From Clostridiales bacterium (GTDB taxonomy: Bacteria; Bacillota; Clostridia; Christensenellales; JAISNN01): a DNA stretch of 38,534 nucleotides. The position numbers and the translations under genes are program-made. Location: assembly GCA_031276195.1 (NCBI GenBank), contig JAISNN010000076.1, positions 1 through 38,534 of the forward strand, given 5' to 3'. Below the pieces are notes generated by a model. That model did no database searches and was not told the origin of the DNA. It saw only the letters and a program-made list of their open reading frames with translations. Below are positions 1-38,534 of this stretch, piece after piece (the stretch's first letter is position 1; each line of letters begins with the position of its first letter).

Positions 1-15
1 CCTCACTTTCCTCAT

Positions 16-305
16 ATTCCCCTCCGTGGGAGGGGTCAAGGGGTGGGGCGTAACGTCTGCTTGAAATTTCACTTTTTACGTCAACAACGGCAAAAAACGA
101 AAAGCGACGCATTCGAACGGTATTTCTCTTATTATCCTTATATTCCCCTCCGTGGGAGGGGATCAAAGGGGTGGGGCGAAATGTCTGCTTGAAATTTCAC
201 CTTTTACGTCAACGACGGCAAAAAACGAAAAGCGACGCATTCGAACGGTATTTCTCTTATTATCCTTATATTCCCCTCCGTGGGAGGGGATCAAAGGGGT
301 GGGGC
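16..305. repeat. 126-bp tandem repeat with CCCCTCC-GTG-GGAGGGG hairpin
   Basis: Units begin at about 16, 142 and 270, so the period is 126-128 bp with about 2.3 copies. Each starts with a hairpin whose arms CCCCTCC and GGAGGGG flank a GTG loop, followed by a G-rich stretch ending GGTGGGGCG. The rest of the unit is nearly identical between copies. Short open frames run through it, but they are translations of the repeat and I do not call them genes. Diverged single copies lie at about 808, 2124 and 2172. Confidence 0.9.
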
Positions 306-326
306 GGCCTTACCTTATTACATTAC

Positions 327-572
327 CTATTCAAATTCCACGCTTTTTATTTTTCCTTTGACGCACGCGCTGTCGTGAGAAATGCACGTAATCTTAAAGC
401 CGCCGCCCGACACTTTCAGTTCTCCCTTTTTGAGATAAAAAGTTATCGAATCTCCGCGGAACTCGCCTATTCCCTTATGTCCTTCGACGTACAAACCGCC
501 CTCCGATATAATAATTCTCGTTCCCGACGTTCCGATATCGAGTTTATCCTTAAAATCCTCTAAAAAAACCAT
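327..572 (-). CDS. yqfC: YabP/YqfC-family sporulation protein
   Basis: An 81-residue protein. The pattern is characteristic of the YabP/YqfC family: GLYVEGHKGIGEF, then a strand ending in LKKGELKVSGGGFKI, then a C-terminal KGKIKSVEFE. In Bacillus, YqfC is a mother-cell sporulation protein, usually next to yqfD, ahead of phoH and ybeY. Length is close to the family norm of about 90. The ATG at 572 follows GAGAGGAGAG at good spacing. Downstream it runs straight into the 126-bp repeat, and no yqfD-like frame is present on the 3' side. It supports an endospore-forming ancestry. YabP is a possible alternative name, since the two are similar in sequence. Confidence 0.8.
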   Translation of the reverse strand: MVFLEDFKDKLDIGTSGTRIIISEGGLYVEGHKGIGEFRGDSITFYLKKGELKVSGGGFKITCISHDSACVKGKIKSVEFE

Positions 573-807
573 ACTCTCCTCTCTTTGCGTCGGCGTAATC
601 AGCGGTTAGCGATCGGTGAATTCGTTTAACCGACGACCGCTTTTACAATCCTTTAAATTTCCTTATCGCCGATAAAAGCCCTCAACGAAATATTTTACGT
701 TTTCACGCGTCTTTTTATTCCCGGTACTAAAAGACAAAAAATCCTCCCGCACAAAACCACGATTAAACGAAAATCAAATTCACCCGCAAAAATTCGGCTT
801 CAAAATT

Positions 808-838
808 CCCCTCCGCGGCAGGCTCACGGGGGTAGGGC
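808..838. repeat. Diverged copy of the CCCCTCC hairpin repeat
   Basis: The stretch beginning TTCCCCTCCGCGG and ending GGTAGGGCGG has the same start and G-rich tail as the units at 16-305. The hairpin arms are degraded. Confidence 0.6.
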
Positions 839-910
839 GGCGCGCTGACCGTCTTTTTTCCCCTCTCGCAAAAAATTTTAAAATTTTAGTAACTTTTTTT
901 AAAATACGTA

Positions 911-939
911 TTGACAAGCGGTCGATTATACTATATAAT
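911..939 (+). promoter_or_regulatory. Sigma-A-type promoter for the gene at 1021
   Basis: TTGACA at 911-916 and TATAAT at 934-939 are separated by exactly 17 bp. Both hexamers match the consensus fully. The predicted start near 946 gives a leader of about 75 nt. Confidence 0.85.
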
Positions 940-952
940 GTATATTAGATAT

Positions 953-966
953 GAGAATACGTTCTC
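953..966. promoter_or_regulatory. Inverted repeat GAGAA-N4-TTCTC near the start site
   Basis: GAGAATACGTTCTC has 5-bp arms around TACG and lies about 14 bp after the -10 box. This is a normal position for a repressor operator. It only loosely resembles a LexA box, so no regulator is proposed. Confidence 0.4.
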
Positions 967-1020
967 AATATTAACTTTCGGCAAATTTAATGCCGGAAAT
1001 AAACGGGTAAAGGAGTTTTT

Positions 1021-2076
1021 ATGGATCACCTTTATATTAAAGATCAAACGCAGTTGGACGTCGAAAACAGCAAACCCCAATTCATAATCGGGCATCTTTA
1101 CATCCTCGCCGCGCTCGTCGTGGCGGCCGGCGGAGGAGCCTTGCTTTGGTTGTTGTTCGGCGCGTTGGATTTTCAAGCCCTCTACGGCGTTTCCGAGGCC
1201 GCGATTGCGGCGACGGGCGGAGGAGTTTTGCTTTTTGAAACGGTCGCGATAGTGATCGTCGCGTTCCTCATTGTGTTTTTCTTTATTTTGACGCCTATAC
1301 GCGTCGTCCTTTTCGGAATCAGTTACAAATTTCCTTTGACCCTCTCCTACCGCGGCTACCACCGCAACGACAGCCACAACGCGTCGAAACACGTCGTCTA
1401 CGGCTTTTCGATGACGGGTTCAAAGTTGATAAAAATCGTTCTTTGCCCCTTGATCACGGGTGTGATATCATTTGCTCCCCTCGTTTTATTCGCCGTGCTT
1501 TTGCAGCTTGCTCCTATGCTGGGCGGGCTTTTGGGAATCCCCGCGCTGGGGACTATAATGTTGGTTTTAGTGATTATCGCTTTGCTCTACGCTTTGTTTA
1601 TGAGCCTTAAATTCTCTATGATCCCCTTTTATATCGCCGACGACGCCGACAACACTATGGGCGTTTGGGTTACGGTTAAGGCAAGCTGGCACGCTATGAG
1701 TTTCGCGAACATCGGAGATTACATAAAGGTCAACGTAAAAAATTGGCTTATCGCTTTGGCGGTTTTCGTTCCCGCGATCGTAGGAGTGCTTTTCCTCCTC
1801 TCCGCCGCCTTGAACGACCCGAATATTATCGCGGCGGTCAGTCTCGACAGTCTGTCGAGCGTTACGGATCTTATAGGTTTGGAACTGCCCGCGGGCTTCG
1901 GACTTCTCCCCTCTTTCCCGAACTTCGGAGTGAACCTCGTCGCCGGCGGAATTATCGGCGGAGCGGGCGCGCTTGTTTCGTATGTCTTGTACGTTGTTCT
2001 GATTAAACTCAAAATAAACACCGCCTCCGCGAATTTTTACAGCGAAATAAAAGACGAATACGAAATAATCAACTAA
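1021..2076 (+). CDS. Multi-pass membrane protein, DUF975-like
   Basis: A 351-residue, very hydrophobic protein with about six membrane segments (roughly residues 25-50, 60-95, 135-165, 175-200, 235-265 and 300-330). It has no signal peptide and no catalytic motif that I recognise. The stretch SMIPFYIADDADNTMGVWV, the following segment and the C-terminal ANFYSEIKDE resemble the DUF975 integral-membrane family, whose function is unknown; this link is weak and made from memory. The start has a clear AAAGGAG at 1009-1015. The gene has its own near-consensus promoter and a terminator-like hairpin at 2237-2270, so it is probably monocistronic. Confidence 0.75.
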   Translation: MDHLYIKDQTQLDVENSKPQFIIGHLYILAALVVAAGGGALLWLLFGALDFQALYGVSEAAIAATGGGVLLFETVAIVIVAFLIVFFFILTPIRVVLFGISYKFPLTLSYRGYHRNDSHNASKHVVYGFSMTGSKLIKIVLCPLITGVISFAPLVLFAVLLQLAPMLGGLLGIPALGTIMLVLVIIALLYALFMSLKFSMIPFYIADDADNTMGVWVTVKASWHAMSFANIGDYIKVNVKNWLIALAVFVPAIVGVLFLLSAALNDPNIIAAVSLDSLSSVTDLIGLELPAGFGLLPSFPNFGVNLVAGGIIGGAGALVSYVLYVVLIKLKINTASANFYSEIKDEYEIIN

Positions 2077-2123
2077 TAACACTCAACCGACACGGAAATA
2101 ACCGTCTAAGAATACCTTTACTT

Positions 2124-2212
2124 ATATTCCCCTTTCGCGGATCAAAGGAACGGGGCGGTTTCTTCTCTCTTCCTAAATTCCCCTCAGTGGGAGGGGTGTA
2201 GGGGTGTGGCGT
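2124..2212. repeat. Two further CCCCTCC-type repeat copies
   Basis: Copies near 2124-2157 (degraded arms, tail GGGGCGG) and 2172-2212 (arms CCCCTC and GAGGGG around AGTGG, tail GGTGTGGCG) lie just after the membrane-protein gene. They belong to the family at 16-305. Confidence 0.65.
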
Positions 2213-2236
2213 CCGATAAAGTTTAAAAAAATACAC

Positions 2237-2275
2237 AAACGGCAAATACGCTAATATCGTTTTGCCGTTTTAGTA
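2237..2275 (+). terminator. Probable terminator of the gene at 1021-2076
   Basis: A perfect 10-bp inverted repeat, AAACGGCAAA at 2237-2246 and TTTGCCGTTT at 2261-2270, with a 14-nt loop. The following tract is only moderately T-rich, so efficiency is uncertain. Confidence 0.6.
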
Positions 2276-2344
2276 TATTTTGGGCATTAAGTAGCCGTAT
2301 ATTTAGAATTTCTATTGATGAATAAAAAATTAAGGAGCGTAGAA

Positions 2345-3430
2345 ATGAGTTTTTTCTCAAACAAAAAGGAAAATTCTTTCAATCCGAAAACCCAAAACCG
2401 CGTCGCCCTTGTCGACAATGTAAAAGGGCTTCTCGTCGTCATCTTTTTGCTGTCGCAGTTAATGATTCAGATAAACGGGACGGTAGGCGGAAACACCCTA
2501 AAAACCGCTTTGAACTTCCCCGTATGGTTTTGGCACGGCGCGGACGTGTCGGACGTACCGTTTTGGAATTTTTTCGGCTTTTCGTTCTTGGATTTGGGGC
2601 CGATATCGTTTTTTTACGTAATCGCCGTCGTGATGTTTTTTTCCTTTGAAAAACGCCTCTCCGTCGAAAAAAAGTCCGCCGTGCTGAGAAGATTTTTTAT
2701 GCGGAACGGCACGATCGTCGGTCTGTTTTTGCCGCTCAACATAATCGCGAGTATGTTTTTGGTTCGCGCTGGCGGTTTGTCCTCGTCGTGGAATTGGGGT
2801 ACGATCCCGAGCATAGGGTTTACGGGTTTGATTTTGACGCCCTTTGTCGCCGTCGGGCTTATACGCCGTCATTGGTGGGCAAAGACCGCCGCGGGCGCGG
2901 GCGTTTTGCTGTTCTATTACTATTGTTTTGATTTTATCCGCGCCTTCGACGGAACGGAGGGCGGGCCGGCGGCTTGTATCGGCTATGCCGCCGTGGTTTT
3001 GCTTGCGGGCGCGTTGGGCGACCTTCAAAGAAAGGGTACGCTTTGGTATGCCTTAGGTTCCGTCGTTCTGTTCCTTTTCGGCGTATGGCTGAAAAGTCCG
3101 AACGTTTGGGGGGCGGCGGTATACGACGACTACAACGCGACGTATATGATCCTTGCCTTAAATCTCGTCAACGCTTTCTACTTCGTGTTTTACATAATCG
3201 ACAAACTTCTCTTGAAGGGCAGATCCATACCCGTTCTCGCCGCTATGGGGCGCAATATTTTGCTGTATTTCATATTGACGGGCTGCGTCATCAATCCGCT
3301 GATAAGCATACTCCCCTTTTTCAAAAGCATTACCCCTCCGACACTATTCCTGACGCAAGGCATTTGCCTGCTCCTCTATATCGCGCTGGCAGTCTTTCTG
3401 GAAAAAAAGAAAATCGTCTTCAAACTTTAA
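2345..3430 (+). CDS. Membrane protein, possible DUF5009/HGSNAT-like acyltransferase relative
   Basis: A 361-residue integral membrane protein with about ten hydrophobic segments. Near the N-terminus RVALVDNVKGLLVVIFLLSQ resembles the 'R..SlDvlRG' opening of the DUF5009/DUF1624 family (relatives of heparan-alpha-glucosaminide acetyltransferase). LGPISFFYVIAVVMFFSFEKR and the later MGRNILLYFILTG fit the same layout. No active-site residue could be confirmed, so the assignment is to a fold only. I chose the ATG at 2345 because AAGGAG at 2332-2337 sits seven bases before it; a TTG/ATG pair 27-30 bases upstream lacks such a site. It is followed by a strong hairpin terminator at 3604-3633. Confidence 0.65.
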   Translation: MSFFSNKKENSFNPKTQNRVALVDNVKGLLVVIFLLSQLMIQINGTVGGNTLKTALNFPVWFWHGADVSDVPFWNFFGFSFLDLGPISFFYVIAVVMFFSFEKRLSVEKKSAVLRRFFMRNGTIVGLFLPLNIIASMFLVRAGGLSSSWNWGTIPSIGFTGLILTPFVAVGLIRRHWWAKTAAGAGVLLFYYYCFDFIRAFDGTEGGPAACIGYAAVVLLAGALGDLQRKGTLWYALGSVVLFLFGVWLKSPNVWGAAVYDDYNATYMILALNLVNAFYFVFYIIDKLLLKGRSIPVLAAMGRNILLYFILTGCVINPLISILPFFKSITPPTLFLTQGICLLLYIALAVFLEKKKIVFKL

Positions 3431-3988
3431 CGCGAACCCTTTTGCAAACCCGCGGCTTTATAGTAATATCACGGCATTACGTTATTAAATTTTTACGTTA
3501 TTTCATTATTTCATCGTTGCGTTTTACGTTATTGCGTCATTACATTTTTACATTTTACGCTATTACATTTTACGCCATTACGGCATTATATAATGAACAA
3601 AACAAAAACGGTTGCAAAAAAACAACCGTTTTTCAATTCTTAAAAATTCCCTTCCGCGCCGTGAACCTAAATTACTCAACTCTCGGACATAAATTGAAAA
3701 TTTTCATTCGGAAAGTTTTTATGCGGACGCAATGTAATTTATTTCTTTTTAAGGATATCTATTACCTTATTATTATAATTCATTTTATGGTAATTTGCAA
3801 CACTTTTATTTCAATTCTTTTAAATTTTTCATATTTTTTTCTTTAACGGTAAAATTTATTCTAAAAAATACCGTTTTACTTCCAATATTTCCAATTTACG
3901 TTTTGAATATTTAAAGAACGGTCATATGTGAAAAACGTAAAAAGCCTCATACGGTATACGGATTAAAAGTTTAACCGGCATATTTGTT
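3431..3988. other. Gap with degenerate TTACGTTATT-type repeat
   Basis: There is no convincing gene in this 558-bp gap. About 3470-3600 is a low-complexity run of loosely repeated cattac/ttacgttatt words. It is followed by the terminator at 3604-3633. A 19-bp word, TATACGGATTAAAAGTTTA at 3955-3973, recurs exactly at 19110-19128, also just 3' of a minus-strand gene. Confidence 0.6.
3604..3633 (+). terminator. Intrinsic terminator
   Basis: An 11-bp perfect stem, AAAAACGGTTG (3604-3614) and CAACCGTTTTT (3623-3633), with an 8-nt loop. A and T tracts flank both sides, so it could work in both directions. It lies 3' of the gene at 2345 and beyond the 3' end of the broken gene at 3989. Confidence 0.85.
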
Positions 3989-4617
3989 TTACTTGTCCTT
4001 CTTTCCGAACGTTTCAAACAATGTTTGCTTAGACAGTTTAGCGGCTTCCGGCGGTCTGACCTCAAAGTTCATAAATATATCTTCTCTAAACAGAAACTTT
4101 TCAAACTTTTTAAAGTCTACAATCCCGCTTCCGACGCTTTGGTGTCCTCCGTATTGCGGATTGACGTCGTGAATGTGAATTTCACGTATACGCTCCCCTC
4201 TTTCCGTCATATATTCATAATCTTTTTGTATAATTTCAAAATTTTTGTTATACAATTTTGCTATATCGAGCGTAAGATATAAATTTCCGTTTTCCCTAAA
4301 AATTCGGTCAAAAACATTCATAACCACTGCATTTAAAGCATAATTTTCAAAGCAAATCAAGGTTTTTTGCGTGCGATTTATGAGTTCTTCGATGTTTTCG
4401 TACAAAACCTCCCCGTAATATTTCGCGAATCTAACCGAAAACCCGTCCTCCGCGCAATTTGTTTTTTGAATTGCGGAAAATTTCCCGCATGAAAAGTTAT
4501 ATGCCTGGCATCCAATTCATTTGCCTTATCGACGATCATCAAAAACTGTTCCAAATTTCCTTTTCGTAATAATTCTTTTCGTATACCGCATGATATCCCG
4601 TTTTCATAGTGTTCCCC
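3989..4617 (-). pseudogene. Broken sugar-phosphate isomerase/epimerase (TIM-barrel)
   Basis: The part at 3989-4460 encodes a C-terminal half typical of xylose-isomerase-like TIM barrels. It contains LICFENYA, LTLDIAKLY, IREIHIHDVNPQYGGHQSVGSG and a final NFEVRP. The preceding segment, 4480-4617, is readable only in another frame: ISCGIRKELL, then NLEQFLMIVDKANELDARHI and TFHAGNFPQFKK. The two frames join if one A/T is restored to the six-base homopolymer at 4462-4467. No family-like N-terminus or start with a ribosome binding site precedes 4617, so the 5' end is missing as well. It is probably a decaying gene. An indel from assembly could explain the frameshift but not the missing start. Confidence 0.7.
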
Positions 4618-4907
4618 GCGTTTTTTGTTTTTTGCTTTTTTAAAAGAATGCGGATGAAAACCTTAAAAAAGATTTTCGGATTTGAAAGCGGAACGGCGTT
4701 AGCGAATATACACACAAAACCGCAGTTTTATCCATCAAAAATAATGCTCCGAAATCCTCCTCCGCATGATGCGGATATAAATGTATGTCTTTCGGCGTCC
4801 GCTCTCACGACTGAAAACCGGAATTCTAATTCTCGCGATGCGGATACGGTAAGCGCGGCAATCGTTTCGGAAATTTTTATAATACTCACCGACCGACGAC
4901 CGCTAAA

Positions 4908-6602
4908 TCAACATTCTATTTTTTCAAACAAACCGTCGACTTTCTCAAACTTTTTCATTCCGAAAAGGACAAAAATCAACGCGGCGACGAGATAAGTAAC
5001 CGTCCAAAAGACTGCATACGCGGCGGTTTCATTAAAAAGTCCCGCGCCGCTAAGTCCCATCATCACCATTCCGACAATCATAACGAACATACCCGCGCCC
5101 CCCGCGATCATCATCGGCAGAGCGGCGTAAGTGTTGTTTTTCAACGCTTCTTGAACGTTGCTCCAATTTAATTTCGGACGCCTTAAATCTCTCGTCATTC
5201 CGAATTTGTTCAGCGAATATGCGGCGATTCCCGTCGCGCCGCACATCAAGAGCGAATGCGCCGCCGCCGCGACGGGATTTCCGCCGTTCATGACCAGCGT
5301 AACGGCAAGCGCGATTGCCGAAACCGCGATTCCCGCGACGGAGACCATAGACGCGAATTTCAGTTTCGCGGCAAAGACGGCTTCATACGGCACGGGCAGA
5401 TATTTATTCATATAAAAATGCTTTCCCTCTCTCGTGAACGCCGCGTGCGCTGTGTAGTTTCCGCCGCAGATCATCGTCAAAATCATCATCATCGACGTCG
5501 AAAGGGTGATAAAATCGCCCGGCATCCCGCTCTCCGCGCCGCCGAACATAACGCCGTAAAAAACTATTATAATAGGCGTTACGACGACGCTCATAAAAGA
5601 CTGCACCGCAAAGCCCGTGTCGCGGCTCAACATTTTAATTTCTTTCAAAATCAGTTCCCTCTCCAAACCGCCGTTTACCCTTTCCAAATCGACCTTTTTC
5701 TCCGTCCGTTTTCCCGAATCCAGCTGACCGCGGACGCTCCTCGCGTACATTTTAGAACCCGTAAAATACGCGGCGAACGCAAGCGCGGCGGTCGACAAAA
5801 CGAAATATAGAAGGCTCAAAATTTCACCGTTAAATATCAAAAAATCGGCGAGAAACTTGACGGGATAAAAATATTTTCCGAGCGCGGTCATGCTTGTCAA
5901 AAGATCGGTTATAATCCGTATCCCGTCCTCCGAATCCGAAGGCGTACCCGTCATAGTCGAATTAAAAGCGTAAATCCCGATAAAATACACGGAAAAAAAG
6001 CCCGCGAAAAGCAGCAGCGCGCCCACCAAAGAAAGAACGGATTTGTTCCTGAAAAAGGACACGACGTACATAATCGGAAAGGACAGCAGAGCGATTAAAA
6101 ACAGCGGAAGCATAGGCAGAACCGCCGTCGTAACGGGGATCATAACGAAATATAAGACGGATATTTTCATTCCGCCGAGGCTCGCGCCGACTCCGAACGC
6201 CGTCATAAGCGGAACGCACACGGCGGCCGCCGTCGCCGCCTCCGAAACGTACACCGCCGCCATTTTAGCCAAAAAAAGTTTGACGGGCTTGACGGGCAAG
6301 GTCAGCAAAAATTCCGCGTCCTTGTTAAAAAACACGACTTGAAGAAAGGCGGTAAGTCCGAAAAAAAACACGACCAATACCGCCAGCCCGAGAATGGTGC
6401 CGAGCAAGTCCGCGCCGATATCGAGACCGTTTAGGGCGATGTAATATCCCGCGCCGCCCACCGCCAAAGCAAAGAGAACGACAAGCGGCGCGAAACCGAT
6501 CGTCATACCCAAATACATAGCCAGCCTTTGCTTCTTTTGATCTTTGTCTATGCGGTACGCGCCCGTCAAAAACACGCGTACCAAGGCTTTAAATTCCGCC
6601 AT
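4908..6602 (-). CDS. ABC-2-type transporter permease, large subunit
   Basis: A 564-residue protein with about twelve to fourteen membrane segments. It starts with a soluble stretch (MAEFKALVRVFLTGAYRIDK), then hydrophobic segments from about residue 30. The stretch FFNKDAEFLLTLPVKPVKLFLAKM is the coupling-helix-like motif common in bacitracin- or lantibiotic-type and other ABC-2 exporters ('...DL.fLlSlPi....i..aK'). A second block of membrane segments follows a hydrophilic loop near residues 285-315. A strong GGAGGT precedes the ATG. The ATPase gene lies upstream in the same direction (6908-7636), and together they should form an export complex. The substrate is unknown. The 305-bp gap between the two contains three palindromic elements, unusual inside an operon. 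Confidence 0.85.
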   Translation of the reverse strand: MAEFKALVRVFLTGAYRIDKDQKKQRLAMYLGMTIGFAPLVVLFALAVGGAGYYIALNGLDIGADLLGTILGLAVLVVFFFGLTAFLQVVFFNKDAEFLLTLPVKPVKLFLAKMAAVYVSEAATAAAVCVPLMTAFGVGASLGGMKISVLYFVMIPVTTAVLPMLPLFLIALLSFPIMYVVSFFRNKSVLSLVGALLLFAGFFSVYFIGIYAFNSTMTGTPSDSEDGIRIITDLLTSMTALGKYFYPVKFLADFLIFNGEILSLLYFVLSTAALAFAAYFTGSKMYARSVRGQLDSGKRTEKKVDLERVNGGLERELILKEIKMLSRDTGFAVQSFMSVVVTPIIIVFYGVMFGGAESGMPGDFITLSTSMMMILTMICGGNYTAHAAFTREGKHFYMNKYLPVPYEAVFAAKLKFASMVSVAGIAVSAIALAVTLVMNGGNPVAAAAHSLLMCGATGIAAYSLNKFGMTRDLRRPKLNWSNVQEALKNNTYAALPMMIAGGAGMFVMIVGMVMMGLSGAGLFNETAAYAVFWTVTYLVAALIFVLFGMKKFEKVDGLFEKIEC

Positions 6603-6678
6603 TTAACAAAACACCTCCGATTGTTCTTAAAACCCGTATTTAACGTTCTAAATAAAATCCGAAAAATCCGTGTTTTTT

Positions 6679-6845
6679 CGCGGTACAGAACCGCGTTTTT
6701 TGCTATATCAAGTATTATAAAATTTGTCTTTTTTTCGCGGTACAGAACCGCGTTTTTTCTTAATATCAAGTATTATAAAATTTGCCTTATTTTTGCGTCG
6801 TTCTGTATTATAAAATTTGTCTTTTTTTCGCGGTATAGAACCGCG
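6679..6845. repeat. Three palindromic elements inside the ABC operon
   Basis: Near-identical 17-bp palindromes of type CGCGGTACAGAACCGCG lie at 6679-6695, 6736-6752 and 6829-6845. Each is embedded in a longer repeated unit containing TATTATAAAATTTG. Poly-T flanks occur on the plus strand. Read on that strand each looks like an intrinsic terminator, but the genes here are on the minus strand, so the sense RNA carries A-tracts instead. This fills most of the gap 6603-6907; no gene is present. Confidence 0.9.
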
Positions 6846-6907
6846 TTTTTTCTTATATCAAGTATTATAAAAATTTGCCTTATTTTCACAAAACTACAAA
6901 AAACTTT

Positions 6908-7636
6908 CTATCTGCCGTCTCCCGTAACCGATAAAAAGTATTCTTCCAAACTCCTGTCGCTCTGTTTTTCCTTCAATTCCGCCATAGTCGTATTGACCGC
7001 CAGCCTGCCTTTATTTATAATCGCGATTCTGTCGCACAATTTTTCGGCGACGTCGAGGACATGCGATGAGAAAAAGACGATTTTCCCGTTGACGCAATAT
7101 TCCCTCATAAGTTTTTTCAAATCGAACACCGATTGAGGATCGAGTCCCGTCATCGGCTCATCCAGAACCCACAGTTTCGGCTCGTGGATAATCGCGCCCA
7201 TAATGCAAATTTTTTGCCGCATACCGTGCGAATATTTTTTTATCTGCTTGCCCAAGTCGTCCGAAAGGTTAAAGAGCGCGCCGTATTTTTCGATTCGTTT
7301 TTTTCTCGCGCCGTCGTCCACGCCGTAGACCGTACTCATAAAATTGAGGTATTCTATCCCGGTCAATTTGTCGTATACGACGTTATTGTCGGGTACGAAG
7401 CCTATGATTTTTTTCGCCTCTATACTCTCTTTTTTCAAATCGAATCCGAATATTTTGACGTTCCCCGTCTCGAAAGGTAAAATACCGATCATAGACTTAA
7501 TCGTCGTCGATTTTCCCGCGCCGTTCGGACCCAAAAAGCCGAAAATCTCGCCGGGCGAAACCGTCAAACTGAGATCATCGACCGCCTTGACCGCGCCCCC
7601 CGCATATGTTTTCGTCAAGTTTTTAATTTCAAGCAT
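6908..7636 (-). CDS. ABC transporter ATP-binding protein
   Basis: A 242-residue ATPase. The Walker A motif is GPNGAGKST, the signature is YSHGMRQKI (a common LSGGQ variant in exporters), Walker B is LWVLDEPMTGLDP and the switch histidine is in FFSSHVL. The reading frame stays open for another 56 codons upstream, but those codons only translate the palindromic repeats. The ATG at 7636 begins MLEIKNLTKTY, as the family does, and has AAGGAG seven bases before it. It supplies energy to the permease at 4908-6602. The short length and the single nucleotide-binding domain fit an ABC-2 efflux system. Confidence 0.93.
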   Translation of the reverse strand: MLEIKNLTKTYAGGAVKAVDDLSLTVSPGEIFGFLGPNGAGKSTTIKSMIGILPFETGNVKIFGFDLKKESIEAKKIIGFVPDNNVVYDKLTGIEYLNFMSTVYGVDDGARKKRIEKYGALFNLSDDLGKQIKKYSHGMRQKICIMGAIIHEPKLWVLDEPMTGLDPQSVFDLKKLMREYCVNGKIVFFSSHVLDVAEKLCDRIAIINKGRLAVNTTMAELKEKQSDRSLEEYFLSVTGDGR

Positions 7637-7680
7637 ACCCATTCTCCTTGATATTTTTTGATAACCGTATAACGATTTTT

Positions 7681-7829
7681 CGCGGTATAGTACCGCGTTT
7701 TTTTCAATGATATTGATTTTTTTATAACTGCATACATCGATTTTTCGCGGTATAGTACCGCGTTTTTTTTCAATGGTATTGATTTTTTTTATAACTGTAT
7801 ACATCGATTTTTCGCGGTATAGTACCGCG
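7681..7829. repeat. Three CGCGGTATAGTACCGCG palindromes upstream of the ATPase gene
   Basis: Exact copies at 7681-7697, 7746-7762 and 7813-7829 (spacing 65 and 67 bp), each followed by TTTTTT on the plus strand. The intervening sequence, including ATAACTG/TATACATCGATT, is repeated too. They occupy the leader of the ABC operon on the sense strand. Confidence 0.95.
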
Positions 7830-7924
7830 TTTTTTAATAGGTTTTAACGGCGCGTATCCCGTCTTTTTTTATAAAATTTTAAGCCGCTTTTACGCTTTTT
7901 AAACCGCTAATATATTCCGTTTTT

Positions 7925-8064
7925 CATAGTATTCTATGTTTTCGTACCGCGCATTCATAGTATTCTACTTTCGCGCAATGCGTTTTTTGTAGTATTCTAT
8001 TTTCCCGCGTACGGTTTTTCATAGTATTCTAATTTTTTTGTATCTATTTCTTCATAGTATTCCA
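7925..8064. repeat. TAGTATTCTA repeat cluster 1
   Basis: Five copies of CATAGTATTCTA or close variants lie at about 7925, 7956, 7989, 8020 and 8053, a period near 32 bp. The sequence between copies is T-rich. Related clusters occur at 22202-22415 and 37266-37570. The rest of the gap up to 8268 is AT-rich with nothing else recognised. Confidence 0.85.
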
Positions 8065-8268
8065 TTTTTACTTTTCACGGTATTTTAGATCGGTTATTCC
8101 ATATTTTTTTATTTCTTTTATCATTATACCATATAAAATGCTTTATATCAAGAAAAAATAAATATTTTATACTATTCAACCGAAAAAATGCCGCGCAAAT
8201 AGGAGTTTTGAAAGCGGAATATTATCTTTTTTCTTTTTTATCCGTCAAATCAAAAAAAAATTACTCCG

Positions 8269-8457
8269 TCAATCCGCTTTTCCGTCCCCGGCATCCATTT
8301 CCGTTTCGGTTCTCCTTCTCTTTTTCACCGCTTGCGACAGCATAAATTCGATCTGTCCGTTCAGCGAACGGAATTCGTCCGCCGCGATACGCGAAAGTTC
8401 GGCATAGAGCGGCGCGGAAATTCTCAAAGGTATTTGTTTTTTCTCGCTTTCGTCCAT
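8269..8457 (-). CDS. Arc-type ribbon-helix-helix DNA-binding protein
   Basis: A 62-residue protein. Residues 6-47 (KKQIPLRISAPLYAELSRI, then AADEFRSLNGQIEFMLSQAV) form the strand-helix-helix layout of the Arc/MetJ class: alternating strand residues PLRIS, a first helix ending at the DEFRS turn, and the conserved NGQIE start of helix B. Such proteins dimerise and bind short palindromes in the major groove. An ideal AAGGAGG lies before the ATG at 8457. It follows the SPFH gene by 120 bp on the same strand, probably in the same transcript. Two 8-bp palindromes at that transcript's promoter are plausible binding sites. Autoregulation is inferred. Confidence 0.85.
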   Translation of the reverse strand: MDESEKKQIPLRISAPLYAELSRIAADEFRSLNGQIEFMLSQAVKKRRRTETEMDAGDGKAD

Positions 8458-8494
8458 ACCGAACCTCCTTGTGTATTCATATAACGACTATAAC

Positions 8495-8587
8495 AATTCA
8501 AAAACCGTTCTCAATATATCAAACTATCAAACCCGTCCGCCGTAAACTAACGGACTTTCATAATTCAAAAACCGTTCTCAATATATC
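8495..8587. repeat. Duplicated 3' end of the SPFH gene
   Basis: A 26-bp word beginning AATTCAAAAACCG occurs exactly at 8495-8520 and 8562-8587. The second copy includes the stop and last codons of the SPFH gene; the first is an extra copy in the gap before the RHH gene. Between them GTCCG and CGGAC can form a small hairpin. Confidence 0.9.
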
Positions 8588-9573
8588 GAACCGCTGTTCA
8601 CCACGGGCTGCGCGTCCTTGTTTCCGCACAAAACGACCAATAAATTGCTTACCATCGTCGCGCGCCGTTCGTCGTCCAGCTTGACGATATTCTTTTCGCT
8701 CATCATATTCAGAGCCATCTCGACCATGCCGACCGCCCCCTCGACAATCTTTTGACGGGCGGCGATTATCGCGCTTGCCTGTTGGCGTTGGAGCATAGCG
8801 GCGGCGATTTCGGGTGCGTACGCGAGATGTGAAATACGCGCTTCGACGATCTCTATCCCCGCGACAAAGACGCGTTCCTGCAATTCCGAACGGAGTGTTT
8901 CGGCGATTTCCTGCGACGAACCGCGCAAAGATTTTTCGTCCCCGTCCGCGCTTACGTCGTATGGATAGCGGCGGGCGACGTTTCTGATCGCCGAATCCGC
9001 CTGCGTGGACACAAATTCGGCATAATTATCGACGTTGAAACACGCTTTCGCCGTGTTCACGATCCGCCAAATGACGACGACGCCGATTTCGATCGGATTT
9101 CCATCCTCGTCGTTGACCTTTTGCTTCGCGTTATTCAGCGTCATCGCTTTCAACGACAGTTTGCGCGCGCTTATCACGAACGCGTATTCCTCGGAATTTT
9201 TCAAATTCGACGCGTTCGTACCCGTGGAAACGCGCTGGGCGGCGGGATTGTACGACCTGCAAAAAGGATTGACGTAATAAAAGCCGTCATTAACTATCGA
9301 GCCGACATACTTCCCGAACAGCACCAAAACGGCGGCTTCGTTCGGCGCGATAATTTTGAATCCCATGCAAAGGAGCGGCAATACGACGCCGATATAGATC
9401 GGCGGCAAAATAAGGAGCGCGATCCCCGCCCCGATACCCGAATCGACCAAATGTGCGCCCAAAAAGATGAGTGCGATCGCTATGGCGGCGGAAGCGGCGG
9501 CGACGGCGAGCATAACGAAACCGGAGCGCGGAACGATGATTTTTTCATCATAGTTTAATTTTTCGTTGGACAT
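8578..9573 (-). CDS. SPFH/band-7 domain membrane protein
   Basis: A 331-residue protein. Two membrane segments lie at about residues 17-39 and 46-70. The SPFH domain follows: IIAPNEAAVLVLFGKYVGSI, DGFYYVNPF, then GNPIEIGVVVIWRI and a C-terminal helical region with LQERVFVAGIEIVEARISHL and LQRQQASAIIAARQKIVEG. This is the QmcA/stomatin-like arrangement; members scaffold membrane microdomains as oligomers. The ATG at 9573 has AAAGGAGGAA before it. A consensus promoter lies 120 bp upstream. The last codons are duplicated downstream (8495-8520). The downstream RHH gene likely belongs to the same operon. Confidence 0.92.
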   Translation of the reverse strand: MSNEKLNYDEKIIVPRSGFVMLAVAAASAAIAIALIFLGAHLVDSGIGAGIALLILPPIYIGVVLPLLCMGFKIIAPNEAAVLVLFGKYVGSIVNDGFYYVNPFCRSYNPAAQRVSTGTNASNLKNSEEYAFVISARKLSLKAMTLNNAKQKVNDEDGNPIEIGVVVIWRIVNTAKACFNVDNYAEFVSTQADSAIRNVARRYPYDVSADGDEKSLRGSSQEIAETLRSELQERVFVAGIEIVEARISHLAYAPEIAAAMLQRQQASAIIAARQKIVEGAVGMVEMALNMMSEKNIVKLDDERRATMVSNLLVVLCGNKDAQPVVNSGSIY

Positions 9574-9668
9574 TTTTGTTAATTCCTCCTTTAACGACCG
9601 AATCCGCTTATAAAGTTAGCCAAACCTTAGTATGTTAAACCTCGGTTATGTAAAGCGTTCGCGAATTC

Positions 9669-9687
9669 TGATATCAATTTGATATCA
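9669..9687. promoter_or_regulatory. Twin TGATATCA operator at the SPFH start site
   Basis: Two perfect 8-bp palindromes, TGATATCA at 9669-9676 and 9680-9687, are 11 bp apart centre to centre, about one helical turn. They cover the predicted transcription start (near 9686) of the promoter at 9693-9721. RHH proteins such as MetJ bind tandem 8-bp palindromes, and an RHH gene lies in this operon. That pairing is inferred. Confidence 0.65.
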
Positions 9688-9692
9688 ATATG

Positions 9693-9721
9693 ATTATAAG
9701 GCATAAGTTTCCGTATGTCAA
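9693..9721 (-). promoter_or_regulatory. Consensus promoter for SPFH-RHH operon
   Basis: On the minus strand TTGACA (9721-9716) and TATAAT (9698-9693) are separated by 17 bp. Both boxes match the sigma-A consensus exactly, which suggests strong expression unless repressed. Confidence 0.88.
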
Positions 9722-9771
9722 GTGTTTTTTGAAAATTTTTTTATTTTTTTGCGGACTGCTTGACCGCATAC

Positions 9772-9807
9772 AAAAACGCCCTTGCGGTTTTCCGTAAGAG
9801 CGTTTTT
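9772..9807 (-). terminator. Terminator after the acetyltransferase gene
   Basis: AAAAACGC (9772-9779) pairs with GCGTTTTT (9800-9807). A near-perfect inner stem CTTGCGG/CCGTAAG lies between them. Read from the minus strand it ends in a T-run. Confidence 0.85.
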
Positions 9808-9862
9808 AATTATTGATATTCTTTGCAATATTGGTTATATTTATTCTTTCTCGTTTGTTTCT

Positions 9863-10393
9863 TTAAATTTTCCTTTTCACAACCGCGGGTACGCCGACCG
9901 CAAGACAACGCTCCGGAACGTCTTTTGTAACGACCGCGCCCGCGCCGATTACCGCCCCGTCGCCGATTTTGACGCCGGGCAAAACGACCGCATTCGCGCC
10001 GATCCAAACATCCGCGCCGATCTTTACCGCTTGCGCTAAACACTCGCGCCTACGCCGCGCGTTCGGTTCCGCGGGATGTCCGACGGCGGAAATGACCACA
10101 TTCGGCGCGATAAGCGTATTGTCGCCGATTTCGACGGGTTCGAGATCGTTTATCACGCAATTAAAGTTTATAAAAACGTTTTTTCCTATGCGGATATTGC
10201 GCCCCCAATCGCAAAAAAAGGGAGAACGGATAACGCTCAATTCTCCGAACGCGGCTAATTTCTCGCGGATAAGCGCGTTCCTCTCGCTTTGTTTTTCGTG
10301 CGGTATAGCGTTTAGTTTATCGATAAACGCCAAGGCGTAAGCGTTGCGCTCGACGGTTTCTTTATCCATCGCAGAAAATTCTCTTATATCCAT
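9863..10393 (-). CDS. Maltose/galactoside O-acetyltransferase family (hexapeptide repeat)
   Basis: A 176-residue left-handed beta-helix acyltransferase of the LacA/Maa/NodL type. An N-terminal helical cap (LNAIPHEKQSERNALIREKL) is followed by hexapeptide coils: GRNIRIGKNVFIN, EIGDNTLIAPNVVIS, the active-site-type AVGHPAEPNARR, then VWIGANAVVLPGVKIGDGAVIGAGAVVTKDVP. It should move acetyl from acetyl-CoA to a sugar-like acceptor; which one cannot be read. The start is uncertain. The ATG at 10393 gives a family-like N-terminus but lacks a clear ribosome binding site; a GTG at 10423 would add ten residues and also lacks one. Confidence 0.85.
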   Translation of the reverse strand: MDIREFSAMDKETVERNAYALAFIDKLNAIPHEKQSERNALIREKLAAFGELSVIRSPFFCDWGRNIRIGKNVFINFNCVINDLEPVEIGDNTLIAPNVVISAVGHPAEPNARRRRECLAQAVKIGADVWIGANAVVLPGVKIGDGAVIGAGAVVTKDVPERCLAVGVPAVVKRKI

Positions 10394-10476
10394 ATTATTA
10401 CTTATTCGGCGTTCGCCGTTCACTCCGCTATTTTATACCGCTCATTAAACCCGCTATATTAAGAATTTATTTTTAA

Positions 10477-10848
10477 TCACACCGCCATAATAACGCAATC
10501 CGCCGTCGCCTTATTTGTCGCGATCGGAATATCGCATACCACGGCGATTCTGAGCAATGCTTTGACGTCGGGGTCGTGCGGCTGCGCTTGAAGAGGATCG
10601 CAAAAGAAAATCACGGCGTCGATCCTCCCCTCCGCGACGCCCGCGCCGATCTGCTGATCGCCGCCGAGAGGGCCGCTGAGGAAGGGTTTTACATTCAATC
10701 CCGTATTTTTTTCAATCAATTTCGCCGTCGTTCCCGTTCCGCAGAGGTTAAAATTTTTGAGTCTTTCGGCGTGCGCCTTCGCCCATTCGACTATCTCGGG
10801 TTTTTTGTTGTCGTGCGCGATCAGCGCGACGGTTTTTTTCTTATCCAT
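10477..10848 (-). CDS. mgsA: Methylglyoxal synthase
   Basis: A 123-residue protein, full length for MgsA, which converts dihydroxyacetone phosphate to methylglyoxal plus phosphate in the cytoplasm. Diagnostic stretches are [14 protein letters not shown], the phosphate-binding [10 protein letters not shown], the catalytic-aspartate region [12 protein letters not shown] and the second aspartate in [17 protein letters not shown]. The C-terminal [15 protein letters not shown] also fits. The ATG at 10848 has only a weak AAGGA about 13 bases away. It lies downstream of pyrH in the same direction, with 180 bp of AT-rich sequence between. Confidence 0.96.
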
Positions 10849-11027
10849 AATATTTTTATTTTTGTCCTTAATTTTTATGTTTTTTATTTGAATTAAAAGC
10901 GTTTTTCGGCTCTTACGGGCATTTAAAAGAGTTTTTGTTAAATATTATTTTTATAATATTTAATATATAATTCCGTTTTTTCATTTTTATTTTTTATAAC
11001 ACTTATTATATTATTACGACATTTATA

Positions 11028-11723
11028 TCAACTTATAACCGTTCCGTTAAACTTATTTTTCAGCGCGTTCACGATACTGTTTTCCTCGTTCAAGGCGAAC
11101 GCGATGATAGGAATTTTATTGTCCATACACATTGTAAGCGCGGTTTTATCCATCACGGTAAGTCCGCGGTTCAAGACTTCGAGATATGAAATTTTATCGA
11201 ATTTTTTCGCGTTTTTGTCGATTTTGGGGTCGCTGTCATACACTCCGTCGATATTTTTCGCCAAAAACAGCGCGTCGGCGTGCATTTCGCAGGCTTTCAG
11301 GGCGGCGGCGGTGTCCGTCGTAAAATACGGATTGCCGGTTCCCGCGCCGAAAATGATGACTCTGCCCTTTTCAAAATGTCTTTCGGCTTTTTTATAGATA
11401 TACGGTTCGGCGATTTTAGTAATATCGATCGCGGTCATAACGCGCGCATACACGTTTCTTCTTTCGAGCGCGTCGCGCAGAGCGATCGCGTTCATAACGG
11501 TCGCGAGCATTCCCATATGGTCGGCGACCGTCCGATCCATATCCCTGCCCTGCCGTCCGCGCCAAAAATTTCCGCCGCCGACAACGACGCCGATATCGAT
11601 TCCCATTCCGTTGACCTCCGCGATTTGAGAAACGACGCGTCCGACGATCTCCTCGTTGAGTCCGAAGCCGCCGCCCGATAAGGCTTCTCCGCTGATTTTC
11701 AAAATTATTCTTTTAAATTTCAT
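11028..11723 (-). CDS. pyrH: UMP kinase
   Basis: A 231-residue protein of the amino-acid-kinase fold. It phosphorylates UMP to UDP, the hexameric bacterial type. Seen are KISGEALSG near the N-terminus, VVGGGNFWRG, the nucleotide-binding FGAGTGNPYFTTDTAAALKA, and LTVMDKTALTMCMDN. The order rpsB-tsf-pyrH is the classical bacterial one, although frr, usually next, is absent and mgsA follows instead. The 433-bp gap to tsf, with a terminator-like hairpin and an 87-bp repeat array, suggests it is at least partly transcribed independently. Confidence 0.97.
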   Translation of the reverse strand: MKFKRIILKISGEALSGGGFGLNEEIVGRVVSQIAEVNGMGIDIGVVVGGGNFWRGRQGRDMDRTVADHMGMLATVMNAIALRDALERRNVYARVMTAIDITKIAEPYIYKKAERHFEKGRVIIFGAGTGNPYFTTDTAAALKACEMHADALFLAKNIDGVYDSDPKIDKNAKKFDKISYLEVLNRGLTVMDKTALTMCMDNKIPIIAFALNEENSIVNALKNKFNGTVIS

Positions 11724-11845
11724 ACAAACACACCGCCCGAAAGTTTTTTTTTAGAATTTGTATTTTGTATTCCCGATATAAATTTCCGAATAAAATAATT
11801 CCTTTTGAATATTCAAATATCCCAAAAAAAGTTTTTTTAGAATTT

Positions 11846-12054
11846 ACATTCTCAATTCCCTTTCCGGATTTCCGAATAGACGACCTGTTTTTTTTGAATC
11901 TCCGAATGCCGTATAAAAAGGTTTTTTAACGCGTATCCCCAATTCCCTTTCCGGATTCCCGAATAAACGACCTGTTTTTTTGAATCTCCGAATGCCGTAT
12001 AAAAAGGTTTTTTAACGCGTATCCCCAATTTCCTTTCCGGATTCCCGAATAAAC
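11846..12054. repeat. 87-bp tandem repeat between tsf and pyrH
   Basis: Units starting GACCTGTTTTTTT lie at 11882 and 11969, a period of 87 bp, with partial copies on both sides (CCTTTCCGGATT near 11865, 11950 and 12034). Older, more diverged copies seem to continue to about 11750. A minus-strand open frame through this array is a translation of the repeat and is not called. The gap 11724-12156 holds nothing else except the tsf terminator. Confidence 0.85.
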
Positions 12055-12112
12055 TAATTTCTTTTGAACGTTCAAACACCTTTAAAGAAGGCAAAAATCC
12101 TTATAGCCGTAA

Positions 12113-12148
12113 AAAAAGCAATTATTAAAAATCTAATAACTGCTTTTT
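12113..12148 (-). terminator. Terminator-like hairpin after tsf
   Basis: AAAAAGCA (12113-12120) pairs with TGCTTTTT (12141-12148), and an inner TTATTA/TAATAA extends the stem. On the minus strand it lies 9 bases past the tsf stop and ends in a T-run, so pyrH expression may need read-through or its own promoter. Confidence 0.8.
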
Positions 12149-12156
12149 GATCCCGT

Positions 12157-12822
12157 TTATTGTTGTTTCATCTTGTCAAGCTGCCCTTGAATTTCGTCGG
12201 CAAAAGTATCCTGCTTTCTTTCCAACCCCTCGCCCATCTCGAAACGCGCGAATCTTCTCACCGTAATTTTCTCGCCGATCGTTCCCACGGCTTCGTTGAT
12301 AAGCGTCGCGATTGTCTTTGAGGGTTCTTTGACATAATCCTGTTCGAGCAGGCAAATTTCCTTAAAAAATTTGGAAACGCGTCCTTCGATCATTTTTTCG
12401 ATGATATTCGCGGGTTTCGGTTTTGGTTCGTTCAACGCCTGAGCGCGGAAAATATTCTTTTCCTTAGCGACGGTATCTTCCGGAACCTCCTCTTTCGACA
12501 CATACAAAGGTTTCGCGGCGGCGACGTGCATAGCGATATTGTGAACCAATTCCTTAAAAGGATCGGATTTCGCGACGAAATCCGTTTCGCAGTTGACTTC
12601 GAGGAGGACGCCGACCTTTCCGCCGAGGTGAATATAACTGTCGACCACGCCTTGCGAAGCGATTCTGAGAGATTTTTTCGCCGCGGACGCGATCCCTTTT
12701 TCTCTGAGATAGTCCGCCGCCTTGTCCATATTTCCGCCGGTCGCTTCGAGCGCTTTTTTGCAATCCATCATACCCGCGCCCGTTTTTTGCCTCAATGTAA
12801 CCACGTCTTGACTTGTAAACAT
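12157..12822 (-). CDS. tsf: Elongation factor Ts
   Basis: A 221-residue protein that recharges EF-Tu by releasing GDP. Present are the N-terminal UBA-like domain with LRQKTGAGMMDCKKALEAT, the second motif VNCETDFVAKSDPFKELV and IAMHVAA. The C-terminal part is short, as is common in Clostridia. TAGGAG lies ten bases before the ATG. It is downstream of rpsB with a 283-bp gap that contains a repeated 45-bp block but no terminator, so the two are probably co-transcribed. Confidence 0.97.
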   Translation of the reverse strand: MFTSQDVVTLRQKTGAGMMDCKKALEATGGNMDKAADYLREKGIASAAKKSLRIASQGVVDSYIHLGGKVGVLLEVNCETDFVAKSDPFKELVHNIAMHVAAAKPLYVSKEEVPEDTVAKEKNIFRAQALNEPKPKPANIIEKMIEGRVSKFFKEICLLEQDYVKEPSKTIATLINEAVGTIGEKITVRRFARFEMGEGLERKQDTFADEIQGQLDKMKQQ

Positions 12823-12927
12823 ATATTTATATCTCCTAATTTTTCATTTAAAATTTTAATTTAATACGGCGTATATAATATAAAGAATAATTTATATACC
12901 GTTTCCTATGCCGTTTTCGCATTTTTA

Positions 12928-13050
12928 AACGCCGTTTTTTATGTTTTTTCACGGAATTTAACAACGCTTTTTGTATTATTTCCCGCGCTTTTAATGCCGT
13001 TTTATAACGCCGTTTTTATGTTTTTTTACGGAATTTAACAACGCTTTATA
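12928..13050. repeat. 78-bp-spaced duplicate between rpsB and tsf
   Basis: Two near-identical blocks of about 45 bp begin with AACGCCGTTTTT at 12928 and 13006 and end with AATTTAACAACGCTTT. They fill most of the gap; nothing else was recognised there. Confidence 0.85.
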
Positions 13051-13105
13051 GATATTACGTGATATTTTTTCTTTATTGATCTAAACGACGCTTCGCCTCT
13101 TATCC

Positions 13106-13891
13106 CTAAACTTCCTTAGGCGGCTCTATGGGCTGCTCGAACACTATATCCTGAAAAGAAATATCCTCGCCCTCTTCCGTTTCTTCGACGCTTTCCGCCG
13201 CGGACTGTTCGCCCTGTTTCGCCTCGATAACCGCGTCCGCGACGACCGACGCGATGAGTTTGATCGCCCTTATAGCGTCGTCGTTTCCGGGAATTACATA
13301 GTCGCAAAGGTCCGGGTCGCAATTCGTATCGACGATTCCGACGACGGGAATTCCCAAAAGTTTCGCTTCTTTGATAGCGATTTCCTCTTTTTTGAGATCT
13401 ACGACAAAGAGAACGCCGGGAAGACCTCTCATATTTTTAATTCCGCCCAGATTTTTTTCGAGATTATCTCTTTCGGCTTTGAGTTTCAAGACTTCTTTTT
13501 TGGGGAGAAGGTCAAATTCTCCGATCTGCTCCATCTGATTGATTTTGTTCAAGCGGTCGATTCTGCTTCTGATCGTCTTGAAGTTGGTCATAGTGCCGCC
13601 CAGCCATCTTTGGTTGATGAAATACATCTCGCATCTTTCCGCTTCTTGCTGAATGGCTTCCTGCGCCTGTTTTTTCGTGCCGACAAAAAGAACGGATTTG
13701 CCGTCTTTGACCGCCGAAACGATGTACGCGTACGCCTTTTCGATCATATCCGCGCTCACCTGCAAATCGATGATGTGGATATTGTTTCTTGCGGCGTAGA
13801 TATACTTCGCCATTTTGGGGTTCCATTTCGGGGTCTGATGACCGAAATGCACGCCCGCTTCCAAGAGTTGTTTCATGCTTACTACCGACAT
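13106..13891 (-). CDS. rpsB: 30S ribosomal protein S2
   Basis: A 261-residue protein. The N-terminal [22 protein letters not shown] and [14 protein letters not shown] are classical S2 sequences. [35 protein letters not shown] and the later [27 protein letters not shown] complete the protein. A 30-residue acidic C-terminal tail follows. Start: GGAGG well placed before the ATG. A promoter lies about 120 bp upstream (14008-14036). Confidence 0.98.
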
Positions 13892-14007
13892 AAAATAAAA
13901 ACCTCCGTGTTTTTATACCTCCCCTATGCGATCGTTATTACCTCCACCATTATAAAACATAGAAAAAAGTGGCGGTTCGTCATAAGGTGCGTAAATATTT
14001 TCAAATT

Positions 14008-14036
14008 ATTCTATCATTTTTTAAAATAAAAATCAA
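14008..14036 (-). promoter_or_regulatory. Promoter for rpsB
   Basis: On the minus strand TTGATT (14036-14031) and TAGAAT (14013-14008) are separated by 17 bp. This leaves a leader of about 110 nt, long enough for S2 feedback control, but I saw no recognisable binding structure. Confidence 0.7.
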
Positions 14037-14148
14037 CCGAAATGAGGGCGTATTTATAAAAAACTTGAAATTTTTTTATAAAAACGTCCATTTGCAATTG
14101 TTTCTATATATGCCGATATAATATTTGATATAACATATAATATAACGT

Positions 14149-14173
14149 TTTCCGCGGTATAGTACCGCGGAAA
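14149..14173. repeat. Palindromic element with extended arms after the MFS gene
   Basis: The 17-bp core CGCGGTATAGTACCGCG (14153-14169) is extended here to a 25-nt perfect hairpin with arms TTTCCGCGGTA and TACCGCGGAAA around TAG. It lies 15 bp past the stop of the MFS gene. No T-run follows on the minus strand, so it may stabilise the 3' end more than terminate. Confidence 0.9.
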
Positions 14174-14187
14174 TTCCGCTTATTTTT

Positions 14188-15468
14188 TTAAGGCTTCACG
14201 GCGGAACCGCCGTCTTTCGGCGGCAACTTCCCCGCCTTTAACATTTCCTTGCTTCCGAGTACGAAAAACGTCAGAAAAAACATCGCCGCTCCCGTCGCGA
14301 TGAATATCAAATCGATCGAAACGACGTCGCCGAGAGGTCCGAACGCCGCCATTCCGAGGGGCATCATAATGCCGGAAATCATAGAAAAAACCCCGAAAAC
14401 CCGTCCCATATATTCCTTTTCGACATTCGTTTGGAGTATAGAATTAACGGGCGTCATAAAAAGCGGCATCGTCATACCCGTTATCGCGATACACGCGGCA
14501 TACGTCCAAAACTCGCCGAACAGACCGATAATTCCCAAAGCGACCGTCTCCGCCCCGAGCAAAAACGAAGCGAAAACAAAGGAATGCGCGCGGTTTTTAA
14601 AGCCTCCCCAAACGCCGATTATCAAGCCGCCGAGCAGCATTCCCGCCGAAAATGAAATCTCGACCGCGGACAGCCGCCACACTTCGCCACCGAAATCGCG
14701 CGCCGCTTGCAGAGGTCCCATCATCGCCGCGGGAGCGAAAAGGATTTGAAAAATCGCCGCGAAAATCATAAATTCGCGGATAAATTTCTTGCCTTTCATA
14801 TAGGAAAGCCCCTCTTTTATGTCCGTAAAATAGCCCGTTTGCGCCTTTTTTTCCTTCCGAACCGCGAGAGGATTTTTGACGAAGAAAAATACGACCGCGA
14901 TCCCGATTACCGCCGTAAAAACGTCGATAAAAAGCACCGCCCCTATGGGCATAAAGGTCAAAACCGCCCCCGCCGCCATGGGCGCGGCGATCATACATAT
15001 CGATTGAATGCTTGCGGAAATGCCGTTGACTCTCGTCAGATTTTCTTCCGGCACGATCTCGGGAATGAGCGCGTTGACGGCGGGGGTTTGAACGCCCTGT
15101 CCCAATCCCCGCGCGACGGAGCATACGAAAAGCAGCCAAATATTTTCCGCGCCGAAAAAGAACGCCGCCGCCATAGCGAGGGTTACGAGAGCGATCGCGC
15201 CGTCGGAGATATTTATCAGGTATTTTTTGTTATATTTGTCCGCCCAAACGCCGCCGAACGGCGAGATAAAAAACGTCGGCAAAACCGCCGCGACGCTGAA
15301 AAGCGTCATAACCGCCCCCGAACCCGTTTTGAGCGTTACGTACCACATAACCGCGTAGTGAACGAGCATCGACCCGAACATCGAAATACCCTGCCCGCCT
15401 AAAAACAACGCGGCGTTCACCTTCCACTTCTCTTTTATGTACTTTTCCGTTGAAATTTCTTTTTTCAT
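14188..15468 (-). CDS. MFS exporter, MFS_3/macrolide-efflux-like family
   Basis: A 426-residue protein with twelve predicted membrane segments. The N-terminal LFLGGQGISMFGSMLVHYAV is the opening of the MefA/enterobactin-exporter branch. The loop between helices 2 and 3, FGGVWADKYNKKYL, matches the MFS signature (G-x-x-a-D-r-x-x-r-k). A central basic loop near residues 195-220 separates the halves. The family exports drugs or siderophores by proton antiport. The substrate here is unknown and resistance should not be assumed. It starts 27 bp after rarA with AAGGAT before the ATG, so the two are co-transcribed. Confidence 0.88.
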   Translation of the reverse strand: MKKEISTEKYIKEKWKVNAALFLGGQGISMFGSMLVHYAVMWYVTLKTGSGAVMTLFSVAAVLPTFFISPFGGVWADKYNKKYLINISDGAIALVTLAMAAAFFFGAENIWLLFVCSVARGLGQGVQTPAVNALIPEIVPEENLTRVNGISASIQSICMIAAPMAAGAVLTFMPIGAVLFIDVFTAVIGIAVVFFFVKNPLAVRKEKKAQTGYFTDIKEGLSYMKGKKFIREFMIFAAIFQILFAPAAMMGPLQAARDFGGEVWRLSAVEISFSAGMLLGGLIIGVWGGFKNRAHSFVFASFLLGAETVALGIIGLFGEFWTYAACIAITGMTMPLFMTPVNSILQTNVEKEYMGRVFGVFSMISGIMMPLGMAAFGPLGDVVSIDLIFIATGAAMFFLTFFVLGSKEMLKAGKLPPKDGGSAVKP

Positions 15469-15495
15469 AATATCCTTATAATGTCTTTTTTTCTG

Positions 15496-16746
15496 TCACT
15501 GTTTTTTATCGTTCGGATTTTCGATATAGAATTTTTTGTCCTTTATTTCGTCGGGCAGATATTGTTGTTCCACCCATCCGCCGTAGTCGTGCGGATATTT
15601 ATATCCCGTGATTTTCTCGCCCTTATAGTTTATATCGCGGAGATATTTCGGCGGCTCCAAGTCGGCGTATTTCTTTGCCGCTTCGCTTGCCGCGCCCATT
15701 GCGGCGACGACGGAATTTGATTTTTTCGCCTTACACACATACAAAATCGCTTCGGAAAGCGGAATAATCCCCTCGGGATACCCCATCTTTTCATACGCCG
15801 TCATAGCCGCCGCCGCGACGACGAGCGCGTTCGGGTCGGCAAGCCCCACGTCCTCCGCCGAGTGCGCCAAAAGCCTTCTGAAAATTATCAAAGGGTCGAT
15901 CCCCGCCCGGATCATTCTTTCCGAATAAAAAAGCGCGGCGTTCGGGTCGCTGCCTCTGAGGCTTTTGCAGAACGCGCTGAGGTTGTCGTAATACGCGCTT
16001 TCGTCGATCGAAAGAGCCTTCCTTTGAATCGATTGTTCGGCGGCGGTGAGGTCGATTTTTATGACGCCGTTTTCGTCGGGCGCGGTGGTTAAAACCGCCA
16101 ATTCCAGAGAATTCAACGCGGTTCTGAGGTCGCCTCCCGCAAAAAAAGCGATATGGTCAACCGCGTCCGCGTCTATACATACGTTATAGTTTCCCAACCC
16201 CTTTCTTTTGTCCGAAACAGCGCGGTACAGTACCGCCTTTATATCGTCCGCGGAGAGCCTTTTGAATTCAAAAATTCTGCACCGCGAAACTATAGCGTTT
16301 GTCATAGACGCGTAAGGATTTTCCGTCGTCGAACCGACAAAAATTATATACCCTGCCTCGATCGCCGCAAGTACGCTGTCCGACTGCGCCTTGCTCCATC
16401 TGTGGCATTCGTCGAGGAGCAGATAGGTCTTTTTGCCCTGTGTTTTCAAGCGTTCTTTCGCCTCTTCGATGACTCTTTTCGCATCCGCGACGCCCGACGC
16501 GACGGCGTTTAACTTTTCAAAATGCGAATCGGTCGTCGACGCGATGATATTTGACAGCGTGGTTTTTCCCGTTCCGGGCGGGCCGTAAAAAATGCAACTC
16601 CCTAAGACGTCCGCTTTTATGGCGCGGACAAGGAGCGAATCCTTTCCGACGAGATGCCCCTGCCCGACGAATTCGCCGACGGTTTCGGGGCGCATTCGTT
16701 CGGAGAGCGGCGCGGCGGGTTTTTGCGCAAAATCAAATAAATCCAT
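15496..16746 (-). CDS. rarA: Replication-associated recombination protein A (AAA+ ATPase)
   Basis: A 416-residue protein of the RarA/MgsA/WRNIP1 family, related to clamp loaders and acting at stalled forks. It opens with LSERMRPETVGEFVGQGHLVG. Walker A is GPPGTGKTT and Walker B is LLLDECHRW, followed by SKAQSDSVLAAIE. Sensor 1 is FVGSTTENPY, and the arginine finger region is IVSRCRIFEF. The C-terminal tetramerisation part has HSAEDVGLADPNAL and MGYPEGIIPLSEA. A palindromic element lies inside the conserved sequence at 16221-16237 without changing its length. It has its own promoter and leads an operon with the MFS gene. Confidence 0.96.
   Translation of the reverse strand: MDLFDFAQKPAAPLSERMRPETVGEFVGQGHLVGKDSLLVRAIKADVLGSCIFYGPPGTGKTTLSNIIASTTDSHFEKLNAVASGVADAKRVIEEAKERLKTQGKKTYLLLDECHRWSKAQSDSVLAAIEAGYIIFVGSTTENPYASMTNAIVSRCRIFEFKRLSADDIKAVLYRAVSDKRKGLGNYNVCIDADAVDHIAFFAGGDLRTALNSLELAVLTTAPDENGVIKIDLTAAEQSIQRKALSIDESAYYDNLSAFCKSLRGSDPNAALFYSERMIRAGIDPLIIFRRLLAHSAEDVGLADPNALVVAAAAMTAYEKMGYPEGIIPLSEAILYVCKAKKSNSVVAAMGAASEAAKKYADLEPPKYLRDINYKGEKITGYKYPHDYGGWVEQQYLPDEIKDKKFYIENPNDKKQ
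16221..16237. repeat. Palindrome-like sequence within rarA
   Basis: CGCGGTACAGTACCGCC differs from a perfect member of the dispersed palindrome family by one base. It encodes residues 170-175 (AVLYRA) in the same frame as the intergenic copies (AVLYRE). The RarA family aligns here without a gap, so it is a chance match, a conversion, or the source of the family, but not a clear insertion. Confidence 0.5.
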
Positions 16747-16902
16747 ACCCTGTAATCCCCCAATCGGAACAAAAAAATATCATTTTTTAAAAGTTTCCGA
16801 ATAATTCAATCAAAAATTCCGCTAAGAACGCGCCGCGGCGAAACGAAATTAAAATTTTTCGTATTCATTCGGCATTTACGGAATTTTAAACGAACACATT
16901 AT

Positions 16903-16931
16903 ATATTATACCGTTTCGCCCAAAAAGTCAA
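16903..16931 (-). promoter_or_regulatory. Promoter for rarA operon
   Basis: On the minus strand TTGACT (16931-16926) is followed, after 17 bp, by TAATAT (16908-16903). An overlapping TATAAT at 16910-16905 would give a 15-bp spacer. It is back to back with the plus-strand promoter at 16965-16993. Confidence 0.65.
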
Positions 16932-16964
16932 GCAAAGAAATTATCGCAAAGCGTCTTAAATTAT

Positions 16965-16993
16965 TTGACTAATGATACATAATGCCGTATAAT
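16965..16993 (+). promoter_or_regulatory. Promoter for the ECF S-component gene
   Basis: TTGACT (16965-16970) and TATAAT (16988-16993) are separated by 17 bp. The start near 17000 gives a leader of about 370 nt made mostly of 75-bp tandem repeats. Confidence 0.8.
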
Positions 16994-17035
16994 AGACTTG
17001 CTCTATCATTTACGCGCTAAAAAATGTAAAATCTC

Positions 17036-17300
17036 AACGCGAAAAAAACGCCCAACCTTAATATACAAAAAAGCATACAACGCAATAAGAGCGAAAAAAC
17101 GCAAAGTCTTAACGCGAAAAAAACGCCCAACCTTAATATGGAAAAAAGCATACAACCGCAATAAGAGCGAAAAAACGCAAAGTCTTAACGCGAAAAAAAC
17201 GCCCAATCTTAATATAAAAAAAGCATACAACCGCAATAAGAGCAAAAAAATACCGAATCTTAACGCGAAAAAACGCCTAATACCGATATATAAAAACGTC
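17036..17300. repeat. 75-bp tandem repeat in the ECF gene leader
   Basis: Units beginning AACGCGAAAAAAACGCCC lie at 17036, 17111, 17187 and 17262 (period 75-76 bp; about 3.5 copies). An open frame of about 100 very lysine-rich codons runs through the array. Its start is at the predicted transcription start and it has no ribosome binding site, so I treat it as leader RNA rather than a gene. Confidence 0.9.
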
Positions 17301-17368
17301 TAACCGCAAAATATTAGAAAATACAAAGCACGCAAACCTTGCCCGCCGCGCAAAAAAAAGGAGAGAAA

Positions 17369-18109
17369 ATGCCGCTTTCAAAAAAGAAATTCAGCGCGTC
17401 CGCGATCGCAAAAATCGCCGTCTTTACCGCAATCGCCTTTGTTTTATATCTTTCAAAATTCAACTTGCCCGTAATTTTTCCTTCTTTTTTGGAAATGCAA
17501 TTTTCCGATCTTCCCGCGTTGATCGGCGGTTTTGTGATGGGGCCGGTCGAGGGCTGTCTGATAATTATTTTTAAAGGTCTTTTAAAACTCCCCTTGTCGT
17601 CCACGGGCTTCGTCGGCGAACTTGGCGACATCATTATCGGCATATGTTTTGTCTTGCCGGCCTCCCTGCTTTTCCGCGTTTTCAAGAAAAATCCGCACCT
17701 TCGCGCGGGCAATCTTTTCGCTGCGCTTTCCCTTATACTTTCCGCTCTGATTCACATAAACGGCAGGCAGATAAAGGTACGCGAAAAGACGGTACTATAC
17801 CGCGAAAAAGAAAGCGAAATCGACGTGTTTTTCGCCCTTCTCGCGGGTGTTTTGATCTCTATGCTCGCGGCGGTGATCGTCAATCGTTTTTTGCTTGTTC
17901 CGTTCTATGTCGAGTTTTTTTTCAAGGGCAATTTCGGCATACTTTTGGGCATCGTCGCCCCGCTCTACCCGAACGTATCGATCGAAAATTTCTATTCGTA
18001 CTACCTTTCCCTCGCGGTTGTTCCTTTCAATCTCATTCGCGGCGGACTTTCGGCGGCTTTCACCTTTTTGGTATATAAACGACTCGGACGCTTTCTCGAC
18101 AAATTCTAA
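17369..18109 (+). CDS. ECF transporter S component, RibU/FmnP-like
   Basis: A 246-residue membrane protein. MQFSDLPALIGGFVMGPVEGCLIIIFKGLLK and GFVGELGDIIIG match the substrate-binding subunit of riboflavin-type ECF transporters, which work with a shared energising module (EcfA, EcfA', EcfT), not encoded here. Riboflavin is the likely substrate but is not proven. I chose the ATG at 17369 for its AAAGGAGAG; a start 30 bases earlier lacks one. Residues 114-155 (GNLFAALSLILSALIHI and following) look longer than usual. Residues 139-147, EKTVLYREK, are a translated copy of the dispersed palindrome. Confidence 0.88.
   Translation: MPLSKKKFSASAIAKIAVFTAIAFVLYLSKFNLPVIFPSFLEMQFSDLPALIGGFVMGPVEGCLIIIFKGLLKLPLSSTGFVGELGDIIIGICFVLPASLLFRVFKKNPHLRAGNLFAALSLILSALIHINGRQIKVREKTVLYREKESEIDVFFALLAGVLISMLAAVIVNRFLLVPFYVEFFFKGNFGILLGIVAPLYPNVSIENFYSYYLSLAVVPFNLIRGGLSAAFTFLVYKRLGRFLDKF
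17788..17804. repeat. Palindromic element inside the ECF coding sequence
   Basis: GACGGTACTATACCGCG keeps the perfect 13-bp core CGGTACTATACCG and differs from the consensus only at the first two bases. It is read as EKTVLYREK, the same frame and nearly the same peptide as the intergenic copies give on the sense side (EKNAVLYREK). Confidence 0.88.
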
Positions 18110-18112
18110 AAC

Positions 18113-18425
18113 GGCATTTCAAAATACGCTTTTTAAATAGAGATTTTTCTTTTTCGTATTTCAAAATTTCGGATTTTAAAACCGATTTTTTTCGGATTTT
18201 AAAATTGCGTTTTTAGGAACGCACTTTTCTTTTTTTTGAATTTCAAAATACGTTTTTGGGAGAAAAGACTTCCCCTTTTTCGTATTTCAAAATACGTTTT
18301 TTGTGGAAAAGACTTCTCTTTTTTCGTGTTTAAAAGTACGTTTTTAGGAACGCACTTTTCTTTTTTTTTGCATTTCAAAATACGTTTTTGGGAACGCACT
18401 TTTCTTTTTTTTTAATTTCAAAATT
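18113..18425. repeat. 44-bp tandem repeat after the ECF gene
   Basis: Units with CAAAATACGTTTTTGGGA or variants have CGTTTTT at about 18208, 18251, 18295, 18339 and 18383. The period is 43-44 bp, with an older copy near 18120. Minus-strand open frames here are repeat translation. The gap 18110-18596 holds nothing else except the terminator at 18520-18548. Confidence 0.9.
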
Positions 18426-18519
18426 GCAGACTTTAAAAATATTTTCCCTTTTTTTCAAAATTAAAGAACGGTTTTACCGGAATAAAAATTTGCTTGCCGT
18501 CATTCGTCGAGAACACATA

Positions 18520-18548
18520 AAAACACCCATCCTACGGAGGGGTGTTTT
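18520..18548 (-). terminator. Terminator between ECF and lipoprotein genes
   Basis: AAAACACCC (18520-18528) pairs with GGGTGTTTT (18540-18548), with an inner TCC/GGA. A/T flanks suit both directions. It lies 48 bases past the stop of the lipoprotein gene and also closes the ECF transcript. Confidence 0.88.
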
Positions 18549-18596
18549 GTATTATAAAGGCTAAAAGTTTTCCTACTCATTCTTAAAGTAAAAACC

Positions 18597-19004
18597 TCAT
18601 TGCTTTTGAAACGTATAAACGACGATTCTATTCCCGTCTGAGTATCTTGTCAGCGTGATAGTTTTTTCTTTTTTGTTCCATTCTTCTTTATCGGTCAGGG
18701 GGTCTTTTGCGGTGCGGTAAAAAACGAGGGCTTTCTTTTCATACGCCCAATCACCCTCCTCCTTGTAATGAACGCCGTCTTTTTTCGTATAATACTCCCA
18801 CACGTAGCGGTTTTGACCGCCTTTGGAATTCATCGTCAAGGTATGCGATTTAAAATATTCCATAGTTTCGATTTTCGCGCTGTCGTCTACGGCGGTCAGT
18901 TTATACTTGCCCTTTATTTGACCCGTCTCGCAAGAAACCAAGACGGTAAACGAGAGCGACACAAACGCTATCAACAACAAAATTTTTACACTTTTATTTT
19001 TCAT
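18597..19004 (-). CDS. Small lipoprotein, lipocalin-like
   Basis: A 135-residue protein. A basic start (MKNKSVK), a hydrophobic stretch and the lipobox LVSC at residues 22-25 mark a lipoprotein anchored outside the cell membrane. The mature part is beta-rich: GKYKLTAVDD, HTLTMNSKGG, YVWEYYTKKDGVHYKEEGDW, ALVFYR, TITLTRYSDGNRIVVYTFQK. This strand pattern resembles small lipocalin-like domains of unknown ligand. I chose the start at 19004 over an in-frame start 51 bases earlier because the signal peptide begins here and GAGGTG precedes it by ten bases. Confidence 0.75.
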   Translation of the reverse strand: MKNKSVKILLLIAFVSLSFTVLVSCETGQIKGKYKLTAVDDSAKIETMEYFKSHTLTMNSKGGQNRYVWEYYTKKDGVHYKEEGDWAYEKKALVFYRTAKDPLTDKEEWNKKEKTITLTRYSDGNRIVVYTFQKQ

Positions 19005-19143
19005 CGAACGTAAACACCTCTTCAATGCGGTTGTTTTAATTAAGGATTTTATCAAAGGATTTTTTTTATGGAATGAAATATTTTTTTAATGAAAGATTTT
19101 CTTGCGGAATATACGGATTAAAAGTTTAGTTAGTATACTTACG

Positions 19144-19653
19144 TCATATTTTATTAAACTCGAATCTTGTAACGACATATTTATTCCCTTGAATGATCAA
19201 GGTATTGCTTTCAAAATCGTAATCGAAGCGGTGGAATCCGTATTCCGACGGTTTTTTACTCAATTTATCGGGCGTAAACACGGGCATACTGCCGTTATTA
19301 TTTGAAAAACTGCCCGTCATATAAATGCCCTCTTTCAGGGCGTCGACGATATCTCTCACCTGTTGTTCCGTGGGTTTATCCAACAGCGCGTCTTTTATCA
19401 TTTTCTGCGTTTCTTCGCTGTCGAGATATTCGTAATTAAATTCTACGTTAACGGAAAACTTTCTCCCCGTCGTCAAAATGACCGTCGCGTCGCTGAACGC
19501 CCTCTCGATATCGATATTATATTTCCCCGAAAGTTCCATTTTGGAAATATAAAACTTTCCCGCCATTCTTTTTTCATACCTTGTCGGGCAGCTTGTCAGC
19601 GAAAATACGCAAACAAAAACTAAACATATAAACAAAAATTTCCGTTTGCTCAT
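19144..19653 (-). CDS. Small lipoprotein, same type as its neighbour
   Basis: A 169-residue protein with signal peptide MSKRKFLFICLVFVCVF and lipobox LTSC (residues 19-22). The mature part opens with a GKFYISKMELSGKY strand, has DATVILTTGRKFSV, a helical middle (KMIKDALLDKPTEQQVRDIV), and ends with TLIIQGNKYVVTRFEF. The strand layout resembles the downstream lipoprotein, so they may be distant paralogues. The ATG at 19653 has AAGGGAG. A 15-base G tract lies 95 bp upstream. Function unknown. Confidence 0.72.
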   Translation of the reverse strand: MSKRKFLFICLVFVCVFSLTSCPTRYEKRMAGKFYISKMELSGKYNIDIERAFSDATVILTTGRKFSVNVEFNYEYLDSEETQKMIKDALLDKPTEQQVRDIVDALKEGIYMTGSFSNNNGSMPVFTPDKLSKKPSEYGFHRFDYDFESNTLIIQGNKYVVTRFEFNKI

Positions 19654-19747
19654 TCGGTCTCCCTTTACGCGCTTGTTATGCCGGCGAACGACAACAAAAG
19701 CCGGCATAGCGGTATTTTTTTATTTTTTGCCTTGCGGCGGTGTGTGT

Positions 19748-19762
19748 GGGGGGGGGGGGGGG
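19748..19762. repeat. Homopolymer tract G15
   Basis: Fifteen consecutive G on the plus strand (C15 in the sense of the lipoprotein gene at 19653), preceded by TGTGTGT. It lies in the presumed promoter or leader region. Long G/C tracts of this kind often vary in length. Confidence 0.9.
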
Positions 19763-19860
19763 ACGACGCAGTCCGTATCTTTTACGTTTTTAATATCTTT
19801 TGCCTTTTTAAATTTCCGCTTTACCGCGAAAAAGCGGTTCGGTCTTTGTTTTTGCCGCCT

Positions 19861-20045
19861 TATATTTAAGTATTAAAATTTGTCTTTACTATCTTATATT
19901 TCGGTATTAAAATTTGCCTTTACCGCCTTATATTTCGGTTTTATAATTTGCTTTCACTGTCTTTATTCGGTTTTATAATTTACTTTCTTACCTTTATCCG
20001 AGATTAAAATATGCTTTTGTCGCCTTTTAACCGAGATTAAATCCC
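19861..20045. repeat. Degenerate repeat of about 33 bp
   Basis: The motif TATTAAAATTTG or TTTTATAATTTG with CTTTA/TTCGG recurs at about 19871, 19905, 19939 and 19971, then fades. The core word is shared with the ABC-operon gap (TATTATAAAATTTG). The rest of the gap 19654-20411 is AT-rich, with a terminator at 20255-20288. Confidence 0.7.
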
Positions 20046-20254
20046 CGTTAAACCCGGAATTTTGACCGAAAGAGAACGAAACGCACAAAGTTACACTTCT
20101 CCTTATCTATATTATAAAGCATCTTTTCCAAATGTCAATATGTTTTTTAAAAAAAATTCCAAATAAATGAAACTTTTTTTCATTTTTGTTGCTTTTTTCG
20201 TGTTCTCCCGAATTTTTCACGGACATTTTTTTAATTCTTCAAAAAAATAAACCG

Positions 20255-20288
20255 ACGCGCCGATTTTCATTCTCAAAAAACGGCGCGT
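20255..20288 (-). terminator. Terminator after the GH13 gene
   Basis: ACGCGCCG (20255-20262) and CGGCGCGT (20281-20288) form an 8-bp GC-rich stem with an 18-nt loop. On the minus strand a T-rich run (TTTATTTTTTT) follows. Confidence 0.75.
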
Positions 20289-20411
20289 TTCATTCATTTT
20301 TTTAACGATTCAAATTATATAATCCAAACCTCTCGACCGGCTTGCGGTTGCATTCAAAAACAAACGCAAACCGTTTACCGAACCGTCCGCAATACGAATT
20401 CTAAAAAAACC

Positions 20412-22097
20412 TCAACCTACGACGATACATTCATACGGGCGCAAAGTTTCCGCGTTCAAATCGGTTTCGGCATAGTTCGAGAGCAAAACGCGTCCGCGCG
20501 CCCCGTTCCCGAACACCGCTTTCCCGTCGAACGGCACGTCCTCCGCGCAAAAATTGCATACGACGGTCAATTTTTTCCCCTTCCAAACCCTCTCGTAGGC
20601 GTAGATTTTGCGGCTTTCGGCATAGATCGGCAGTTCGTCGTACGTCCCGTTTATAACGATTTCGTTTCCTTTTCTCAGCGCGATCAATTTTTTAAAGAAA
20701 TTCAAAACCGAATCGGGATCGTTTTTCGCCTCCTCGACGTTGATCGAAGTGTAGTTTTCGTTGACCTTGATCCACGGTTCGGCGGCGGAAAAGCCCGCGT
20801 TTTTTTCCGCGCTCCACTGCATAGGCGTTCTGGCGTTGTCGCGGCTGATTTTTTGGAGGGTTTTCATCGCGAATCCCTTCAAAAACGGCGCGTATTTTTT
20901 TACGATTTTAAGGGCGTTTCTCGACATAATATCGACGTGGTCGCTCTCGTCGCGGAAGGTGGTGTTCGTCATTCCGATTTCCTGTCCTTGATAGACATAG
21001 GGCGTTCCTTGCTGAAAATATATCATCACCGCAAGCATTTTCGCGCTAAGTTTCCTCAGTCCGTCGTCCATATCCGGATTGTCGTTTATATAGCGCGAGA
21101 CGCACCTCGGCTGGTCGTGATTTTCGAGATAGAGGCTGTTCCAGCCCTTGCCGTAAAGTCCCTTCTGCCACTTTGAAAAAATCGCCTTAGTCCTCTTGTG
21201 ATTGACCTTCAAAGGGATAATCTGCATAATCGCGTTCCCCGTCTGCTGCTCGAATTGAAACACCGTGTCCAATTCGTCCCTCTCCTCGCCCGTATACAAT
21301 ATCGCTTGTTCGACGGTTACGCCCGCCGCCTCGCCGACCGTCATACAGTCGTATTTCGAGAGAACCTCGCGGTTTAGTTCGTTTAGGTATTTATGAATAT
21401 TCGGACCGTGCGTAAACATATCGTCGCCCAAGAGTTTTCCGTTAGGAAGCCCTTCGACTTTCGAGATATAGGTTATCACGTCGCAGCGGAAACCGTCGCA
21501 GCCGAGATCCAGCCAATATTTCACGAGATCTTGAACTTCTTTCCGGACTTTCGGATTGTCCCAATTCAGATCGGGCTGTTTTTTTGAAAAGAGGTGGAGA
21601 TAAAATTCCTCCGTCGTTTCGTCGTATTCCCACGCCGAACCGCCGAAGCGCGAAATCCAATTATTCGGCGGTTTTTTGCCGTCTTTGCCCCGTCCTTTTT
21701 TCCAGAAATAGTAGCCGCGGTAGGGGTTGTCCTTGCTTTTTCTGCTCTCTTTGAACCATTCGTGTTCGTCGGAGGTGTGGTTGACGACGAGATCCATAAC
21801 GAGTTTTATGCCTCTGTCGTGCATACCTTTGACCATCTCTTTCCAATCGTCCAGCGTGCCGAATTCGTCCATAATATCGCGGTAGTCGCTGATATCGTAG
21901 CCGTTGTCGTCGTTTGGCGACTTATAGCAGGGCGACAGCCAAACCGCCGTAATCCCCAACTCTTCGAGATAGTCCAGCCGGCTTATGATTCCGCGTATGT
22001 CGCCGATTCCGTCGCCGTTTCCGTCGCAAAAACTTCTGGGATAGATTTGATAGATAAAAGCGTCTTTGTACCACCTTGTTTTGACCGGATTTGCCAT
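20412..22097 (-). CDS. GH13 alpha-glucosidase, oligo-1,6-glucosidase type
   Basis: A 561-residue cytoplasmic protein, the usual length for GH13 subfamily 31. The N-terminal WYKDAFIYQIYPRSFCDGNGDG is diagnostic. Catalytic residues are the nucleophile Asp206 in GFRCDV, the acid/base Glu256 in TVGEAAG and the third Asp in ENHDQPR. Val207 after the nucleophile is the residue linked with alpha-1,6 preference in the family (alpha-1,4 enzymes have Ala or Thr), so isomalto-oligosaccharides or panose are likely substrates. No signal peptide is present, so sugars must be imported; no sugar transporter is adjacent. The ATG follows AAAGGGGGA. Trehalose-6-phosphate hydrolase is a less likely alternative. 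Confidence 0.92.
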   Translation of the reverse strand: MANPVKTRWYKDAFIYQIYPRSFCDGNGDGIGDIRGIISRLDYLEELGITAVWLSPCYKSPNDDNGYDISDYRDIMDEFGTLDDWKEMVKGMHDRGIKLVMDLVVNHTSDEHEWFKESRKSKDNPYRGYYFWKKGRGKDGKKPPNNWISRFGGSAWEYDETTEEFYLHLFSKKQPDLNWDNPKVRKEVQDLVKYWLDLGCDGFRCDVITYISKVEGLPNGKLLGDDMFTHGPNIHKYLNELNREVLSKYDCMTVGEAAGVTVEQAILYTGEERDELDTVFQFEQQTGNAIMQIIPLKVNHKRTKAIFSKWQKGLYGKGWNSLYLENHDQPRCVSRYINDNPDMDDGLRKLSAKMLAVMIYFQQGTPYVYQGQEIGMTNTTFRDESDHVDIMSRNALKIVKKYAPFLKGFAMKTLQKISRDNARTPMQWSAEKNAGFSAAEPWIKVNENYTSINVEEAKNDPDSVLNFFKKLIALRKGNEIVINGTYDELPIYAESRKIYAYERVWKGKKLTVVCNFCAEDVPFDGKAVFGNGARGRVLLSNYAETDLNAETLRPYECIVVG

Positions 22098-22201
22098 AAA
22101 AATTTTCCCCCTTTCGGATATGAATTTGATTTCGGAACGCGCGCGGTTCCGTTTTGTTTTTAGCGCGCGGTTTTTATTTTCTTAGGACAATCTTTCGTTT
22201 T

Positions 22202-22415
22202 GCATAGTATTCTATTTTTTAATTCTTCCGCGTTTCGCAGTATTCTATGTTTGTTTTTTTTGCTTTTGCATAGTATTCTGATTTAGGACGTTTTCTTGCC
22301 TTTTTATGCCGTATATTTTTTACTTTTTTCGTTTTGCATAGTATGCTGCTTTTCGCTTTTTCCGCATTTCGCAGTATTCTAAGTTTTGTTTTTTTGCTTT
22401 TGCAGAGTATTCCGT
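22202..22415. repeat. TAGTATTCTA repeat cluster 2
   Basis: Six copies of GCATAGTATTCTA or close variants (GCAGTATTCTATG, GCATAGTATGCTG, GCAGAGTATTCCG) lie at about 22202, 22237, 22267, 22335, 22371 and 22402. T-rich sequence separates them. With the palindrome at 22433 this accounts for the gap 22098-22469; no gene is present. Confidence 0.85.
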
Positions 22416-22432
22416 TTTTCCGCGTTTTTCTA

Positions 22433-22449
22433 TGCGGCTCTATACCGCG
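22433..22449. repeat. Palindromic element, diverged copy 3' of lepA
   Basis: TGCGGCTCTATACCGCG matches the dispersed palindrome with changed outer and central bases. It lies 20 bp beyond the lepA stop. Confidence 0.65.
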
Positions 22450-22469
22450 TTATACGCGCTTAAAATTCT

Positions 22470-24290
22470 CTACTTGTCAAACTTCAATATGGTCGAAAAA
22501 GCCTCGCTCGGAATCTCAACGCTCCCCATTTGGCGCATACGTTTCTTGCCCTCTTTCTGTTTTTCGAGGAGTTTTTTCTTTCTCGTTATGTCGCCGCCGT
22601 AGCACTTCGCCAAAACGTCCTTTCTCATCGCCTTGACCGTTTCTCTCGCTATGACCTTGCCCGAAACGGCGGCTTGAATCGGAATCTCGAACATCTGCCG
22701 CGGAATGACGTCCTTTAATTTTTCCGCGATACTGCGTCCCCGGGCGTACGCCTTATCCCTATGCACGATAAAACTCAGCGCGTCGCAAATCTCGCCGTTC
22801 AGCATAATGTCGAGTTTTACAAGACGGCTTTCCTTATATCCCGCGGTTTCATAGTCGAGGCTGGCATATCCGCGGCTGCGCGATTTCAGCGCGTCAAAAA
22901 AATCGTAAATAATTTCGTTCAGCGGAATGTCATAACTAAGTTTGACGCGGTTCGCGTCGATATACGTCAGGTCGATATACGTTCCGCGCTTTTCCTGGCA
23001 GAGATCCATAATCGCGCCGACGTATTCGGGCGGCGTAAAGATATACGCTTTGACGACGGGTTCTTCCATCGCCGCGATTTCGGAGACGTTCGGGAGGTTG
23101 GAGGGATTGTCGATAAAGAGTTCGTCGCCGTTCGTTTTCGTGATTTTGTACGACACGCTGGGCGCGGTGGTTATAAGGTCGAGATCGAACTCTCTTTCCA
23201 GCCGCTCTTCGATAATTTCCATATGCAAAAGCCCCAAAAAGCCGCAGCGAAACCCGAATCCCAAAGCCTGCGAGACTTCCGGGTCAAATTTTAGGGACGC
23301 GTCGTTGAGTTTCAGCCTGTCGAGGGCGTCTTTGAGGTCGTTATACCTGCCGCCGTCCGCGGGATAGATGCCCGCGAAAACCACGGGAATGACCTCCTTA
23401 TACCCCTTCAACGGGATGTCCGCCCCTCCGTTTTGAAGAGTTATCGTATCGCCCGCCGACGCGTCCCTAACGTTTTTTATACTCGCCGCGATATACCCGA
23501 CGTCGCCCGCCGAAAGTTTTTGAACGGGCAGCATTTTAGGCGACAGCACGCCGACCTCTACGACGTCGAATTCCTTTCCCGTGTTCATAAGGCGGATTTT
23601 TTCCCCCGCGGATATATGACCGTCCTTGACGCGGATAAAGCAAATCGCCCCCTTGAAATTGTCATAAAAGGAGTCGAAAATCAACGCTCTGAGGGGCGCG
23701 TTTTCGTCGCCCGACGGGGGCGGCAATTTTTCCGCGACGGCGTCCAAAAGGTATGAAATTCCCGTTCCGTCCTTCGCCGAGATGAGGGGTATATCCTCCG
23801 CCGAAAGCCCGATAACGTCCTCTATTTCCTTTTTCGTCTTTTCGATATCCGCGCTTTGGAGATCGATTTTGTTTACGACGGGGAGGATTTCGAGATCGTT
23901 ATCGAGGGCGAGATAGGCGTTTGTCAGCGTCTGCGCCTCAATTCCCTGCGTCGCGTCCACGACGAGAAGCGCGCCCTCGCATGCGGCGAGAGAGCGGGAA
24001 ACCTCATAGGTAAAATCGACGTGTCCGGGGGTGTCGATGAGGTTAAAGGTGTATTCCTCCCCCTTATATTTATAAAACATACGGACTGGTTGCAGTTTTA
24101 TAGTGATTCCCCTTTCGCGCTCTATGTCCATACTGTCGAGAAGTTGTTCTTTCATATCGCGTTCCGAAACCGTCCCCGTATTTTCGAGAATCCTGTCCGC
24201 AAGCGTACTTTTGCCGTGGTCGATATGCGCGACTATGCAAAAGTTTCTGATAAATTTTTGTCTGTCCCGTGCGTCCTTTTCGTTCGGCAT
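22470..24290 (-). CDS. lepA: Elongation factor 4 (LepA), translational GTPase
   Basis: A 606-residue protein of standard LepA length. G1 is [13 protein letters not shown], the switch region holds [11 protein letters not shown]3 is DTPGHVDF, G4 NKID and G5 SAKDG. The LepA-specific C-terminal domain includes [14 protein letters not shown], then YASLDYE and the final [21 protein letters not shown]. LepA acts on ribosomes, back-translocating or aiding assembly. The ATG has AAAGGAGC just upstream. In spore-formers lepA often precedes hemN or hrcA; here the GH13 gene follows after a 372-bp repeat-filled gap. Confidence 0.97.
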
Positions 24291-24417
24291 ACCGCTCCTT
24301 TCGATTTAACGGATAATTTGATTTTTGAATGATTGTCTTGAAATTGATTTTGATTATTTAAAGTTTGCTTTTGAATTCTTATCTTAAATTTGACGTTGAA
24401 TAAGTTTTAGTTGACCG

Positions 24418-26244
24418 CTAAAAAATACTCTTTTTCGCCCTTTTCACATATCCCGAAACCGTCTTTTTCAATTCTCCGACCGGCACGGTTTCCCTGATTT
24501 TTTTGTCGCGCGAAATGATTTCCGCCTGTCCGTTCGCGAAATTCTTCGGACCGAAAACCACCCTGAACGGAACGCCGAGCAGATCCGCGTCCGCAAACTG
24601 CACGCCCGCGCTCACCTTTCTGTCGTCGATTATGACCTCTATCCCCGCGTTTAGGAGGCTTCGATAGAGTTTAAACGCGGCGGTTTTGATCTCCGCGTCC
24701 CCCGACAAGACGTTTATATGAACCTGCCACGGCGCGATCGCAAAGGGCCAAACGGGACCGTTGTCATCGTGCCGAACCTCCGCGACGCTCGCCATAGCGC
24801 GCCCCACTCCTATGCCGTAGCAGCCCATAACGGGAGTTTGCGCCGCGCCGTTTTCGTCGAGATAGGACATTTTCATAGAGGCGGTATATTTCGTTCCGAG
24901 TTGAAAAATGTTCCCGACCTCGATACCCTTCCTGAGCGTATACGTCCCTCCGCACGCGCACAAATCGCCGTCGTTGACTTTCGCAACGTCATAAAACGAC
25001 GCGCCGTTTATGTCGCGCGGAACGCTCACGCCCCTGAAATGATAATCCTTTTTGTTCGCGCCCGCGATCATATTTTTTTCGCCCTCGATCGTTTTGTCGT
25101 ACACTATGAGCGTATTTTCGGCTTTCAGCCCCACGGGTCCGATATAGCCGAATTCCAAGTCCGCCGCCTTGCCTTCGAGCGGAAAGACGTTCGCCTTGAC
25201 GATCTTTTTGAGTTTGGTTTCGTTGACCTCGTAATCCCCTCTTATAAAGACGACGACGGTCGTATTCGAACCCTCGACGGCAAACACCGCCGATTTTATT
25301 ATCCGCGTTTTTTCGACCTTAAAGTGCGCGGAAAGTTGTTCTATGCTCTCGATTCCGGGCGTGAATTCTTCGGAAATTTGCATCTCTAAGCCGTCGTTTT
25401 TTTCCTCCCGAATCCGCGGTTCTATACCGCCGTTTTCGCCCTCTTTTTCAAGGAGCGCGGCATCGCTTTTTTTCTTTGCAAAGCCGTCCGGATTTTGCGT
25501 TTTTCCGCCGCCGTTTTTGACCGCTCTCACGGGAGCGACTTCGATATTTTCATATGATCCGCACTTCTCGCAAACGCATATCGTATCCTCTCCCGCGTCG
25601 CACAAAAGCATAAATTCATGCGCGACCTTTCCGCCCATCATACCGGTATCGGACGCGACGGCGACGACTTCGGGGATTCCTATGCGGCGGAATATATTTT
25701 CGTACGCCTTATAGCATTTTTTATAATATTCCTCCAAATCCTTTTGGCTCGTATGAAAACTGTAAGCGTCCTTCATAGTGAATTCGCGGACGCGTATAAG
25801 CCCGCCTTTGCAGCGCGGTTCGTCGCGGAATTTCGTCTGAAATTGATACAGCATAAAGGGAAAACGCCCGTAGGACGTAACGTCGTCGCGCACCAAATGC
25901 ACCGCGCCCTCCTCGTGAGTCATCGCAAGGAGCATATCCCTCCCCCCTCTGTCTTTTAGGCGCAGAAGTTCCGCGCCGACCGACTCGTACCGCCCCGACT
26001 CGTCCCACAGTTCGCGCGGAAGCACCACGGGCATCAAGACCTCCTGTCCGCCGATCTTATTCATTTCCTCTCTTATGATTCCCTCTATTTTTTGCGTAAT
26101 TTTGACGGCGGGGAGCAGCATACTGTACGAACCGTTCGACACGTGCTTGATATATCCGCCCCTCATCAAGAAAATCTGACTGACGATTTTCGCGTCCGCC
26201 GGTTTTTCCCTCAAACGCTCCCCCAATAGATTTGACAATAACAT
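24418..26244 (-). CDS. proS: Prolyl-tRNA synthetase, bacterial type
   Basis: A 608-residue class II enzyme that charges tRNA-Pro. Seen are the N-terminal RLREKPADAKIVSQIFLMRGGYI, the motif 2 region FQTKFRDEPRCKGGLIRVREFTMKDAYSF, the editing-type insertion domain from about residue 225 to 400, motif 3 with GCYGIGVGRAMA and the C-terminal anticodon-binding domain. It is about 40 residues longer than usual: the linker at about residues 243-292, before FTPGIESIEQL, is charged and low in complexity, and contains a palindromic element (residues 272-277). TAGGAGG precedes the ATG. It starts 155 bp after thrS and may share its T-box-controlled transcript. Confidence 0.96.
   Translation of the reverse strand: MLLSNLLGERLREKPADAKIVSQIFLMRGGYIKHVSNGSYSMLLPAVKITQKIEGIIREEMNKIGGQEVLMPVVLPRELWDESGRYESVGAELLRLKDRGGRDMLLAMTHEEGAVHLVRDDVTSYGRFPFMLYQFQTKFRDEPRCKGGLIRVREFTMKDAYSFHTSQKDLEEYYKKCYKAYENIFRRIGIPEVVAVASDTGMMGGKVAHEFMLLCDAGEDTICVCEKCGSYENIEVAPVRAVKNGGGKTQNPDGFAKKKSDAALLEKEGENGGIEPRIREEKNDGLEMQISEEFTPGIESIEQLSAHFKVEKTRIIKSAVFAVEGSNTTVVVFIRGDYEVNETKLKKIVKANVFPLEGKAADLEFGYIGPVGLKAENTLIVYDKTIEGEKNMIAGANKKDYHFRGVSVPRDINGASFYDVAKVNDGDLCACGGTYTLRKGIEVGNIFQLGTKYTASMKMSYLDENGAAQTPVMGCYGIGVGRAMASVAEVRHDDNGPVWPFAIAPWQVHINVLSGDAEIKTAAFKLYRSLLNAGIEVIIDDRKVSAGVQFADADLLGVPFRVVFGPKNFANGQAEIISRDKKIRETVPVGELKKTVSGYVKRAKKSIF
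25415..25431. repeat. Palindromic element inside proS
   Basis: CGCGGTTCTATACCGCC is one base from a perfect family member. It encodes GGIEPR (residues 272-277) in a linker that is longer than in typical ProRS. The reading frame differs from the ECF copy (VLYRE). Confidence 0.75.
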
Positions 26245-26399
26245 AAAATTCCTCCTAAACGCGCAATCGCGCGATTCACCTTTTTTTAATTCCGCATAAT
26301 ATTAATAATTTAAAACGGTATAAACTCTTTCCGGCATACCTAAAAACCTAAGCCGCTTTTTTTCATTCCGCATAACGCATAAATTAAGACGGCTTATTT

Positions 26400-28331
26400 T
26401 CAACACACCTTATCCGCGATTTCTTTTTTCACGCGCTCTATAAACGCGCCTATTTCCATCGTCCCGAGGTCGCCTCCGCTCCTGCTCCTGACCGCCAAAA
26501 CTCCGCTTTCGGCTTCCTTGTCGCCGACGACTATCATATACGGGATTTTTTCGAGTTGCGCTTCGCGGATTTTATATCCGATTTTCTCGTTTCTGTTGTC
26601 CGCGGCGGCGAGAATTCCCGCTTCGCAAAGGGCGCGTTTGATTTCCAAACTTTTTTCGATCGTCCTGTCGGTCAGACTCATAACGCGGACGTGTTCGGGA
26701 CACATCCAAAGCGGCAGCGCGCCGGCGTATTTTTCGATCAGCATGGCGAGCGTTCTCTCATAGCAGCCGATCGAACTTCTGTGAATAATATACGGAATTT
26801 TCCTTTCGCCGTTCTCGTCGACGTACGACATACGGAATTTTTCCGCCATCGCAAAGTCGATTTGAACCGTGATAATCGTATCCTCTTTCCCGTGAACGTT
26901 TTTATATTGAATGTCCAATTTTGGACCGTAAAAGGCGGCTTCGCCTATGCCCTCCGTGTATTTTATGCCCATTTTGTCGATAATATTTTTCAAAATGGCT
27001 TCGGCGCGATCCCAAGCCTCGTCGTCGTCGATATATTTTTCCTTGTCGTTTTTGTCGCGGCGGCTAAATCGAAACGCCACGCCCTCCGTAAGCCCCAAGC
27101 ATTTCAGGAGATAATAGATCAAGTCCATAACGCCCTCGAATTCGCTTTCCAGCTGGTCGGGCGCGCATACGATATGCCCGTCGCTGAGCGTGAACTGCCG
27201 AACCCTGATAAGTCCGTGCATTTCCCCGCTCGCCTCTTTTCTAAAAAGCGTCGCGGTTTCGGCGTATCTTTTGGGGAGGTCGCGGTAACTTTTCAGCCCG
27301 TTGTTATATATCGAATATTGAAAAGGACAGGTCATAGGACGGAGCGCGAAAACTTCACCCGAATCTTCCTCTTCCAAAACGAACATCTTGTCGCGGTAGT
27401 GGTCCCAATGCCCGGAGATTTTATAGAGATTATTTTTCGCCATAAGAGGGGTTTTTGTCGGAAGATAACCGCGTTTTTCCTCCTCGTCCTCCACGAAACG
27501 CTGCAAAATTTGCATAATTTTCGCGCCTTTCGGCATAAGGAGGGGCAAGCCCTGCCCGATATTCTCGTCCGTCATAAAGATTCCGAGTTCTCTGCCTATT
27601 TTATTGTGGTCGCGTTTTTTCGCGTCTTCTATTCCCGCCAAATATTCGTCCATATCGGCTTTTTTTGTGAACGCCGTGCCGTATATTCTGGTCAGCATCT
27701 TGTTTTTTTCGCTGCCTTTCCAATATGCGCCGGCAAGATTCGTCAGTTTGAACGCTTTGATTTTTCCCGTGGACGGGAGGTGCGGACCGCGGCACATCTC
27801 GACAAAATCGCCCTGACGGTAAAAACTAATTTCCGCGCCGTCGGGCAAATCGTTTATGAGTTCGAGTTTATAGTCCTCGCCGAATTTCTTGACCTCGCTT
27901 GCGGCGGCGGACTTGGAGAGGACGAATTTTTCGATCGGCAGGTTCGCCTTGATGATTTTATTCATTTCCGCTTCGATTTTGCCGAAATCGTCCGTCGTGA
28001 TTTTTGTCACGAAGTCAAAGTCGTAATAAAATCCGTTTTCGACGGCTGGACCGATAGCGAGTTTAACGGTGGGAAAAATGCTCTTGACCGCTTGGGCGAG
28101 AATGTGCGAGGCGGTATGCCGATAAACGTTTTTGCCCTCCGCGTCGTCGAAAGTTATGACCTCAAAAGCGCAGTCTTTGTCGATAACGTCGGACAAATCG
28201 CACGGTTTTCCGTCGATTTTCGCGCATACAGCGTTCCGAAACAGCCCCTCGCTTATGCTTTTCGCCAAATCTCCGGCGGAAATTTTGCCGGCGATTTCCA
28301 AAACCTTTCCGTCCTTTAATGTGATTTTCAT
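26400..28331 (-). CDS. thrS: Threonyl-tRNA synthetase
   Basis: A 643-residue class II enzyme with the full domain set: N-terminal TGS domain (MKITLKDGKVLEIAG), the editing domain with HTASHILAQAVKSIFP and the catalytic-cysteine region, then the core with MTCPFQYSIYN, RVRQFTLSDGHI, IIHRSSIGCYERTLAMLIEKYAG, and an anticodon-binding C-terminus. AAGGAG lies eight bases before the ATG. Control is by a T-box leader whose terminator ends about 650 bp upstream. The DNA between attenuator and start is a long 21-bp repeat array. proS follows on the same strand. Confidence 0.97.
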   Translation of the reverse strand: MKITLKDGKVLEIAGKISAGDLAKSISEGLFRNAVCAKIDGKPCDLSDVIDKDCAFEVITFDDAEGKNVYRHTASHILAQAVKSIFPTVKLAIGPAVENGFYYDFDFVTKITTDDFGKIEAEMNKIIKANLPIEKFVLSKSAAASEVKKFGEDYKLELINDLPDGAEISFYRQGDFVEMCRGPHLPSTGKIKAFKLTNLAGAYWKGSEKNKMLTRIYGTAFTKKADMDEYLAGIEDAKKRDHNKIGRELGIFMTDENIGQGLPLLMPKGAKIMQILQRFVEDEEEKRGYLPTKTPLMAKNNLYKISGHWDHYRDKMFVLEEEDSGEVFALRPMTCPFQYSIYNNGLKSYRDLPKRYAETATLFRKEASGEMHGLIRVRQFTLSDGHIVCAPDQLESEFEGVMDLIYYLLKCLGLTEGVAFRFSRRDKNDKEKYIDDDEAWDRAEAILKNIIDKMGIKYTEGIGEAAFYGPKLDIQYKNVHGKEDTIITVQIDFAMAEKFRMSYVDENGERKIPYIIHRSSIGCYERTLAMLIEKYAGALPLWMCPEHVRVMSLTDRTIEKSLEIKRALCEAGILAAADNRNEKIGYKIREAQLEKIPYMIVVGDKEAESGVLAVRSRSGGDLGTMEIGAFIERVKKEIADKVC

Positions 28332-28385
28332 AGTGTCGTCTCCTTTTTAAAAAAACTGTTTTTTTAAGTTTTTACCCTTTCTCTT

Positions 28386-28960
28386 TTTTGTTTTTTACGT
28401 ATTATTTTTGCTTTTTGCATACTATTTTTTCGTTTTTTCGGTATTGATTTTTATATTTTTTCGGCGTTATTTCTTGATTTTTTAGCGTTAATTCTTTCGC
28501 TTTTTAGCATTGTTTTTCTTACTTTTTGGCGTTAATTCTTTCGTTTTTTCGGCGTTATTTCTTGCTTTTTTAGCGTTATTTTTCTTACTTTTCAGCGTTA
28601 ATTCTTTCGTTTTTTTGGCATTATTTCTTACTTTTTGGCGTTAATTTTCTTGTTTTTTCGGCATTATTCATTACTTTTTAGCGTTGTTTTTCTCGCTTTT
28701 TAGCGTTAATTTTCTTGTTTTTTAGGCATTATTTCTTGCTTTTTCAGCGTTAATTCTTTCGTTTTTTAGCGTTATTTTTCTTACTTTTCAGCGTTAATTC
28801 TTTCGTTTTTTTGGCATTATTTCTTGCTTTTTAGCGTTGTTTTTCTTGCTTTTTAGCGTTAATTTTCTTGCTTTTTAGCGTTGTTTTTCTTGTTTTTTCG
28901 GTGTTATTTCTTTCGTTTTAAACCTTAATTTTTCATTTTTCGGTCTTGAATTTATTTCCT
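28386..28960. repeat. Array of more than twenty 20-22-bp T-rich repeats
   Basis: A degenerate unit of type TTTTTAGCGTTAATTCTTTC is repeated over about 570 bp. Higher-order repeats are visible: a block of about 65 bp near 28571 reappears near 28768. It lies between the thrS T-box terminator and the thrS start, so the sense RNA would carry a long A-rich repeat. No open reading frame or RNA gene is seen in it. Confidence 0.92.
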
Positions 28961-28985
28961 TTTTCATATTAATTTCTCTGCGAAT

Positions 28986-29290
28986 AAAAAAATCCCGTCC
29001 CAAAAAACACTTTTTAAGGACGAGAAAACTCCCGCGATTCCACCTTAATTACCCGAAAAAAACCATTTCCGGATCTCTCGATTTACGGCTTTAAAGCGTC
29101 AAGCGAAAAAAAATTTAATCCCCCGCGCCGTTTTTTTGCATATCTCATAAATGCAACGCGGCGCGTTTTTTTTAAGAAAAAAACTTTTCACGCAAATATT
29201 CCCGGCGGTACCATATAACCCCCCGTATATCCTTACACCAAACGGATACTCTCTTTATCAAGACCTCACGCGCACCCCGAATCCAAACGA
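28986..29290 (-). promoter_or_regulatory. T-box riboswitch controlling thrS
   Basis: On the minus strand the T-box sequence AAGGTGGAATCGCGGGAG at about 29046-29029 is followed by TTTTCTCGTCCTT, almost the same as known antiterminator elements. The competing terminator pairs CGTCC (29022-29018) with GGACG (29000-28996), followed by a T-run. Upstream, GTTTGGTGTAAGGATA near 29240 matches the apical part of stem I, and GGTACCGCC near 29210 offers an ACC (Thr) specifier followed by a purine. A large stem (CGCGCCG/CGGCGCG) near 29165-29120 fits stem III. Uncharged tRNA-Thr should allow read-through into thrS. Confidence 0.88.
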
Positions 29291-29298
29291 TATTCAAA

Positions 29299-29420
29299 AA
29301 AAATCATTCAAATCCAACTAACGCGCCTTGAACTTAAACAATCTTTAAAAATCATTTAAACTCAATTCCGCGCCTTGAATTCAAAGGATATTTTTTAAAA
29401 ATCATTCAAATCCAATCACA
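29299..29420. repeat. 49-bp repeat between thrS promoter and T-box
   Basis: AAATCATTCAAATCCAA or a close variant begins at 29301, 29349 and 29399 (period 48-50 bp), with GCGCCTTGAA also repeated. The T-box is thus flanked by unrelated repeat arrays on both sides. Confidence 0.85.
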
Positions 29421-29485
29421 CGAGATTCTCTAAAACGACGGCAATTATCGGCTTGTCCGAAACGCTCTATTAAATTGTTATCTAT

Positions 29486-29514
29486 ATTCTAATATATATA
29501 ATAAAAAAAGTCAA
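29486..29514 (-). promoter_or_regulatory. Promoter of the thrS leader
   Basis: On the minus strand TTGACT (29514-29509) and TAGAAT (29491-29486) are 17 bp apart. The leader would be about 1,150 nt long before the thrS start. Confidence 0.75.
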
Positions 29515-29546
29515 TAGTTTCCGTGATGATTTTTAAATTATATTTT

Positions 29547-30455
29547 TTAAAAAATATTTTCACTATCAAACCTCTCCTTTCCTAAATCCTCTTTCATCAA
29601 AACGACCGCTTTTCTCGCCGCTTCATAATATTTCAATTCGGGAAATTTTTTATGCGCGCAGATAATCCCGCGCGAATTGTTGACGACCGCGCCCAATCCC
29701 CGTTCGTCGAAAGACACCGAAAGATCGGCGGCAGAGCCGCCCTGCGCGCCGTATCCCGGGATCAAAAAAAACATATTCGCGTATGCCTTTCTGATCTTTC
29801 GCGCCTCCTCTTTTTGTGTTGCGCCGACGACCGCGCCGACCGAACTATACCCGTACTTCCCGACGAGATCCCTCCCCCAATTCTCAACGAAACCGCCGAC
29901 CAATTCATAGACCGTCCGCCCGTCTTTAAGGATTTGGTTTTGCAATTCAGACGAACTTTTGTTTGAGGTTTTGACGAGAATAAAGAGTCCTTTTTCGCGG
30001 CTTTTGCAGTCCGCTAAAAAAGGTTCTATACCGTCGCTTCCGAGGTACGGATTGACGGTCATAAAGTCGAAATCGTATGCCGGAATCCCTATGTCCGAAC
30101 AAGACAAATACGCCCTCGAATATGCCCCGGCGGTGCTGGCGATATCGTTTCGTTTTACGTCGGCGATAGTGATCAATCCGCGGCTTTTGGCATATTCGCG
30201 GGTTTTTTCGTAAGCCTCCATTCCGTGCGCGCCGTACATTTCATAATACGCCGCCTGCAATTTCACCGCGGGAATAAGATCCGCCGCCGCGTCGATAATG
30301 CTTTTGTTAAATTCAAAAATTACCCTCCCCGCATCCTTAAAATCCTTAATCTTAACCCTCAATTCCCCGGGCAGATAATCGGCGCAGGTGTCCAAACCCA
30401 AAGCGGTCGGATTTGATTTTTTCTTAATTTCATCGATCAATTTGTCTATAATCAT
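29547..30455 (-). CDS. pyrF: Orotidine 5'-phosphate decarboxylase
   Basis: A 302-residue protein of the longer bacterial OMPDC type, which makes UMP from OMP. Seen are ALGLDTCADYLP, the catalytic Asp-x-Lys motif IADVKRNDIASTA, TVNPYLGSDGIEPFL, the phosphate-binding LIPGYGAQGG and the final NNSRGI. AAGGA precedes the ATG. It is the last gene of pyrR-pyrB-pyrC-pyrF, with repeat-rich gaps of 220-350 bp between members. The next promoter downstream is that of thrS. Confidence 0.96.
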   Translation of the reverse strand: MIIDKLIDEIKKKSNPTALGLDTCADYLPGELRVKIKDFKDAGRVIFEFNKSIIDAAADLIPAVKLQAAYYEMYGAHGMEAYEKTREYAKSRGLITIADVKRNDIASTAGAYSRAYLSCSDIGIPAYDFDFMTVNPYLGSDGIEPFLADCKSREKGLFILVKTSNKSSSELQNQILKDGRTVYELVGGFVENWGRDLVGKYGYSSVGAVVGATQKEEARKIRKAYANMFFLIPGYGAQGGSAADLSVSFDERGLGAVVNNSRGIICAHKKFPELKYYEAARKAVVLMKEDLGKERFDSENIF

Positions 30456-30678
30456 AATTTTTTTTCCTTTTTCACCTTTCCTTTTTTTTAGTATTTTATA
30501 TTTTGCATTTCACGCTTTATTTTTCACATTTTGAATTTCTTTTTTCGTGTTTTACACTTTTTATTTTATACTTCTATACTTTGTACTTCCCGTTTTATGC
30601 CTTGCATTCCTTATTTTGCGTTTCACATTTTTGAGTTTTGCTTTTCGAGTTTCAATTTAGCATTTCATATGCCGACCG
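30456..30678. repeat. Low-complexity T-rich repeat between pyrC and pyrF
   Basis: Loosely repeated words such as TTTTACACTTT, TTTCACATTTT and TTTTGCATTTC have a period near 18-20 bp. There is no exact unit and no gene. Confidence 0.55.
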
Positions 30679-31944
30679 TTAACTTTTCGCCTCGTATTTT
30701 ATCTTTCCGCCGATGATCGTATATCTCACCTCTCCGTAAACTTCCAAGCCGTCGAACGGCGAATTTTTGCCCTTGCTGACAAAATCCTTTACTGAAATTT
30801 TATACTTTTTATTCAAATCGACGACGGTCAAATCCGCCGCGTCCGCATATTCCGCATCCTTATCCAGCCCCAAAATTTTAGCGGGATTTTCGCTCATCAA
30901 TCTAACAAGCGTTATTATGTCTATACCGCCGTTTTTGACCAAAAAAGTATACGACAGCGCGAAGGCGGTTTCTAAGCCGCTGATACCGTTCGCGGCGTAG
31001 TTATACTCGACGGATTTATCGTTTTTGTGGTGCGGCGCGTGATCGGTAACGATAGCGTCCACCGTCCCGTCTTTTATCGCCTCGACGACCGCGAGCCTAT
31101 CCTCCTCCGACCTAAGGGGCGGGTTTACCTTTGTGTTCGTATCGAATGACAAAATGAGAGAATCGTTCGCGCAAAAGTAATGCGGACAGGTCTCGCACGT
31201 TACGGCGACCCTGCGTTTTTTTGCCCGGCGAATGATTTCAAGTCCGCTTTTCGTGCTGACGTGCGCTATATGAACTCTCGTATTCAAACTTTCGGCGAGC
31301 AACACGTCGCGCGCGATCATCGCGCTTTCCGCAACGGACGAAATGCCGCGAAGCCCGGCTATCGTCGCGTTATAGCCCTCGTTGACCACGCCGCCCGCCG
31401 CAATCGCCGTATCTTCCTCATGACAAATGAGCGGAATCTCCGCGGTTTTCGCGTATTCCAACGCAAGGCGCATAATGTTCCCGTCCGACACGGGGTATCC
31501 GTCGTCGCTTAACGCTATCGCGCCCGCCCTTTTTAACGCGAACATTTCGGTGATTTCGCCGCCCTTTTGCGCCTTTGTGATCGCGCCGATCGGATAGACG
31601 CGGCAGTTGTCCGCCTCCGCCGCGCGCGCCTTGATATAGGTTATGACGGCGGGATTGTCCGCCGCGGGTTTCGTGTTCGGCATACAGCATACGGCGGTGA
31701 AACCTCCCTTGACGGCGGCTTTCGTACCCGAAGCGATATCCTCCTTGTATTCAAAGCCGGGTTCTCTCAAATGGACGTGCATATCGACAAGCCCCCTCAT
31801 AACATAAAGCCCCGACGCGTCGATAATCCGATCCGCGCCGAAGCTCTTTTCCGGCTTTACGATCCGCCCGTTCTCAACGTAAACGTCCTCTTTTTGAACC
31901 GCGTTCCCCTTGACTACATTGCCGTTTTTTATAATTAAACGCAT
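30679..31944 (-). CDS. pyrC: Dihydroorotase
   Basis: A 421-residue amidohydrolase of the class I bacterial type, closing carbamoyl-aspartate to dihydroorotate. Zinc-binding DMHVHLREPGFEYKED, AVCCMPNTKPAADNP, the later VHIAHVSTKSGLEII, TCETCPHYF and VTDHAPHH are all present. The ATG at 31944 begins MRLIIKNGNV and has AAAGGGG; a start seven codons earlier overlaps that site and was rejected. It lies downstream of pyrB in the pyr operon. Confidence 0.96.
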   Translation of the reverse strand: MRLIIKNGNVVKGNAVQKEDVYVENGRIVKPEKSFGADRIIDASGLYVMRGLVDMHVHLREPGFEYKEDIASGTKAAVKGGFTAVCCMPNTKPAADNPAVITYIKARAAEADNCRVYPIGAITKAQKGGEITEMFALKRAGAIALSDDGYPVSDGNIMRLALEYAKTAEIPLICHEEDTAIAAGGVVNEGYNATIAGLRGISSVAESAMIARDVLLAESLNTRVHIAHVSTKSGLEIIRRAKKRRVAVTCETCPHYFCANDSLILSFDTNTKVNPPLRSEEDRLAVVEAIKDGTVDAIVTDHAPHHKNDKSVEYNYAANGISGLETAFALSYTFLVKNGGIDIITLVRLMSENPAKILGLDKDAEYADAADLTVVDLNKKYKISVKDFVSKGKNSPFDGLEVYGEVRYTIIGGKIKYEAKS

Positions 31945-31998
31945 ATTTTTTACCCCTTTTTCCATATCGCGCGATATAGCATATTATATAACATTTTT

Positions 31999-32015
31999 CG
32001 CGGTATAGTACCGCG
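31999..32015. repeat. Palindromic element between pyrB and pyrC
   Basis: An exact CGCGGTATAGTACCGCG followed by TTTTTT on the plus strand. The rest of the gap 31945-32269 has loosely repeated blocks of type CCGCGTTTTTT/CCGCATAAAACCGCG and no gene. Confidence 0.92.
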
Positions 32016-32269
32016 TTTTTTCGCATTCTTTCTCACGGCTTTTTTAACGGATTTTCAATCTTTATTCCTTATCGGAAAATCGTTTTTTCATTCCGCATCA
32101 AACCGGATTTTCATTTTGTTTTTTGGACGCAAAGTGTTTTTTTAGTTCCGCGTAAAGCCGCGTTTTTTATGTTTTTTATTTCAATTTTTTAAGCGGATTT
32201 TTACTCTTCATTGCTTAGCGGAGGGCATTTTTTTATTCCGCATAAAACCGCGTTTTTTTAGATTTTCCT

Positions 32270-33181
32270 TTAACTCCTGGTGAGCAAAAACAATACCGCC
32301 ATTCTCACCGCGACACCGTTCGTAACCTGCCTTTCTATAAAACTGTTTTTCGCGTCCGCGACATCCCCGTCGATCTCCACTCCGCGGTTGATAGGACCGG
32401 GGTGCAAAACCATAACGTCCTTATCCGCTCCCTTTAACCGTTTTTCGCTCAACCCGTAAAATTCGTTATACTCGCCGACGCTCGGAATCAAGCCCGAAGT
32501 CATACGTTCGAGTTGCAGCCTAAGCCCCATAACGACGTCCGCGCCTCTGACCGCTTCGTCGGCGTTTTTTTCGATTTTGAGATTTTTCACCGCAAGCCCT
32601 ATATCTTTCGGCATAAGCGTACCGGGCGCGCAAAGAGTGATCTCCGCACCCAATTTGCTCATCCCCCAAAGGTTGCTCCTCGCGACGCGGCTATGCTTTA
32701 CGTCGCCGATAATCGCGACCTTCAAGCCCTTCAAACTCCCCTTTTCCTCCGCTACGGTGAACATATCGAGAAGCGCCTGCGTCGGGTGTTCGTTCATACC
32801 GTCGCCGCCGTTTATAACGGACGCTTTGACGTTTTTCGCGAGAAAATGCGGCGCGCCCGAAACCTCGTGCCGAATGACGATAACGTCCGTCGCCAGCGCG
32901 TCGAGCGTCTTTCCCGTATCGATAAGAGTTTCGCCCTTACGGACGCTGGACTGCGCGACGGGAATGCTGCTGAGAACCGCCCCCATAAATTTCGCGGCGA
33001 TCTCGAAACTCGTTCTCGTCCGCGTACTGTTCTCGTAAAACAACGTGGCGACGCTCTTATTGCTCAAATGGTTGGTTTTTTTGACGTTGTTGACGAGTAT
33101 TTTTTTCATCTCGACGGCAGTCGTCAAAATGTTTTCGATTTCGTGCGCGTCAAGCCCGCGCAAGCCGAGTAGATCCTTCAT
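32270..33181 (-). CDS. pyrB: Aspartate carbamoyltransferase, catalytic chain
   Basis: A 303-residue protein that joins carbamoyl phosphate and aspartate. Carbamoyl-phosphate binding is shown by [12 protein letters not shown], followed by [26 protein letters not shown] and [13 protein letters not shown] are diagnostic for aspartate rather than ornithine transcarbamylase. No pyrI regulatory chain is next to it, so it is probably controlled at transcription by the leader upstream of pyrR. TGGAG precedes the ATG. Confidence 0.97.
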
Positions 33182-33239
33182 TTATCCCGCTCCAAAATGT
33201 ATTAATAGTATATAACAAACCGTATCGCAAACCGTACTG

Positions 33240-33415
33240 CGGCAATATAATAAACCGCATTCCGTATATTAATGAACGCATTGCAGTGTGCAATAAACCG
33301 CATCGTCCGTCCGTATATAGTGAACGCATTGCAGTGTACAATAAAGCGTATCGCCCGTATATAATGAGCGTATTGCAGTGTGCAATAAACCGTATCGCAA
33401 TGTATAACAAATCAT
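33240..33415. repeat. Repeat of about 46 bp between pyrR and pyrB
   Basis: GAACGCATTGCAGTGTGCAA or variants occur near 33274, 33322 and 33366, with AATAAACCGTATCG and CGTATATA between them (period 44-48 bp). Open frames across the gap translate the repeat and are not called. Confidence 0.85.
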
Positions 33416-33449
33416 AATGGCGGTATATAATATAAGTTATATCTTTTTT

Positions 33450-33466
33450 CGCGGCGCTATACCGCG
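33450..33466. repeat. Palindromic element variant between pyrR and pyrB
   Basis: CGCGGCGCTATACCGCG has poly-T on both plus-strand sides. It is a diverged member of the family, with the centre in inverted order relative to the copies near 7700. Confidence 0.8.
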
Positions 33467-33530
33467 ATTTTTTAAACGTTTTTATCATTCAAAAAATATA
33501 ATATTAGTTATACTTCACCGCGATTTAATA

Positions 33531-34079
33531 TCACTTATTTTCGCCGCCGTCATACAACTCCACGCCGTCGCGTCCGTCGGTCTCCGTCAAATTCACGACG
33601 ACCTTTTCGCTCCTTGCCGTCGGCACGTTCTTTCCCGAATAGTCGGCGCGGATAGGCAATTCTCTATGCCCTCTGTCCGCGAGAACCGCCAACTGAATTT
33701 TTTGCGGTCTGCCGTATTCCATAATCGCGTCGATAGCCGCCCGAACCGTCCGCCCCGTGAACAGCACGTCGTCAACGATTATGACGGTTTTGTCGGCGAT
33801 GCTGAAATTTATTTCCGTACTGTTTATTACGGGGTGTTCGTTTATGATTCCAAGGTCGTCGCGATACAGCGTAATGTCCAAAATCCCGACCGCGACGCTC
33901 TCCCCGGACGCGCTCTTGATAAATCCGGCGATTCGCTTCGCGAGCGGAACGCCCCTCGTGCGAACGCCGATAAGCGCGACGGACGAAAGATTAAAATTTC
34001 TCTCGATAATCTCGTGCGCGATCCTTGCAAGCGCGCGGTCAATCCCGCCGCCGTCCATAATCTTTGCTTTTAAACGCAT
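33531..34079 (-). CDS. pyrR: PyrR: pyrimidine operon attenuator protein / uracil phosphoribosyltransferase
   Basis: A 182-residue protein of standard PyrR length. The PRPP-binding loop is [41 protein letters not shown] and [10 protein letters not shown] are typical. PyrR binds pyr leader RNA when UMP is abundant and promotes termination; many members also make UMP from uracil. The frame is open 46 codons further upstream, but that stretch translates repeats; the ATG at 34079 has GGGGAG and a family-like [17 protein letters not shown]. It is the first gene of the pyr operon, and an attenuator-like leader lies upstream at 34627-34751. Confidence 0.96.
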
Positions 34080-34103
34080 AAGTCTCCCCTTTTTCACCGA
34101 ATT

Positions 34104-34500
34104 TCCGTTCCAATTTGCATATAATCTCCGCTTATATGCGCCGTTTTTTATCCTTATATATAATCTCCGCTTATACTGCCGTTTTTTATCCTTATATAAT
34201 TTTCCGCTTAAATTCACGCTTCTTTTTATCTAATCTCTCGCTTAATTCCGCGCTTAATTCTTATCTAATATCCGCATAACTTCATAACTTCGCCGCTTAT
34301 TTTTTATGAATTGCCGTTTAAAATTTCACCGCTTATTTTTTATGAATTGCCGTTTAAAATTTCACCGCTTATTTTTTATGAATTGCCGTTTAAAATTTCA
34401 CCGCTTATTTTTTTATAAATTGCCGTCCAAAATTTCACCGCTTATTTTTTTATAAATTGCCGTCCAAAATTTCACCGCTTATTTTTTTTTACGAACCGCC
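34104..34500. repeat. Two tandem arrays (45 bp and 36 bp) in the pyrR leader
   Basis: Near 34115-34200 a 45-bp unit with ATATAATCTCCGCTTATA and CCGTTTTTTATCC occurs about twice. From 34293 a 36-37-bp unit beginning CCGCTTATTTTTTATGAATT repeats at 34293, 34329, 34365, 34401, 34438 and 34475. They lie between the attenuator and the pyrR start. Confidence 0.92.
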
Positions 34501-34626
34501 GCTTATTTCCACCGCTTATTTTTATACGATAAAATTTTCAATCCCGATCTACATTCACCGTTTTTTTCTTATCGGGCATAACCTTCCATAAAGCATTACC
34601 AAAAGTTAAAGATTCCCAAAAGTCGT

Positions 34627-34751
34627 AAAAAAAATCCGCCCGTAAAAAGGCGGCGAAAAAGCAAATCCAAAACAATACAAAACACTAAAAAACAAATCCA
34701 TACTACTCAAAAAAACGTCTTGCCGGTTTCGCCGCACCGTCCTTTAAAGAC
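34627..34751 (-). promoter_or_regulatory. Candidate PyrR-type attenuator
   Basis: On the minus strand a first hairpin has a lower stem GTCTT (34751-34747)/AAGAC (34721-34717), a one-sided bulge TAAAGGA and an upper stem CGGT/ACCG with loop GCGGCGAA (34735-34728). This layout resembles the PyrR binding loop, though the usual CNGNGAGG loop is absent. The loop is perfectly complementary (8 bp) to TTCGCCGC at 34657-34650, which includes the 5' arm of a terminator (CCGCC 34653-34649, GGCGG 34640-34636, then T8). This is an antiterminator/terminator switch. PyrR as the ligand is inferred from the gene that follows. Confidence 0.7.
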
Positions 34752-34762
34752 ACTTCGATAAT

Positions 34763-34791
34763 ATATTACCACCATATCGAAAAATAGTCAA
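34763..34791 (-). promoter_or_regulatory. Promoter of the pyr operon
   Basis: On the minus strand TTGACT (34791-34786) and TAATAT (34768-34763) are separated by 17 bp. The predicted start near 34756 puts the attenuator hairpin at the very 5' end of the transcript. Confidence 0.78.
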
Positions 34792-34864
34792 TGCTTTTTA
34801 TGCGGTCAATAAAAAACTCTCTCGCATTTTAAACTCTATCGATTAAAATTGCTATTCCATATTA

Positions 34865-34891
34865 AAAAAGCACCCGCTTAAAGTGCTTTTT
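34865..34891 (-). terminator. Terminator after the unknown gene pair
   Basis: AAAAAGCAC (34865-34873) and GTGCTTTTT (34883-34891) form a perfect 9-bp stem with a 9-nt loop, 24 bases beyond the stop at 34915. Confidence 0.88.
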
Positions 34892-34914
34892 GAATGTCGC
34901 TATTTAGTTTTTCG

Positions 34915-35301
34915 CTATTCCATTTTCCCCGCGTCGTCGTTTTCGCCGCGCTCCAACGCCTCTATCAACGCGTCCCGCTTCCGCTCCATTCTCAAACGGC
35001 GACGTTCCGCTATCTCCGCCTGTAACTCGTGTAACTTATCGCTCGATAACGGACGTAATAGCCAAATTAAAATATTGGATAAAAGGAGTGCAATTATTGA
35101 TATAAAATAACCTATAATCATTTTAAATCCTAAACTTAACTGTTCCGCGCGAAAAGGTTCAAGCCCTCCACTCCAATTATAAATGGAAATTTGTAGGTTT
35201 ATTGTCCTTGACAACATAATTAATAGACAAATAACGGCAATAATAGAAATAAACGAACATATAATTTTAAAAATAAAAAAATGTTTTATCGCAAATTTCA
35301 T
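34915..35301 (-). CDS. Unknown small membrane protein with charged helical tail
   Basis: A 128-residue protein that I do not recognise. Two membrane segments lie at about residues 10-33 and 61-85. From about residue 88 the tail is a highly charged, probably coiled-coil helix (KLHELQAEIAERRRLRMERK, then RDALIEALERGEND). I chose the ATG at 35301 because AAAGGTG precedes it; a GTG 12 bases earlier would overlap that site. The ribosome binding site overlaps the stop of the preceding gene, so translation of the pair is likely coupled. Richer in A/T than the surrounding core genes. Confidence 0.65.
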   Translation of the reverse strand: MKFAIKHFFIFKIICSFISIIAVICLLIMLSRTINLQISIYNWSGGLEPFRAEQLSLGFKMIIGYFISIIALLLSNILIWLLRPLSSDKLHELQAEIAERRRLRMERKRDALIEALERGENDDAGKME

Positions 35302-35315
35302 AATTAAAAACACCT

Positions 35316-36212
35316 TTAATCTGGAATAATCGGTAAAGATTTCATCGTTTTATAACTGTTCTCTGTTTTTAGATATTCTGTTCCGCTTACATTGCCATTA
35401 TCACCCCAACCACCACCAACATTACCAAAATCGGAAAGTGTAGTTGCTGAAGCAGACGATAGTAATATTTTTAATTTAGAAATTTCTCCGAAAGTATTTG
35501 TAAATAAAATCGGAATTTGACTACTTACATCTCCATTATCTTTATGTATATAAAAAGTAGATCCGCCTAGTCCGATATGTGATTCGGTTGTTCTTTTGGT
35601 ATTTTTACTTTTCCCCGCTAAAATATTATCGTAAAACTTCAAATTAATACAAATCATTTTCCCGACGGTAAATTGCGCTATGTTCGCTAACAATTTCGGG
35701 TTTATGATAGGCGCGTTGTCGGCTGTCGGGTAAACCGCCGCTATTTGAGGGTAATATTTGCTGTCAACGGTATTCGGCATTAATGCGGAAAGTAGTATTT
35801 TTTTATCGACTAAAAAATTATTTCCCTCTTGCGTTACGGGCGACAAGCCGATTTTGACGGTCTGTTTGATAAACGTCTTGCGTTCTTTCGCTCCGCTTAG
35901 CGGTATCGCCGTATCCGTTCTTATCGCTTGCGGGGCTTGATAACTGTTGTTTTTCCTCGTGTGGTTCTCGTTTAATTGATATACAACGTCATAATCCCAA
36001 TTTCTATTGACGTACGTCATATTCGTAACGATATACTTTTTACCCGTTTCCAAGTCGAAAACACGCGCTCCGAAGTGGTCTTTAAAGTTTTTAAAGTAGT
36101 TTCTGTACGTTTTTGTAATGATTATATCACTTTTATTCATTCCTTGCAAGTAGTTTGACAAAAATTTTCCGTTTTTGTTTTCTATGCGCGATTTTAAAAA
36201 CGGCAATTTCAC
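35316..36212 (-). CDS. Unknown protein, 5' end within a tandem repeat
   Basis: A 298-residue protein without a recognised family, signal peptide or membrane segment. It looks mostly beta-strand (VFDLETGKKYIVTNMTYVNR, FTVGKMICINLKFYDNILAG) and ends in a glycine- and asparagine-rich stretch (FGNVGGGWGDNGNVSG). The reading frame opens with a GTG at 36212 that has no ribosome binding site and lies inside the 80-bp repeat copied from the next gene's 3' end; the first codons are repeat-derived. An ATG at codon 25 is a possible but poor alternative. The true N-terminus may have been lost. It forms a two-gene unit with 34915-35301 and has lower GC than its neighbours, so horizontal origin is possible. 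Confidence 0.55.
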   Translation of the reverse strand: MKLPFLKSRIENKNGKFLSNYLQGMNKSDIIITKTYRNYFKNFKDHFGARVFDLETGKKYIVTNMTYVNRNWDYDVVYQLNENHTRKNNSYQAPQAIRTDTAIPLSGAKERKTFIKQTVKIGLSPVTQEGNNFLVDKKILLSALMPNTVDSKYYPQIAAVYPTADNAPIINPKLLANIAQFTVGKMICINLKFYDNILAGKSKNTKRTTESHIGLGGSTFYIHKDNGDVSSQIPILFTNTFGEISKLKILLSSASATTLSDFGNVGGGWGDNGNVSGTEYLKTENSYKTMKSLPIIPD

Positions 36213-36487
36213 GGAGACGCGTAACCGATGAGTTTAATTCGGCTTATGCTTTTACACATACAATCAATCTCTCTCACAAACGGCAATTTCACGGAGACGC
36301 ATAGCCGATGAGTTTAATTCGGCTTATGCTTTTACACATACAATCAATCTCTCTCGCAAACGGCAATTTTGCGGCGGCGCGTAATCGACGAGTTTAATCC
36401 GGCTTATACTTTTACATATACAATCAATCTCTTTCACAAACGGCAATTTTGCGGCGGCGCGTAATCGACGAGTTTAATACGGTTTAT
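36198..36487. repeat. 80-bp tandem repeat made from the 3' end of the ThiF-like gene
   Basis: Units begin with AAACGGCAATTT at 36198, 36278, 36358 and 36438, a period of exactly 80 bp. The last copy is the genuine 3' end of the ThiF/MoeB-like gene (stop at 36434). The other three repeat about 54 bp of coding sequence plus 26 bp of flank. The two inner copies (36358 and 36438) are the most alike, and so are the two outer ones. Confidence 0.95.
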
Positions 36488-37222
36488 GTCGCCGCAGGTG
36501 CAATCCGCATCGCGTTTTATCTCAATTTTTCTGAAATCCGTCCTCAAAGCGTCAAAAATAAGCAGTTTCCCCGTCAACAATTCGCCCGCGCCGAGCAGAT
36601 ATTTCACGGCTTCGCACGCCTGAACCGTGCCGATAACCCCGGGAACCACCCCCAAAACCCCCGAATCACGGCAAGTCAAAACCTCTTTTTCCGGCGGATT
36701 TTTAAAGATGCAGCGCAGGCAAGGCGCGCCCTTGACATACGTCATAGTCTGCCCCGAGAACCTAAGAACGCCGCCGTGCGAAAACGCCTTACCAACCGAA
36801 ACGCATGCGTCGTTTATAAGAAATTTCGATGAAAAATTGTCCGTTCCGTCGATCACAAAGTCGTAATCCTTTATAATTCCGGCGATGTTTTTTGAATCTA
36901 CAAACACGTCGTGAATAACGACCGATATATTCGGATTGAGCGCGTCTATCGTCTCCTTTGCGGACAAGGTTTTTCGCTTCCCGACGTCCTCCGTCGAATG
37001 GATAATCTGCCGTTGAAGGTTGGACAAATCCACCTTATCCGCGTCGGCGATTCCGATAGTTCCGACTCCCGCCGCGGCGAGATACATCGCCGCGGGCGAA
37101 CCCAAGCCGCCCGCTCCGACGACCAAAACCTTTCCTTTGCCCAATTTCATCTGACCCGCGACACCGACCTCTTTTAAAAGAATGTGCCTCGAATATCTTT
37201 CCGCCGCTTCGACCGTAAACAT
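36434..37222 (-). CDS. ThiF/MoeB/HesA-family adenylyltransferase
   Basis: A 262-residue E1-like enzyme that activates the C-terminus of a small sulfur-carrier protein with ATP. RYSRHILLKEVGVAGQMKL, the nucleotide-binding VLVVGAGGLGSPAAMYLA, LSNLQRQI and DGTDNFSSKFLIND are diagnostic. The zinc site has CLRC at about residue 168 and a shortened second part, CTC, near residue 242, where most relatives have CxxC. No thiS, thiG, moaD or moaE lies nearby, so the pathway (thiamine, molybdopterin or cysteine) cannot be chosen. AAAGGAAC precedes the ATG. Confidence 0.88.
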   Translation of the reverse strand: MFTVEAAERYSRHILLKEVGVAGQMKLGKGKVLVVGAGGLGSPAAMYLAAAGVGTIGIADADKVDLSNLQRQIIHSTEDVGKRKTLSAKETIDALNPNISVVIHDVFVDSKNIAGIIKDYDFVIDGTDNFSSKFLINDACVSVGKAFSHGGVLRFSGQTMTYVKGAPCLRCIFKNPPEKEVLTCRDSGVLGVVPGVIGTVQACEAVKYLLGAGELLTGKLLIFDALRTDFRKIEIKRDADCTCGDINRIKLVDYAPPQNCRL

Positions 37223-37265
37223 TTTTTACCGTTCCTTTTTTGAATTTTCTTTTTTCAAAATTAGT

Positions 37266-37570
37266 ATAGTATTCTATTCTTCTCAAACTTTAAATTTTTT
37301 TTTCAAAAATTTGAAAATATCCGTTTTTATAGTATTCTATTTTTCTAAATATTCGTTTTGCATAGTATTCTATTTTTTTACGCTATACTCACAAAGCGTA
37401 TTTTTTATTCCTATCCGTCTACGGTATTTCATTTTTTTAAAACCGAAATTCTCATATCTTTCGGTGAGTGTTTTTTTATAAATCGGCGTTTTTTCTATAA
37501 AATTTGAGGGGATTTTATTTTTTAGAATACTCTATTTTTTTTAAAAAACCGATTTGCATAGTATTACGAT
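37266..37570. repeat. TAGTATTCTA repeat cluster 3
   Basis: ATAGTATTCTAT occurs at about 37266, 37329 and 37361; diverged or inverted copies lie near 37523 (TAGAATACTCT) and 37557 (CATAGTATTACG). They fill the gap 37223-37595, where no gene is seen. Confidence 0.8.
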
Positions 37571-37595
37571 TTTAAAAAATACCCGCTATTCCCGT

Positions 37596-38510
37596 TCATA
37601 CTCTATATTTTTTCGCCTTGTTTTTAGAATCCGTCTTGACGAACGGATTCTTAACCGCTTTCGGCAAAAATATCGCCGCCGCGACGAGTAAAACGCTGAC
37701 CGCCAAGATATATACTACCTGCCCCGCCGCGCCGATCTCCGCGCCGAATAAGCCGATTTTCACGCCCAGCGCGTCGTTCAACGCCTCCGATATATACGAA
37801 TCCGCTCCGAAAGACGCGGTTTGCGCGCCGATCAAGATTTGTTTATAGAGCGACGCGGCGTGCGTCCCCGGGAACAGTTCGCATATAAACCTTACGGGTT
37901 TAGGAAATATGGACATCGGCATATACGCGCCCGTAATAAAGCCCGAAAAAGCCGAAAAAAGTCCGCCGAACGCGCCGCTTGCCTGTTGAGTTTTGAATGC
38001 GGAAACGATCGAATCCATAAGCGAAACGCTGAAAACCGTCGTCAAAAGCATAACGCCGAACAGCCGAACCGCCATAAAAACGTCCGCCGCGCCGCCCGTC
38101 AGAGCCAGATACGACACGCCGAGAACGATAAAGACCGCGCCGACTGCAAACGTCAAGATAAACGCCGAGAGAAGATACGCCGCTTTAATTTTATACGGCT
38201 TCACGGGCGAAACCAAAAAATCGTCCGAAAGCCCCCATTGCCTATCCGCGACGGAAAGCGCGCAAACGTTCAGAGCGACACTCATCATACCGACCGCCGC
38301 GACGCCCGCTATGAGCCACGAATCGACGATATTTCCGATTTTTTCTTTCGGGATACCCGACTCCGACATACCTTCGACCTGCATATTTCTTATGAACAAA
38401 AGATACAGCCCCAATATTATCACGGGCGCCAAAAAGGTAAAAATCAACGTCGCGCGATCCTTAAAAAAGAGTTTAATGTTCCGTTTTGTCATACTAAGTA
38501 CGGAGTTCAT
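37596..38510 (-). CDS. ABC-2-type transporter permease
   Basis: A 304-residue protein with six membrane segments. It opens with MTKRNIKLFFKDRATLIFTFLAPVIILGLY, the typical start of ABC-2 permeases of drug or lipid exporters. It has the elbow region KPYKIKAAYLLSAFI and the last-third motif GAYMPMSIFPKPVRFICELFPGTHAASL, very common in this family. The partner ATPase is not in the window; it would be expected just upstream, beyond 38534. AAGGGAGGG precedes the ATG. It is not closely similar to the permease at 4908-6602. Confidence 0.9.
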   Translation of the reverse strand: MNSVLSMTKRNIKLFFKDRATLIFTFLAPVIILGLYLLFIRNMQVEGMSESGIPKEKIGNIVDSWLIAGVAAVGMMSVALNVCALSVADRQWGLSDDFLVSPVKPYKIKAAYLLSAFILTFAVGAVFIVLGVSYLALTGGAADVFMAVRLFGVMLLTTVFSVSLMDSIVSAFKTQQASGAFGGLFSAFSGFITGAYMPMSIFPKPVRFICELFPGTHAASLYKQILIGAQTASFGADSYISEALNDALGVKIGLFGAEIGAAGQVVYILAVSVLLVAAAIFLPKAVKNPFVKTDSKNKAKKYRV

Positions 38511-38534
38511 AAAAACCGTCCCTCCCTTAGTGAT

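Follow-up and report, generated by a model that had tools for sequence, protein, structure and literature searches.

A predicted PyrR attenuator upstream of pyrR in which the recognition loop may also serve as an antiterminator strand

The window, which is the whole stretch of 38,534 nucleotides analyzed here from an uncultured clostridial bacterium, carries a pyr gene cluster on the minus strand. A leader is followed by pyrR (ATG at 34079) and then by pyrB, pyrC and pyrF. The genes were assigned with the family models given in brackets.

33531..34079, minus strand: pyrR, attenuation protein / uracil phosphoribosyltransferase (NCBIfam equivalog model NF003549, 245.6 bits, cut-off 138)
32270..33181, minus strand: pyrB, aspartate carbamoyltransferase (NF002032)
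30679..31965, minus strand: pyrC, dihydroorotase (TIGR00857)
29547..30455, minus strand: pyrF, orotidine-5'-phosphate decarboxylase (TIGR02127)

Thus, the leader precedes pyr genes in a genome that encodes PyrR directly downstream of it, as for leaders of the RF00515 type. The solved structures 1UFR, 1A3C and 1NON are related to the pyrR product. Between pyrR and pyrB, a terminator-like hairpin of six pairs lies at 33449-33467; its run of T was detected on the plus strand. An antiterminated transcript would enter pyrR and would probably include pyrB, pyrC and pyrF as well.

The following elements were located in the leader.

34763..34791, minus strand: promoter-like site, with -35 TTGACT (34791-34786), a 17-nt spacer and -10 TAATAT (34768-34763), from a consensus scan
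34716..34753, minus strand: predicted PyrR-binding hairpin (anti-antiterminator), from covariance model R1 and the covariation of homologous hairpins
34729..34734, minus strand: hexaloop CGGCGA, the predicted PyrR recognition loop, a pattern match to CNGNGA with an identical hexaloop in the congener L010
34727..34735, minus strand: predicted antiterminator 5' strand GCGGCGAAA, comprising the hexaloop with one base 5' and two bases 3' of it, 9 pairs with 34658-34650
34719..34724, minus strand: GGCAAG of the hairpin 3' arm, which extends the antiterminator by 6 predicted pairs with UUUGCU (34665-34660) in minimum-energy folds
34650..34658, minus strand: predicted antiterminator 3' strand UUUCGCCGC, overlapping the terminator 5' arm, from complementarity
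34627..34653, minus strand: intrinsic terminator CCGCC...GGGCGG, stem 34653-34636 followed by A and U8 (T8), from a sequence scan
34289..34487, no strand: tandem array of a 36-37-bp unit (5.5 copies) in the presumed 5' UTR, unique in the genome, from a repeat scan
34119..34210, no strand: tandem array of a 38-39-bp unit (2.4 copies) in the presumed 5' UTR, from a repeat scan

The promoter, the bulged hairpin and the terminator with T8 of the original prediction were all recovered at these positions. As for the arrays of 36 and 45 bp that it had placed between the attenuator and the start codon, the first was confirmed with a unit of 36-37 bp. A 45-bp array was looked for between the terminator and the ATG and was not found; the second unit is 38-39 bp. 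The distance from the terminator to the ATG is about 547 nt in the window and 4-128 nt in 20 other leaders. The leaders of four congeners have no arrays, and their distance is about 16-107 nt. Tandem arrays make up 9.6% of the bases in a 158.5-kb sample of this genome (G000), compared with 0-1.8% in five congeners, from which less sequence was taken. In the sampled genome, 63 of the 79 arrays are located mainly outside long frames, and further arrays occur in the window, for example at 6673-6886, 17019-17277 and 28384-28933. We considered the arrays as a regulatory part and rejected this: the 36-bp array has no other occurrence in the genome, and arrays of other units are found genome-wide, mostly outside long frames. 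The arrays thus characterize this genome as a whole and do not belong to the switch.

The genome also carries a dispersed palindrome, TTTTCGCGGTAnnnTACCGCGTTTT, which is terminator-like in both directions and often forms tandem clusters (32 copies; 6675-6849, 7677-7833 and 31995-32019 in the window; none with a reversed-pattern control). The thrS leader, with which the original prediction had compared the pyr leader, matches the T-box model at 29013-29294 on the minus strand (57.6 bits, E 1.3e-11). This score is below the Rfam gathering score of 93, and therefore a default scan misses it.

The promoter-like site lies directly upstream of the hairpin, and the same arrangement is seen in the congener L012. 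Three such sites were found in the scan against 2.6 expected in shuffles. Since shuffled sequence yields them as often, the promoter call is one of position.

The hairpin consists of a lower stem (GUCUU/AAGAC), a purine-rich bulge on the 5' side (UUUAAAGGA), a short upper stem (CGGU/ACCG) and a G.A below the hexaloop. UUUAA is retained in the leader, and a U-rich spacer separates the hairpin from the terminator. The PyrR-binding RNA element of the pyr operon attenuators of Bacillus subtilis corresponds to Rfam RF00515 (PMC7430163, PMC6296669), and the published consensus of the PyrR site is ARUCCAGAGAGGYU (PMC7430163). The hallmark CNGNGAGG loop had been reported as missing from the leader. 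In fact, the CNGNGA loop is present as CGGCGA at 34734-34729, and only the next GG is replaced by AA. Where GG of the RF00515 type pairs with UC, the second A pairs with U and the first A is opposite G. The hexaloop is flanked by G and A, in place of C and G, and the bulge is two bases longer than that of the covariance model. The top pair below the loop is also non-standard in L009, L010, L012 and L016, and is A-U in others. Because this pair varies among relatives, GG after the loop is a consensus position that is not strictly defining in this order.

Leaders of relatives were collected via their PyrR. A homologous hairpin was detected upstream of pyrR in 20 relatives, of which four are congeners and 16 belong to other families of the order. 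In the congener L010, it is composed of UCUUUAAAAACGGUA, the loop CGGCGA and GACCGGCAAGAUA. Covariance model R1 was built from eight leaders of other families, with the congeners excluded. With this model, the window hairpin was the top match in the window (22.5 bits, E 0.0033). Compensating changes, the check proposed with the original prediction, were observed for the PyrR hairpin: 6 of 10 pairs were altered on both sides among the relatives, and none of 500 shuffles was as good. In the alignment, 93% of cells were paired; shuffles gave 83.5%, and sliding the partner gave no more than 53%. Under strict filters, the covariance model gave matches in at least 87 of the 297 genomes from the order and in at least 167 of 199 sampled across the phylum; these counts are lower bounds, since the screen missed the window's own site.

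RF00515 did not match the window leader even at E<=10, and the Rfam scan of the window returned no family relevant to the pyrR leader. On the relatives' leaders, the best RF00515 score was 53.3 bits, just below the cut-off of 54. Because every relative scanned scores under the gathering cut-off, RF00515 is narrow for this order.

A consensus pattern search of the genome matched this leader alone; the reversed control also gave one match. Matches of the covariance model on contig C35 were considered as a second PyrR site and rejected, being copies of the dispersed repeat CCTTTAATTCCCCTCCGTGGGAGGGG. A dispersed repeat containing TTCCCCTCCGTGGGAGGGG...GGGGTGGGGCG is present at 9-306 of the window and at 17337-17431 of C35 in G000, and some of its copies imitate the hairpin of the PyrR model. 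Upstream of pyrR in the congener L013 (G001), no PyrR hairpin was found, so that the attenuator is apparently absent from this congener. A TTGACA..TAGAAT-like promoter lies there shortly upstream of the ribosome site.

The PyrR family match, the covarying homologous hairpins and the independent covariance-model match give good support to the original idea of a perhaps divergent PyrR attenuator. The leader is very likely a PyrR-dependent transcription attenuator of pyrR.

Intrinsic terminators are present in all 21 leaders. That of the window, a stem of 6 pairs with about -10.3 kcal/mol, is the weakest among them. The pyrBI operon of enterobacteria has a leader-peptide attenuator, and the window resembles it in having a U-rich stretch and a frame that stays open across the terminator. 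A U-rich leader peptide of 31 codons (ATG near 34698, MDLFFSVLYCFGFAFSPPFYGRIFFTTFGNL) might accordingly be translated through the terminator, with UTP sensed by pauses of the polymerase at the U runs. However, a similar frame appeared in 40% of shuffles, no clear ribosome site precedes it and no homologous peptide was seen in the relatives. Moreover, the window has a PyrR-type hairpin, unlike the pyrBI attenuator. This model was dropped as very improbable, the frame being expected by chance and not conserved.

The loop complementarity of the original prediction is present. GCGGCGAAA (34735-34727) and UUUCGCCGC (34658-34650) form 9 contiguous Watson-Crick pairs, with a duplex energy of -16.0 kcal/mol. 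As in the RF00515 type, the sequence and predicted folds contain a downstream terminator, and the antiterminator shares bases with both hairpins. With shuffled arms, the probability of at least 9 contiguous pairs with the loop was 0.00085, and none of 20 non-cognate terminator arms from the relatives paired as well with the window loop.

The pairing differs in the relatives. Their loops offer at most 4 contiguous pairs to their own terminator arms, and the hairpin 3' arm is the better antiterminator partner in 18 of the 20; the exceptions are the congeners L010 and L012. The loop duplex of L010 (-9.2 kcal/mol) is equalled by 13 of 20 foreign arms and that of L012 (-6.8 kcal/mol) by 6 of 20. 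Since foreign arms match them, these two duplexes are not specific. We also surveyed 55 leaders retrieved with the covariance model, some of which share genomes with the first set of 20 relatives. The 3' arm was the better partner in 54 of them, and the loop duplexes had a best energy of -11.7, a mean of -6.4 and a standard deviation of 2.5 kcal/mol. The single exception, L078, has the same hexaloop CGGCGA with a loop-to-terminator pairing of -11.4 kcal/mol, and may be a milder case of loop pairing. Its PyrR hairpin precedes a dihydroorotase-like frame in the middle of a locus (minus strand) of another family. Since the relatives' loops pair weakly, strong loop pairing is specific to the window leader. 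Thus, pairing of the loop in the antiterminator, as originally proposed, holds in this genome; conservation of the complementarity, which had been named as the test of that proposal, is absent in the relatives.

Given these relatives, a working PyrR hairpin might pair with the terminator through its loop only incidentally, with antitermination by the 3' arm (GGCAAG/UUUGCU plus a weak CGGC-GCCG) as in the relatives. The preference for the 3' arm in both sets of leaders speaks for this, and some pairing is expected between a G-rich loop and C-rich terminator arms. In the window, however, the 3' arm pairs with the terminator arm at only -6.9 to -7.2 kcal/mol, which 13 of 20 foreign arms equal, and the loop duplex is far stronger and specific. 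In addition, the GGCAAG-UUUGCU pairing does not include the terminator stem and would not by itself block the terminator. We regard incidental pairing as unlikely.

The folds were compared with the terminator 3' arm barred or with hairpin plus terminator, as an equilibrium estimate with generic parameters. In the window, the antiterminated fold was better by 4.6 kcal/mol, the only such case in 21 leaders. In the other 20, hairpin plus terminator was favoured by 0.8-14.7 kcal/mol. Switches of this kind are decided during transcription, unlike such an estimate. The comparison suggests that the window leader may be a read-through-biased switch, or is partly decayed.

If the attenuator were decaying, pyrR would now be mostly transcribed through and the hairpin would be a relic. 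The weakest terminator and the only favoured read-through fold among the 21 leaders are consistent with this, as are the congener L013, the lack of an Rfam match and the repeat-rich stretch between the terminator and the ATG. However, CNGNGA, UUUAA, both stems and the T8 terminator are all retained, PyrR is intact, and decay would not be expected to yield a 9-bp antiterminator. Decay is thus improbable, even more so than incidental pairing.

We prefer PyrR attenuation with a shifted antiterminator, to which we assign a probability of roughly 0.7. The hairpin, the loop, the terminator, their complementarity and the PyrR gene are present in the sequence; from them, we infer PyrR binding, the response to UMP, termination in the cell and the extent of the transcript. 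When UMP and UTP are plentiful, PyrR-UMP would bind the emerging hairpin (34753-34716) via the CNGNGA loop and the bulge. With the loop sequestered by PyrR, the terminator (34653-34636) would form and transcription would stop ahead of pyrR. Under pyrimidine shortage, RNA without bound PyrR would refold so that GCGGCGAAA, made up of the loop and flanking bases, pairs with UUUCGCCGC, and UUUGCU, immediately upstream of the terminator, pairs with GGCAAG. The terminator 5' arm would then be masked, allowing read-through into pyrR and probably pyrBCF. The antiterminator 5' strand would thus have slid upstream to take in the recognition loop, in an otherwise ordinary logic of PyrR attenuation. With somewhat less confidence, we favour the more specific view that the recognition loop doubles as the antiterminator strand, so that binding and antitermination compete for the same nine bases and not via the 3' arm, in a switch biased to read-through. 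As the simplest account of its history, the terminator may have shifted downstream of the old antiterminator, and the pairing may then have grown into the loop.

These results suggest that the PyrR site of an attenuator can remain fixed in the hairpin as the antiterminator changes its position along it. They also show that a curated RNA model, RF00515, scores sub-threshold throughout a clostridial order. The leader offers a small, testable case of the evolution of a protein-controlled attenuator and leaves the known mechanism unchanged.

Among known leaders, the congeners L009 (= L038), L010, L011 and L012 from Clostridiales MAGs share with the window the position, UCUUUAAA, the CGGU upper stem, the CNGNGA loop and the terminator. 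The loop of L010 (CGGCGA) is identical to that of the window, and L012 has CGGAGC. The congeners possess A.G or A-U below the loop, whereas the window has G.A. In contrast to the window, they have no arrays, and no more than 4 contiguous bases of their loops pair with the terminator arm; even so, of the two poor partners in L010 and L012, the loop is the better one. The pyr attenuators of B. subtilis (RF00515) and the window leader have in common the position upstream of pyrR, the bulged hairpin, the CNGNGA loop, the competing antiterminator, the intrinsic terminator and a PyrR encoded downstream. The window differs from them in the change of GG after the loop to AA, the longer bulge, the involvement of the loop itself in the predicted antiterminator and the failure of RF00515 to match. 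The leader is a slightly divergent variant of known PyrR attenuation, and its unusual part is the register of the antiterminator.
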